Below, piece after piece: positions 1 to 64,000 of a stretch of DNA of 64,000 nucleotides (within the stretch, counting starts at the first letter, position 1; each line of letters starts with the position of its first letter). The stretch lies in NCBI GenBank assembly GCA_027382625.1, contig JAJKFJ010022030.1:1-64000 (forward strand), given 5' to 3'. Position numbers and translations under genes: made by a program. Under the pieces are notes generated by a model that saw only the letters and a program-made list of their open reading frames with translations, ran no database searches and was not told the DNA's origin. This DNA is from Tetmemena sp. SeJ-2015. Taxonomy: Eukaryota; Ciliophora; Spirotrichea; Sporadotrichida; Oxytrichidae.

Positions 1-164
1 ACTCCGAATTCTTGAGAGGTCCTGAGATTGCCTTGATGTTCTTGGCGTGATCTTAAATTTTGAATGTTCTCTGGTTTCCCAATCGCTTGATGAAACTTTG
101 TGGACTAGAGAGAGCAAGAATCCTCAGTCTTTATTGCTCTCTTCGTCATTGTTTTAGGATGCAT
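1..164 (-). CDS. N-terminal part of an unidentified gene, cut by the window edge
   Basis: An open frame in ciliate code starts at an ATG at 164 and runs off the left edge without a TGA. The visible 54 residues are polar and rich in Q, K and N, with no motif I recognise. The next gene on this strand probably ends at 405, leaving about 240 AT-rich bases between them. It could be the first MDS of a larger gene. Family unknown. Confidence 0.4.
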
Positions 165-404
165 TTTTCAACGAGTTTAACTCTAAAGACATTATTCTTT
201 ACCAGTCTTTAACAAAATGAATTAAATTAATAATTCAACATTAGAATAATTAAAATGACAAAGAAAAATAAAGAGATGGCATTTAAATTAATAAGTAATT
301 TATAATGCATGCATATTTATTAAGTACTTTAAGCTATTTGAATGTTTCGATAATGAGATCACTATTAAGTCAGATTATATCTAATCACCAGGGTTTAATT
401 AGCC

Positions 405-2515
405 TCAGTGATTTTATGGGTCGGGGATATTCTCTGAGGCAATTGTGTCTATTAACTTCTGCTTTTGCTCATCCTTAAAAATAAAAATACTTGGACCTGG
501 TGAGGCCTAATTCATCTGAGTCGGCACTGACTTATATCATGCTTTAAATTTTTCAAGGGGTCTTTTCAGCCAAAAAATTATGAATTCATTCATTAATTTA
601 TAACCCTTATTTTTTTCCTTTTGCAACTTATTAGGAATATAGACAATCAAACTAGAGGGTTGCAATTCCTATCAGAATACAATTATGATAATGAATTAAG
701 AATAAGTGCCTGTATGTCGCTAGTTAATCTAAAGTTTGTAGCTTTGTTGACATACCCTCCGAAGAGAGGTCCTGATATACCTCCAAGTGCATATGCAGAA
801 TTGAAAACTCCACTCACTATATCTTGAACTTCATCGGGGTCAAAGTTTTTGTCCTTGTGAGCCTCAAGGCAATAAGCTAACTCAGAGTAAGGTGGCACCA
901 CTGAGAAGGGAGAAGCACAGCCGGTCAAAAAGAATCCCACGATTGTCAAAGCTAGAGCCTCTGGGAAGTGAAGATTTAAGATAAAAAAGTATCTCTTTTA
1001 TTGAAGCAGTTAAGAAGGGCCAACCATAAATGCTGACATAGCTTGAACAAGTTAGGCCACAATTACTACTCCAACTAGAGAAATCTATGCACAAACATTG
1101 GTGCTACATGAGCTGTTAGCATAAAAACCCAGTGATTTTACGAATAAATCAGGAATGATGAAGTTTAAATTCCATAAACTGATTATAGCTGATCAGCCAG
1201 GATTGTTCATTATAGTAGAAGGTTGTAAGTTCATGGCTATATCTAGACAGGGAAAGAACCTCTTCTTGTCAAGATGACATGGAAGTAATTGATGCTATCG
1301 TATTTTTTCGGCGTCTTTTAAAGCTCTCGACTACCAATAAGGGAATTAGGAACCATTGAGTTTCCAAGTTTCTAAGGTGACTTATGTGCATGTGATTCAT
1401 CCACAGCTTAGAATTGCACTTGATTCTCCTCATTCTTTTGTGCGACTTAACTGTGGATCACTGAATTCTTAATGACTGTATCTTGCTTTAGCTGTGGTTG
1501 AAGCACAGAGACTGAGACTTCCACTTTAGAGAGCTGTTTCTGCACTAACTTCTAAGTATCATCTAGTTTCTTGTTCTCAACGAAATTTATCAGACAATCT
1601 TGGAAAACAGCGAAGAACAAAAACCAAAAACCTATAACAAACAATTCATATTAAGAGGAGAGGTAAAATTACCACAAAAAGCAAAAGGCCCAATGAAACC
1701 AACATAGTAGGACAAGAAAGCTGAAAATATCAAGCCTGTGAAACCTCCACAAACTAAAAAGTTAAATTAGATGAGAAAAGGATGTTATTTAATAAGCTCA
1801 TTTAGTCAGTGTATTAACACTATAGAAGTACACTAACTATTCATAAATACCATTTATATAAATTAAAATATTTTTAACCTGCGCCAAATTCCATCAAGGA
1901 CACCAATTGCTTCTGTAATGGGAAACTGAATCAAGAGTTCAGAGTAGCTAATAGAAGATAGTTTAAGAAAATTTATATGATAGTTACCAGCAGTTTGAAG
2001 AGACCGCTCCCCATCCTTGACAGTTCTGCCCACGAAACCTACTACCAGAAAGAATGCCCTACAAATTTGTAAGACGTGACGTCTTACTTACTCATCATCA
2101 TGTAATTTTATAATTCATAAACTTATATAAGACTAATTTAGAGCGACGAATGACATAGCTGCTAGGAATTGCAAGACCAGAGATATTCTAACCATAAGCT
2201 TTCTTCCTAACTTGCCTTGAAGTTTACCTCCGACAAGAGACGAAATAAAAAGACATATGGTATACATGCTAAATTTAAGTTAATGTCATTTCAAAATGAG
2301 CTAATATTTTGAAATAATTGCCATTTTTGTATGTTAAGATCATTTCGTAATAAATTCTTGAATTTCTCAACTTACATGAATAGAGGTGTGAAGAAAGATT
2401 TATCAACATTTTTTTGCTCCATTTATTCGGGTAAGAAGGGTGCCAAAATCAAGAAGAAGCCTTCTTTGATTCCATTGAGGAATGTGAGACTAACTATTGT
2501 CTTATTTAGTTTCAT
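405..2515 (-). CDS. Major facilitator superfamily (MFS) transporter, interrupted by introns and IESs
   Basis: A multi-pass membrane transporter; substrate unknown. The start at 2515 opens TM1, followed by an acidic stretch and FTPLF. After a GT-AG intron (about 2274-2380) come a glycine-rich loop and GRKLMVR, the MFS loop 2-3 signature. Later segments read GRTVKDGERSLQTA, SLMEFGA..GGFTG, a long hydrophilic central loop (about 1250-1640), AMSAFMVGPS and GGISGPLFGGYV. Two IESs restore the frame: 2057-2152 (CATTC) and 1916-1928 (CAG). In-frame TAA and TAG read as Q. The C-terminus is uncertain: one frame closes at TGA 647-649, but an apparent last exon (IFKDEQKQKLIDTIASENI) closes at 405. A clear TM12 was not found, so part of the end may lie elsewhere. 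Confidence 0.75.
1916..1928 (-). other. Candidate 13-bp IES, pointer CAG (MFS gene)
   Basis: CAG repeats flank the insert. Removal joins YSELLIQ to KQLVSLMEFGA in one frame; without it the two conserved pieces are one base out of phase. Confidence 0.5.
2057..2152 (-). other. IES of 96 bp, pointer CATTC (MFS gene)
   Basis: CATTC occurs at both ends. There is no frame-compatible GT-AG pair. Excision joins QFLAAMSF to FLVVGFVGR and restores the MFS frame. This is one of the clearest junctions in the window. Confidence 0.85.
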
Positions 2516-3009
2516 TAACCGAGGCGCTCTTATCAGGCAGATAGATAGCTTTCTAATTATTATTGCTATTATTTCACACAATTAGAATATTAAAGGGATA
2601 TTGTCGAAAAATTCACTAATAATTTCATCTCAACTAAGTCAAATATTCTGCCTCGAATTATGGAATGACAAGAAGATAGATGTGTTGAGAATCTTGATTA
2701 AATAATAGAGTAAGCATAAGAAAAGCTGAATTAAGTTCATTATGTAGGAAATTTAATTTGTTAAATTACGATATATGACTACAAATTTCAAGTTGTGCGG
2801 ATGAATACACGTTATGAAATTCCTTAGTTTCATTAAAATAAAATGAAGAGCTTACAAATTCAGAATGTGAATGATTTCATAGGCATTCAAATCTCATTTT
2901 AAAACATAGACAACGATTGAATCGACTGATAAAACTTTGATAGTAGCTAGGCCTCACTTAAAATAGTTCTTAAACCTCTATTAAGAGGGAGCTGCTAGTC
3001 AGGAATATT

Positions 3010-4195
3010 TCAGAAAATGGAGCAGCACTACTGACAAGAGTTATTTGCGACTGCGATAGGCTTTCTTGAAGATTGTCCGCCCTCAACTCCGGCAAGACCT
3101 CTACCTTGGCTCATTCTTTCGTGGGAAGGGAGCTCTCCTGACAACTGATATAGGTTATTAGATGATTGCAGTTCAGTGTTGGTCATTGAAGTTCCTGCAC
3201 TAATTGTACCATTAGCTCCAACCTAGTTGCCGTTTGCTAATGTCCCTTAATTGAAAATGATGATAAAACTGTTTAGCTTATTTAAATTGCCTCCTTGATT
3301 ATGGTAATTGCCCAAGAGCATTGACTACTTTTTGGGATCTCTTTGAGTTTGAAGACTCACCAATAGAGGATTTGGCTTTAGGCCTCTCTTATCGATGCAA
3401 AGTGCAAATCTGTTGTAATTGATCTTGCTAACAATTTTAACAACTATCGATTATCAATTAAGGACAATTGATTATTAATTTGAGACTTCTCCATGTCTAA
3501 AATTATAGGGTAAGCAAACTTCAGTAGAGATCTTACTCGGGAAGTCATCGTTCGGCTTTCCAGTTTTCTTGGCCATGAAAAGTTGGTAAAGCTCGAGATC
3601 AGAGTCCTCTAGAATCTGAAATGCCTTGGTTTCCTTTAGATGCTCGTTGAACCAGTCGATCGCTCTCACCATGAGATCTGCGCAGTTTAGATGTTGCTAG
3701 ATCTCAATCTAATCAAAGTTTCAACACAAGCTCAAATAAATTAGTGGAGTTTGCAATCCCAAATTTTAGGGCTTATTATAAGTGTGTCTACTCAAATCGA
3801 CACATAGCATTCAGCCAATCACTTACATCTATATAGACTTGGTCGTTGCCATTTGAGTTGACGGGATGCTCTGAGATGCTTTAGGTTTGATTTAGGTGAT
3901 TTGTCTCGGGTACTGCAGCCTCTCCATCATTAGTTGGAGTGTTAGAGAATAGTTTCTTAAGGCACTCATGCTTTGCATCATCCTGCACTTTCAAGAACAC
4001 TCTGATAGTGATGAAATTATCGACCATGCGTGCGCCGCCCTGACCTCTCGCCCCCATGCCGAAGGGCTGCTAGGCCTAATTGAATTGCGAAGGTTATTGG
4101 CCGAGGATGCCAAGGGAGTCATCGTTCGCAGGGGAGGGGAAATGTAACATCGTAGTCATTTCTCCTCCATTATTACCACTTCCTTCCAGATCCAT
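3010..4195 (-). CDS. Ubiquitin-like/Ras-binding type adaptor, possibly SIN1/AVO1-like, with CaaX end
   Basis: The start at 4195 is a clear ATG followed by a G/N/Q-rich leader. A segment reading ITIRVFLKVQDD, then a GT-AG intron after YIDV, leads to AIDWFNEHLKETKAF and YQLFMAKKTGKPNDDFPS. This alternation resembles a ubiquitin-like fold, and the last motif resembles the SIN1 (TORC2 subunit) CRIM region; that name is an inference. An IES at 3437-3469 (AATTGT) links EVSNQQSIV to SKINYNRFALCID. The tail is Q/N/S-rich and ends CCSIF before TGA, so the last four residues fit a prenylation CaaX box and suggest membrane attachment. Alternative: another RA-domain adaptor. Confidence 0.5.
3437..3469 (-). 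other. IES of 33 bp, pointer AATTGT (SIN1-like gene)
   Basis: AATTGT flanks a 27-bp AT-rich insert that carries an in-frame TGA. Excision gives one continuous frame into FALCIDKRGL. Confidence 0.75.
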
Positions 4196-4550
4196 TGTCA
4201 CTAATTCCTCCTTTATTATAATGAGTTTTATTTAATAAGGCTATAAACATTTTTGTTTAATGAAATATCTATAAAATAAATCTACTATTTTTGACCAGAT
4301 CATTAAGGTATTGAGAAATTTTTAATTTACTTTCAAATTGTATAGAACTTTCTAACTTAATCTGAATCTATCCTCTTAAAATTTTTAAACTACTTTCGTT
4401 TAAAATTTATTTCACGTTTACTTTGCTGTTCTCTCAATATTAAGAGAATTTTAGGCTTTATTTTTCATTTGAGACATAATAAAGAGTTGAAATAAAGACA
4501 AATTAAGATTCAAATATAAAAAAGTCTAGCAACTTTTGATCCTTAAACAC

Positions 4551-4745
4551 TCAGCTTTAATAAGTTCCATCGAAAATGAAAGTTTCTACAGTTACGTATC
4601 TCCTTTGTTGATATTCTTGCAATTTTATTGCTGGTTTATAAACTCCTTTTTTATCTTATCTAATTTGGCAGTTTAAACTACATTTACGAAAGAAAAATTC
4701 TTGTTAAGCACCCCTAATTACGAGGTTGCAAGTGTAATATTTAAA
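4551..4745 (-). pseudogene. Remnant of the kinase-associated C-terminal domain
   Basis: The translation TLATSQLGV..AKLDKIKK, then after a one-base slip in an A-run GVYKPAIKLQEYQ and VETFIFDGTY before TGA, matches the last 65 residues of the two kinase genes that follow (7.7 and 15.2 kb). Nothing upstream of it is recognisable. It appears to be the decayed tail of a third tandem copy, or a single stray MDS. Confidence 0.6.
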
Positions 4746-4759
4746 TTTTATATATTGGG

Positions 4760-7690
4760 TTTGCATTTTTTTTAAAAAAATTTGTACACTTCAAATAAAA
4801 GAAAATTTCCCAAAATTCCGGATTACTCATTAAAAAATTTTATTTTAATTTCTTTAATTTTCTTTTTTTATCCTTGAGGTTTTTTTTTTAAAATAAAAGG
4901 CATTTTTAAATGAAAAAAAAGCAAAAAAAATTATTTAAAAATTTTCAATTTGTATTGAAATAGATGAGATTGAGGTAATTAATTAAGTAAGTAATTTAAC
5001 TTTACTCCTTTAACACACTATTTAGAATAGAAATATTTATTTTTCAAAATTTTGATAATGGGGATAATAAACATAAAAAGCTTCCAGTGTAGTAGTATTC
5101 TTCATTTTCTCTTAGTAAATAAAAATATTCTAAGATTTACCTCAAAAATTTCAAATCTTTTTAAAAATAAAACTGAGGACTAGTTTCTTGTCAGCTGATT
5201 ATAATCAAAATATCTTTTTAAAAACGGTAATTTTACCTCCTACCTTGCTTGACTTGTTCAATCACTTAGAAGTAGTTGCTGTGCTTAAGTTGAACTAAGA
5301 TGCTTACTGTGCGACTTCTGGGAATGTGAGCTCAAGACAACATCTGAACGTAGGCTTAAAAACTAGGAGGAACACAGCCAAGAGGTATTGCTCAGATGAA
5401 ATCAATGTCGTCTTTTCAACTTGAAAAGGTATCTTTTTCTCTGGTCTTAGTCTTTAATTGAGGGACACCTCTCGATTAAAGGTATGAGTTGAAATCTGGA
5501 ATGAAGTAGCCTGGTAATGGCCGGGCCAAAATTTGATGGCCCCAGAAAATTTGGGTCGGAAATTGTTGGCTTTCTTGGGTAAAGGGGTCAATTGTATGTT
5601 GCTATTATTTAAGGGGTTTAAAAAATTTAAAAAAATTTTTAACTAAATTAGCCATAACTCATCACACCCTATAAGAATACAAATTTTATTGGCTCTTTGG
5701 GCTACTTGCTTCTAATATATTGGTTTTAATTTTTTAAATTTTAAATTAATTTTTCTAAAAGGGTTTTTAAAAATTTTAAAAATTAAAGTAAAAGAGAAAT
5801 TTAAAAATTTAAAATTAAGAAAATTTAAATTTTTTTTAAAGTTTTAAAAAGATCCTGACAAAAGGGGAAAAACACATTTTTAAAATTTAAAATGCTTCTA
5901 CGATGGCAATAAAATAATTTCATCTAAACATTTCAAGCTATTAATACTTTTGGCATTTCGCATTTAGATTCTATTAAGTGGGACACATAAAAAACTTAAG
6001 AATAACTATAATATTCAGAAGGAGTCTATACTTAACAGCAAGGAAAAAGAACCTGCGAATGGCACTCAAACGCATTCAAACAAACTTCTAATAAATTAGG
6101 CCTTAAGTGGGGGTCTTCACGAAAATCTGATAGCCGCCTTCTCCATTCATAAACACAAATAATTTTAACGATAGATCATCAACCTATTCTTATAACTCAC
6201 TTGTGGATAAGTAATAAAACGTAAGTTCTTAGCTATTACTGAAATTAGGCATATAAATTTCGGAGATAATTATTTTATAGATTACAGCAGGTGGTTAGAT
6301 TCAAGTCAAACTTTTATGATTAAATAGATTGTGTTTTAAAAATTTTCTATATCAAGAGATACTCCATTAAATAAAGATTTATATTTAAATTGGACTCAAA
6401 ATCTAACTTTAAAAGAATATTGATATTTTACAGTTATCTTTTTAATAATCATAATAAAAATTATTTGCTAAATCAAAATAAATTTTAGCTGTAAATTTAA
6501 TTTCTATTTAACTTTTTAAATTTTATATAAAAATAATTTAGTAAAATGAAGATAAATGAATTAACTTGTTAAATATGAGGAAGAGCTGATTTAATTTAAA
6601 TTACTATAGATTTTAATACGAGAAATAAATATTTAAAAGTTCAAAAATTTTAAGCTCTCATTGATTTCTTTTATTTATTAAATATCTTCAATTGTTAAAT
6701 AAAAAATTAAGTCTAATTTTTAAATAAATAGAGGACTTTCTTATTCCTTTCAAAAAATTTACATAGGATGGTAATTAGTTTTCTTGATCAATACAATAAG
6801 TGCTGGTTTTGAAAAATGATTACTAATTTTACATTCTTAATATTTTACTTTACCTTTCAAAAAATGCTTCCAAAGATAAAATTTTTAATCCCTTTACTCT
6901 TATAGTTTCCTCCAATAACCAAAAATAAAATAGCTAAATAAAGTAGCTTTTCTTCTTCTAATCCTCTTCCTCTCAAATATATAAATCCAAAAATTTTTTT
7001 AAATAAAGTTGAGTTTCCTTTTTTTAAATTTATGGTTCCTTAAAGCTTCATATGGACAGTTTATCAAATTGGATGTATTTAATAACTTTTTAAAGTAAAA
7101 ATATACAAATGAGTATTATATTTAACTTTAGTATCCAAAATTATTATATTTATATTAGAATAATTAATTATAATTAGATTTTAAAACCAATAAAGAAATA
7201 TTTAGTCGAAAAAAACAATTTAATCAGCATTCTAATTTAAAAATTCTTGCACTTTTAATTTCTAAACTTATGGATCTAAAACATATCTAAAGTTATTTAT
7301 TAGTTGGACAAATTTAAATTAAAAAATGTCAATTATATTACTTACGCTTTGAAAGATTTATTTTGAGTCATGATAACATTCTTCTGAGCAAGATAGATCT
7401 TAATTGTGTCTTAAAATTTTTAAGAATAACGTATCTATAATTAGAGGATAATTGGAATAAGAAAGTTCTGACATCAATAAGTGATAATAACTAAAGTTTT
7501 AAAATATTTTGATAGTATTTAGTAGTATACTACATTCTATCATAATTTTGAAAGTTGCAGTTCAGTGAAATTAGGATCTCTTTGCATATTTTTAAGGCGG
7601 AAGGAAATGTTAAAGAGTTCAAAACTTAAATAATTTTTTTCTTCAATATGCAAGATAACGAGAAATTCCATTTTATAAAGCTTAAATTTA
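4760..7690. other. AT-rich stretch with no recognisable gene
   Basis: Mostly A/T runs (for example 4,770-4,960 and 5,620-5,860). One island at about 5,230-5,570 is richer in G/C and open for about 100 codons on either strand, but matches nothing I know. The rest shows no supported coding signal. Confidence 0.5.
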
Positions 7691-7701
7691 TATCCTAATG
7701 T

Positions 7702-10700
7702 TCAGCTTTCATAAGTTCCATTGAAAATGAACGTTTATACAGTTTTGAATCCCCATCTCTAATATTCTTACAACTTAAATCCAAGTTTATAAGTTCCTTT
7801 TTGAATTTTATCTAAATCAACTGTCCTAATCACATCTTTCATATAAAAATCCTTGTCAATCTCCCTTAATCGTAAAGTAGCAAGAGTATAAAATGAAGCG
7901 CTTTTATATTGCTCATCAGTCATATTTTTATCATAATCGAAAACTACAAATAGGAGACGAAGAGTTCCAGTTCTACTAGAGTACTCGTTTGAAATTTTTT
8001 CAACTCGCATTTCAATCATGGTACCTTATGATTTAATTGTATATCCAAGTTAGCCCGTCATAGTTACTTTTTCTCTATAAATTTCAATTGGTTTTTTAAA
8101 CACTGATGAATCATCTCTTAACCTCCATTCAAAATTCTGCTTCGAGTAGAGCTTCATGACTATGATGTGCCTGCATCCGTATTCCCCTATATCTTTCCTT
8201 TCGAGTGTTTACTTAAAGTCATGGAAATAGTATCCTGGATCTAGAGTTTCCTTGAACATGTATTCTGCAATTATATATCCTGCAGCATATTCATATTAGT
8301 CTAGATCTTTAAAAGGTGAATAAGGGACTGTCCATAGTTATATCTTCATATCATCAAAATGTAATTTTAAAGTTAAATTATTTAAATAAAAGCTTTAAAT
8401 TAAAATGTTTTTCCTTATGTATTATAGGTAAGATACGATTTGTTTATCAAGGGTTATTATCATTAAAATAAAAGTGAGATATTTTCATTAAGACAACTGA
8501 ATAAATTAGGCTAATTAAAATTAATAATCAAATTAGTTTAGAAAATGAAAGAAATGCATAAAGAAGTCGCTCTCACTTATCTCTCTATAAAGTACGACAT
8601 AAATCTTCGGTAAGTATAAAAATCCAAGTAAACCTTTTTTATTAAATAAGCTTTAGAGCTTTTAGTGAATAGTTTAGCGATATTTATTTGTATTTCCCAC
8701 CATAACTTTCATAAACATAGTTAAAAAATTTGATCAGAGAAATAGACATTGCTTTCGCAAAGGTCTAATTCATCATGCATTTGAGATGCAAAATAGAAAT
8801 CTAAAAAGATAAATAGGTAGAATGAGTCCTCGGAATTTGTGCAAATACCTCCTTTGGTAAATATACTTAAACTTAACCTAAACTGTTAGTGTAAAGATAT
8901 TCAGAAGGGCTCTGTCAATAATCAAAATGAGATTAAGTTCTTAAACTCAGAATCAAAAGATGAATAAAAGATAGAATTAAGAGAGAACATGTGAACGCAC
9001 ACTTCAAATACCTCGCAAGTAGAAAAGCTTTATGAAATTTGCATTTTTGAAAAATTGCGCTTCACGATAATGTAATCGTATCTATCCCATACTATATGTA
9101 TATTAATGTTGCAAATTAGTAAATATTAACTTAAAAACATTTTTCTTCCTTCATTATTCTTCTTATGCTATTTCTAATCTTTATTTGCTACCTTCAAATT
9201 TAATTAAATTATAGAAAAGAGAGTGGATATAGACCAGTATTGAAGCCTGTGAAACAGCAATGCTCCCAGGATAAATCTGATTGAATCTGAATTAATGAGC
9301 TCGTCAGTAAAGATAATAAAATCCAATAAGGAGAAATGAAAGTTGGTAAAATTACAAAGCGTACGCAAGCTGAAAGAAGTCAGGATATACTGTTTAGATT
9401 AAAGTCTTTGCTAGATATAATTTTATGCAATCAATAATTCACTTAATTGAGAAATTGATAATCTTCCTTGACTATATGGAACTTCAAGAATCTAGTTTAC
9501 TTACCTAAATTATTTATCTTATTTCGACTTTCACATACAAAGTTGATCTTTTTTGCTAAGTTTAGTTCATTATGAGTTTTTAAAAAAATGCCTATGGGAA
9601 GTCTAGATTTATGAGCTCAGTCGATTTCACAACTTAATGGGGGAGTGTTTTAATAGCTATTTTGTAAAAGTATAAATTGCACAAAAATATTTTGTGGGCT
9701 TATGTTAATTTTTTACCTAATTATTTTTTTGCACATTTGTGAATTTTTTATTTAAGCGCTGAGATATTACTTGTTATTGGGCTCTTAATTTCAAAATCCA
9801 CATTTTATTCTTTTACTATTGATCAGACACAGATTCTTCTTATCTATATTCAAAGAAATTGATAGAGATATAGAAGGGCAAAGGATTTACATTGGAACTC
9901 TCAATATTTTTAAGTTTGCTTTGATGTCTTTTATTCTCTATTAAATCTTCTAACATGTCTGCATCTATCTCTTAGAGCAAATTTAAACTGCCATTTGATG
10001 AATTATGAATTTTTAACAAATAAATTTAGCCTTTAAGCGTTTAAATAAGTTATCTTTATGCTTTAATTTATTTACGAGAATAGGACCTGAATTTTGTGTG
10101 CAAGTATTCGATATCTTATCAGCACTAATAGTGATAGTTTAATCTTGAATATTAAAGTTGTATCCAGTCATTCCTTAAATTTTTAGTGTAATTGGAGTGT
10201 CCGAGAAGGTCTATCTTTTTATCCTAAAATCCTTTAAATTCTCATTTTTGAAATCTAAAGAAAGATTCAATTTTTTAAAGGAGTTTAAAGCAGGTGACCC
10301 AAATGATAGATTTGAAAGGCTGCTGTCATTATCTGAATCTTAAGGGCTCTCAATATTTTATTTTTTTAACATCTCCAAAAGATCTTAAGCAGAGGGTCTT
10401 AAAATACGATCTACTGTGAGCATTTTTGAAATAATTAACACAATTTATATATGGAATGGATGAAGGTATTTTATTCCAGAAAAAATATTCGCATAGTAAG
10501 GGATAAAATACTTCAGAATGCATATTTTAATTATAAATATTGAATGTACATTTTTTTCTTATCTTTTTATAAAGATCTATTTTATTATAGGATAAATATG
10601 ATTACATGATTAAGGTAAGCAAAACTTAATCATGATAGAGTTCTCAGGATGTGTGATATACATTTATAAAATTAGAGATGGTTTAAGACATTGTCTTTTT

Positions 10701-13700
10701 TAGTTTAAAGATGGAGTCAGCATAACAAGATTATCTTTAAAAACATGAGCACCACCTCCTTATAGGAAGTGATTGAAGTTAATTGCGTAAGTGGAATAAT
10801 TGGGATATAAAACCCAATCTTATAATATTAATCTTTACCTCTGAAATGGTGGACTCCAAGACGACTATCGACCAACTCGCGAAATGTATAAACTCGAAGT
10901 AGGATCTCTATGAGGCTGCATTGAGGAACCAGTTCTTTCTGCCTTGCATTAAGTCAAAGCTCGTCACCGAAGACTACATCATGAACGTAATCAATGGCTC
11001 TACATGGTGTCCTCACTATCGAGAGATCAGACTTCTTCCCTGCCCCGACCACCAACTATAGATGAACTCGTTTAGAAGCTGCAGGCAGTCGCAGAAAAGC
11101 TGAACAAGAATCTTGGCATAGACAAGTCTCACATGCCCGACAAAAGATGGATCCTGGCTCTTCTCTCCACGCATTCGCCGAAAGATGAAATCTTCGCGAA
11201 AGATTATGTCGCTCCAAAGGTACAGAGAGGGGACACAATGTATCGCACCGTTGATTTTGGCTCCTACCTTCTTGGAGGGATTGCCACAATCGCAGAAGCG
11301 GGGCAAGGTGCTGAGGCTGGGTTTCGCTAACAAAGGGAAGGCCACTTTAAAGTACATGCGGCTAAGGGAGGCTCGGAACAAGATCCAAAATCAGATCGAG
11401 AAGGAGAAGGTGGAAATGGAAATGCGGAGGCAGAGCAAGGCTAAGTTCAGCGAGAAGTTAGCATTCACACAGCAGCAACCGGCGACCAAGGAGAGAACAC
11501 CTGCCAAAGGGAAGGCCATACAGTGATCAGACCGAGTGGCCACTAAGCAATGAGAGCAACGTCCGGTAGTGTGAGCGAGCGATAGCTTTAACTTAAGTTT
11601 AATTTAAATTTTAAATTGCATCTTTGAGTATGTGCTCGGGAGGGGTAGGGATGCAAGTATTAGTTAGATGGGAGACCGTGGTCTTCCTCCAGTCTTGCTT
11701 GAGCACGGACCAGAGCCGTTCGATTGGGTTGAGAGAGCAACTCTTGTGGATGGATAGATTGTCCATGAGAAGGACGCTCCCTAGTGAGAGGTGCGGAGCG
11801 TGCTCGGTGAGGAATGCGAGGAAGTGCCCGAGGTTGGTGCTGCCAACGAAGGTCTTGGAGTGCAGAGGCCTCCAGTCTCGCTGATAGCTCCGATAATAGT
11901 CATAGAATTGCCGCGCGTGCTGGGAATTTGAACTTTCATGCTCTCCTTGAGCAAGCTTCGTTTGGGAGACTGCCACGCGTTGAAGGTCGACTCGTCAATG
12001 AAGACCAAGTGACTGCCCTCGGAGATCCACCGGGTCACTCGCTTGTAAAAATCCTGCTGCCTCTCCTGAGCCTCCCGCTTCTTCTCCTCCTTGCGTATGT
12101 AAGCGTATCCAGCAGCGCGGTACTTAACTCCATGCGTCTGTACACTTATCTTAGCCCGAAAGTCGAAAGCAGTGGTATCCTATAGTGGAGGTGGAGGTAG
12201 TGGCAGCGCTGCTCCAGGTTGAGATGGGTTGTTTCGGTCTCCGGGGAGAAGAGGCCGGCGTCCTCTCTTGCTCTTGTTGACCTCAACCGTGTAGTTATTC
12301 TCGCGCCAACGCTGAATTATCATATTAACCGCGCCTGTGCGGAGTCCAAGAATATTTGCAACTGCAGGATAGGTATGCTTGGGATGCTTGTCCGAAGAGA
12401 GAGATCCATATCTTAGATAAACTGCAGAGAGCTATTGCTCGTAGGATATTACCTGCCGAACTCTCAGCCTGAATGGCCTGGCTTTCTTGATAGCCTTCGG
12501 TTTAATCTGAAGGAGCCTACTCTCCAAGTAGGGTGTGAGGTTCATGCCAGGAATGTGCAAATGTGAAATCTGCTGTGCGAGAAGGGAAGAGTAAGTAGGG
12601 TCGAAATCCTGGAACTTCCGCTTCCGCGTTTGTCGCTCTTTGAAGATTCCATTTAGAATAAGAATTGATTATATTTGTAATAACGCAAATTAATGACAAT
12701 CGCTTCCTATTAGACTGAGTTATAGTTTTTTCTCCGAGCTTAGAGTAATTGCTCTCTGTTGAGAAGTGTGAGAGTTATATTCTTCTGTATTTTGTAATCA
12801 GAAAAGGTTTTGCTTGTGAAAAGTGAAGATCATGTACTTGATGTTGCTAAAAATACGTGAATTCAAACATACTTTTGTAACACTTTGACCTATACAGCGA
12901 AGATGAGTCACTATTGATTGGGAGGGATATCTTATTTGTCCTAAAAGCTAGCCTTCTCGTCTACCACCTCGAAATTTTATAAGTTGATGTTGTTGATGTA
13001 TTGTTATATTGGTCGTACTAGTAGATGTGGTTGTTGTTTATGTAGTCATTTAATTTAAGCCTATTTTTAAATCGTAATATATTGGGAACTATTAAGCAAT
13101 GATATAATTATTTTCGACGATACAACCAGCATATACCCTCTATATTACTTTAATTCATTAATGATATAATTCATTCTTAGCTCTTGGCTATGAAATTTAG
13201 GTAAGAAGGTTATTTCAGCTTAAAAAAATCGCTTAAATAAAGAATGCCTATAAATTCGTGAATATATAATTTTAATTGTTAAATTCGTAAAATGATAATT
13301 AGAAACAAAAAAATAAAATTGCTATTCTCTATCTTTAAATTCGTCAGATAGGATTATTTTCCTCACAAAAATCAATCGGCATTTGATATTTTAAAAGTTG
13401 ATTTAGCATAGTGAGATACAATATTTGCAAAAATTATTTGAAGAAGAATCAGTTAAAAAGAAGATTTCATAAAAAGGAAAATTTATCTCTGCTCATATTA
13501 TATTAACGCTTTTCAAATATAAAAAAAGATTTTATGAAATAAGATTTTTTACTGAGTCGCTACAAAATGTGGGAGGCGTGTATTCTCCATTTTTAATCTT
13601 ACCCATTGAAAAATAATTGGAGGCAAGAAAAGGATGCTTGCCCTCAACCATATAATAAAGTATACATCCAATAGCCCAGATGTCCACCTTATAATCATAA

Positions 13701-14658
13701 CTCTCCCAATTAAGAATTTCTGGCGCCATATAAACCTTAGTTCCAGCGATTTCAAAAGTAAACTACTAGGATTCTAAAAACTTTGCCAACCCAAGATCTG
13801 CTATTTTTATCTCACCTTAGTTATCAAACAAGATATTCAAAAATATTTTCAATTTAAAATTTAATTTTATTAAGGTAAATTAAGAAACTATTTAAGTGAA
13901 GAATAAGTAAATGGCATTGATATTTAGTTCATTATTTCTCAAGTACTAAACTTGGAAAACACTGTCATCAGAATGTCTGATTGCTTAGAGTTTGGTTTCT
14001 GCTTATCTTTGTAAACAGTGAAAAGGGATGAAATTGTGAGAAAATACCGAAATCTGCTAAAAACGCTCTGCGATGCTAGATGTTCCTATTCCAGTTGCAA
14101 GATTTTATATTTTTCATTGATATCATTCGTCCATATGGCAGTATTTTGAGCTTAAATTAAATTATTTCAATTTATCAAGACTTATATTGCCTCAAATTTT
14201 AGTCTTCAAAGAGATAGATGGAGGCAATAGATACCTTTTTAAATTACTTAATTAAAGGAATTTTATTGTTTATTAGTTGTTTTATGATTGTCAGGCTTGA
14301 TGTCTCTGTGAATCATTTTTTAGGAATGGCATTCATGAAGTCCGTTGAGTAACTTTTCGATATATTTGATTGCTTCACTTTCTTCTACTCAGCCTTTGTC
14401 AATTAACTGTTGAAGAGTTCCATTTGGGCAATACTCCATTACTACATAAGGTGGCTGTAAAGAGGAATCTATGTAGCGGATGACATTTGGATGGTCAATA
14501 TTTTTCATAGCTTTAATTTCTGTCATGATTAAATCCATTTTGACGGCATGAAATTCCTTCATCGCAAGGATCTTATTGTCTGAAGTTCTTTCCACTTTGT
14601 AAACAGTCCCGAAAGCCCCACTCCCTATTTTTTCTAACCTTTTGAACTTTATTTCCAT
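7702..14658 (-). CDS. Serine/threonine protein kinase 1 with C-terminal duplicated domain, split over 7 kb of germline DNA
   Basis: MDSs run right to left: 14287-14658, 13535-13837, 10064-10438, 7702-8367. The first gives the Gly loop (GSGAFGTVYK), AMKEF with the ATP lysine, hinge MEYCPNG and HRDIKPDN. The second gives ADLGLAK (DLG for DFG), MAPEILN and DIWAIGCILYY. The third gives MLTVDRILRPSA and the first C-terminal repeat (GYNFNIQDQTITI). The fourth gives IQLWTVPY, the second repeat (GYTIKSQGTMIEMRVEKISN) and TFIFNGTYES before TGA. Pointers are AAT, TTATTTCA and AAATTA. The start is placed by comparison with the neighbouring paralogue. Odd: an in-frame TGA at 14389-14391, between hinge and catalytic loop, where the paralogue has a sense codon, so this copy may be dead. 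Related to kinase 2. Confidence 0.7.
8368..10069 (-). other. Candidate 1.7-kb IES, pointer AAATTA (kinase 1)
   Basis: AAATTA lies in the same codon phase at both edges, and excision links NSGPILVNKL to HFDDMKIQLW in frame. The join adds about ten residues relative to kinase 2, and six-base AT repeats are common here, so the exact pointer is uncertain. The interior is AT-rich with no recognised gene. Confidence 0.5.
10846..11526 (+). pseudogene. Transposon accessory ORF (about 22-25 kDa), frameshifted
   Basis: ATG at 10846 opens a frame (LAKCINSKQDLYEAALRNQF..) whose G/C content is far above the flanks. The reading switches frame near 11,065-11,095 (into KLQAVAEKLNKNLG..) and again near 11,270-11,300 (into KRGKVLRLGFANKGKA, then a K/E/Q-rich basic tail). 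Two shifts indicate decay. It ends at TGA 11524-11526, directly against the stop of the convergent transposase. Its size and pairing recall the small ORF of Oxytricha TBE elements, but I could not confirm sequence homology. It sits inside an IES, so it would be eliminated from the macronucleus. Confidence 0.55.
11527..12665 (-). pseudogene. Tc1/mariner (IS630-like) DDE transposase, decayed
   Basis: A helix-turn-helix region (ILGLRTGAVNMIIQRWREN) followed by a basic linker leads to the DDE core: FIDESTFNAWQ (first D), LLMDNLSIHKS (second D), and SLNPIERLWSVLKQDW (E). About 350 residues, near 40 kDa. In-frame TAG codons read as Q (YEQQLSAVY, PPPPLQD), so it has adapted to the ciliate code. Decay: a one-base frameshift near 11,880, and a deletion that brings the second D within about 13 residues of the E, where this superfamily normally has 30 or more. 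No ATG is evident in the conserved frame. The stop TGA (11527-11529) abuts that of the convergent ORF. Confidence 0.75.
13838..14289 (-). other. IES of 452 bp, pointer AAT (kinase 1)
   Basis: Interrupts the catalytic loop exactly after HRDIKPDN. Joining at AAT gives [19 protein letters not shown], matching kinase 2, which has no insert here. Confidence 0.8.
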
Positions 14659-15235
14659 TTCAAAATTGGTAAGAATTAAATTCTCAGTGCGCAATTCTTG
14701 TCTAAATTAATTTATTTTAATTAAACTTATTGACAAATCCATTCAAAGAAATTAGTAATTAAAACTAATTTAGTATTCATCTAAAATTATAGAAAAATAG
14801 ATTATAAAGTATCTATTTTAGCTATATAGAACAATCAATTGCTTTTAAATGACTCATCAAAGATGCTCGAGGTCATTAAGGGAATTATAAATAAATAACA
14901 GGCAAATAAACTTAAATTAATAATGCTCAAGCATCATTTTCAATGGAGAATAATGATATTTCATTGGTAGTATCTAAAATATAATTATATAAATTTTTAT
15001 TTGACTTGAAGTTAGGCCTAAAAAATATTTTAAAACCTACAACATATTTTTCTAAATTCATCTCTAAGAACTCATTTTTACGGAAAATAATAAATGTCAA
15101 ATATGTGAGTTTAATTTAAGAAATAAAAATTTAGAAGAGTAAAATATTCATGATCTCTAATTGATATCTATTTTACTTTTTCCTCTCCAATTTTTTAATT
15201 ATCAAATGAAACATATTAACTCGAGTTTAAGCATA
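14659..15235. other. AT-rich spacer between the two kinase genes
   Basis: No supported gene. It separates the start of kinase 1 (14658) from the stop of kinase 2 (15236). Confidence 0.5.
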
Positions 15236-17886
15236 TCAGAGTGTTTCATAAACCCCATCGAAAACAAATGTCTCTACAGTGACAAATTCGTCATCCCTCA
15301 GCTCCTATAACTTGAAGGCTGGTTTGTAGCATCCTGCTTTTATTTTAAGTAGATCAGTCATCTCCTTTAAACCTGAGATGGACCCATCCTTCTCGATTTG
15401 GCCTAAGTCTAAAGTTCCTAAGATAAAGAAGTTTTGCTTCTTATATTCCTCTTCCTCCATATCTTCAATATTATCATTATAGAAAACAATTAAAATCAAA
15501 GACAAGTCTACAGTTTTATAATTTCCTTAATCTACATGTCGATGAGTCATCTCTTCTGTTTTATCCACTAGCTCCTTTCAATAAAAATATATGGAATTAT
15601 TATGCATGATACTAAGGGATTCAAAACTCTTTAATAGAATAGGAATAATATTATTTATTTAGAATTTATTTTTGAAATTAATCAAAAATATACTCTTGAA
15701 AGAGTGAGTTATTATTTATCTTGTTATTTAGCTCTCAAAATTAAAGAGAATTAGAGATTAAATGTTTGAATTTTTACTCTTGGTAATTAGTAAGTATGAA
15801 AAATTTATAATAAAAAGTTTCACTCATCAAAGAGCATCAAGAAATTTATTTAAGGACTAAAGATTAACTTTTGAGTGTAAATTTGTTTAATTAAAGTATT
15901 TTTATACTTAAAACGATTAAGTAAAATAATTAAACTTCAAAAGATTGATTTAGCTGTGCATAATTAATCAGAACTCAATTATATTCAACTTTTCATTGAA
16001 TTTTAACTTAACTTTTCTTATTTCTATTCTATATTTATAATATTGAAGACTACAAACAGTATGCGAAGTTTTCCTGTCTAATAAGAGTACAGATTGTTGA
16101 TTTTCTAAATTCTAATTTCAATTTTCTCTCCTTTCTGTTTCGTAGAATATCCTATGTTTCCTGCCATCTCTAGTTTTTCCTCGTAAATTTGAATAGGCTT
16201 TTCAAAGATGATATAATCCGTTCTACACCACTCTTCGTCAATTTATGATATCAGATTCATGAGTATAATATGCTTTCTACCACTTTTATTTGCAGGTTTT
16301 CTCCTCATAGTTCTACTAAACTCTTAGAAGTACTGATCTTTTTCCAAAGTTTACATAAAATCGTGTTAAGCTAATATATAACCTGGAGCACTCTTATACC
16401 ACTGCAAATCTTTACTTTCTTGATATGGGATTGCCCAAAGCTCTATCTTAATAGCGCCAGACTAACAATCACTCTTATTCATAATTCTTTCAGCTTGAAT
16501 CTTGACAGTCAACTCTCTATTGTTAAGAGAGTATCCACACTTTCCTTCGAATAGTAATGAGGATTTAGAAGCAGAGATTTTCTCTAATGATTCTTCATTT
16601 ATGTCTTAATTTTCATCATTCTACTCTGAGTCTTTATTTTCTTCTAGTGATTACTCAACCAAGAGGTTCTAATCTTCATCCAGAGATTGTTATACATCAT
16701 CGTTGAAGTTCATATTTTCATCAACTGGCTACTCATCCTATAGGTTTTTAGTTTCTTCAATTGGTTGCTCATCCTAGAGTTTTTCCTTTTCTTCAATTGG
16801 TTGCTCATCTTAGAACTTTTAATTTTCTTCAATTGGTTGCTCAACCTAAAGATGTTCGTTTTCTGTAAGTGATTGCTCAACCTAAAGATGTTCGCTTTCG
16901 GGAAGTGGTTATGCATCCTCGAGCCTATTATTTTCTAGAATGGGTAATGTATCTTCGAGCCTTTTTTTTCCTTCAAGTGGCTACAAAACTTAGAGGTTAT
17001 TATTTTCTTGAAGTGGCTACAAAGCCAAGAGGTTATCATTTTATTAAACTTGCTACTGAGGTATATGTTTTTAATTAAACTCAAGTGGTGGTAACAAGAT
17101 TAGATTTTAGAAAGCTAATGACTTCAAATATTCTGGCTTTTTGTAAAACATTTGAATAATCTCTCTAATATCTTTTGCACTGGGCCTCTTTTGAGGATCA
17201 ACTTAGAGCATACTTGAGATTATGAAAGCTGCATCTTCACTACAATTCTGAGGATAAGGGTAAAATCCAGTTTTTATATTTTCATAAAATGACCCACTAT
17301 TAGCTTAAAAAGGGTGAAATCCTTCAATTAAGTAGTAGAGAATGCAGCCTACAGCCCAAATGTCCACTTTATAGTCATATCTCTTTCTGTTTAAAATCTC
17401 AGGAGCCATATAGAGAGGAGTTCCAGCTTGCTTTTAATAGCTTGACTTAGATTCTAAGAACTTGGCAAGTCCCAAATCTGCTATCTTTATTTTCCCGTTT
17501 TTATCAAACAAGATGTTGTCTGGCTTGAGGTCCCTGTGGATTATATTTTAAGAGTGACACTTCTGTAATCCGCTTAGAATTTGCTTAACCACTCTCAACG
17601 CCTAATCTTCATTTAAAGGTCCTTCGAATATTCTATGCTAAAGACTTTTATTAGGGCAGTACTCCATAATGATGTATGGTGGCTTGATGTTAGAATCAAT
17701 GTAGCGCACCACATTTTTGTGATCTATCTTTTGCAACGCTTAAATCTCAGAAGTAATCATCTTCATATCTAGTCCAAAAAATTCCTTCATCGCAAAGATT
17801 TAATTGTCTGATGTCCTTAATACCTTATAGACCATCCCAAATGCACCTTTGCCTATTTTCCCTTTCCTCTTAAATTTTGGTTGCAT
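15236..17886 (-). CDS. Serine/threonine protein kinase 2 with 12-residue repeats and C-terminal duplicated domain
   Basis: The start at 17886 leads directly into [15 protein letters not shown] (ATP lysine), [11 protein letters not shown], hinge [25 protein letters not shown] (DLG for DFG), [19 protein letters not shown] and RPSAKDI, a complete kinase domain of about 265 residues. Then comes a run of about eleven 12-residue repeats of the form EQPIEENxKLQD, rich in E and Q. The C-terminal region has two related beta-type repeats ([18 protein letters not shown] and [18 protein letters not shown]) and ends [13 protein letters not shown]. One IES (15473-16044, AATATT). It lacks the in-frame TGA of kinase 1 and reads open, so it is probably the working copy. 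Target unknown. Confidence 0.85.
15473..16044 (-). other. IES of 572 bp, pointer AATATT (kinase 2)
   Basis: Joining at AATATT turns RILFVVFN into [18 protein letters not shown], in frame and matching kinase 1 (LLFVVFDYDKNMTDEQYK). The right end of the excised DNA also reads [11 protein letters not shown], a look-alike of the same strand, so an alternative boundary is possible. Confidence 0.65.
16640..17060 (-). repeat. Coding minisatellite, 36-bp unit
   Basis: About eleven imperfect 36-base units within kinase 2 encode a 12-residue motif ([24 protein letters not shown] and variants). They form an acidic, Q-rich linker between the kinase domain and the C-terminal domain. Only the first and last units have diverged far. 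Confidence 0.8.
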
Positions 17887-19192
17887 TATGAAAATTGGTA
17901 AGATAAGATAATCTCAATTGAGTCTATTATCAACTATAAAATCATATATTCCTCTTTTAATTAAAGTCCACTTTAAAATTGTCTTCATTAGATAAAATGA
18001 ATGCTTAATAAGTTAAATCATTTTTATTCCAGTTAAGATGTTTAAGTGTTATTGCATTTATTTTCTTCTAATTTTAATATGTGAGAATGTCATTTAACTT
18101 TAGATTATAAATTAAAACTTATCCACAAACAATATTTCTCGAATGTTTTGAGTATGTAATTTTTGAATAGAGTACATTTTTAGATTTATATTTTTTTTAA
18201 TTCAGTATTTCTTTGAAAATTAATTCTCATGGCAGCATTTAAAGTTTAGTAGCCTGCTTTTCTATTTTACTCTTAAAATAAATTGAGCGGCCTCTATTTT
18301 GCATCACTTGGCTTGTCTTTTAGCTTTCAAGTTAAGTAGAAATCGGGTAATGGTAGTTTTATTTGAGAAAATACGCTTTTTTTTAAACATTTATATCTTC
18401 TTTTTTATTTCCTCTATATTAAAAATAGAAGTTTAAATTTTTTTAGTATGAATAATACTGGTGGGACTTCTCCTAATTCCTTTCTTCCTCATTAAAAAAA
18501 GGTTTTTTTTAATCTCTCATTTGGCTGCGTTTTAAGAAATTTTTTAATAATTCACGAGCTTATAAATTATCTAAATAATTTTATCCCCAAAAATCTTATC
18601 AATAAAAAGACAATATTTATATTAAATACTTACTTTTTAAAAAAATATTCCTACTAAAGTAATTAAATTTAATTAAGCCTTTTTATATAATCTTTTTATA
18701 TAAAGAAAGACTTTAACACAGGAAAATCTCATCATTATCCAATGGTTGAAAATAGAGGTTAAATTTCCAAGGTAATCAAAATTTTTTACAAGCGAGAATA
18801 TTAAATAAAATTCTATAATCTTTAAATATGACCCATTAAAAATAAATATATCCTTAGAGCAATCAAATTTAGAATAAGGAAAATGCAAATCCTCTTTGCT
18901 AAACCTATTTCATTGTAACATTATGATTTATTTAAGAGTCGTTTAATTTCTTTTCTTAAGTTTATTGCTTGGAGATATTGAATTTCATATAAAAATATTT
19001 ATTTCTTGCTGCAAATAAATTAATTTGTAATCTAGAATAAATATATTGTAACTTAAATTAAAAGATAGAAAAAGTTTCCCCACAATTAAAGTTTAGTGCT
19101 TAAAATTTGTTGATTATTTGCAAAAATTATTGATAAATAATTAAAATTTGCCTTTTCTTGCAAATTATCTAAGAAAGATTCAAAATATCGGC
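17887..19192. other. AT-rich stretch, no gene seen
   Basis: About 1.3 kb, AT-rich with T and A runs. Open frames here are short and show no family signature. Confidence 0.5.
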
Positions 19193-20743
19193 TCACTATT
19201 AGTTTTGCTGTTAATGATTATGCTATTACTAGGTATGGCTTTTATTAAAAAACAACAAACATTATTTGATATTTATTATAGTTTCTTTTAGGCTTTGTTG
19301 GTTGTTCATAATCTCATTATTTGAGACTGAAAGAATTTGGCCGATTCCTTGGTTTCCCTGAATCATATACATTTACTGAGGCGGAGTCTACCCATGTGAG
19401 CCTGCCTTGTTAGCCATTTGGATATCATTTGCATTCTAGTTGCCTGCTATGGCTGAGTTCCTGTTCAATAGGTTTGAGATATAACCTGTCTGAGGCTATG
19501 TCTAGCCAAGAGTTGTCTTAGGTTGATTCTGCTGCTAGCCAGGAGAAATCAATGAGGGGAACTGCTGCATGATTACATAGCCTGGGTTTATCTGCTGTTA
19601 AGGAGAGGTGCCCGATATTTGCATGGGTTGGATCGAAGAATAGACCCAAGGAGGAGTGCCGCTCGACAGATTGGAGAGTGGGGTAGCTTGCTGATTTTGG
19701 AAGTTCTAGTTCTACACTAGGAATGTCTGAGGGGAAACACCTTGATGTCCTCCGCCCAGAGGAGGAGTGTATTTTGCAAAGCCTTGTCTAGTTAAACTCT
19801 GAGTCTGATGGGATAATACTATATTTACTAAAGAGAGATGCTTGGTTGTACTTGATATGGATGGGTCTGAACATCTCGTTAACATTTTGAATTTGGAAGA
19901 AGCCCATTTGGTTGTTTGCAGTGTCAGCTCCAACAGTGTTATTAAGGACAGTGTGAGCTTGGTTTTGAGTGGGAGTGCCATTAGCTGACTAGCCTGGGAG
20001 GATGCTGATCGGCTGGATGGAAGTGAGACCCGAATCAAGAATCTCCCTCACGTCATTCAGTTTAGATATGATTAACTGATTCTCATTGTGGCTCTAATAA
20101 GTGTAGCATCCTTCTCTGGTGATAATCAGTATTTTAGAAAAAAGCTAATCAATTGATAAAAATTGTAATCAAAACCTCTCTGGTGTTTTCCTCAAGGAAC
20201 TTCTTCTCGTTTACCTTATAGTCAATCTTCATTTCAGAGTTAGAGCCATCGTTATTGCCTTGCGCTCTCTGGAGCTTGTTAGTGAGTTTATCTAGACTGG
20301 CTACCATAGAGTTGCTCCTGCTTAGCTTCCTGATCGGAACAGGTTGGCCTCCCGACAGTCTTGGATCCTGCCCGTTGGGAATAGCCAAATGACAATATGA
20401 ATTGCAATTACTATCAATTTCGCTAATTAAAATTAGGGCTTGTCTAATCTAAACTCATCTTATTGGAGCCTTGCGTGCCTTCATTCCCGAATCTGTTAGC
20501 TCTAAACTGTGCAACACTAGCAGGGAATCTATTAGTCTCTATGATCTCATCCATTTATTTCTTGAGAGCTGCTTTGACTGAGTCCTTGACTTCTTATTCA
20601 ATTAACTACGCCAAGTTCTTAACCTTATTGGTATTCTGAGGAGTCTGCTCTATTATCTATTTGAGGATATAGTTGATCTTTGTTCTTCCTCATCAATTGT
20701 CTAAAGCAAATGAGTGCGACTCATAGATTTAAATTTTCTGCAT
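19193..20743 (-). CDS. Unidentified Q/N-rich protein with helical N-terminus
   Basis: From ATG 20743 the N-terminus reads IYESHSFALD, then (after two in-frame TGAs near 20,685-20,690 that a small IES could remove) INYILKQIIEQTPQNTNKV and a charged helical stretch KDSVKAALKKQMDEIIE. A middle part has SRSNSMVASLDKLTNKLQ. The C-terminal half is disordered, rich in Q, N, P, S and G, many Q being TAA/TAG. An IES at 19812-19860 (CCAT) links FRPIH to QTQSLTRQGF. At least two further breaks (about 20,050-20,150 and 20,390-20,460) were not solved. No family recognised. Confidence 0.55.
19812..19860 (-). other. IES of 49 bp, pointer CCAT
   Basis: Only the CCAT pair restores the frame from MFRPIH into the Q-rich tail; other shared words nearby give the wrong phase. 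Confidence 0.65.
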
Positions 20744-20918
20744 TTGCTTGTAAAGATATAATTTGAATGCGTTAATAAGAATTCGCTATTAATAAAGAGG
20801 CAAAAGAGTGAGGATGAAATCGGTTTGTTTGTTATGAGATTGAATTAAATGCGATAAAGGATCTGCAGCCTATATATTAATATTATCTACTTTAACTTAT
20901 TGCTTCCAGCACCTAAAA

Positions 20919-21329
20919 ATGTTAAACCGAAGGAGTTCCCGCGACTCAGACTCGATGCTCGATGTCGGCCAGCCAAGAAAGAGCTGTAAGCTTATCACCA
21001 TATTATCAAAATATGCAATGTGGACAATTTTCGAAAAAAGGGATTTAAATTTTAAGTGATATTAAGTTAGCGAATTAGCAAGGAGCAGAGAAAGAAGTGT
21101 TGAATCATTCCAGCACAAAATAAAGAAGGAATTAGATGACATAGAGAGATCCATTGGTGGATAAGAGTCAGCAGAACAGCACAGACAGGAAGATTCTCAC
21201 CCTTTCATATTTAAGAGAGAGATAAATGGAAATTAAATTTACCTTTCAGCTAGGTAAACCATCTAAAAAAGGCTATCGCCAAGGAAAAGGAAAAACGCGA
21301 ATAAAGTAACTAACATTTTGATTAAATGA
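20919..21329 (+). CDS. Small basic R/S/K-rich protein
   Basis: ATG 20919 starts RRSSRDSDSMLDVGQPRKS. A GT-AG intron (about 20,983-21,079) leads in phase into SRSRERSVESFQHKIKKELDDIERSIGGQE and a basic tail, TGA at 21327-21329. About 105 residues, with a short predicted helix. Divergent from the upstream minus-strand gene (about 175 bp between starts). The exon could instead belong to the MYB gene downstream, but the TGA argues for a separate gene. No family recognised. Confidence 0.5.
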
Positions 21330-21513
21330 GTATGCATTGTCTTAAATGATTAGAATCATTATGCTTGACTCTATTTAGAGCACAATAGAACTCAATCCGA
21401 AGTACTCTGACAGATCTTACGATTCTGGAGAAGAGATGAAGCTACATTCAAAATTTTCACATTTATTATTGTTGGTTTATTCTAGATCTAAGTTGGAGGC
21501 GCAGCACTAGAGG

Positions 21514-24500
21514 ATGAAGACTACTTTCAATATGACCCAGCCAACAGGAGGCGCTCAAGAATACTCAGGTGGAGACGGCAATGTGATAGGCGATGAGGAA
21601 GCTAATGACATTTACCAGAGATTGCTCGCTCAGAACAGTAAAAGGTAAGTTTTAACTTTACAAGGTTGAATGACAGTTTAAATGAATATGTTTGTATGTA
21701 CTTATATAATTTTAGATCAGATAAGGAATGCGCGAATTAATGTTAACCCGATAAGGAAAGATGATTTTTTTATTTTTCACCAAGCGGCAACTTATTGTAT
21801 CAGCCATCTTATTCTTATTTCAGAAAGTACACAACCAAGAGGAATTGGAACGATGAAGAGACTAAACTCCTCAACTGGGCCATTCATAAATGTTCGTATG
21901 GAGATTTTAAAATCCTTAGAAGTAGTAACTAATAATGATTGGAACTTACTCAGGGAAGAGAGGAATAAAGGGAGAGAACTTTAATGCGTCAGACTGGGGA
22001 CACGTAGCTAAACTAGTCCCAGGCAGGAACGACGCTCAATGCTAATACAAATGGAACTAGGGCCACAAGTCAAGTATCACCAAGACTCAGTGGCAAAAGA
22101 AAGAAGACGATGAGATAAGAAATTAATTGATATGATTAAAGATAAGTGATTTAGTATCATTCATTGATGAGCTGTTCTCGATTATAAGTGAGAAGGGCAC
22201 TAAGCAGTGGCAAGAGATAGCAGAGATACTTAATGCAAAGTTGGGAGTGAGCAGAAATGGCAAGCAGTGCAGAGAGCGCTGGTACAATTTCCTCAACCCA
22301 GAAATCAATAGAGATCCTTTCTCCAATGACGAGGACTTGAAGATACTTTAACTAAGAAAGCAAATAGGAAACAGATGGTCTGAGATCGTCAAGCATTTTA
22401 ATAAGAAGGACTAAATGAAGAATATATTTTATTTGCCTGGAAGAACTGAAAATAGCGTGAAGAACAGATTCAACTGCATGTTTAAGAAAATCAAGGACGA
22501 AAAGTTGCAAACAATTCAAGAGATTAACATGGGAGAGGTCCTCGAGAGAATCGAAAGCCAAAATAATGAGAGCACAGTGGATGAAACTATAATCCTATGA
22601 TTATCTTTGTAAATGGATGAGGACGAGATTTTGGAGATTTTGATAGAGAAAAAGACTAAGTAAGTGGAGCAGGAGCGCACTAATATGGCAATTATCCAAC
22701 AGCAAATCATGCAAGGCAACTCTTAGATGCAGCAGTAGCAGCATGAATCGTCCTCATATAAATTTCTACTCACTATAAATGAAGGGAAAGCGGATGATAG
22801 CTCAGATGCGAACATGCAGTCTATCCAATCACACCAAATCCAAAGCTAAAACAACAATATGAACAACATGATGGCATTCAAGCAGCCTAACTCCATGACT
22901 TCAAGTCCCTCAGTGAACCTTACTCACTAAGTGCTGAGCCCTGCCTTCGTTGATAACCTAGGCACTGAGCTTTTCATTGGAAACAATGGAAGCACTAACA
23001 GAACAAAGATCATCATCAAAGATAGAATAAAGTTTATGCTCAGAGAATATATAAAGGCGAATGAGAAAGATGAATAGAATTAATAATGGAAATCTATGTA
23101 AAAAAGCATGTAAGAAAAGCTGCTCATACTTCATCATAATTATCTAGGACATTTTAAACAAGGTGACTTGGCTCTCCTCAGTTCCCTCTAAATACAAGGA
23201 AGAGATTATCAATCAAATGATGTCTAAGAACAATGATATCGACTCTGATCATTTAGTTCGAAAATATTTTCTTATTTCCTATTTCATTCCTACAAGATCG
23301 TGATTGATTTATTGGGGCTCAAAGGCTTAGAAGATAAGCAGTTAACTGAAATAAACGAGGAGCTATTCCGTTAGTTTTACCTAGAGAGAAAATAGGCTAA
23401 TAACTATGGAGAAGGTAAAAGCAGGAAGGAGACTCCTCTCAGCTATAAAATGGGTTTGCAAGCCTCCATGAATCACTCTGTTCTCAAAAGTAACCTTGAA
23501 TTATAATTAAAACATTTTAAAGACTTCCAAGAGGACTTTTACCTTGAGAAAAGAGAGAAGTAGAGAAGGAGTTCAATGAAACGATCTTAGCCCAAACAGC
23601 AGCATCAGAGATTCAATTCTAACGATAGATACGTCCCCTCCTCATCTTTTGCAAAGATATCTAGCTTAAAGCCTAGCTTACTCGAGTAAAGTCCCATGAA
23701 ATAGGTAAGGACTTCATAAGTTAAGCTAATTAACTTACAGATGCAAATTGACATAGAAGTGATAGACTAGAATCTAGAGGTAGAGAAGCAGCCGAGTAAT
23801 AAAAGCAAGCAGTTTGCCTCTCCTTTTAAGAAAACGGAAACTAACTTGATGGAGAGAAGAGGCTAACATTTAGGAATCACTGATCGTCTCCTTGAGGAAG
23901 TTGATAGAAAAGAGTTCAGTGAGGAGAAGTTTCAACAGCCTCTTTCAGTTGGAGTTGAAAGGGTTAAGGTCGATGAGTCCAGCATCTCACAGAATCACAA
24001 AGATTCTCAGAAGAGCAATTAGTTCTCTCCTTTCGTTAAAATAAACTAGGACCTCTCTGGGTTTCTGGAAAGTGAGGAGAAGTCTAAACTCATAAGACAA
24101 TAACAATCGATGAAGAGCTTTCAGAATCTTAAGATTTAACCGCGGTCTATTCAAGGCAAAAAGTTCCTACTTAAAAAGCTTCATATTTTAAAATAGCTGA
24201 AGATCCCTTTACCAAAGCGTAGTAGCATTGAAAATAGATCTGTCAACGATATATCATGAATTACATTTACTTGCTTGTTTATTGTTTAAATCAGACAACA
24301 TAACTTCTAAGTATTCTCAAAATGAGGGAAATTAGAATAACAACTCCATTTTCGAACCAAGTAAGGGTCAAAATAGTCCCACTCTCCAAATTTTAGTGAA
24401 ACAAGAGACTGGGAATCAGAGTCAAGAAAGGCAAATTCACAAGTCCCTCGATAACGTTTAAACCTTCTACCCCATTCCCATTGTGACTCAAGAATTGCCA

Positions 24501-25903
24501 ATGCTTGTAAACCACCACTCCTTTGACCAAAAGTCCTTGCTGACTTAGTCTCAGAACAACTTAGACTCAACATCCGATGCAGCAACGACTACCTCCAGTT
24601 CATTTCTTGTTAACAAGTACGTAATCCCAAAGCCCTTGCCTACATATAAGAAGCCTGATAAGGAGTTTACAGATGGAGAGAAGATATATTTGATACAGCT
24701 CCTGGAATAGAAATAGGCTAGACTATAGCAGATGCATGAGAAGAATTTAAGCTACACGCTTCAAAGTATAAAGGGCAAGCCAAATCAGATCATTAAGCTT
24801 TAGAAACATATTAGAAAGCTTATACCTATTGAAACCTAAGCTAAAAATAGGGTCAGTCATAGTGCGGATAGACCTAGGAGGATGAATCAAGTTTCTCTTT
24901 CTAGGAATGGTGGAGATATTAGCTAAGAGGAGAATAGAGACAAATATGAGGGGATGATTAGGATTAGTAGATTATCTAAACCTGCAACTCATACCAATCA
25001 GACTAGGAGAAACTCTTAAGAAGAGTAGAGCTAGCAGTAAATAGAAGAGATAAGGGAATACTACTAAGACCTAAACTCTTAAAGCAAATAGAAAGATAAA
25101 GTAGAGGAGCAGACCATAGCGAGTACAATTAACTTGACTGCTTTAAACAAGGAAGCTTTTGAAAGCGGAGAGGTTTCCTATGAGGAGAAAGATTTTTATA
25201 ATTTAAATTATTTTGTAATTTAAATTAAGTTTAAGATACCCTTTAAAAATCCTCGATTGATCTTTTAAAAGCTGATCAACTATAAAATGACATAATATAA
25301 ATAGCTTTTAAGGCAAAAGTTCAAGAGCAGGAATAAAGAAGAACCAGCATTAAGAATTTTAAATTAAGAACTTATTTTAAAATAATAGAAAGAATAATAT
25401 ACCGAAACCCAAGCCAAGAAAATCCTTGATGAGTACTCATACGAATCTTCCTCAACTAGAAGCAAATGTCAAATAACTTCACAACATTAAAATTATTCCT
25501 CCTACTCGAGAGAGCTCTTCAGTCAATAAGCCTTTCGGCTAGAGTTTGATTAGAAAACGAATTGTTAGTTTAGTTGATAAAAATAAGAAACAAAAAAGTG
25601 GGTAGAGTACACCTTCTCATAAGTTATTTATTCAAGATTTTATTTTTAAAGTCAAGCTATTTGGAAGGGGATACTTACATTTTCGATTTAACTCCTTAGA
25701 ATTAATATACCCCTAAGAATGAGAGTAGGAACTAGGCTTTTGCTTTTGGGAAGAACGAGCAATCAAATTCTCTTCAAACTGATAAGCAGATGAATCCGAA
25801 CTCAGAACTCTTTCTTAAATTCCTCAACTTCAAAGCTATTAGAGAGAAGTAAATTGAAAAAGAAATGGAGGAAAAGAACAAGCCCTATGAATCTATGTTT
25901 TGA
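21514..25903 (+). CDS. MYB-domain protein with long disordered tail
   Basis: Likely nuclear DNA-binding regulator. After ATG 21514 and a short acidic leader comes an intron (21,650-21,822), then MYB repeats: RNWNDEETKLLNWAI; FNASDWGHVAKLVPGRNDAQCQYKWN; WQEIAEILN..GKQCRERWYNFLNP; and WSEIVKHF..LPGRTENSVKNRF. The rest is Q/N/S/K-rich. IESs: 21905-21975 (GGAGA), 22115-22171 (GATGAG), 22599-22604 (TAT) and 24257-24293 (ATCA); the last joins NRSVNDIS to DNITSKYSQ and so merges what first looks like two genes. Breaks near 23,090-23,170, 23,260 and 25,570-25,660 remain unsolved, so a two-gene reading is possible. The last frame ends KNKPYESMF, TGA. Confidence 0.7.
21905..21975 (+). other. IES of 71 bp, pointer GGAGA (MYB gene)
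   Basis: Joins HKCSYG to ENFNASDWGHV between MYB repeats 1 and 2, in frame. Confidence 0.75.
22115..22171 (+). other. IES of 57 bp, pointer GATGAG (MYB gene)
   Basis: Joins WQKKEDDE to LFSIISEKGTKQW between MYB repeats 2 and 3. The six-base repeat and exact phase make this a strong case. Confidence 0.85.
22599..22604 (+). other. Candidate micro-IES of 6 bp, pointer TAT (MYB gene)
   Basis: The sequence CTATGATTATC contains an in-frame TGA between TIIL and SLQMDEDE. Removing six bases between the two TATs deletes the stop and keeps the frame. Alternatives: a real stop or a sequence error. Confidence 0.4.
24257..24293 (+). other. IES of 37 bp, pointer ATCA (MYB gene)
   Basis: Removes an in-frame TGA and joins NRSVNDIS to DNITSKYSQNEG, extending the MYB protein by about 500 codons. 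Confidence 0.6.
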
Positions 25904-25990
25904 CAAGTTTGAATTTCATTTTTAGAATATAACTTCATTTTTCATGTTTGTGGAAACCTCTTTTTGTAAAATGTAAAGTTAATTGTTTAA

Positions 25991-28041
25991 ATGCAAAACA
26001 GCAGAAATGAAAAGCCACCGCTTCCTCCACTTTAATTTGTCTTTAAGCAATAGAAGAGAGCCTTACTCTCTAAACTGACTGATGATTACATCTACCGCTA
26101 TGATAAAAATTATCACAGTCTCCAAGAGATAGAGGCGAAGTAGTAAAGGGATAGACTAAAACAGTAGCATAGAACTCTTTAGTTTATTTATAGTGGTAGC
26201 AAGAGTAAAAGAAAATTGCAATCTAGATTGCAGACAAACAGAGACTAAAGAAGAATGTGGATCAGCAAATGACCTAGCTACTATTCACTTTCAATATTTT
26301 ATATCTCATTAGCTGACTCAAAAATCCGGGAGTATTAGCATTTCTATGAACAATCCTCTTCTTGATTTAGATGACTACGTTCTCTCTGCCCCTTAAAAGT
26401 TTCTACTCAAGCGCAAAATAGAAATGGACAGACATGAAATACTCACAAACACACAAGACACGGACAAAAAGAAAGAGAAAATGAAGGAAGCCTTTAGGAA
26501 GATGTTGTTTGCCAAGTATAGAGTGGACGGCAAGGATGATGATCTGTATCTAACTGAGGACTCAGAATATGAAGAGGAGGGAGTTGTGAAACTTCAAAAC
26601 ACTAAGATCATCTATGAGATAGTAGCTAATAAGAGGGAAATCATCAAGTACCTTATTGGGTAGAGACTTGTTAAGAGTGAAAATATTGAGAAGCTCAGCG
26701 CCATACTTGATCAGGCAGGTGAATCTACAGAGTCACTTCAACTTAACTTTAAATTCTCCTTTATTTAAACCTCTAGATGAATTCCTGACTTATAACAAGG
26801 ACATAGAGTTCTTCGCCAACAAGTTTGTGGAGCGACAGAGTGCAGTTAAGAAAAAGGAAAGTTAAGCAGAGCTAAAGAAGAAAGCTCTGCTTCTTAAGCT
26901 GAGGAAGAAGAAAGAGCAGTTGAGCAGATTTGAGTTGTTCAAAGACAGATCTTTACACTCTTAGCACTACTTGAGTACTGGAGATATAGCTGAGAAGGAT
27001 CCACTCTACGCAATTACAGAGCCTGCAGATGAGGAGCTGGACAGGTACTATAGTGAGATTAATATCGATGGGGAGACTTTTGCCAAACTCAACCCATCAT
27101 CGAAGGCATTCATTCTCAAATTCATAGAGAAGAATTATCAAAAGAGTGCAATGATTGTGCATCAGAACGAGTTCAAGCTTAAGAAGAAGTTTTTTAATCG
27201 CAGGAACTCCAAGTTATCGGAGAGCTAAATATCTTCTGCGAGAGGAGGTAGGGACTCAATAACACAGACACCCATGAGTCAAAAGAAGGAAGTGAATACA
27301 CCTGCTTTATTAAAGAAGGTATAACACTAATAGATCTAAGCGAAGGCAGGTTTGATCAAGCGAAAGGGTACAGGAAAGTCTGAATAGGACCTTAATGTGA
27401 CCGAGGATTTGGACAGAACTAATAAGTCCAAGGAAGACCCTATCTTAAATATCCTTCAATTAAAACTAATTTACTTTGAAAATAAGATTTACCTTTAGCA
27501 TTAAATTATTGCAATTCTTTCGTAATTTTCCAAGAATATTGAGTGGAAGGGAATTGAGAAAGATATCTAAGAGAAGAAAGCAGAAATCAATGGGCTTTTG
27601 AACCAAGACTATTACAAACCTATGTTCAAAGATGTTAACGACGAGAAACAGTATGTCTTGTAATGGATCAACCTCCTTGAAAATGGAGAGTTAGGGCTCA
27701 CTAAGTCTCCAGATGATAAGAAAAAAGCCAAAAACTTGAAAAAGATACTAGTTGATACCAAAGAAGCCAAATCAAATCAAGATGGTGTCAACATTGCAAG
27801 GAGAAGGTCTTTGTAATAACTAACTAAATAAGAATTTTATTTTGTACCCAGGGACTTCTCCAGCCTTGCCTTTAAAATTCAACTTAAACCTCTAGTATTA
27901 AAAATGATAATAACAATAAACTAATCGATAAGAGAGAAGCATGAATTAATTGCAGCTTCATCTAATCAAGAGTATTTGTTAAACACAAGTGAAGAGTTTT
28001 ATTTACATTAAATAAGAATATATAAAATAGTTTTAGTTTGA
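25991..28041 (+). CDS. Unidentified charged coiled-coil protein
   Basis: ATG 25991 begins NSRNEKPPLPPLQFVFKQQK. After IES 26239-26269 (CAAA) the frame gives FQYFISHQLTQKSGSISISM, a K/E-rich helical stretch (KKKEKMKEAFRKMLFAKYRV) and DDLYLTEDSEYEEE. IES 26754-26769 (TTTAAA) then links LQLNF to KPLDEFLTYNKDIEFFANKF. A long coiled-coil-like region follows (LLLKLRKKKEQLSRFELF). The frame then stays open through SQFSKNIEWKGIEKDIQEKK to TGA 28039-28041. About 640 residues, cytosolic in appearance. No family recognised; a cytoskeletal or ciliary role would only be a guess. Confidence 0.7.
26239..26269 (+). other. IES of 31 bp, pointer CAAA
   Basis: Joins SRLQT to NDLATIHFQYF in frame and removes a TGA. 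Confidence 0.65.
26754..26769 (+). other. Small IES of 16 bp, pointer TTTAAA
   Basis: Two TTTAAA copies ten bases apart. Excision turns a frame ending in TGA into LQLNFKPLDEFLTYN. Confidence 0.7.
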
Positions 28042-28129
28042 ATCTCTTTCTTATACGAATTAGATAATTTACACCCTTTTTATGATAATCTACTAATTCC
28101 TTTTCATATGCAGGCCTCCTTAGAACGTC

Positions 28130-28327
28130 ACACTTGTTGAGTAACATAAGTGGAGGCCTTCACGCTGCAGCCACGATACCGGGGCAGTCGTAGGAGATCT
28201 CCCTTGGGTAAAACAGCCGCATCTCATAAAATTTGAAGAACTCTTGAGACTTTGCAGTTTCGAGTCCTTGGAGATGCACTAGGCAGCGCCCCATCTCCGC
28301 AAACGGAGAAGAGCGCGCCTTGCGTAT
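28130..28327 (-). other. GC-rich segment after the PRL stop, open in the same frame
   Basis: About 200 bases, much richer in G/C than the surroundings. Directly after the PRL stop the same frame stays open for about 60 codons (ending REISYDCPGIVAAA, TGA), then reopens as LLNKCDVLRRPAYEKELVDY. On the plus strand, ACGCTGC at about 28,161 can pair with GCAGTCGT at about 28,181, and other short stems are visible. It may be a separate MDS, a readthrough extension or a structured RNA. No family recognised. Confidence 0.35.
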
Positions 28328-29415
28328 TCAAAAGATGTTGCACTGGCATGTTGAATTATTACTCTTGCCCTTGTTCTTTGTCTTTTGTGTCTTGATGCCC
28401 TTGAATTCGAGGATGAAGTTTGCCTGAGTAAGGTTGAGAGCACCAGGTCTGTTCTTTCTTATCAATTAGATGGCATTGGAAGGGGAGCATCCATTGTTAA
28501 CTAATGCAATTGCGACAAAGAAGGGGGCTCGTCCGAGTCCAGCAACGCAGTGAACCCCAATTCGTCTCTCCTCTACTTTTCCATTCTCTCCGGAATTCTT
28601 CTTTGAGCTCTGAGAAGTCTTGGGATCATCCTGACCAGCATCCTAGGCACCTCTTTCGTTCTCTAAGAGCGAGGGACTTGCGCTTTCCTAATTAAAGAAT
28701 TCATCGACTGTCGCAAGCCATTTCTTGATGATCTCCTTGGATGGAAGCTGTCCGTCTGGGAACTAGTTTTCCTGTAAAAAAGTTTAAGAACTTCATAGGT
28801 ATATTTAAAATGGCTATAGTTGATAAAATAAGGGCTTAAAATCGTGAACACTTCGGATGTGGCCAATTTTAGTGATACTTACATGGATCTCTATTCCTGC
28901 CTCTCTTATTTGGGCCTCGTCGTAGGTTTTTTCGCATGTTCTGACCAACAGCTTTACCTTGTGTGTCTTCAAATCCTACACAAGCGATCAGTTTCACTTC
29001 ACTAAAAATAAAAGCTTACCTTGATGCACTTCTTCATGGAGTCGTTGTCTGGTGAGGACATGATGAGGAAGTGATAGTTTTACCAGTTGATGGGAGTGGG
29101 TTAGTAGTACATGGCTGATGTGAGGGTTTTTGATGATTGGTATTAATATTTGCGAATATTTTGATTTAATTCTTATTTATTATTAATATTTCTTCCATTC
29201 GCCGTTTATTGTTCACTCCTGCTGCTTGGTAACTGTCTCCTGCGATTTTAATTGGCGTCACTAATAACGATCAATCCTTAATCATTCAGAGTCTTCAAGT
29301 TTCCAGAAGAGAAGTGTATTCTAGAAGGAGAGGGAGTGGATGGGCCGATGTCGGTATGCTGCGTACTAGGGGTTGAATTGAGCTGATTGCTTAGGGAGAG
29401 GGATTTAGATTTCAT
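28328..29415 (-). CDS. PRL-type (PTP4A) protein tyrosine phosphatase with CaaX end
   Basis: Removes phosphate from tyrosine (PRLs also bind CNNM transporters). The P-loop reads HCVAGLGRAP, the PRL-specific form of HCxxGxxR. Upstream are PTPINWQNYHFLIM, VKLLVRTCEKTYDE (position of the PRL VRVCEATYD motif) and PSKEIIKKWLATV. The chain ends CQCNIF before TGA, so CNIF fits a prenylation CaaX box as in animal PRLs. Two GT-AG introns, no IES found. The start at 29415 gives a 100-residue S/N/Q-rich leader not usual in PRLs, open in frame from its ATG; a shorter start at 29112 is also possible. An insert of about 35 polar residues precedes the P-loop. Active-site Cys and Arg are present. Confidence 0.85.
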
Positions 29416-29714
29416 AGTAAGGGAAGAGAAAGAATTACTGATAGCAAGCGCTGAGAGTGAGGGGAGTGTGTAATTAAGAGTAAAATTAAAAGAAAAGCGA
29501 TATCCGTAAACCCTGAATATTTAAATAGAGAGAGAAGCACTACCCATCCCCTCAAATTAATTCTGCCAATAATTATCGCTAATATAATCTATAAGTTTAT
29601 AAATATTGCACAATCAAGAAATTAAAGAATAAAGACATTTGAATTATTAAGAAGCTATTTAAGAGTTGATGATGCGATGAGGGCAATAACTAATATTAAT
29701 TTCAGATTTCTTAA

Positions 29715-30832
29715 ATGGAACAGAGTGCTGAAAGCGGAGGGTGTGGTGATTCCCACCAATAAATCCACGCTAAGAAACAAGACAAAGTTAACATTGAAGC
29801 CTCTCACTAATCAGAAGCAGTCAAGAAAAATGAGAATCTGAATGTCTATCTTGGTTGTGACCATCACACAAAGCTACCTTGCTCTTAAGAAATTATCAAA
29901 AGATTCCATAATTCATTAACCTGAGATTTGCATTTATTTACATCAAAAGTTTCGTGACTAATTTCATGAGAGGAGCTTTCCTAAAGTTGGCGTTAAGACT
30001 TATAACAGAGAGAAGCATCTAGAGTCTGATTAAGCAGTATATAGACATTCCTAAATTTGGAGTGGTGGTGGCCCTATTTTCAGGCCTATACAAGTTAACA
30101 AGATGCTTGCTCAACAGATTCATGCCTCAGCTAGATAGAACCGTTAAAATCTATCTCTCAGGCATGGTCTCATCTCTCGCCTTGCTGCTTGCAAGTCCTG
30201 GAGAACAATCTATCTTGAAGCTTCTTATCTACCCAAGAGCAATTGAGTGTATTTATCAACTGTTGTGCGAGAAGGGGTATCTAATAAAGTTCAAGCATGG
30301 AGATATTCTAGCCTATGCAATCTAAGTCATAGCAATCACATATAACTATATCCTTGAGCCGCCTAATATGCCCAAGGGTTTCAACCGCACCATCGATTCT
30401 TACTCATAGTTAGACTATGGAGAGTTGATGTAGCTCCATGCTGCTAAAATATTAATACGCAATGAAGCTATTAGCAAATTTATTTTAAGTTTAGAGCAAA
30501 ACAAAGAGCTGATATTCATAGGAAATATGGATCTAAACTATTTTGATTCCCTCTAATTTATTTGTCTCGGCTATATACTTCATAAATATACTAGAATAAG
30601 GTACTCTTAAAATACTTTATTGATTTGATATACTTTATTGTTGAGAGGGGAGAGCGCGAGTGTTAAGTTTTCATTCCTAGTTTACTAGCTGACTCATTGC
30701 ACATTTTCTCTGTTTGAAATAACTTAATTTGAAAGAACCTCTCCTTCTTATTGGTTATTAATCTCTAATCTGTCACTATTAGCAGGGTATGACTGCATTT
30801 ATGGAATGCTAAGATTTTATTAAGCTAGATGA
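29715..30832 (+). CDS. TMEM135-like membrane protein
   Basis: A Cys/His-containing N-terminus (GCDHHTKLPCSQE) is followed by MRGAFLKLALRLI, FSGLYKLTRCLLNRF, SGMVSSLALLLASPGEQSI and IYPRAIECIYQLL, the order seen in TMEM135-type proteins of peroxisomes and mitochondria; assignment by pattern only. IES 29906-29928 (AGATT) joins EIIKR to FAFIYIKSF and removes a TGA. A 45-base GT-AG intron at 30,601-30,645 joins KYTRI to RGESASVKF. The end reads RTSPSYWLLISN, GMLRFYQAR, TGA 30830-30832. The 3' end overlaps the convergent RBR gene if both use TGA. Confidence 0.65.
29906..29928 (+). other. IES of 23 bp, pointer AGATT (TMEM135-like gene)
   Basis: Excision fixes a two-base phase error and removes TGA, giving IIKRFAFIYIKS. 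Confidence 0.75.
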
Positions 30833-32608
30833 CTTTCTCCGCTTGTTTGAAGTTTATTCATTCTCTTTACTCGGGATGACTTTTTCCACCATCTATAAGC
30901 AGATGTGTAGCCATAGATATGAATATAGTAACCGGGTAGTAAATCAATTACCAAAAATGATTTGTTAAAATTTTTCATTTCAAAATTTAAAAATACTACC
31001 GCTGAAAGAGCTGCAAAGAAGACTGAAATTCCAACTACTAAGAATATATAGCCCAAGAATATTGGAAACATGCACATGCAGCCGAAGATCTTATCGCAGG
31101 CTTTACAGTTATCAACTATTTTAAAGTAGAACTACATTCCATAGTATGTACTGATTGCTAGTACAACCAGGTAGATAATTATAGGCATCAATATTAATCC
31201 CACGAGAAACAGAAATAGGAATTCACACTGGTTCTTTCTATTTCGAGGAGCCTTGGAGCAATTAAATGGCAAATACTCGAACTTGTGAATCCAATGATCA
31301 AGGCTGTTACCGCACACCCAGCACCATTTGTAATTACAAACTATGCAGTTCATATGGTGGCAGCCTTTATCTTTCTAAACTGGAGCATTGCAATTCGGAC
31401 ACTCGTGAGCTCCTATTTGCAATGCCCAACCTTTATAAATCTCTGCTTACGCATCTTTACAATTAAGTCCGTCATGCCAAGGGAGCTAACACTAGAAGCA
31501 AAAGAGCTTCGTGCATTTTGGGCACTCTGTCTTTGTCTATCCTCTTCTTCCCTCTACTATAGTTTCACAGTCGATTTGAGGACAGAATCTTTTGTTGTTT
31601 GATCTACTGACTTCATAATTCGCCATAAACTTTTGAAATTTGTGAAAGTTATCCTCACTTAGCAGAGATTTCAATTCCTCTTTATCGAAAGTTTTTTCGC
31701 ATCCAGCGCTCGGACACTTCATTTTATAAACGATGCCACTCTGATTAATCATGAAGTCTAGAAAGCTCTACAGACAGCTTTTGCAGAAAAAATGGCCGCA
31801 CTTTATGATCATAATATCCTTGATATCAACATCGAGATAACAAATTACGCAATTGAATGTCTTAACTGAGTTATTTAAGTTATCAAGAGAATTTAATGCC
31901 TTAGGATTTTTACTCGCTCCACTCTTGTTACTCTTAATTCTCAAGCTTTACTAAATTCTTTCAGAAAAAGTTCCGCCCAACTCTTATCTATACCTAGATG
32001 AGTCAAAGTTTAGATGAAATTCACTATTGCCAAAGTTTCTACTTGCAAAACTAGGCTCTTAAGATATCTTCATTTGATGGTTAACTTAGTTTTGGTTGCA
32101 ATTTCTGCATAGACCTGTCGCTTAATCAAGCATCATATTTAGACAGTTTATACCATTAACGCTCAAAAAGTTCATATTCTAACTATCTCTATGCTGGAAG
32201 TTCTGGACTCTAGTTGCTGAATTGAAGTCACCATTTAAAGGATAAATAAAATGTATAAGGAGCATGAGAATGATCTACATTATCGTTAACTACGATTCGA
32301 TATTGATTCTACCCAAATTTGAACTATTTATCACCTTAGTCGCTCTATCTTGCATTAAATTAGAAGCCCTCGTCATCATCGTCAAGAAACCATGGATCAG
32401 TTTGGACCCTCTCCAATTCAGAGGGTAACCTAACTTCACTCAAAATTGAAAGATTGGTTCTAATGTTATCACCTCTGTCTGTGAGATTAAGTTGATTCCT
32501 TAAGGTTTATTTATTAGCCAAGACTTGATTTTTATGGCATTTAATGTTCCCTCAACAATTTTCCAGATCTATTATTTTCTTAGAGGATTTCTCGAAATCT
32601 TGAGCCAT
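30694..32608 (-). CDS. RBR (RING-IBR-RING) E3 ubiquitin ligase with C-terminal membrane segments
   Basis: RING1 reads FNCVICYLDVD..CGHFFCKSC. The IBR has FCPQIDCETIVE and ECPKCTKLFCFQCQLPWH. RING2 has ECPNCNAPVQKDKGCHHMNC, whose last Cys is the expected catalytic thioester site, then WCWVCG. Two hydrophobic stretches follow (FLFLFLVGLILMPIIIYLVV; IFLGYIFLVVGISVFFAALS), as in membrane RBRs such as RNF19. The N-terminal 200 residues are N/Q/S-rich. IES 32236-32281 (AATG) joins RIVVND to NGDFNSATRV. An in-frame TGA at 32552-32554 near the proposed start makes the N-terminus uncertain. With TGA-only stops the tail extends to 30694, overlapping the convergent gene; a standard-code TAA lies at about 30,820. 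Confidence 0.8.
32236..32281 (-). other. IES of 46 bp, pointer AATG (RBR gene)
   Basis: Joins VVND to NGDFNSAT and removes an in-frame TGA. Confidence 0.7.
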
Positions 32609-33129
32609 GATATTACTGAGAAAATTAAAAGTTAATTACTGCGAGCACTTGCCCTATCAATGTCAAAGCCTAGACTTAAGGATCTCTCTTCTATAGATAG
32701 ATTTGAGATTTACTAGGATTCTCTGTGGCTTTAAGAATGCTCTCATTTAGAGATTCCATCCGATAAATCTGAAAACTCTAAATGAATTTGCGGGAGCTCT
32801 AAATTAACAATTTTGAAACATTACTAAAAAATAAATTGGTTATGTGTGGGATTGGTACGATTATCTTATTATCGCCACGTTTTGACATTACTAAACAGAT
32901 ATATTAAATTTATAAAGCCGATAGAGAAATTTCGCATTGCTTCTTGGAGAGTAAAGAATAGATTAGGATAAAGGACGTAAACTCTTAATTTTAGAATCAT
33001 TATCTGATCTTGCAAATGATATGTTGCCACTCTTTTAGACTATTCTCAGAAAATAAATTTAATTATCAAGTGGAAATTAAAAATCTCCAATAAGGCGTCA
33101 TTTATTTATTTCTCAAAAGCTTATAAATT

Positions 33130-35357
33130 TCATTTTTGTTCCTCAATCTTGTTCTCAAAATAATCCTCAAAGTTGAAAGCGCAAAAGTGGCACATGGCAA
33201 ACTCACAATTTAGTTCGCAGCATTTCCAGTAGAAAGGCTCAAACTAAATACATTCAGTCTCACAGTTATAGCAGGTCACGTCCTCGCTTGAAAAATCGCG
33301 AGATCCAAAAGAAGAGCTGCTTCTCCTCTTTTGAGCATGAGCAGCAGTTTGAGGAAACTGCTCTGTTCCGCATCTTAGTTTTGGAATCTTCTGAGTCTTT
33401 TCAAAAGGATCAATTTAGGCCTTGGAAGAGGTGCCGCCAAAGTTGAAAAGCTTTCTAGGTTCATAAAGGATAGAAAAGATAGACTTCGAAGAATAGGGCA
33501 CTGAAGTTGGAGCAGCTTAGTTAATGATCTGCGAAGGGGAACAAGGAGTTTAGCAGAGTTGATCTTATCTTTTAAGTTCTTTTCTTCCGTTAATCAAGAA
33601 CTTTTCCTGGGCTTTAGCTTCTCTTTTCCTATAAGTGAAGCTTGAAGTATCCTTGAGGTTCAAATTCTGGATGCTGCTAGAAGTTGGAAAGACAGGTTTA
33701 TCTTTCAAGTCCTTTGCTTAGTGTTAGCAATTCAAAGCACACTTGACCTGCTTAAGCTTATGACCCATGATGTTTAAAATGATTTCGCCTGTGCCTTGGT
33801 CTACGCTGAAAATGCTTGACTCAATAACATTTCCATTCTAAAGCTGGTCAGAAGAAAGTTACTTGAGCTTTCCTTGCTAATCTCTTCTCAGTGTATGAGA
33901 GCATTGGCAAAGAGCTTAAGAACTAGGATGATGTTGAGACTGAGTTTCAGACTTCTGATTGAAAGAAAAGTCAAGTCTTCTAGTTGAGGAACCTAAGCTG
34001 TTGAGTTGCATACTTGTGCAAAGAGCAGATTTTCCGCAATGCTTAGTGAGTTGATCTTTCAAAAATCTGCTTTAGAGTTTCAAAGAAGTGATGCAGTTGT
34101 GAGTTTTGAGCTCAATCTCTCTCGCTTTGCACTTCAAATTGCAAACGATGCACTCAACTTCTCTTTCAAGGCAGATAGTAGTTTGATGTTGAGGCATCAT
34201 CATTTTAGTGACAGAAATTCCGCAATCGCATTTTATCAAAAGAAAGTTGCAGTCTGTCTAAGAGTGCTAAACAAAGTTTGAGTAAAGAACTATTTCAGAG
34301 CACCCTTGCCAAAAGCATCTCAATTAGACTTGCTAGAGTAAATTTTTTAGAATAATACTCTGCCATATGATAAAAAGCTTACAATTTAAGTGGTTCGCAA
34401 ACGAATGGATCCTCAAGGCTTGAAAAGAGCTCAGGCATTTTGGGCAAGGCAAGATCTTAAGATTATATCTTGGCGCAAATTAGTTTCTCTGGAGTTCTGA
34501 TACTGATCTAAGGAGGAGAGGTAGGATCCTTAGAAGTTGCTTTTGCTTGCTGCTTTTTCGTTATCTCCTTTGTGTAGTAGGACTTGGCGTAAGAGATCAA
34601 ACACTAGAGACAAAACATCATGTTGCAAGATCCACATTTTAATAATATGAATGAACACACTCAAGAGGTAAGATAGGAGAGAGAAGTTTTGAACAAAGCT
34701 TGCACTAGAAGTAGTCGAGCGCTGATCCAACAACTTGAGAGTTCTCAAAGATAAGAGTTTGGCACAAATGATGCTTGACTTGAGCGACTAGTGCTTGAAA
34801 CTCAACCGCTTAGGAAGGACTCAAATTCTGTAGAGGGCTGCTGGTTTTGCAACCACAGCGATCGAATTGAGTCTTCATCTAGATCTCATAGCTATGAAGC
34901 TGCTCCTTTGAGATCTGGTCTACAGGAGGCTTGAAGTTTGAAGCTTGCTTTGAAACAACTTTAAAAGCAGAGTCTTAAAGTTCCCTCAAATTTGAACTAG
35001 CAGCCTGGTTGGTCTTGATTGGAGTCTAGCACTAAGCCTTCTAAGCATTGCAGTCCTTTGCAACTTCTTCTTCTTGCTCTCCATCAACCTATATTATTAT
35101 ATTAGGAGATCTAATCTTACGAGATTGATGAACCCGAGTTTTGAGGCTGAGATACTTTGCCTTCCTGAAGGCTAGTCTAAGACCTGAGTTTGGTCACTTT
35201 TAGGTGAGGTCACCCCAAAGTCAAAAGTCTGAGTTTTTGGAGATGGCAGAGTAGTAGCAGCTCTGCTCGTCATCTGAACTTAATCCTTCTCCTTTGAAAA
35301 GTAATTAAGGAGGAAAGCTCTGAAGTTAAACTTTCTGTTGCAATCTTTGCTGTCCAT
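33130..35357 (-). CDS. RING/TRAF-type zinc-finger protein
   Basis: Probably a cytosolic adaptor or E3-like protein. The N-terminal 200 residues are polar. A first zinc cluster reads FQCKLCSKLLSPILPLEC, and IES 34637-34659 (TGTG) joins it to GSCNMMFCLQC. A second cluster, PCPKCLSSFQALRIHSFANH, leads to CFWQGCSEIVLYSNFVQH, CDCGISVTKMMMPQHQTTIC and ECIVCNLKC, spaced like TRAF-type fingers. A long S/Q/K-rich region follows, with a last Cys-rich block VTCYNCETECIQF..CCELNCEFAMCHFC before TGA 33130-33132. A further small break near 34,480-34,510 (one base of phase) was not solved. Start at 35357. Confidence 0.65.
34637..34659 (-). other. IES of 23 bp, pointer TGTG (zinc-finger gene)
   Basis: Interrupts the first zinc cluster; excision restores the CxxC pairs (LECGSCNMMFCLQC). 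Confidence 0.7.
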
Positions 35358-35535
35358 AGTGAAGAAAGAGGAAAGGTGCTTTGAGGTTGTAAGATGATGA
35401 GAGTTAAGTGAAATTTAATTAATTATAGCTCAAATTTTGTTTTCGTAATTTAAGCTTACGTTTTTAAATCTGAGAAAAGTGCTTCTCTAATAAGATAAGA
35501 AAACAAAAGATTTAAAAATAGATTTTGAGATCACA

Positions 35536-36501
35536 ATGGATACTCAGGGATATCAAGTTTAGATCCAAGGCCATAGAGGAGGCTTCAAACCTGACAATTA
35601 ATTTAATAAGGCGAATTAAATTTATATATTTTTATATTTAATGAATATCATTCCCACATTTAAATAATCAGTGGAGCATAATTTAGAAGCTGTTGAGCTA
35701 GATGTAAGATTTGACTTTGAAAAATTTATTTATTAAGGTTTGGCATAGTAAAGATGGAGTGATTGTCGTGGTTCATGGAGGTGATGATGGAAACTTGAAA
35801 GATTATGGCCTCCCTGAGGAGTTTGTCTATGAATGGGAGTTTGAGAGACTGTAAACTCTAGATGCTGGCGAAGGTGCTAAGATTCCCAAGCTTGAAGAAG
35901 TTTTCTAGACTTTTTAAGGCAAGGTATTCGTCAATGTTTATTGACATTATGAGTTTAATAATTCAGTTAATTACTTCATCTTTGATTGAAGTGAAGGGTC
36001 CTAGGACAGAAGCTTTGAAACCGAAATACAATTGCGACCTAGTGATTAGTGGCGTGCTGGAGTTAGTGGATAGATACGAGATGCATGGCAAGTTCTTGTT
36101 CTCTTCTTTCAACTACGATGTTTTGGCCGCAGCTGAGAGAGCTCGTGAAGTGAGGAAAGACACTCACCCTAGATTCGATGTGATATACCTCTACAACTTA
36201 TTTATTCCTACTAAGTAAGTAATTTAACTATGAGAACTAGCCTTTGCCAAGCCCTGATGAGTACACAGCCAGAGGAGATGGAATAAACATTAGTGCTAAT
36301 CACATTTCAGATGAGGTAGTCGCTAACATCAAGGCTAAAGGGATGAAGCTTGGAGTATGGATCAGAGCTAAAGACTACACAGAGAGCGAGTAGTTTTACC
36401 TAGAAATGTTTGAAAAGAGAGTGGATTTTATTTGCGCCGATTTTCCACTAAAAGCAATGGAGGCCAGAGAAAGATACCTACTGACACTTAGTCGGTAGTG
36501 A
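35536..36501 (+). CDS. Glycerophosphodiester phosphodiesterase (GDPD) family protein
   Basis: Hydrolyses glycerophosphodiesters to glycerol-3-phosphate and an alcohol. Motifs in order: GHRGGFKPDN (active-site His-Arg), HNLEAVELDVW (metal-binding E and D), VVVHGGDD (second His), IPKLEEVF and VEVKGP. Near the end GMKLGVWIRAKD and FICADFPLKAM match the closing barrel strands. A 34-base GT-AG intron splits ELD/VW. IESs: 35620-35667 (TAA) and 36216-36234 (AG). A third break near 35,940-35,990 is restored by a two-base TT pointer (FVNVEVKGP). TGA 36499-36501 lies only 16 bases from the stop of the convergent gene. Confidence 0.8.
35620..35667 (+). other. IES of 48 bp, pointer TAA (GDPD)
   Basis: A multiple of three with no TGA, so invisible to frame checks alone. 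Excision brings GHRGGF..NKANQ next to SVEHNLEAVELDV, the normal GDPD spacing. Confidence 0.6.
36216..36234 (+). other. Small IES of 19 bp, pointer AG (GDPD)
   Basis: A GT-AG reading gives the wrong phase. The AG pointer joins LFIPTK to NQPLPSPDEY. Confidence 0.5.
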
Positions 36502-36517
36502 GAGATTGAACACTTTC

Positions 36518-36970
36518 TCATACCATTTATTTCGTCATCTTATTTCTCAATATCCTTCCATTCAAATTGTATAAGCTTTAAATTATTTTCTAATTCAAAT
36601 TTATTTCTCTTGAACCATAGTATTCATGTTTTAAGTTATCTAGACTGGCTAAAGCCTCATAAAGCTTGAGCAATACTAGTTATGGCTATTTAAATAGAAA
36701 CCTCCTTTGCTATTTTGACCCTCGTGCCTCGGACTCCCAAATTAAGGTGTAGATATTTCCATCTATAGAGCTGAGAAAACCCTTCTTAAACTCAATAAAA
36801 AGATAAAATGTATTTCTTTGGCTATCTTGTTATGACTAAGAAACAGCATGCTAGGCTTCTCTAGGTGATATCAGTTGTTCAGCCGTTTAATAAAGAGCTA
36901 TGTTTTAATCGATCAGCATCTCGTCGCCTCTGTCCTATTCCAGATCTCCTTTTGAAGTTTCCATAGTCAT
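36518..36970 (-). CDS. Unidentified small protein (about 150 residues)
   Basis: ATG 36970 gives an uninterrupted frame in ciliate code to TGA 36518-36520: an acidic Q-rich N-terminus, NTFYLFIEFKKGFLSSIDGN, IYTLIWESEARG, then a helical end LLKLYEALASLDNLKHEYYG. No intron or IES needed. It lies 90 bases downstream of the next minus-strand gene and 16 bases from the convergent GDPD stop. No family recognised. Confidence 0.55.
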
Positions 36971-37059
36971 TTAGTTTTGAAGTTCTTAAGTCCTGAATCA
37001 TTTTAAGATAAATAAGATCAATGAAGATAATTATAAGTTAAATTGATAATTTTATATAA

Positions 37060-39495
37060 TCAAATGCTTATAAATAATTTTTGGTAGGTAGAATAAGTTG
37101 TTTATGTTTTTGATAAGGATTACAAGTTCGAAACTGATTGGCTCTTCCTTACTTATATATCTCTCCCTTCTCTTAGACTAAATTGCAGCACACTATTGTA
37201 ATTTTGATTTTACTTGATACTTTTGGGTGGCAAACTTCCAAACCCTCCACCATTTAATATCTAGCTTAAAGTTACTTTCTCTTTTGTCAATAAGCTGTTC
37301 ATCCCACTAGGCATCTATTAGACAACTGACTAAGTTAATTTGTTATGAGCTTTATCCGATCTAATTAAGTTATCGTTGCAGTCAAATTTGTAACGATCTA
37401 TACTCTTTGAAGTTAAATTGCCTGAAATCTTCAATTGAGTAATAGGACTGTTCACTTCAGAGAGAGACAAAAGTTTATCTACTGAGTTTTAATTATACTT
37501 CAGAGAACTGAGATTTCTACCTTGAGCATTCGGCCTGTCTAAGCTTTGATGATGCAACGAATATTGATCTAGAGAAATTCTTATAGATCTCTAATTAAGT
37601 GGAGAATTCAAGTCTGATATTCCTTTGATAGGGGTAGATTGTCTGATTTCTGCAGCCGAGCTCAAGTCTAAATCTTCGTTTTTTCTTATGCTCATATTAG
37701 GAGAAATCTCATACTCGTTTATCAAAGTTGGATCATCATCATCTTCAATTTACAAACTGCTCTATCCAGCATAAAATTTAGTCGTCTCCTCGTCATCTTA
37801 AATCACCATGTTCGGTCTTTAACTTTTTTGGAAATAATTACTTGATATGCTTTGCATCTAAGATTAAGGTTTACTAATTGATTCAATTTTAGACTTCTTC
37901 ATTATCTTTGGATTGCAAAGTATTTCGATAGAGATCTGCTACTTTTAATTATTCTCTCTATCTGTTTGCAGAGCATCATTTGTGAATGAGCAGTTAATAA
38001 TTTGGGGTTCCATCACCCTCGAGTATTAGCTGGAGTTCTTAATTGGCTAAAGTTAAAAAAGCTAAGTCATGTTCGAGTTACTCGCGCCACTTCTTTCTCC
38101 CTCTTTACTGTGATAGTGAATTGCATTCGAATCTTGATTGAAAGAAAAGCAGCCTGTCTTACTTTGGAGACTCCCTGTATCTATTACCTTATGGACGAAG
38201 CCAGCTGAAGCCTATTTGTACTAACTAAAGCTAGTGAAACTATCTTGAATGAGCATCTTATTCTGCAAGAAGTCTTCTTCCTTCAAGAAAGATTCAAAGT
38301 CGTTCTCAACTTGAGAAATTCCTTGGAATAGTTGAATCTTATCAAGTATCTCAGAGTTCTAGTTACTTGACTCCAAATTATTTCTGCACTCTTACAATAC
38401 ATTCTTGAGGTCTTTTAACTCTTTTAGTAGCATAACGTTTGAATTCTTCATTTTTTCTACAAGAGCTCGCTGTTCTACAACGATAGATCTCAAATTCTCT
38501 GATTACCTTTACTCCTAAATTAGCTAATCTTTTATCATCTCGTGATTGAGTGTTTACCTAAGAATACAGTGCTTGAGAAAATTAAACAGTTCAGCTCTAG
38601 GTATTCCCCTTAGAGACTTTCAAATTGATTCAAAAATTTCGTCTTTCTATCGACCTGCTTTCCTAGATGAATCAAGGTTGATAATAAAAGTTTCTTTGAC
38701 TTTTCGCTTTGCAACTAGGCTAGGCTGAGAGAACTATTTTATTGATTTCTTTGAGATTATGATTAAGCATTGGGCGCTTAGTCTTAGCTTTGGTTTGAGA
38801 CTGTTGACTAATTTTCAAAAATTCCTTAATGCGCTCTAGACGACATTTGGTTTGGAGAAAATATGCCATTTCTTGAATTTAAGATAAGAGGATTCCCGCC
38901 CTATATAAGAGCTAGGGGCTAATTTGAGCTAGCTGCAGAGAATATCTAAACTGACTTTCTTTACTTTTAAGACAGAGAAATTGCATTAGTATGCGCTAAA
39001 TTATTATAGCTGATGTTTGCTTGACTTGAATTTGAATTAATGTTTTCTCTGTTGTGTGAACCAGCTATTATAGATTAGTAAAGCTTTTGGTTTTTCTTAG
39101 AGGCTGAAAATGCAGATGATGCATTTGTGGTAACTGAGTTCTTACTGTTATTAAATATGTTGCTGTGAGTATTAGAGGCTCTATGAGTAGTGCTAAGTGG
39201 TATTGTACTAAATCTGGTTTAGTTTTAAATGCTAATGCCATGCTGTTGCTTTTGATCGCTCAAATTTTTTTGAATCTGAACTTGCTGTGTATGCGCTATA
39301 TGTGAACTTGTAGAAGCTGCATTATTATTTATGAATGAAGATCTTTGATTTATAGCACTTTGCTTAGTTAAAAGATTTGTAGATGCATACTAAGAAGTAG
39401 TAGTTTATAGGACTTTTGAGCTTTGAGATTAATTGAGGACTTAGTTGGTGTACCTCGATGCGATGTTTCTTGACTGCTTCCTTTTTTCTTGCATT
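37060..39495 (-). CDS. Unidentified S/N/Q-rich protein with central coiled coil
   Basis: ATG 39495 starts MQEKRKQSRNIASRYTN, then about 150 residues rich in S, N, Q and T. A central helical region reads RAELFNFLKHCI, EQRALVEKMKNSNVMLLKEL and NSEILDKIQLFQGISQVEND, likely coiled coil. The C-terminal 400 residues are disordered, with acidic patches (IQDDEETTKF, IEDDDDPT) and many TAA/TAG-encoded Q, ending KLFISI, TGA 37060-37062. Breaks near 38,710-38,730 and about 38,990 were not solved. Composition resembles ciliate basal-body or signalling scaffolds, but no family was recognised. Confidence 0.55.
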
Positions 39496-39721
39496 TTAAA
39501 TAGATTTAAACGAATACATCAAAAGTTAAAATCAAATAAGTGGGACTGAAATAAGAGTAATTTAAGGTTAGTAAAAGATTTGATTGGTCGGTAGATGAGC
39601 TGTCGCAAAGACGAATCTCAATCATTAGAACTAATATTAATAACAGGTACTTTGATAAGCTCAAAGATATGAATAAACTTAAAAGAAAATAAATAAATGA
39701 AGGTTTTAGGATCAGAGTAGA

Positions 39722-41700
39722 TCATTCAAGGAAAGAGTGGGCTGAGTTGCAATTGGCGGGGAGACCGAACTCAGTAATATCGTTAACAGCTCCAAGGCCT
39801 TGCCATGCTCTCATAGCTTGGATGATTTGAGCATCTCTGTGGACTCTGGTGTAAACACCCTCGACCCAGCCGCCGTTTCCACCGCAGTCATATCCGCAAG
39901 AGTCAGCCTTGTAGGCTTGGCTGAAGGGAACTGACTTGTTGCAGCTGTTGCATTGAGTACCAACGCATTTAGCGCAGTCTGATTTACCGTCGGGGATTCC
40001 CATAGCTCCGTTGTTCATGAATGAGTAGGATGAGAGAACAGCCTTGATTTGCCAGTTGCCATCGGTTCTAGAGAAAAGTTGCTTCTCAAAGTTTCTGTGC
40101 TTGTCGACATTCTTCTCTCTCACGAGCACGCTGCCGAAGTCTCCCATATCTCTTGATGAGGATCCTGGGTTTTGGTCATCGTGGCAGTCGTTTTGGATAA
40201 CGTAGCGTTCTGAGGGAATCTACCAGTATCCGCAAATGGGGAACTCCTTGGGATAATCAGAGGACCAGATCTTAACCTTGAAAATGTCACCGCTTGAAAG
40301 ACCAGCAGCCTTCATCTTGTTTTCGAAGGGAGCTCCATAGTTATAGTCGTTATCTTGGCACATGAGAAGATCCTTCTCACCTCCAATGATGACCTCAAGC
40401 CAGGTAATGAAATCCTCGGGTCAACTCACCACCTCCAAGATTTTTCTTCAACTTGGCAATGATAGAAGCCAAAGAGTGGGGTTGGATGTGCTTAGCAGCG
40501 TCGATTCTGAATCCACTGAAACCGATTGAGAGGAGATCAGTGAAGTAGGCAGCAATTCTTTCTTGGACGTAGTCAGACTCAGTGTCGAGAAAATTTTATA
40601 TGGTACTAAATAGATTAGAGATCTGCAAGACCAGAAAGCCATCCGTTGTTAAGAGCGAATGGATCAGTCCAAGATGAGAGAGATCTCTCGCAATGGAAAT
40701 CGGTAGCAATATAAGCAGCAGCTGGGAATTCGCAACTAGGTCTCAAGCCAGTGTTGCTAGAGTTCTCAAACATAAAGTTGTGGGTGAAGTAAGGAGAAGT
40801 TCCGGTCGAGGCTTTTGCTTCCCAGGTAGCGCAGTAGCCACCACCACCGCCGTTTCTGTGCATAGGCCACACGTCATTTCCACCACCACTCATGTGGTTT
40901 ACGACAGCGTCAGCATAGACTCTCACTCCTGCTTGGCGACAGGTTTGGATCATATCTCTGAGTTCCTCTCTGGTTCCGTGTCTACCGGTAAGCTTATAGC
41001 TGACTGGTTGATAGTAGAACCACCAGGGGTTAAGCTCGCCATTTTGAGGCCATTCGAAGGTGAAAACTGATTCTTGGGGAGGGAAGATTTTGACTCCCAT
41101 ATAGCCAGCCTTAGCTAAGAAAGAGCACTCTTGCTTAACATCAGCGTGAGGCCATCCGAACATCTCAACGATAGCTCCTTTTTGACCTCCCTTGTACTAA
41201 GGACCCTGGTTAACGAGAGCGGCTTGCCAAATAAAGTTGAGTGACTCCAAGGTAATAGAGAAGTTTTGACCTTGGCTGTCAAGCTATTTAATAAGAATCA
41301 AACTTTATTGTCAGTGCCTTGAACCACGATAGAAAGTGGGTCAGAGAGGGAAGAATCAGCCTTGAATTAGTTGTTTGACTGGAAGCCTGATCCATTGAAG
41401 TTGTATTGAACTTGAGTTATAGAGCTGTGTTGTCTGCACCTGACGTCAACGGTAGCTGATGAACGGTCGCCAGGAGTACAATATGGCAGGATAGCACATA
41501 ATTCTACCGAGACCTTCGTAACCCTCTTGATGTAGGGGGTCACCAGGGAGCCAGGTCTGGAAAGCACGGTTAGCCCAGTCAGCAGGGTTGGTGGTTACTT
41601 GGCCACCTTGGCATCCCATCTCTCCGTTAAAGTTGGAGCAGTCAGCGGCTGCGGTAGCGGCCACAAATCCTGCAAATGCTAGTGTGAATTTCTTGAGCAT
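39722..41700 (-). CDS. Secreted alpha-amylase (GH13)
   Basis: Hydrolyses alpha-1,4 glucan bonds. The start at 41700 is followed by a signal peptide (KKFTLAFAGFVAATAAA). Catalytic regions in order: DAVVNHM (region I), GFRIDAAKH (region II, nucleophile D), ITWLEVI (region III, acid E) and NDCHDDQ (region IV, HD). Substrate-loop motifs include MFGWPHADVKQEC and GVKIFPPQES. The C-terminal region is Cys-rich (CAKCVGTQCNSCNK), suggesting disulphides, and TGA is at 39722. Four IESs disrupt it: 41505-41517, 41282-41313, 40591-40621 and 40418-40427. An in-frame ATG 60 bases upstream of 41700 would bury the signal peptide, so 41700 is preferred. GC content is higher than in neighbouring genes. Confidence 0.9.
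40418..40427 (-). other. Micro-IES of 10 bp, pointer GAG (amylase)
   Basis: Excision joins KNLGGGE to DFITWLEVII, restoring the catalytic Glu region; otherwise the frame shifts. Confidence 0.7.
40591..40621 (-). other. IES of 31 bp, pointer TCTC (amylase)
   Basis: Joins WLSGLADL to DTESDYVQERI, as in other GH13 enzymes. Confidence 0.8.
41282..41313 (-). other. IES of 32 bp, pointer TGACA (amylase)
   Basis: Joins IVVQGTD to SQGQNFSITLESLNF and removes a TGA. Confidence 0.8.
41505..41517 (-). other. Micro-IES of 13 bp, pointer GAA (amylase)
   Basis: Joins LHQEGYE to LCAILPYCTPGDR, correcting a one-base phase error. Confidence 0.65.
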
Positions 41701-42480
41701 CTGTATGTTAAGATTATAAATAATATAGCTAGAATCTAGTTGTAAATCAATTAAATTCAATTTTTATTTTCGCAGTATTATATAATTGTAACATTAGCGA
41801 ATCTTATATAGTGAGAGCAATCAATATAATTAAGAAATCTCATTCACCACTCATCCTCTGCGATTGATTCTTTACATTTTAGGATAACAAAACACTCCCA
41901 CTTATTTTTATTAAGATTCTAAGAACGAGTTCTTGACTCTAGTATTTTTATTATATACAATTGCCTTAGTGGTTTAAGATCCACGTAATTAAGTATAATA
42001 ATCATAGTGTACTGACGCCCTCCCTTTCGCCCCAAGAATCTTTCTCTCATCATCATTACCAAAGTCAAATAAATCATTCTCAACCTCAAATTCTCACTAC
42101 GCTTTTCACAAAAATATTAAAATTACCCTAACTACAAAAACAACAGAAATCGTGGACCTTAATGAGGGATTCATATTTTACTTGGTTTCAAAGCCAAAAC
42201 TTATAAACTCAATGATAAAAAGTGATATGATATCTTATTGAATTGAAGTTTAGGTTTTAAGGAGTAAGTGGAAAATAATAGCTTGGGATTATATCGATGA
42301 CAGACTTTATAGAGGTGATAAATCTTATAATAATTAGGGTACGACTATGTAAGGATAGGCTTAGTTGGATCCTATTGCAGTATTAGCTAATCTTTAATCT
42401 AGGAAAGGAATCACCTTATAATAATATATTTTCTTAAAATTAATATAATTCAATAAATGCACTTGGATTCTATGCAAACC
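41701..42480. other. Intergenic, AT-rich
   Basis: Between the amylase start and the NEK kinase stop. Short open frames only; nothing recognisable. It probably holds the amylase promoter and IES or spacer DNA. Confidence 0.5.
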
Positions 42481-43676
42481 TCACTTATCCTCACAAGACT
42501 TCCTTCCCATTTTTATTTATTGCTCCCATATTTTCCCCACAAGAGAAGATCGTAATTTTCTAGGAGTAAATTTTTATCCCTTCTCCTTTTAAGCAAGTCT
42601 CTTCTCCCTATCAATGAGTTCTTGTTCTTTCTTGAGTAGCTATTCTTGTCTCTTCTTGACTTCATCAGCCTTCTTTTTTACACTTGTGAGATTCTTCTTG
42701 AGGCTTTTCTCTCTCAAGTTTGTAGCTTATGTTGGGCAGATTCAGCAAGTCCTCGATATTTGGTCTTAAACTAGCCTCCACATTCAATATCCACCTAATT
42801 CAAACTAAACTGTGTTATTCATTTAATTGAACGCATGAGTTCCTCTGAGTAGCGATCGGGAATTCGTTTGAACTGACCTGCCTTGATTTTCAAAGCAAGT
42901 GAGAGCTAATTCTCAGCCTTAAATGGTGGAGAAAGAGCGGCCATTTCATACACTATGCAACCTAATGACCAAATGTCGCTCTTTTCATTGTACTCGCTCT
43001 CATTAATCTGTTCAGGGCTCATATAGAAAGGAGTACCTTCTCAAATTAAAGAAAGGTGTACCAAGATAGGTGCGAGCATACTCGGATTGTATGTTCATAG
43101 CCTTAGCGAAGCCAAAATCTCCAAGTTTAGCAGATTATTTTTCATCTAAGAAGATGTTGGAAGGCTTAAGATCTCTGTGGAGGATCAAGCGATCATCTTA
43201 TCTGCGATGGCACTCATAAAGAGCGAGAACTATGTGCATGAATATCTCCCATATCTGCTCCTCAGGAATAAACTAGTTCTTTTGCTGGCATTCCGTGATC
43301 AGCTTAGACAGATCTCCTCCAGCGCAGTACTCCATGATTATGAAGATGGTTGTGTTTTTCTTGTCTACAGATATTTAAGCCTTTAATTTGTATAAAAGTG
43401 TCTATGATTTTATCAAAGTAGCGGACAATGTTATCGTGCTTCAACTCTCTAAGGATGTTGACCTCATTGATGAGTTGTTTTCGCTCCCTCTCTTTCATGA
43501 TTCCGTAGTTTATCTTCTTCCAGACCATTTGCTTCCCAGTTGCGAGGTGCTTAACTAAGCACACTTTACCAAAGCTACCTAGATTTTGAAATTAAGATTA
43601 GAAAGTTAGGACTAAGATAGAAAGTTTGTAGTTTACCTTGACCAATATCGTCCTTGATGATTTCATAGTTCTCCAT
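42481..43676 (-). CDS. NEK-family protein kinase
   Basis: The N-lobe reads [12 protein letters not shown] (split by a GT-AG intron) and VWKKINYG, placing K at the ATP site as in NEK kinases, then [18 protein letters not shown]. The hinge is [13 protein letters not shown]. The active site is [12 protein letters not shown] and GDFGFAK, followed by [22 protein letters not shown] and [10 protein letters not shown] basic coiled-coil tail follows ([20 protein letters not shown]). TGA at 42481-42483. Four IESs restore it: 43368-43404, 43038-43062, 42801-42828 and 42721-42733. All catalytic residues are present. NEKs act in cilia and the cell cycle; the specific role is unknown. Confidence 0.88.
42721..42733 (-). 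other. Micro-IES of 13 bp, pointer AAC (NEK)
   Basis: Joins IEDLLNLPN to [10 protein letters not shown], correcting a one-base shift before the coiled coil. Confidence 0.6.
42801..42828 (-). other. IES of 28 bp, pointer AATTA (NEK)
   Basis: Joins EELMRSI to [12 protein letters not shown] and removes a TGA. Confidence 0.8.
43038..43062 (-). other. IES of 25 bp, pointer GGTAC or CCTTTCT (NEK)
   Basis: The flanks share GGTAC and CCTTTCT, separated by one mismatch. Either pointer yields [12 protein letters not shown] in the activation segment. Confidence 0.8.
43368..43404 (-). other. IES of 37 bp, pointer TAGAC (NEK)
   Basis: Joins VRYFDKIID to [13 protein letters not shown] at the hinge; otherwise the frame is lost. 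Confidence 0.8.
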
Positions 43677-43773
43677 TTTAATTCTTGAAATTTATACTTA
43701 ATGTTCGCTTGCTTATCCTTTCTATATCTGCCTTTTTAAATTCAAATTTAACTTAACTCTAATTCAACACTCA

Positions 43774-46100
43774 ATGTGGCAAAGATCGATCGAGAAAACA
43801 TTCTATGGATGTGACCAATTTCAAAAGGAGAAGGAGATAGAAGAGATGGAACGACAGATTGAGGAAATGAAAAAGCTGAAGAAGAACAGCAGCTCATCTA
43901 CTAATGCGGGTACAGACTAGGGAAATGATTCAGTGATTGTTCAAAACGCCTACTTCTCTTCATCCCCCAACAACAACAATAATTGTTAATTGCTTGCTAT
44001 AATGAGTTGCTAGATTCAGCTCTGCAGAACGCAAGTTAAAATGACTATTCTCGTGATGAAATATTGCAAGGAGGCTCCTTGAATCTTCCAAGTCACCGCA
44101 ATAAGCATCATCACTAGGTGTCTTCAACTGATGGAAGACCCTTGGCTGAGCTTAACTGCCAGATAACTTCTCAAAAGACTTAGGTCCTTGGAGACATTGC
44201 CTCTGCAAATACTACCAATGGATTCTTGAAGCAAGCTAACAGTAGATTAAATAAGCAGGCAACTAATAGCAACGCTGTTATTCAGTCAGAGCACACAAGT
44301 AGTGAATTCAGAAACGGCAATCTATCAGGGTTGCTGAGAGATTCAAGTGGCATTCAGTTCAAACAAAACTAGAGAGGCTTGAGGAACAACAGCAATTTAT
44401 AAAATTAAGTGCTATATAAGGTAAATTTGCATTTTAATTTTGAACATGTAGAGTAAAGAGAACTTGGTGGATGTGAGTACTACAAGCAGTAATGATAAGC
44501 TTCGATTTAAAGTTTATTTTTTACAAAGCTGGGATTCAATAAATTGAGTTAGAACTAAAAACAGAAAATACTAGCTTAGCAAATGAATCCCTCGAGCAAT
44601 GCTACTTAAGCAAAACTCAGTTAAAGGGATGGCAGTTCAAATAGGGCTAGATAACTCAGTCAAAATCAGTTCAATCAAAATATCCAGCAGTAGTAACTCT
44701 AAATTCAGACTTACTTTGTATTAAGATGCTATTTAATAGACAGATGAGTAATTCGCTGATGACTCGGAGGCTTTGAATTAGTTTGCACTGCATTAGAAGA
44801 ACAGGAATCTCCATGAAAAAATTGCTATCAATCTTCCTAAAGGAATAAACGGTGGAGGAGAAAAAGAAAATCTCTCCCGGACCGCTAACTAACAGCAGCT
44901 TAACTAATTCAGATCAAGTAATGACGGCATGCAGCTTAAGAGAAGCTATGAAAATCTCATGGTGTTGAGTGGAGGACCTTCTCAAGGTGGAATCAATGAC
45001 TCATCAATAATAGTAAATCCTTGCATGGAGTCTTAAAACTCCAACTCCTATTCTATATTTTTTTGTATCAGAATAACAATCTTGCCTTGAACTCCACTAA
45101 TAGCTAAACTGGACTACCTCCAACTGGGAAGATAAATAGCGAAAGAATCCTTTAAAATCAGATTAATCCTAATCAACAGTAAGATCTCAAAGCCTTAATT
45201 TTCAATATCGATCTCTTTTATATCTGATCAATTATTATAAGCCTTATAGAGATAGCTTAATAAATTCCAGTAGCAGAAGAAGAGTCTCCCAGGTTAGGAA
45301 AATTAAAGCTACAACTCAACTCTCAATCAAAACCAAATGAGAGAAAGCCTCGAGCAGTTACAGAAAGGAGGAAACACCTAGCAAATGCAATAACAACAAC
45401 AACAGACTTAATACTTTACGAACAATAGCACTGAGGCTAGCATGAATCAATTGATAGAGATTCAAAAGCAGCAAATGAGAAAAGGCAGATCCACCAGAGA
45501 GAATTTTTCCACCACTAACTCTCAAGAGTAAGTTCAATAGATTGTTAAGCAAGGCACCTAAGGTTCTAACCAAGGGCTAACTTCAAAGCAAAACTCAGCT
45601 ACGCGCTAAAACTCTCAAACTTCTTTCTAAATACAGTAGCAGCAGCAAATTAATGCTTAGAATGTTTTGGTCAACAACCAAGCCTACTCAAATCAACAAA
45701 TGCAACAGCAGCTTCTTCAATAACACTTTTTCTGATTTTCTTTACCTCTTAAATTCTCAAGCAGTAACAGATGCAGAGATAGCAGTAATAGCAGCAGCAA
45801 TAGTATCTCTCAGACTAGCAGTAAATTTAGATGCAGTAGGCTATCGCATACCAGAGACAAGTGATGAACACTCAACAGCAGATTAGGGATATGGATCCTG
45901 CCGAGCTTATGAGCAAAGTCAATAAGAATCCTCAAAGAACAAGTGGAGGTAGCAGCTTAAATGTTACTGGAGGAGCTCAAAGTAGCCTCAGCAGCCTAAA
46001 TGGAACAGGAGTATCTTAAAATAGTTATAACATGCAGAGTTTGAAGAATTTGCAGGCTTAGAAAAATACCTAGCAATAATAGTAGTCTAAATATTATTGA
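43774..46100 (+). CDS. Unidentified Q/N-rich low-complexity protein
   Basis: ATG 43774 starts WQRSIEKTFYGCDQFQ, then a charged helix (EIEEMERQIEEMKKLKKN) and a run of N. IES 43984-44003 (ATAAT) joins it to NELLDSALQN. A 31-base GT-AG intron at about 44,420 and a second near 44,512 are likely. The remainder is very rich in Q (mostly TAA/TAG/CAG/CAA), N and S, with frame changes near 44,750, 45,060 and 45,720 that I could not resolve. The last frame ends NTQQQQQSKYY, TGA 46098-46100. It is divergent from the NEK gene, with only about 100 bases between starts. No domain recognised. Confidence 0.5.
43984..44003 (+). other. Small IES of 20 bp, pointer ATAAT
   Basis: Joins the N run to NELLDSALQNASQ and corrects the phase. 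Confidence 0.6.
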
Positions 46101-46237
46101 ATTGCTAGAGTTGTTCTTCTAATTACAAATGCTATATTTTCGAGCAATATTGATTGAAGGTTATTAATTCTATAAGCAATAAATATACTTCCTTGAATAC
46201 GTATAAGCTTTATTCATATATTAAACTATGCTATAAG

Positions 46238-47463
46238 TCAGTTTTCGGCTTCAAACTTTATATAATCACTCATAAAAGGATGCCTAAGTGCTTGCTTAAC
46301 AGAAATCCGCTTATCAGGCTCCATTTGAAGAAAGCTCAACAGAAAATCTCTTGCTTAATCTGTGATACCAGGAGTCAGCTCCTGAAAATCCATGGCTTGC
46401 CAGAGCGGATATTTGTCAATGTTTTTAGAGAATAAGGGCAACTTGCTAAGAGATGGATAGTCAAGCAGGTTCTATGTAGGAGTACCAAGAGTTTTGAAGA
46501 TTCTAAACAAAACTGAGATCATCTGCTGCTCTCTGAAAGGTTAAAATCCAACCATCAAGTGAAAGAAGACGCAACCTAACGCCCAAATGTCTGAAGAAAA
46601 TGTGGAGTAAGATTATCCAAGCAGTAATTCTGGCGCCAGGTAACTCTAATCAAGACTGCAGAACAGTTTAGACAAAGGCTTTCGTGAAAATAGGGCTCCT
46701 GAATCTTCTGAATTGCTCATTTCCTAAGAGCTGCAGAAGGAATAAGTTGAAAGGTCGAAGCAATCTAGGACTAGCTTTCCTTCTGTAATCATTTTTAGAG
46801 CAGAGAGGCATAAGTTATTGTGAATTACACCGTTCTTGTGAAGATTATCCACTGCACTCAAGATCTGAAAGATATAAGCTTTATGTAGACATAACAAAAG
46901 GAAACTATTTTGTGATCTTTAGCAAGATCCTCACTGATTTTATAGTATCTCTCTTGCTTGAATATCTACTCCAGAGTGACTTCATGATATTGAAAGACCA
47001 TAATTAGTTCCTTCTCCTTCTGCTGTATGTCCAAGATCTGGTTTATTTTAGAGCAATTTGAAGAATCCTACAGGACCATAAACTACCTGACAGCCTCTTG
47101 AGGTATACCGTTGCTCAAGTCATAGTACCTCTTTAAAATGACTTTCTATTGAAAAGAGTTTTGACTTATGGATAAATTGTATAGTTATAATGACTCAACT
47201 TACCTGCAGAGTGGATAAGTCTTGAGCAACATACTCCTTCACCTTCTAGTCTTCATAGATCTTGCTGATAATTTGATAGTGAGCAAGGCCTCTCTTATCT
47301 TAATCTTCATTGCTAAAAGCATCTCTATCTTCGGATCCTAAACTCTTCCTATCTCACAATGATAATAGTTTGCTTATAAAATTACTTGAAGATTGGGTTG
47401 TTTGCAAAAGAGGAAGGTTTATAGGAGTTGAGCTAGAATTTTGTCTGCATCACAAGTGAAAGA
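46238..47463 (-). CDS. CMGC-like pseudokinase
   Basis: The N-lobe has VILKRYYDLSNG (lysine kept) and LIMVFQYHEVTLEQIF at the hinge. The catalytic loop reads VIHNNLCLSAL instead of HRDxKxxN, and the DFG position reads LDCFD, so the catalytic Asp and the loop Asn are absent. The C-lobe is normal: YLAPELLLG, SDIWALGCVFFHLM, FKTLGTPTQNLLDYP (CDK-like), and MEPDKRISVKQALRHPFM, ending FEAEN, TGA 46238-46240. A GT-AG intron lies just before ILSAVDNL and another near 47,160-47,210. The N-terminus is uncertain because of an in-frame TGA near 47,357. Likely a regulatory or scaffold kinase homologue. Confidence 0.7.
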
Positions 47464-47777
47464 AGTTGCAATGTGAAATTGGAAAGTTTTAATTTAAAAT
47501 AATAAACCTTTGTAGTTATCAATATTTAGCAAAATTAACTTCTTAAATTTGTCTCTATAATTTCAAACAAAATATTGCTCAATTATATCCAATTTATAAA
47601 TTTTTATTAAGAATTTAATTACAAACATATCTTTATAATTTAAGAAGGAAGAATTTTAAGAAAGAAAAACTCTATAATTTTGAGGAAATGAATTAAAGAG
47701 AATAGTTATAAATGAAAATAAAATTGTGAATAAATAAATTATATTTTCCTTTTTAAAATGAGAATATTAAAATCAAA

Positions 47778-48362
47778 ATGGTAAGTATCTCTGCTTTCAA
47801 GTCAATCTGCATTTACTTGTGAAAATAACTAATCACTTTGATTGTAGTCAGCCACAGCTTCTACTCACACAGTTGTCTTGATCTAATTCACCGAGGACGA
47901 GAACTCAAGATCATATCTGGACTTTGACTCTATAGGAGATGCTCTTGACGGTAAGATGCTAATATTTAGATGTTCATTTAATCATAAAATATGGAATCCC
48001 GCCATACTCTATTTTTCTCGCGATTCTTCTTTAGTAAACTCTTTATTAGGTCTATGCTAAATCTATGAACAGAAACTGAAGGTAGCTAACCCAGATGCTC
48101 AAGCTATCACCTACGATCTTTGCGATTTAGTCAACTATCTCGATACCATCAAGGATCTTTCATGTCTATGGTAAGCCCACAAATATAACATTCAGAGTAT
48201 TTTCCTCCACGAGTTGGATTAAGTTAAGCTGTTTAAACTTAAATTAATCACTCACTCACACATTTCTATAGCTTCAACGATACTCAGAAAGTTTATATTC
48301 CACATGGCAGAGATTGGATCAAGTCTAAGATATACATGTCTCTCAAGAAATAGGCAAAGTGA
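47778..48362 (+). CDS. ERH: Enhancer of rudimentary homologue (ERH)
   Basis: A small nuclear dimeric adaptor involved in RNA metabolism. The translation SATASTHTVVLIQFTEDENS, SYLDFDSIGDALDG, CQIYEQKLKVANPDAQAITY, LSCLCFNDTQKVYIPHGRDW and IKSKIYMSLKKQAK matches ERH along its whole length (about 105 residues; human ERH has 104). Three GT-AG introns: directly after the ATG codon, after ALD, and after DLSCL. No IES found. TGA at 48360-48362. It sits just upstream of the PAP2 array on the same strand. Confidence 0.93.
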
Positions 48363-48504
48363 AGAACATACCATATAAATAAGAGCATTAATTTTTGCGC
48401 AAATTGGGATCTAATTTAATTTCAATAACAATAAAATTATCTCAATATTGCTTTTCCTTGCTTATTAAATCTTACTTGAGTCTGTCTTCTAATTAATTTG
48501 TAAA

Positions 48505-49953
48505 ATGAAGTAACTTACTGAAACTTAAGCACACACGCTGTTCTGGCTAGTTCTTGCAAGTTTGGTGATAGCTGAACAATTTTACGGATAAGCTTTGTTC
48601 GATGCAAGTCTCCCTATAATAATCTAGCTGCAAGCTAATAAGACCTCAGCTGGTATCACCATTTTCGATATTTTCAGCAAACTAGGAGCAGGAGTTCTCT
48701 AAACATATACATTTAATTCTCATCGTCTTCAATCCATTTAAAGAGTTTACTTCTTAACTTTCATTTTCATTTTCAATTGGAACACCAGAGCTCAAGCATT
48801 TTACCACTTGTCTTTTCTCACTGGTTGCCTATTCATAATGAATTTTACAAAGATTCTGTATCACCAGCCACGGCCTTACTTCGTCTCAGATGAAATAAAC
48901 TCTCTAGACAACTGCTCCCCAGAGTATGGAAATCCCAGTGGGCATTCACTCTTGTCTGCAGCTTTCTTCACTTTCATATACCTCTATATCTGGCACTACA
49001 AAAGTACACACAGGGATGCTATGAGGCTAGATGAAAGTGTCTCTATAAGTTCAGTTATGAATATAAATCAAAATGCAAAAAAAGGTTTGACACTCTTTTT
49101 CTGCTGCAGCATGTTTATCTTGATTGGATTTTCAAGACTCTAAACCTAAGAGAACATTTAGTATATAAATTTTATATTAATGAGAGTTTACTTGGGAGCA
49201 CACAGCTTAAACTAGATTATTTACGGGTGGTAGTTAGGCATTTGGGTCGCGCTTTATTTCCACTATTGCTTGAGGAAGATGATTGTGAGACATGTTAAAA
49301 TTCTAACTTCAGACTCTAAGCTACTAGAACAACAAGGCATCAATCCTCCTAATATAGCCTTATGCATTGGAGTGGCAACAGGTCTATTTATGATGATGTA
49401 CCTTGCCTAGATATTAGCTTATGCTATGACTGAACAGATATTCACACCAGATTAGAATTGGATTGCAAGGATCTATCAAAAGTAAATCGCATAATATTTA
49501 TTCCTTTTTAAGTGCCCAAACGTCAAAGAAGATAAAAGTTACATCTTAAACGACTTCTCTGCGATTATAAGCTGCTTGACTTGCCCGATTTACACGGCTT
49601 ACTTAGGTATTCTATCTCATCGTCGGCTTCATGGGCCTGAATTCACTGGAATGTTCAAGACAAGTGTGAAGATCACTCTCCTGCGTTTTCTAATTATTGG
49701 CATTCTGTGCTTGCCATTCGGCCTCGTGCTCTTGTTCACAATCAAGACTAAGATGCCTATTCCAGCATTGATAGTGATCGAGGCAAGTATGACACTCTGC
49801 GTCGGTTTCATGCTCTTTGGTGTGTCACAACTACTCTTCAGGAGATTCAGGCTATTGAACGGAGAAAACCATTCTATTAAAGGACAGGATCAAATAAATG
49901 GAGGTTATCAGCTAATGAATCCAAACATTTAGGATGTGAACAAAGAATTCTGA
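48505..49953 (+). CDS. PAP2-family phosphatase, array gene 1
   Basis: A multi-pass membrane phosphatase of the PAP2 (lipid phosphate / glucose-6-phosphatase) superfamily. Motif 1: KILYHQPRPYF; motif 2: YGNPSGHS; motif 3: SRVYLGAHSLNQ, with N where D is usual. SRVYLGAH resembles glucose-6-phosphatase. Hydrophobic segments surround each motif. IESs: 49138-49185 (AGA), exactly in motif 3, and 49484-49513 (AAGT), joining IYQK to CPNVKED. The start at 48505 gives a short cytosolic lead before TM1. First of seven head-to-tail paralogues; substrate unknown. Confidence 0.88.
49138..49185 (+). other. IES of 48 bp, pointer AGA (PAP2-1)
   Basis: Splits motif 3: GFSR | VYLGAHSLNQ. No GT-AG pair fits. 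Confidence 0.85.
49484..49513 (+). other. IES of 30 bp, pointer AAGT (PAP2-1)
   Basis: A multiple of three without TGA. Excision joins WIARIYQK to CPNVKEDKS, matching the Cys (KC) before the next TM segment in the paralogues. Confidence 0.6.
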
Positions 49954-50147
49954 AATGAATTAATTCAAATAAGTTCAAATGATTTCTAAAACTTATATAA
50001 TGATCGTTTATAGTCCTTCTATTTGCAAAATACCAAATCAGAAAGCGAAACATATTCTTGTTTAAACCTATATCATAATTAGTAAGGTAATAAACCTATT
50101 CAAAGATAGTAGGAAAAGGCGCTTCTATTATTTTTATTTTCTTCAAA

Positions 50148-51782
50148 ATGTCAGATTCAAACGTAGCCCTCAGGCACTACAAGTACATTTTTGCTTTCCT
50201 AATAATTTGGCTCCTCAATTACTACACAAGGAAATCCATCTATGCATACAGCATTGAATTCATCCTTGAGCTCTAAAAGCAGCAAACTTAGTTTATGATT
50301 TACATGTGGGAGTACATCTCTTACTTGGGAGATGGAGTCTACTACGAGTATATAGTGCTGTTCGTGATAGCTTGGTGGGGACCCGTTACCGGTTTCAATG
50401 TAAGAGCTATCTATTGAAATTATAGTAAAAGGTTTATAATGAAATTTATCTACTCTGCCTAAGGAGTGGCTATGACAGCAATTAAAAGTATTTTGCACGA
50501 TCCACGACCCTACATGTCTGATGATAGGATCTCAGTATTGTTTTGCTATCAAGGATATGGCTCTCCAAGTGGACACGCTGTAATGGGAGCCGCTTTCCCG
50601 ACCTATATCTTCCTCCTCTACTTTCATTCAAAATCTCAGTAGGGCATTCCCTTGAGCTCAAGATTCACAGATTGGAAGTATGTAGTTATTAATTTTCTCT
50701 GAAAATTTTTTAATTTATTTAGTTAGCCTATTCATAGCTCTTCTCTATGCATTATTGTAAACCTACAACAGACTTCCAACAGCTTCCCATTCGATTGACT
50801 AAGTAGTATTTGGAGCAGTGATTGGCTTTTGGATCGCCTTTTACTATTATCAATGCTTCCTAAAACCTTTCACTAGAATTGCCAAATCTCTCTATGATCC
50901 ACACTATAGATAATACCTGGAGTACAATTTAATAAAGTAGAATAGAACTAAGCAAATATTTGCAGGATTTGGGGTCTACCTACTCGCAATTTCCTTCATA
51001 ATTGGCAGCTATTTCTACTCTCATTTAGCTTAAAAAAACAAAGACTTATATTAAATATAGCTTTTTACAATCCTTAACTGTGGATAGATAGAATGAATGA
51101 GAAGTGTGGAAATCCTCCTCTCTTTGCAACCTTCGAATACGTGGGTCTTTATTATGGTATGCAGCCTGCTAAAATGTTTGGGTGCTTCATGGGCATGCAT
51201 TTCAGATCTCATTTCTTCAAACGTGCAAACAAGATCAATAAACATTGGTTCAGTTTCATAGTTAGATTAGTCCTTGGCTTTTCATTTTCAGTGATGTGCT
51301 CTAAACTCATTCAAGAGTATTTTATATCCTACTATTTATTTTAGCAGGTTCCTTGGACTGTGAGCAGTGTATGGGAGATCTTCTTTTTTAAGGGTTAAGT
51401 TCCAGCCTTCCTCACTTTCTTCTTAATATTTGCGCTCCCAGATCAAGTGGTGTATTTACTCAAGGAAAAATTCAGAATTGACATGCACAGCAACGAGAAA
51501 GTCATTCATTCAATATATTCACATTTCCTTCAAGCTGAAGGATTTTTTATTCATGAAGGAGATGGAGATGATAGTGAAAACTTCAGACACAGCCTCAGCT
51601 ATGTCACAGCAGACAGTCTCTCTTCAAACTTCACTGAGCTCAGACACAAATTTATGTTTAATTGCTACCTTCTTACAAGAAGAGAGTCAGCTTCGCAATG
51701 GATAGCTAGCATAAGACACAAAGTTCAGATGATACACAGCATTCAAAAAATATTTCAAATAGCTTGCAATGACTCTATTTAA
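50148..51782 (+). CDS. PAP2-family phosphatase, array gene 2
   Basis: Motif 1: KSILHDPRPYM; motif 2: YGSPSGHAVMG; motif 3: NRLPTASHSIDQ with His and Asp present. Closely related to gene 4. IESs: 50414-50452 (TATCTA), 50689-50725 (TAGTTA), 51042-51070 (ACAA), and a weak candidate at about 51,318-51,347 (AG). The C-terminal region after the last TM is polar (ENFRHSLSYVTADSLSSNF). The 3' end is uncertain: at 51,780 there is only a TAA (Gln), and with TGA-only stops the frame reaches gene 3. A 35-base GT-AG intron at 51,788-51,822 would put it in frame with the gene 3 ATG. Confidence 0.8.
50414..50452 (+). other. IES of 39 bp, pointer TATCTA (PAP2-2)
   Basis: Joins FNVRAIY to SAQGVAMTAIK and removes a TGA. 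Same site as in gene 4. Confidence 0.8.
50689..50725 (+). other. IES of 37 bp, pointer TAGTTA (PAP2-2)
   Basis: Joins FTDWKYV to VSLFIALLYALLQTYNR. Same region as in genes 4, 5 and 6. Confidence 0.75.
51042..51070 (+). other. IES of 29 bp, pointer ACAA (PAP2-2)
   Basis: Joins YSHLAQKN to NPQLWIDRMNEKCG. Gene 4 has no insert here. Confidence 0.75.
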
Positions 51783-51874
51783 TCTGTATGCACACTTATT
51801 CATTTCTCTCTCGATCTCAGAATTAAATCTTAAAAAATAATGTCTGTTACTGTAAAGATAATTAATTTAGATTA

Positions 51875-53107
51875 ATGGCAAGTAGTAGCAGATTAAAGCA
51901 TGTCATATTTTGGGTAATTCTCGCTGTAATTTTTGGGATCGAATTCGCTTACAGATCTCCTCTTTATGAATACAGCTTACAAGTGTAAGAAGAATTGATG
52001 TTGAAGCAGACTCAAGCAGGAAAATTGACTTTCTATATTTTCTCCTTTTGGGGGAATGGAATCCCTTATTTTGTGGCATTCATCTTCTTCTACAATTGGG
52101 AGTCTAGAGCTAGATCCTTCTACTATTTGCTTTTCCTTACAAGCACTATATTTGTGATGAACATTACAAAAATGGCATATCACGAGCCTCGCCCATACAT
52201 GATAGACTCAAAACTAGAACCTTATGGTTGTTCTGCCGAGTATGGTAACCCAAGTGGACATTCTTTATTCGCTACCGCCTTCAACTTTTTCTTCTTCCTA
52301 GACCTCTTTCATGGAGAGAATTAATAAAGAAGTTAAAATAAGGTACTTTATGGAATATGCTTGTTTATTGCAGTAGCTTTAACTTCTCTAATATCTTATG
52401 CCAGGCTTTACGTGATGGTACATACTGTAAATCAAATTATCTATGGAAACTAACTTGGACTGTGGCTCGCTTGTTATTTCCATTTTTGCTTGAGAGAGCT
52501 AATAATGGAGCATATCAGAGATATAACTGAACATTTCAAAGACTAGCAGATTAGATACAGCAGAAATATCCTCTTCTCCAGCTTATTGGCGATAGTTGTT
52601 TTCATGTCACAAGTCGCAACCTATTTAATCGTTGATGCTGTTTTCACTGCTCCATAGGAGTGGCTACAGAACATAGCTGATAAATGCGACAAAGATGTTG
52701 AGAACGATAAAGACATCCTTAACTATAAATCAGTAGTTTTAAGTGGCGTCTGTGTGGCTACGTATGGTTGCTATTTGGGAATACTATTGCATAGAAAATA
52801 CTTTGGCCAGATGTGGCCAGGAATTTACTAGACTGACTTCAAAAGATTTCTCACGAGATACTTGATTGTAGTTTTGATGTGTCTGCCCCTTGCTAGTCCT
52901 TTTCTTTTTGTCCCCTGGTCAGCACCTCTTACTATCCTACTGCTTTTTAAGACCCTGATTCCTGTAACTTTAGCAGGATTTGTGGCTTTTGCTTTTCCAC
53001 ATTACTTCTTTGATAAATTTAGACTATTAAACGACAAAAGCGACACTTTGTATCCAATCAAGTCTGGTTCTAACTACTTAGATGAAGATGAGTTCTAAAA
53101 TGTATGA
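51875..53107 (+). CDS. PAP2-family phosphatase, array gene 3 (no IES)
   Basis: A single open frame of about 410 codons from ATG 51875 to TGA 53105-53107 with no intron or IES, which serves as a template for its broken paralogues. Motif 1: KMAYHEPRPYM; motif 2: YGNPSGHSLFA; motif 3: ARLYVMVHTVNQ (S to A, D to N). Closest to gene 1. In-frame TAA/TAG codons (ENQQRSQNK, QEWLQN) confirm the ciliate code. At least six hydrophobic segments. Confidence 0.9.
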
Positions 53108-53260
53108 AATATGTATGGAACGTAACTTTTTTTTGCAAAAATTGTTTCTCCACTCTAGCAAGATTTTGTAGAGATTTATAAAGATATAGTTCAGTATATA
53201 ATCTGAAGCATTTAGCGCTTTTTATAGATTTGAAATCATATTTTAATATTTTCCTATAAA

Positions 53261-54916
53261 ATGCGAGATCAAAATCTCTTATTAAAGCACAGCCTTTACA
53301 TCTTTGCATTTGCAGTCATCTGGATTGTAAATGCTTACACTAGAAAAGCGATTTATGACTATAGCGTGGAGTTCATTGTGGAGCTACAAAAGCGTTAGTC
53401 TGAGTTCATGGTTAAATTTTGGGAGTAAGCATCTTACGCAGGCGATGGAACTGCTAACGAGCTCTTCATCTTATTCATCACAGCTTGGTGGGGTCCAGTA
53501 GTAGGTTACAACCTACGCGCTATCTTATAAAATTTGATCATAAGAATATAATAATGTGTTTATCTACGCTGTACAGGGAACTTCAATGACAGCTTTCAAA
53601 ATGATCCTTCACGATCCTAGGCCATACATGACTGATGAGAGAACGGTTGTGTAGTATTGCTACTAGGGCTATGGCTCTCCAAGTGGACATGCTGTCATGG
53701 GAGCTGCTTTCCCTACTCATGTTTTTCTCACTGCATTTTATTACAAGTCTATGAAAAACTTGTCCTTTACACAAAAATTGAGAGACTGGAAATTCTCTGT
53801 TTATAAATATAATAACATTCATAGTTTCACTACTCTTAGTCATATTTTGGGCTTTCTTATAGACTTATAACAGACTACCCACTGCGTCTCACTCAATCGA
53901 TTAGATACTATTTGGAGCAGTCCTTGGATTTTGGATTGCCTTCTATTACCATCAGTGCTACCTCAGGCCGTTCACTAAGACTGCTAAAGCTCTTTACAAT
54001 CCTCACTACAGAAAATACTTGGAATACAACTATCATGAGTAAAATAGGCCAAGACAGATTTTGGTCGCCTTCGGACTTTATTTACTAACGATGGCGTTCT
54101 TAGTGGCTAGCTTTTATTACTCACATCTAGCTTACTCCAACCCTCAGCAGTGGATTGATAGGATGACTGAGAAGTGTGGATAGGTACCCTTGTTTGCCAC
54201 TTTCGAATACGTTGGCGTCTACTATGGTATGCAACATGCCAAGTTATTCGGCTGCTTCATGGGATTACATTTCAGATCCTATTACTTCAAGCATGCCAAC
54301 AAGATCAATAATCACTGGTTCAGCTTCCTCATTAGATTAGTCCTTGCTTACTCTTTTTAAATACTGTGTACAAAGCTCATCCAGGAATTTTTAATTTTAA
54401 ATGATATTAAATAGAGAATAGATTCCCTTTACTGTTGAAAGCCTTTGGTTTATGGTTTTCTTTAAAGGACAGGTTCCCTCATTCTTAATTATGTTCTTGA
54501 CTTATGCCTTCCCTGACTAAATCGTATACCATCTTAGCAAGAAGTTAAAGATCAATATGCATACTCACAAAGAAGAACATATTTTAAGTACTCTATTTTT
54601 AAAAGATAGCTTTGATTCAGGGGACAGTGAATACTTCAGACACAGTTTGAGCTACATAAGTGGCGATAGCAGGCTTTCAAACTTCAGAGAGCTCACCTCC
54701 AAATTAAAAATTATCTTCCTATTAATTGCTGCCTGGCAGGAAATAAGAAAATTCAACATCTCAAAAGAATAAAGTCAAACTTAATTAGAGCGATACAAGT
54801 CAGTCTTAGACTCTTTCCCAAACATAAAGCTAATACTGATGAAATATCAATTGTAATTAGGGTATTTTATTTAGCTTTTTCAGAATAAGATTATCCCCAT
54901 TATTAAGATGTGGTGA
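53261..54916 (+). CDS. PAP2-family phosphatase, array gene 4
   Basis: Motif 1: KMILHDPRPYM; motif 2: YGSPSGHAVMG; motif 3: NRLPTASHSIDQ. Nearly the same layout as gene 2, including DRMTEKCG and GCFMGLHFRS. IESs: 53526-53565 (TATCT), 53796-53820 (ATTC), 54389-54419 (GAAT). The tail SEYFRHSLSYISGDSRLSNF matches gene 2. TGA 54914-54916, only 36 bases before gene 5. Confidence 0.87.
53526..53565 (+). other. IES of 40 bp, pointer TATCT (PAP2-4)
   Basis: Joins YNLRAI to YAVQGTSMTAFK, the same codon as the gene 2 IES and with nearly the same pointer. Confidence 0.8.
53796..53820 (+). other. IES of 25 bp, pointer ATTC (PAP2-4)
   Basis: Joins LRDWKF to IVSLLLVIFWAFLQ. Confidence 0.8.
54389..54419 (+). 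other. IES of 31 bp, pointer GAAT (PAP2-4)
   Basis: Joins CTKLIQE to QIPFTVESLWFMV, correcting the phase. Confidence 0.65.
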
Positions 54917-54952
54917 ATTTGCGCAATTTAATCTATAAAATAAGTAAATAAA

Positions 54953-56350
54953 ATGCTGACGTCCGACTACATTAAACAGCTATCCTATGTTATCGTCTTC
55001 TTAGCTTTGTGGGGCCTGCAATACTTATACAAACAGCAATTATTCGACTATAGCATTGAGTATCAGGCGATCATAACGAATCAAAGAACAAGCTTTGAGG
55101 ATTCAGCATGGTCATTCATAGGTGTCTTAAAATTAAAATAATTTAAACCCATTTACTGGCTCTTAGGAGCAGGTTAGATATACCAATTCTTGATATTTTT
55201 TGTGCTGTGCTGGAACGGCCCAGTCAAAGGTCTCTATCTAACTATCCTAATGACTGTTTGCGGATTCATGATGACTTCAACCAAGTTGCTTCTCCCTGAT
55301 CCCCGCCCTTACATGGTAGACGACAGAATAAATGCTCAAAGCTGTTATCATGAATATGGGAATCCAAGCGGCCATTCTGTGATGGCTTCTACTTTCCCAA
55401 CTTACATTTTGCTTATGAATTATCACACTGAAAGGATGTCAAACACTCCTCTAAAGGACAAAGTTTTCCAGGTCAGATCAATTTAAAATAGATAGATATT
55501 TATTGGGAGTGCTCGGAATCTTCATTTTCTAAGTAATAATGTCGTATGATAGACTGATCCTCGGACTTCATACCATTGACTAAGTTATTTACGGAGCCTA
55601 GTAAGGCCTTTGGCTCATCTTATTTTTCCATTTTTGTTACAGAAAGTCTTTATTGAGGCATCTGAAATATCTATACAGTCCGGGGCTCTATCAATCAGTA
55701 ACTTTAAGATCAATGAAATGCATAGGAATAGCAGCTTTCTTCTTTCTTTGCGCTGTCAGCTTTTAAGTTCAATTTATATTAAATTTGAAATAAAATTCTC
55801 TCTTTCGCATACGTTCATAACTTTTACCCCACACCAATTGAATGGGTTGAAAGACTAGCTCAGAAATGCAACTCTCCAGCTCTCTTTAACACTTTTGATT
55901 ATATGAGTCTGTATTACCTGGGTGCTCAAGCCTCTGCTTTTGGCTCTTACCTTGGACTAATTTTCAGAGTCATCTATCTTCCAAATGCTTGCAAGGTTTA
56001 TAAAGACTGGGGCTTTCTTTAAATAAGTTAACCTACTTTATTTTCTCGTTTTAAGGATGATCATGATCTACTCTTTGAGCTAAGTCTTCAGCGAGATAAG
56101 TGCAGCAGTTCCTTGGGATGTGCCTCAGCTATGGATGATGGCTCTTTTCAAGGGTTTCCTTCCAAGCTTCTTCAAAGGATTCCTAATTCTTGCTGTTCCA
56201 GACCAACTCATCTATCTCTTAAGAAAGTGGCTAAATATAAGTGATAAAGAAGAGAGCACTGTTACAAAAGAGGGAGAAGATAGCACAGATTTGCTTTTTG
56301 AAGATTTGCTCTCTAAATAAGATAGATATCAAATCAAAGATATTCACTGA
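54953..56350 (+). CDS. PAP2-family phosphatase, array gene 5
   Basis: Motif 1: KLLLPDPRPYM; motif 2: YGNPSGHSVMA; motif 3: DRLILGLHTIDQ (Asp for Ser, His and Asp kept). IESs: 55479-55497 (AGAT) and 56022-56040 (CTTTA). A further break near 55,760-55,800, before AYVHNFYPTPIEWVERL, was not solved. Late region FDYMSLYYLGAQASAFGSYLG matches genes 2, 4 and 6. TGA 56348-56350. Confidence 0.85.
55479..55497 (+). other. Small IES of 19 bp, pointer AGAT (PAP2-5)
   Basis: Joins KDKVFQVR to YLLGVLGIFIFQ, before the same TM segment as in genes 2, 4 and 6. Confidence 0.7.
56022..56040 (+). other. Small IES of 19 bp, pointer CTTTA (PAP2-5)
   Basis: Joins VYKDWGFL to YFLVLRMIMIYS, restoring the frame. Confidence 0.65.
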
Positions 56351-56560
56351 GTAGATATGTAATAAATAGACATTCAATCCAGCTTATTAAATAGTGACAT
56401 ATTAAATGATGATGTCATCTGTAGCCAAATGAATTCTTTCACCTTTTATAATTAAATATTTCTTATCTAAGCAATATCTTTGAGCATGTGTTGAATATAA
56501 GAAAATATTGGGCTTTATTCTAACTCCAGATAAATACTAATTTTGAAATTCAACTTTAAA

Positions 56561-58100
56561 ATGCGGAAGACCAACATCCATTTATGCTATATCCTAACAC
56601 TGGTGTTCATCTTCATAACTAATGAGGCCTACAAAAAACAGCTCTATGATTCAAGTATTGAGGTCATAATAAAACTCTCAGCTGGGAGAGATGAATTTTC
56701 AACTTGGCTGTACAAACTTCTTGCTGATCTATTATAAAGCCCTTTATAGTTACTTAAGGTTTTAATTGTAGGCAGTGGTTAACTTTATCAGCAAATTATG
56801 CTGTTCGTGTATTGCTGGTATGACATCATTCACGGTTTCTACATTTACATGTTCTTCACAGTTGCCAGCTATCTCTTGACTATAACTAAATTAATGATCC
56901 ACGAGCCTAGACCCTATATGACTGATGAGAGAATCGAAGTTGTGAGCTGCTCGCAAGAATATGGAAATCCAAGTGGCCATGCTGTACAGGCTTCCGCATT
57001 TTCTGTCTTCCTGCTTTTATTCATCTGGCACAGCAGATAAAGCGATGATACTTCATTCTTAAAGAGGCTAAAGAGCGTCAAGTACTTTCAACATAAAGAT
57101 AATTATTTACTTGATATGTGTAGTATTCATAGTCTTTTACTAAGGATTACTCTGCTATGATAGAATTTATCTAGGAGTTCACACTATTGACCAAGTACTT
57201 TTTGGGGCTTTGATAGGAAACTGGCTGGCCTTCTATTTTCACTTCTGTTACAAGTATCGCATAATGTATCATGTGAGGAGCTTGTTTATCCCAGAGCCCT
57301 ATTATAACACTCGCTATCGGATGAAGAGTTATGTATTTAAAAGTATTCTGTACTATACTTTGCTTGTAACGGGCTCACAGTTGCTTGCATTTGCTTATAC
57401 TTACAACACCTTTTAAACTCCAAAAATTTGGATTGATAGACTAGCCTCAAAGTGCCAGTCACCTCCAAAGTTCTCTACTTTTGAGTTTATGGCTCTTTAC
57501 TACACGGGTGGCACAGCTGCTGGCTTTGGTGCTTATATCGGAGTCTTATTAAAGGCCAAGTACTTTACGGTAGTAAGTTTGAGGAACAGAAATTGGAAAG
57601 TGTTCATTCTCAGATACGCACTTATCTACTTGTTGACTTGGCCATTTAAATGGATGGACTCTTTGATTCCCTTTGAGACTGAGTAGCTATGGATAATCGT
57701 AGTTTTCAAAGCTCAAATACCTGGCTTCTTCCAAGGATTAGTTATGTTCGCTTTCCCAGATAAAATAATTAGCTCAATCTATGCATGCTTCTCAAGCAAC
57801 GAGGAAGACAATCAATAGCACGAGTAATTAATGGGAGAGGAGATGGATGGAGAAAATCAGCAGAGCTAGAGGTATAATATTCAAGATGCAGATTAAAAGG
57901 ACTCACAGAGTTTAGAAAATCAATATCCTAATACAAAATACTAGTATCAAACTGATGACCAGACATCTGAAGTTTTCCAAAGAGAGGATAAGCTTCAACC
58001 CTTAATAAATTTTAATAATAGGAATTTAATGATAAGTCAAGACTTTTATTTATTTTTAGATTTTTAAGTTCTTCAATTTTATCTTTTTAACATAAAATGA
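56561..58100 (+). CDS. PAP2-family phosphatase, array gene 6
   Basis: Motif 1: KLMIHEPRPYM; motif 2: YGNPSGHAVQA; motif 3: DRIYLGVHTIDQ. One IES, 57088-57112 (TACTT). The C-terminal 110 residues after the last TM are acidic and Q-rich (EEDNQQHEQLMGEEMDGENQ), longer than in the neighbours. Stop TGA 58098-58100 (FYLFNIK). Ciliate code is needed throughout. Confidence 0.87.
57088..57112 (+). other. IES of 25 bp, pointer TACTT (PAP2-6)
   Basis: Joins LKSVKY to LICVVFIVFYQGLLCYDR, at the shared site. Confidence 0.8.
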
Positions 58101-58283
58101 TTTTAAATTTATTAAATAAGTTCCTTAATAAATAAGACATGACTTTGTTAATGAATTCACTTATAAATATTTCCATGCGTATCTTTTGTAAAGTTCAACC
58201 TTTATTTCATTTTACCTATGCTTAATCGAAAGCACCTGATCTGCAATCTCTATTTTTTAATTAAGATTAGTTAATTTGATAAA

Positions 58284-59662
58284 ATGAAGCACTTGGATAT
58301 GTGGTCTTTTGGTTTTTTTGGTTCTCTTCTATTTATAGTGCTAATTGAACAATTTTACAGACAACCTCTTTATGCATATTAATTAAAAGTTTAGAATATT
58401 CTGAGAAGTACATCTTAGAGTCCTAGTACCCTGGCAAGTTTGAGAGTGGCTACTTCAAATTCCTGAGTTACCTATCTATGCTAGGTGAAGGTGACTCCTA
58501 CTCCATATCTCTGGTTATTGCATTTGCGGCACTCCACAGAGCAAGAGCCTTTTACTATTTCTTCTACATAGTCAGCATATTCGCAGTGCAGTATGTGCTC
58601 AAGACTCTTTACCACTCACCAAGAAACAATTCACTCATTATTTATATTTAAGGCCTTACATGACTGTTGAGGATATAGTGCCTAAGGGGTGCTCAAGTTC
58701 CTATGGGCATCCAAGTGGACATGTATATCAAGTGGCTTCTTACTTTACCTTTATCTGGCTGGATATTTGGCACTCCAAGAAAGATCAGAAGATTATCTAA
58801 AAGCATTATCCTTTCAAAGAAATCAAAAGCAACCCTCAGATCTATAAATAAGAGATATCTAAATATATCATGGCACTGTATGTGCTATCAGTGCTAATTG
58901 CTTTTGGATTACCCATCTTCATGGCGATATCTAGAGTGTATGTTGGAGTACACTCCTTCGACCAAGTCCTCTTTGGATGGACACTGGGTCTTTGGACAGC
59001 TCTCTTCTTTCATTTTTAAATGAGAGACTCTGTAATCAATCATTTTGTGAGAACCTTTCTCTTAAATGTAAACAGCTCTCAAAGATAGAGATTCGAGATG
59101 TCCACTAAAATTTTAGTCTCAAAAGCAACTGCGATCATAATCTTAGTCACAATTATCTTCGTTGCCTCGTTTGCTTATGTCAATTTAATTAGGAGATAAA
59201 TGCTACATTTAATTTGAACTTCCAGATTCCTTAAATCTGGATTGACAGGATGAATGCAAAGTGTGGAGCACCCCCACTTCCAGAGAATTTCGAATATAAG
59301 ACTTTGATAGGCTCAGGCTATCCCTTCCTCATTTACGCAGCTTATATGGGACTTATTTTCTAGGACAGGATAGATCTGTAATATGCCACTGGACAGGCCA
59401 AAGGTAATGATCATGAAGGTTTTTCAGAATTCATAATTAGATTACTCTTGGCTTCAATACTTTCACTTCCCTCTGGACTTATGCATTGGTATTATCCATA
59501 AACTGCAATTAAAATAGAATGAGGAATATTTCAAAATCAAGTCTTCTGTCCGTCTATATATTTAGAGCTTTATTACCAAGCATTTTAGCAGGACTGCTTT
59601 TGTTTTGTGCATTTGATTATATCCTTCTCAAAATTGGCCATCTAAATGTAAAAAATGAATGA
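58284..59662 (+). CDS. PAP2-family phosphatase, array gene 7
   Basis: The most canonical active site of the array: KTLYHSPRPYM, YGHPSGHV and SRVYVGVHSFDQ, with Ser, Arg, His and Asp all present. IESs: 58422-58447 (AGAGT), 58624-58652 (AAG), 59187-59215 (AATTT). One more break near 59,515-59,545 was not solved. It ends KIGHLNVKNE, TGA 59660-59662. Gene 3 and this gene lack the IES shared by genes 2, 4, 5 and 6. Confidence 0.85.
58422..58447 (+). other. IES of 26 bp, pointer AGAGT (PAP2-7)
   Basis: Joins LRSTSQS to GYFKFLSYLSML and removes the frame that ends in TGA. Confidence 0.75.
58624..58652 (+). other. IES of 29 bp, pointer AAG (PAP2-7)
   Basis: Lies inside motif 1; excision gives YHSPRPYMTVED. 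Confidence 0.85.
59187..59215 (+). other. IES of 29 bp, pointer AATTT (PAP2-7)
   Basis: Joins ASFAYVNL to NFQIPQIWIDRMNAKCG, as in the paralogues. Confidence 0.75.
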
Positions 59663-59699
59663 TTAATTTTAATTGGTTTTTTTTAATTTTATTTTAGCT

Positions 59700-60891
59700 G
59701 GATGGTAGTTGTATGTTTAATCTGCAACCTTTGAGGAAATCCATCAAATGAATGCTCACTTCCTGCATGGCATTTGAACCATAAGAGTTTATATTAAAGC
59801 AAGTTAAAATTATAAACTTCTACAATTCTTTGGATTATTTTACTCTCCATAGTAAATTATTTAAGAAATATAATTTATTTGCCTTGCAACCATTACTTCT
59901 GCAGCAAGTGCATGACTTAGTATTTCAACTACCAAGTCAATACTGGCAAGGTTTATGAAATGAAGTGCCTTCATTATGAGTGCACACACATTTTCAATAA
60001 TGAACAAATCCAAGAAATACTCTCTGACGATATGTTCAAAAAGTATCAACGACTCTAGCTTAACTTGGAAGTGCTAAAATCAAGGAACAAAAGGTTCTGT
60101 CCTACTCCAGATTGCGAAAATGCTATCGAAGCTCCTCCTAACACACAAAAGATTTAATGTCCTAAATGCAAGAAGCAGATTTGCTACAAAAGCCAAACTA
60201 ATTTGCATTACTCACAAATGCCCCAAATGCCAATCGTCTGTAGAGAAAATGATGGATGCCCTCAAATTAGTTGTAATATATGTGGTTACCGATGGTGCTG
60301 AGGTTGCGGTTTTCCTTAAGATCATTGGTCTCATAGATTTCCTGCTTTATGCTCCTTTTCTTAAAAAACCCCTGGGAGAATGGTATTGTTCATATTTCTT
60401 TTCATTCTTGGTTTTCCTCTTCTCCCAGTGGTGCTGGCTTAATTTATAATTAATATTTATTTGAAACTTTCCTAGCTATTGGTGGAGGTTTGTATTCCGG
60501 TGGACAGGCAGCCATTGTGTTATTTATATTTGTATATATAGTAAATGAATTTATGTTAGGAAAATTGTTCTTCAAAAAAAGCATTGTTTGTGGGTTGTTA
60601 TCTCTACCCCTTATCATAATAGCTTCCTTCTTAACTGCTTTTATAGTGATTGTTTCTTATTTGTTAGGTGTTACAGTAGGAATAGTACCCTTTTACGTGC
60701 TGTATGTATATATGGGGGCGAGATAGTTGAATTGGTAGTACAAACCTTAGACAAGAAAAACGATTGATAACAAAAGCCAGTCAAATAAAAAGATAAATTA
60801 CGGGCAGAAGTAGGAGCAGCCCTTAAATTCTAACAAGATTCACTTCTCATTTTAGAGAAAAAATGCTGACGATCTTGAAATTTAGTTCTGA
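59700..60891 (+). pseudogene. RBR E3 ligase, tandem copy 1 (decayed)
   Basis: A possible RING1 start (VVCLICNL) is separated from LPCNHYFCSKCMTQYFNYQV by an unsolved gap. Then come MKCLHYECTHIFN, RFCPTPDCENAIEA and CPKCKKQICYK. Compared with copy 2, the segment after CYK is missing or scrambled, HMNC reads QISC, and the Trp codon in WCWGCG is TGA (about 60,297). The C-terminal membrane part (AIGGGLYSGGQAAIVLFIF..FYVLYVYMGARQ) is open to TGA 60889-60891. The intact parts suggest recent decay. Confidence 0.6.
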
Positions 60892-61104
60892 AATTATCAC
60901 AAAAATCATTCTAAATCCATTCATCTCAAAATAAAGTCTTAAATTTGAATTTCTAAGAAGGCAAATACTTTATCTTAGATATGAGTTATTCCATTCAGCA
61001 CACTAAACATAAGAAGGTCATAGCTCCAGGCTTGAGGTTTTGTACCACTGGGTCGTTACAGTCTTATTATAAAGAAACATATTGAGTATTCAAAACACCA
61101 TAAT

Positions 61105-61628
61105 ATGAAGAAGCACATGGCTGAGTTCGTAATTGAGGATAAAGAAACTTTAAAGATGGTGCCAGCTAAGAGGCAAGCACGATACCTTGACAAGGTTCAA
61201 CTAAAGAGGAAGCAAGAGGAGAAGAAGAGGAAGATTGAGTTCATGAATCAGAAGCCTTAGTGTAATGGTGTCAGTAAAGTTTTAGCTAGCTCAAAGCAAG
61301 ACTCCATGCTTGAGAGTTGTAACTTTGGAGGAGTGTGTTCAAAATTACCTCCACCTTGCTGATGCGAAGCGAAGAGACACCATCATACAAGAAGAGTATG
61401 CTTACAAGATCTTCCCTTACGAATACCTTGTAAAGAAGGAAGAGAGAGGTCTTGAGTTCGCGAACGAACTGACAGTGTTGAGAGAAGCGAGGGACAAAAA
61501 CTTGAAGTACGTTCTTCATCTTGCTGGTGTTCTTATCGATCATGATTACATCGCCATTCGCCTTCCTAAATGGGAGATCACACTAAGAGAATTTCTCAGC
61601 ACGAGGCGCAACATTATTTATTTTAATT
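61105..61628 (+). pseudogene. Kinase-like N-lobe fragment between the RBR copies
   Basis: ATG 61105 opens a basic stretch (RYLDKVQLKRKQEEKKRK). Near 61,300 the coding signal moves by one base into VVTLEECVQNYLHLADAKRR, YAYKIFPYEYLVKK, ELTVLREARDKNLKYVLHLA and DYIAIRLPKWEITLREFL, which looks like kinase strands 3-5 and the hinge. It stops abruptly at 61,625, where RBR copy 2 begins. No catalytic loop follows. It may be an isolated MDS of a gene located elsewhere, or a truncated duplicate. Confidence 0.4.
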
Positions 61629-63222
61629 AAAGTGGTATTTGCCTTGCAATCACTACTTCTGTGGCGAGTGTATGACAGAGTATTTCAACTATCAAGTCAA
61701 CACTGGCAAGGTATACGAGATGAAATGTCCACACTCAGAGTGCTCACGCATCTTCCAAAATGCCTAAATTCAAGGAATACTCTCTCAGGATATGTTCAAA
61801 AAGTATTAACGACTCTAGCTTAACTTGGAAGTCAGTAAATCAAGAAATAAGAAGTTCTGCCCTACTCCAGATTGCGAAAACGTTATTGAAGCAGCGCCAG
61901 GCACACAAAAGATTTAGTGTCCTAAGTGCAAGAAACAGATATGCTACAAATGCCAGACGAAGTGGCATGAGGGACTCACCTGCAAGAAATCACAGGAGCA
62001 ACTTTACAAAGCATCTTATCATTTAACTAATTTTAAGGATGGGCCTTAAATATAGGAGCTCATAAATGCCCTAAATGTCAATCGCCGGTAGAGAAAAATC
62101 ATGGCTGCCCTCACATGAATTGCATTATGTGTGGTTACCGATGGTGCTGGGGTTGCGGTTTCCCAGTAGATCATTGGTCTCATAGATTGCCAGTTATATG
62201 CTCGATTCCTCCGAACACTCCCTGGCGAATGGTATTATTCATTTTTCTTTTTCTTCTTGCATTCCCTCTACTGCCAGTTGTGTTGGCTTAATTATAACAA
62301 ATATTATTTGAAGCTTTCTTTGCTATTGGTGGTGGGGTATACTCTGGCGGACTGATAGCTATCTTGTTAATGATATTTATATATATTGAATGAATATTTG
62401 TTTGGAGAATTATTTTTCTAGAAAAGCACTGTTTGTGGGTGTCTATTTCTACCCCTAATCATTAGTGTTTTCTTCATAGCTACAGGTTTAGCGATTGGAT
62501 CTTATTTTTTCGGAACTGCATATAATTAAATTAAAAAGAAAGAACTAGGACACATGACTCGAAACCAAAATTGAAATGTCGATGGGTAGGGAGCCAAACT
62601 AGAGGCAATCTAATTTAGAAGTCCATCGGCTGGTGCTTATGAACTTAAAAGTGTAGTGTGAATTAAGGTGACCTAAAGTATAGGGGAAGGAGGTTGTAGC
62701 AGATCACTTTATTGATAAATAAGGTGAATTTTTTCCTGCTGACCCTCATAATCTCCTATAGTTAAATGGAATGAGATTAAGAGAGATCTACACAATTTTG
62801 TGGCTTGAAGGCAATCAGAGTTTACTTTAGAAGAAACTCTAAGCCTCGACCTTGGCACAAAAAAGAAGTCGGTGGCGAGGTTTTCACTAGTATATCACTA
62901 AATCTGTGACATCACAAGGGTTTATATACCCTTAAGGGTTTCTTAATTTCTCTTAATAAATTAAGTTATCGGAGCTGCTGTATTATTGGTACCTCTGTAC
63001 TTGCTGCATATATTTATGGGAGCGAGGCAGATGTATTGGTGGTGTAAACCTAGAGTCAAAAGTGAAGCTATCAAACAAAAGACAATCAATTAGAAAAACA
63101 GAAAAAAGCAGCCGGATATAAAAGAGACTCAGAAATAGTAGTTAGAGCAGCCCTTAAATTAAAACTAGATACACCTCTCTATACAAGGAATAGAAGCCAA
63201 TGACCTTGAAAATTAACTATGA
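61625..63222 (+). CDS. RBR E3 ligase, tandem copy 2, 5' end missing
   Basis: Begins inside RING1 (WYLPCNHYFCGECMTEYFNY) without the upstream CxxC. It continues with MKCPHSECSRIFQ, KFCPTPDCENVIEAAPGTQK, CPKCKKQICYKCQTKWHEGL (IBR) and HKCPKCQSPVEKNHGCPHMNC (RING2 with catalytic Cys), then WCWGCGFPVDHWSH. Hydrophobic segments follow (LFIFLFLLAFPLLPVVLA; GGLIAILLMIFIYI). IES 62012-62037 (AAG) joins LYK to GWALNIGAHKC; IES 62515-62973 (TCGGA) joins SYFFG to AAVLLVPLYLLHIFMGARQM. A small frame break near 62,385 is unsolved. TGA 63220-63222. The missing 5' end may lie elsewhere in the germline. Confidence 0.7.
62012..62037 (+). other. IES of 26 bp, pointer AAG (RBR copy 2)
   Basis: Yields LYKGWALNIGAHKC, matching YKGWALQIGAHEC in the RBR gene at 31 kb. 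Confidence 0.8.
62515..62973 (+). other. IES of 459 bp, pointer TCGGA (RBR copy 2)
   Basis: TCGGA at both ends; the joined frame reads through a hydrophobic segment. Copy 1 has no insert at the same point (SYLLGVTVGIVPFYVLY), so this insertion may post-date the duplication, or copy 1 has lost it. Confidence 0.75.
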
Positions 63223-63587
63223 AATAATAAATATCTTTCTCATTTCATCTCACTATTGAAAGCATCTTATATTCAATATTTCTTTGAGAAGGCAAATACT
63301 TTATCATAGACATGGGTTGGTCCATATAGCACACTAGGCATGAGAAAGTTTCAGCATCAGCCTTTAAGTTCTACACAACTGGGGCATTTCTATCTTAATA
63401 TAGATGAGCATATTGAGCATTTAGATATCCTAACTCGCTCATTTAAATTAAAATATTAGTTATTAATTTCGAACGAATGGTAACGCTTCCAATTCCCTCC
63501 TACTAATAATCTTGAGCACAATTCTCCAGTTTAAATGGATAAGTTCCTATTTACTATATAAGGGAAAATATTTGGGGAAAAACTTCT

Positions 63588-63977
63588 TCAACTATTTTTT
63601 GGATTCAAATTTAAAGTTTGGTAAAATTTCTTGGCTTGAGCATGATGTTGGAACTTATCTCCGCATTCGAAGCATTTTTGGAAGTCCCTTGGATGCTTTA
63701 AATCGCCATGATTGCTTGAATGGTAGTAAGTGCTATTTGTCCGATCGTATGGTCTCTCGCTTAAGAATAGATGGTCCCAACCTTGGACAGGTCTGTGCTG
63801 CTTCAAAGGAGGAATCAAGATATCTCTATCTGAGATTTGCTTCTTATAAATAATATGGCTGGAGTTGTAATAGTTGATATTCATTTGGTAGTCAAAAGAG
63901 AGGTACTCATCGATTCTCAAGGTCCTCCACTGATAAAGAAACTTAAAAGCAAGTAAGTATTAGTTGTAAGATCGCAT
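63588..63977 (-). CDS. Unidentified small protein with a CxxC pair
   Basis: ATG 63975-63977 to TGA 63588-63590, about 129 residues, uninterrupted, with one TAA-encoded Q near the start. Reads WRTLRIDEYLSFDYQMNINY, ISDRDILIPPLKQHRPVQGW and DFQKCFECGDKFQHHAQAKK. The lone CxxC could bind a metal in a dimer or with His residues nearby. No family recognised. An open frame on the other strand is its shadow. Confidence 0.5.
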
Positions 63978-64000
63978 TTTTCTTTAGTCAGTACATAGGG

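Follow-up and report, generated by a model that had tools for sequence, protein, structure and literature searches.

It is an enduring question whether IESs are created by transposons or colonised by them once present. The question bears on a protein kinase gene in the window (the whole stretch of DNA analysed, 64,000 nucleotides), wherein a 3.1-kb interruption holds a transposon. We infer that this is germline DNA of a spirotrich ciliate, probably a hypotrich. TAA and TAG are read as Gln in host genes and nine contigs open with C4A4 repeats at base 1; the C4A2 telomeric repeat was looked for in the assembly contigs and not found. C4A4 telomeres and TAA/TAG as Gln fit hypotrichs without singling them out.

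The kinase gene and its 3.1-kb interruption

The kinase gene is read from four coding pieces (Table 1), and a neighbouring kinase without interruptions, at 15985–17886, served as the comparison for its reading frame. A protein search with the kinase gave no named close relative among 120 listed of 3257 matches, in which identities were at most 41%. The N-lobe holds one in-frame TGA (residue 90) in both C2975 and C1090, which are near-identical at this position and therefore not independent witnesses. This codon could mark the gene as a recent pseudogene, or it could reflect an erroneous base. IES 3 carries another interspersed repeat of ~600 bp, from 8500 (the query start) to about 9100, that is matched at 67–86% by many other places in the genome.

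Table 1. Coordinates of the features of the kinase locus in the window.
Feature	Coordinates	Strand	Basis or remark
Protein kinase gene with C-terminal domain, four coding pieces	7702–14658	-	tblastn pieces and in-frame join; Pkinase PF00069 on MDS2
MDS1	14658–14287	-	
IES 1	13838–14286	-	gap MDS1/MDS2 (tblastn); apparent pointer AAT, by eye
MDS2	13837–13535	-	Pkinase PF00069 found here
IES 2, both pointer copies included	10427–13542	-	direct repeat; removal joins C-lobe in frame
Pointer, gene-upstream copy	13535–13542	-	TTATTTCA
Old IES sequence, other side	13145–13534	.	22.3% GC; partly homologous to C3496 paralogue IES
MITE-like element, ~609 bp, interspersed, inverted-repeat, split (10586–10762 + 12713–13144)	10586–13144	+	genome copies align across empty site
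TSD TTA, right	12710–12712	+	within CCTA-TTA-G
Transposon, IS630/Tc1/mariner superfamily, 1947 bp	10763–12709	.	TIR TAGGAAGTGATTG...; 48.6% GC; TIRs, TSDs, genome matches
Decayed transposase	11530–12641	-	tblastn with open 407-aa relative
Decayed accessory ORF(s), frame change	10798–11523	+	tblastn match to 123-aa and 155-aa ORFs of long relative
TSD TTA, left	10760–10762	+	within C-TTA-TAGG
Old IES sequence, one side	10435–10585	.	20.5% GC; homologous to IES of C3496 paralogue
Pointer, gene-downstream copy	10427–10434	-	TTATTTCA
MDS3	10434–~10080	-	
IES 3, inner edge approximate	8350–10079	-	gap MDS3/MDS4
MDS4	8349–7702	-	

Both edges of IES 2 carry exact copies of an 8-bp pointer, TTATTTCA in the sense of the gene and its reverse complement, TGAAATAA, on the forward strand. 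The preliminary description had proposed an 8-base repeat at both edges and a seamless kinase C-lobe on joining them, and both proposals hold: with one pointer copy kept, the join reads ...FCSDSVKNLISKMLTVDRILRPSAQDLL... and is in frame under table 6. The span that it had given, 10439 to 13542, ends correctly but starts 4 bases off, as the interior between the pointers is 10435–13534; 3108 bp are lost when the interior goes along with one copy of the repeat. An exact run of at least 8 at one fixed offset occurred with a frequency of 3.3e-4 in ~200,000 random position pairs from 8350–19000 of the window. Searches of this assembly with the flanks of IES 2 matched only C2975, C1090, C385, and weaker paralogous places, and yielded no macronuclear contig with the kinase join. 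Judged by its repeat and by the frame restored on removal, IES 2 is most likely excised during macronuclear development via recombination at the 8-bp pointer.

Two nested mobile elements

The claim that a Tc1/mariner-type element lies within the 3.1-kb pointer-flanked interruption is borne out by a DDE_3-type transposase, TIRs, and many relatives in the genome. The GC-richer block is likewise real, at 48.6% compared with 20.5% and 22.3% in the flanking IES pieces and 31.5% in the repeat around the transposon. The TIRs have 26-nt arms that are 81% complementary and are common to other copies. A DDE_3 fragment was detected in the transposase (Pfam, E = 8.3e-7), which has an unmatched stretch past about residue 139, a frame change near 11865, and a gap of 20 residues in the interval from the second catalytic D to the E. 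Protein searches with the transposase returned 13 and 47 proteins, the named ones being environmental or bacterial IS630-like, and a comparison with solved structures gave 11 weak, unrelated matches (E of 0.27 and up). The accessory ORF(s) matched no Pfam family above its cut-off. What had been called a two-ORF transposon does contain a transposase and an accessory ORF, but both are broken, and the element is a shorter decayed form of its 5.4–5.7-kb relatives.

Those relatives, four of which were fetched at that length, belong to a family for which the window element found 78 matching pieces in the genome and a protein search found 110, each count including the element itself and representing a lower bound, as only part of the candidates was scored. 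Open transposase copies are present elsewhere in the genome. The open 407-aa relative (L015:4007–5230) has a DDE_3 domain (E = 3.4e-26) and catalytic residues D232, D310, and E344, with 33 residues between the last two (versus DD34E); the same long relative, the one whose ORFs were listed, has a further ORF of 691 aa. The target duplication (TSD) is TWA (TTA or TAA), not the TA usual for IS630/Tc1/mariner elements, and a C precedes every visible left end; the target reads C-TWA-G. Both ends could be seen in 18 copies, namely the window copy and those at 17 of the 20 loci fetched, and in 16 of these the left and right TSDs are equal. Unequal TSDs occur at L014, which is a mis-join as judged by its flanks, and at L022, whose left flank is common to L032.

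The AT-rich DNA that had been described as flanking the transposon is present, but it comprises two things, the old IES and an inverted-repeat element of ~609 bp. With the transposon removed, its flanks align straight over the join in 36/36 other long genome matches (40 of 312 candidates scored). The left end of the ~609-bp element was aligned in 7 copies and the complete right end in 5, window included. Its family TIR, TATAGGTTGAATATGAATAC, with TA at the ends (by eye), has 99 exact matches in the genome and forms 22 facing pairs spanning 598–665 bp, 18 of them at 623–632. The element is short, has inverted terminal repeats, is uniform in length, and is present in many copies, as in a MITE. 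The longest ATG ORF is 197 aa in the C890 copy and 83 aa in the window, and shuffled copies gave a median of 128 and a 95th percentile of 196. The window copy lies ~0.36 substitutions per site from two compared copies, which are 0.032 apart.

That the transposon sits within another mobile repeat is a layer that the preliminary description had overlooked.

Order of the layers

A paralogous kinase on C3496 carries TTATTTCA at both edges of its own interruption (L044:172 and 791). This interruption of 619 bp is partly homologous to IES 2 and has neither transposon nor MITE. Positions 10447–10595 are 73% identical to it over 153 aligned positions, and the opposite side of IES 2 has two aligned segments, of 211 positions (70% identity) and 56 positions (80% identity). 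The resulting differences (27%, 30%, and 20%) are close to the synonymous differences of the coding pieces (pS 0.302 and 0.259). MDS4 is constrained relative to the paralogue (dN 0.084, dS 0.317); constraint is less clear for MDS3 (dN 0.24, dS 0.386), and identity is just 47% in the paralogue's upstream coding piece. In further paralogues on C1620 and C1155, the kinase match stops short of the IES 2 junction and is therefore uninformative on IES 2.

Because the C3496 paralogue has a partly homologous interruption in the corresponding position, bounded by an identical pointer but lacking the transposon, IES 2 is, by this sequence comparison, older than the transposon, hosting it rather than having arisen from it. 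The preliminary description had seen here a direct snapshot of IESs arising from or hosting transposons. Hosting stands, but the other half does not: the transposon ends (10763 and 12709) are far from those of the IES, and the paralogous IES is free of inserts. The transposon arrived after the MITE, because it splits it. The MITE, in turn, would have arrived after the kinase duplication. However, had it inserted as today's common form, its ~0.36 divergence would make it older than the duplication and it should be expected in the paralogue; a later arrival requires either a divergent MITE subfamily or its loss from the paralogue.

Alternative readings and related elements

We assign a probability of about 0.88 to the following reading as a whole, for which the pointer, the seamless join, the TSDs and TIRs, the split MITE, and the insert-free paralogous IES were seen directly. 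An old IES would interrupt the kinase gene and be cut at the 8-bp pointer in macronuclear development, restoring the frame. It would have been present before the gene duplicated, a MITE-like element with TA ends would then have inserted into it, and an IS630/Tc1-type DDE transposon would later have entered the MITE, at C-TTA-G, before decaying. Such inserts would be tolerated because the excision expected at the pointers takes out all intervening DNA at once.

The in-frame TGA and the failure to find a macronuclear join in this assembly could instead suggest that the transposon and MITE landed in ordinary DNA, damaging a kinase gene or pseudogene there, with no programmed excision. This is improbable, as about 540 bp of AT-rich interruption would still remain with both inserts taken away, edged by the exact 8-mer, and its removal restores the frame; moreover, the 8-mer also bounds an interruption at the matching position of the paralogue, and the kinase gene has two further interruptions (with short edge repeats noted by eye only). 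A large intron spliced from RNA would also interrupt coding sequence and preserve the frame on removal. Nevertheless, no GT or AG occurs at the repeat, the nearest ones being inside conserved coding sequence (by eye), and an 8-bp direct repeat at the edges fits DNA excision and not splicing. This boundary sequence rules the intron out, leaving it a negligible probability.

We give equally little credence to the window being chimeric at a repeated transposon, with C385 and C1090 representing the true structures. These contigs, which match the left and right flanks, respectively, each diverge from the window precisely at one end of the transposon. Yet both flanks in the window are halves of one MITE, one IES, and one kinase, with equal TSDs, and for this reason the window is likelier to be coherently assembled; the split MITE and shared IES rule out a chimera. 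The far side of C1090 is 99.4% identical to C1754 and that of C385 97.7% identical to C2461, each of which holds a transposon copy with equal TSDs, so C1090 and C385 look mis-joined rather than being real second alleles of other structure. Ectopic recombination is a possible origin of their structure, and the left flank of C385, 98.5% identical to the window, might represent a second haplotype.

A further proposal, that the outer IES descends from an older transposon now decayed, is compatible with the layered reading and follows the general model for ciliate IESs (PMC3464196, PMC9942856). We hold it to be possible but doubtful: an 8-bp pointer, rather than TA or TWA alone, forms the boundary, no TIR was noticed at the IES ends, and the outer sequence matches only C385 and C1090 (a weak point, as 40 candidates were scored per search and the C3496 IES itself went unlisted).

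The TBE elements of Oxytricha and Tetmemena (Tc1/mariner) have copies within IESs and a 3-bp TSD (PMC9797194, PMC4724952). Despite their 3-bp TSDs, TBE (ANT) and Bogo (TAA) are still placed in IS630/Tc1/mariner by their respective authors. The present family resembles TBEs in its C4A4, TAA/TAG-as-Gln host, the DDE transposase and additional ORFs of its long form, its 3-bp TSD, and its residence in an IES. However, telomeric C4A4 is present in most TBE TIRs and TBEs duplicate ANT, whereas here the TIR, TAGGAAGTGATYG, lacks C4A4 and the TSD is TWA in C-TWA-G; membership among TBEs is ruled out on these grounds. Just 27 Oxytricha TBE pointers are described there as conserved with non-TBE pointers of Tetmemena (PMC9797194); at the kinase locus, in comparison, the insert-free paralogous IES is visible.

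In Paramecium, Anchois TIRs lie off the IES ends in 6/28 IESs, with insertion into existing IESs possible (PMC3464196). The window element is similar in its IS630/Tc1 type and in the position of its TIRs, but the Paramecium IESs are TA-bounded, whereas the kinase IES is bounded by an 8-bp pointer and has a paralogous counterpart free of inserts. Blepharisma Bogo and BogoMITE ("MITIES") share with it the TAA/TTA TSD and the occasional nesting of MITEs in unrelated IESs (PMC9942856). However, Bogo is described as Pogo/Tigger (DDE_1) with a C-rich TIR, and the window element is DDE_3, within a MITE within an 8-bp-pointer IES. Euplotes Tec elements likewise have a Tc1/mariner transposase and three ORFs (PMC9797194). 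The same paper gives UGA as Cys in Euplotes, in contrast to TAA/TAG as Gln in this host. A separate distinction concerns the elements themselves. Tec ends and their TA duplication differ from the TWA of the window family.

Compared with these descriptions, the transposon family is distinct from TBE, Anchois, and Bogo in its C-TWA-G target, TWA duplication, and non-telomeric TIR, and it has open copies suited to assay. A speculative and rather unlikely extension is that it is an undescribed germline-limited IS630/Tc1-type family whose C-TWA-G target is fixed and which includes numerous open ~407-residue transposases. It would take the place held by TBEs in Oxytricha, and might supply a DNA-elimination nuclease and shelter in IESs and MITEs already present. 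Transposons within IESs are already known in other ciliates, and the kinase locus is a well-resolved case, in which much of the order of layers can be read: a paralogous IES sharing the pointer but free of inserts, then the MITE, then the transposon that splits it.

The interrupted kinase gene

The kinase gene was read against an uninterrupted neighbouring kinase (633 aa). TTATTTCA (gene sense) is found at both edges of the IES, and joining the kinase pieces at this repeat yields an unbroken SVKNLISKMLTVDRILRPSAQDLLEML. The edges read AATCTTATTTCATAAAATC (5′) and TTAATTATTTCAAAAATGC (3′), the repeat itself offering neither GT nor AG, and runs of at least eight at one fixed offset occur with a frequency of 3.3e-4 among ~200,000 random position pairs nearby. 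The preliminary description of a 3.1-kb, Tc1/mariner-bearing IES at 10439–13542 was correct in substance, with coordinates a few bases off.

Two further interruptions separate MDS1 from MDS2 (apparent pointer AAT, read by eye) and MDS3 from MDS4. In the next IES of the gene lies a distinct interspersed repeat of ~600 bp, which has numerous genome relatives (67–86% identity). A single in-frame TGA in MDS1 (kinase N-lobe), present in the window's contig (C2975) and the near-identical contig C1090, reflects either a recent pseudogene or a base error. The surrounding cluster holds related kinase-plus-C-terminal-domain genes and fragments, and the neighbour's linker contains 36-bp (12-residue) tandem repeats.

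TAA and TAG are read as glutamine in the window genes. In the assembly searched (146 Mb, 5213 contigs), the C4A4 20-mer was found 67 times, in nine cases at the first base of a contig, a count whose control is uninformative because the pattern is identical when reversed; a genome-wide search for the C4A2 20-mer gave 0 occurrences. An internal C4A4 telomere-repeat array lies on contig C2828. We take the C4A4 repeats and glutamine codons to fit a spirotrich, probably hypotrich, ciliate.

Feature coordinates (window, unless a contig or fetched locus is named)
Feature	Coordinates
Kinase cluster	4551–17903
Kinase gene, minus strand	7702–14658
Next IES	~8350–10079
Repeat in next IES	8500–9100
IES with both pointers	10427–13542
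Pointer copies	10427–10434; 13535–13542
Old IES	10435–10585; 13145–13534
MITE-like element	10586–10762; 12713–13144
Transposon	10763–12709
In-frame TGA	14389–14391
Neighbour kinase	15985–17886
Its linker	16714–17056
L015 transposase	L015:4007–5230
L015 691-aa ORF	L015:7071–9146
L023 copy	L023:1155–6537
C4A4 array	C2828:3805–4156
Paralogue TTATTTCA copies	L044:172; L044:791

The transposon and the element it splits

Ends near 10759 and 12714 are common to many genome copies. Both ends are visible in 17 of 20 fetched loci (L013–L032), giving 18 copies with the window's, not all independent because flanks recur between some loci and L013 and L014 appear to be mis-joins. The W is identical in left CTWA-TAGG and right CCTA-TWA-G in 16 of 18 copies (exceptions L014, L022); among fetched loci and window, the left C occurs in every copy with its left end displayed and the right G in all except L021. 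These ends are most simply explained by a C-TWA-G target and a TWA duplication; the element proper occupies 10763–12709.

Copies measure near 1.2 kb (L021, L022, L024, L025, L026), near 2 kb (window, L017, L018, L019, L028, L031) or 5.4–5.7 kb (L015, L016, L027, L029). L023 also spans 5.4 kb, at 31% GC versus 44–49% in other measured copies, and is therefore something else, perhaps a copy split by ~3.4 kb of AT-rich foreign DNA through another nested insertion or a mis-join. The 5.4-kb form in L015 encodes an open 407-aa transposase (DDE_3, E = 3.4e-26; D232, D310, E344) and a 691-aa ORF for which no Pfam family was found. A protein search with the transposase returned at least 110 matching genome pieces (a lower bound, with 102 of 1139 candidates scored), at least 19 of them TGA-free from residue ≤9 to ≥405, with identity down to 44% and some near-duplicate pairs. 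The window copy is dead: the reading frame of its transposase changes, and 20 residues are missing from the stretch between D310 and E344.

When the flanks are joined without the transposon and one TTA, 36 other genome places match at 69–73%, and all 36 alignments cross the join, revealing a layer that the preliminary description had overlooked. The search scored 40 of 312 candidates and gave 41 rows; the remaining five are a 33-bp fragment and four matches to C2975, C1090 and C385. End alignment (seven left and five complete right ends, window counted) gave the inverted repeat TATAGGTTGAATATGAATAC ... GTATTCATATTCAACCTATA, with small differences, in copies other than the window's. Exact matches to its 20-mer number 99 (52 on one strand, 47 on the other), whereas the reversed control has none; 22 pairs face each other and span 598–665 bp, 18 of them 623–632 bp. 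The window copy (609 bp) is diverged, with identities of 71.5% and 71.7% to two copies that match each other at 96.8%. In the copy on contig C890, the longest ORF has 197 aa, which compares with a shuffled 95th percentile of 196.

Assembly and order of layers

Contig C1090 matches the window's right flank at 99.98%, then contig C1754 at 99.4%; C385 matches the left flank at 98.5%, then C2461 at 97.7%. In each contig the switch falls at a transposon end. The two flanks in the window together make up a single MITE, a single IES and a single kinase, so the window is the coherent version. Sharing of one transposon flank but not the other recurs among L013 (C1090), L014 (C385), L022/L032, L021/L024 and L017/L024; such contigs are likely mis-joins at the transposon repeat across the assembly, with ectopic recombination the alternative.

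A kinase paralogue on contig C3496 has TTATTTCA twice, 619 bp apart, and its IES aligns to window 10447–10595 (73%), 13151–13359 (70%) and 13429–13483 (80%), skipping MITE and transposon. Its piece upstream of the IES, at the contig start, has only 47% identity. Coding pieces differ from the window's at pS 0.302 and dN 0.24 (MDS3) and pS 0.259 and dN 0.084 (MDS4). Because the IES differences (20–30%) approximate these synonymous differences, the IES predates the kinase duplication. If the MITE copy went in as the form now common, it too would seem older than the duplication; origin from a divergent subfamily, or loss from the paralogue, may explain this puzzle.

Transposons within IESs are described in passages of PMC9797194 (Oxytricha and Tetmemena), PMC3464196 (Paramecium) and PMC9942856 (Blepharisma), and passages of PMC4724952 supplied TBE features. 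It had been proposed that IESs arise from or host transposons; hosting is supported here, and arising is not supported for this transposon. The locus is a case of a transposon entering an IES that was already present, a kind of nesting already known, with a stratigraphy that is unusually complete.
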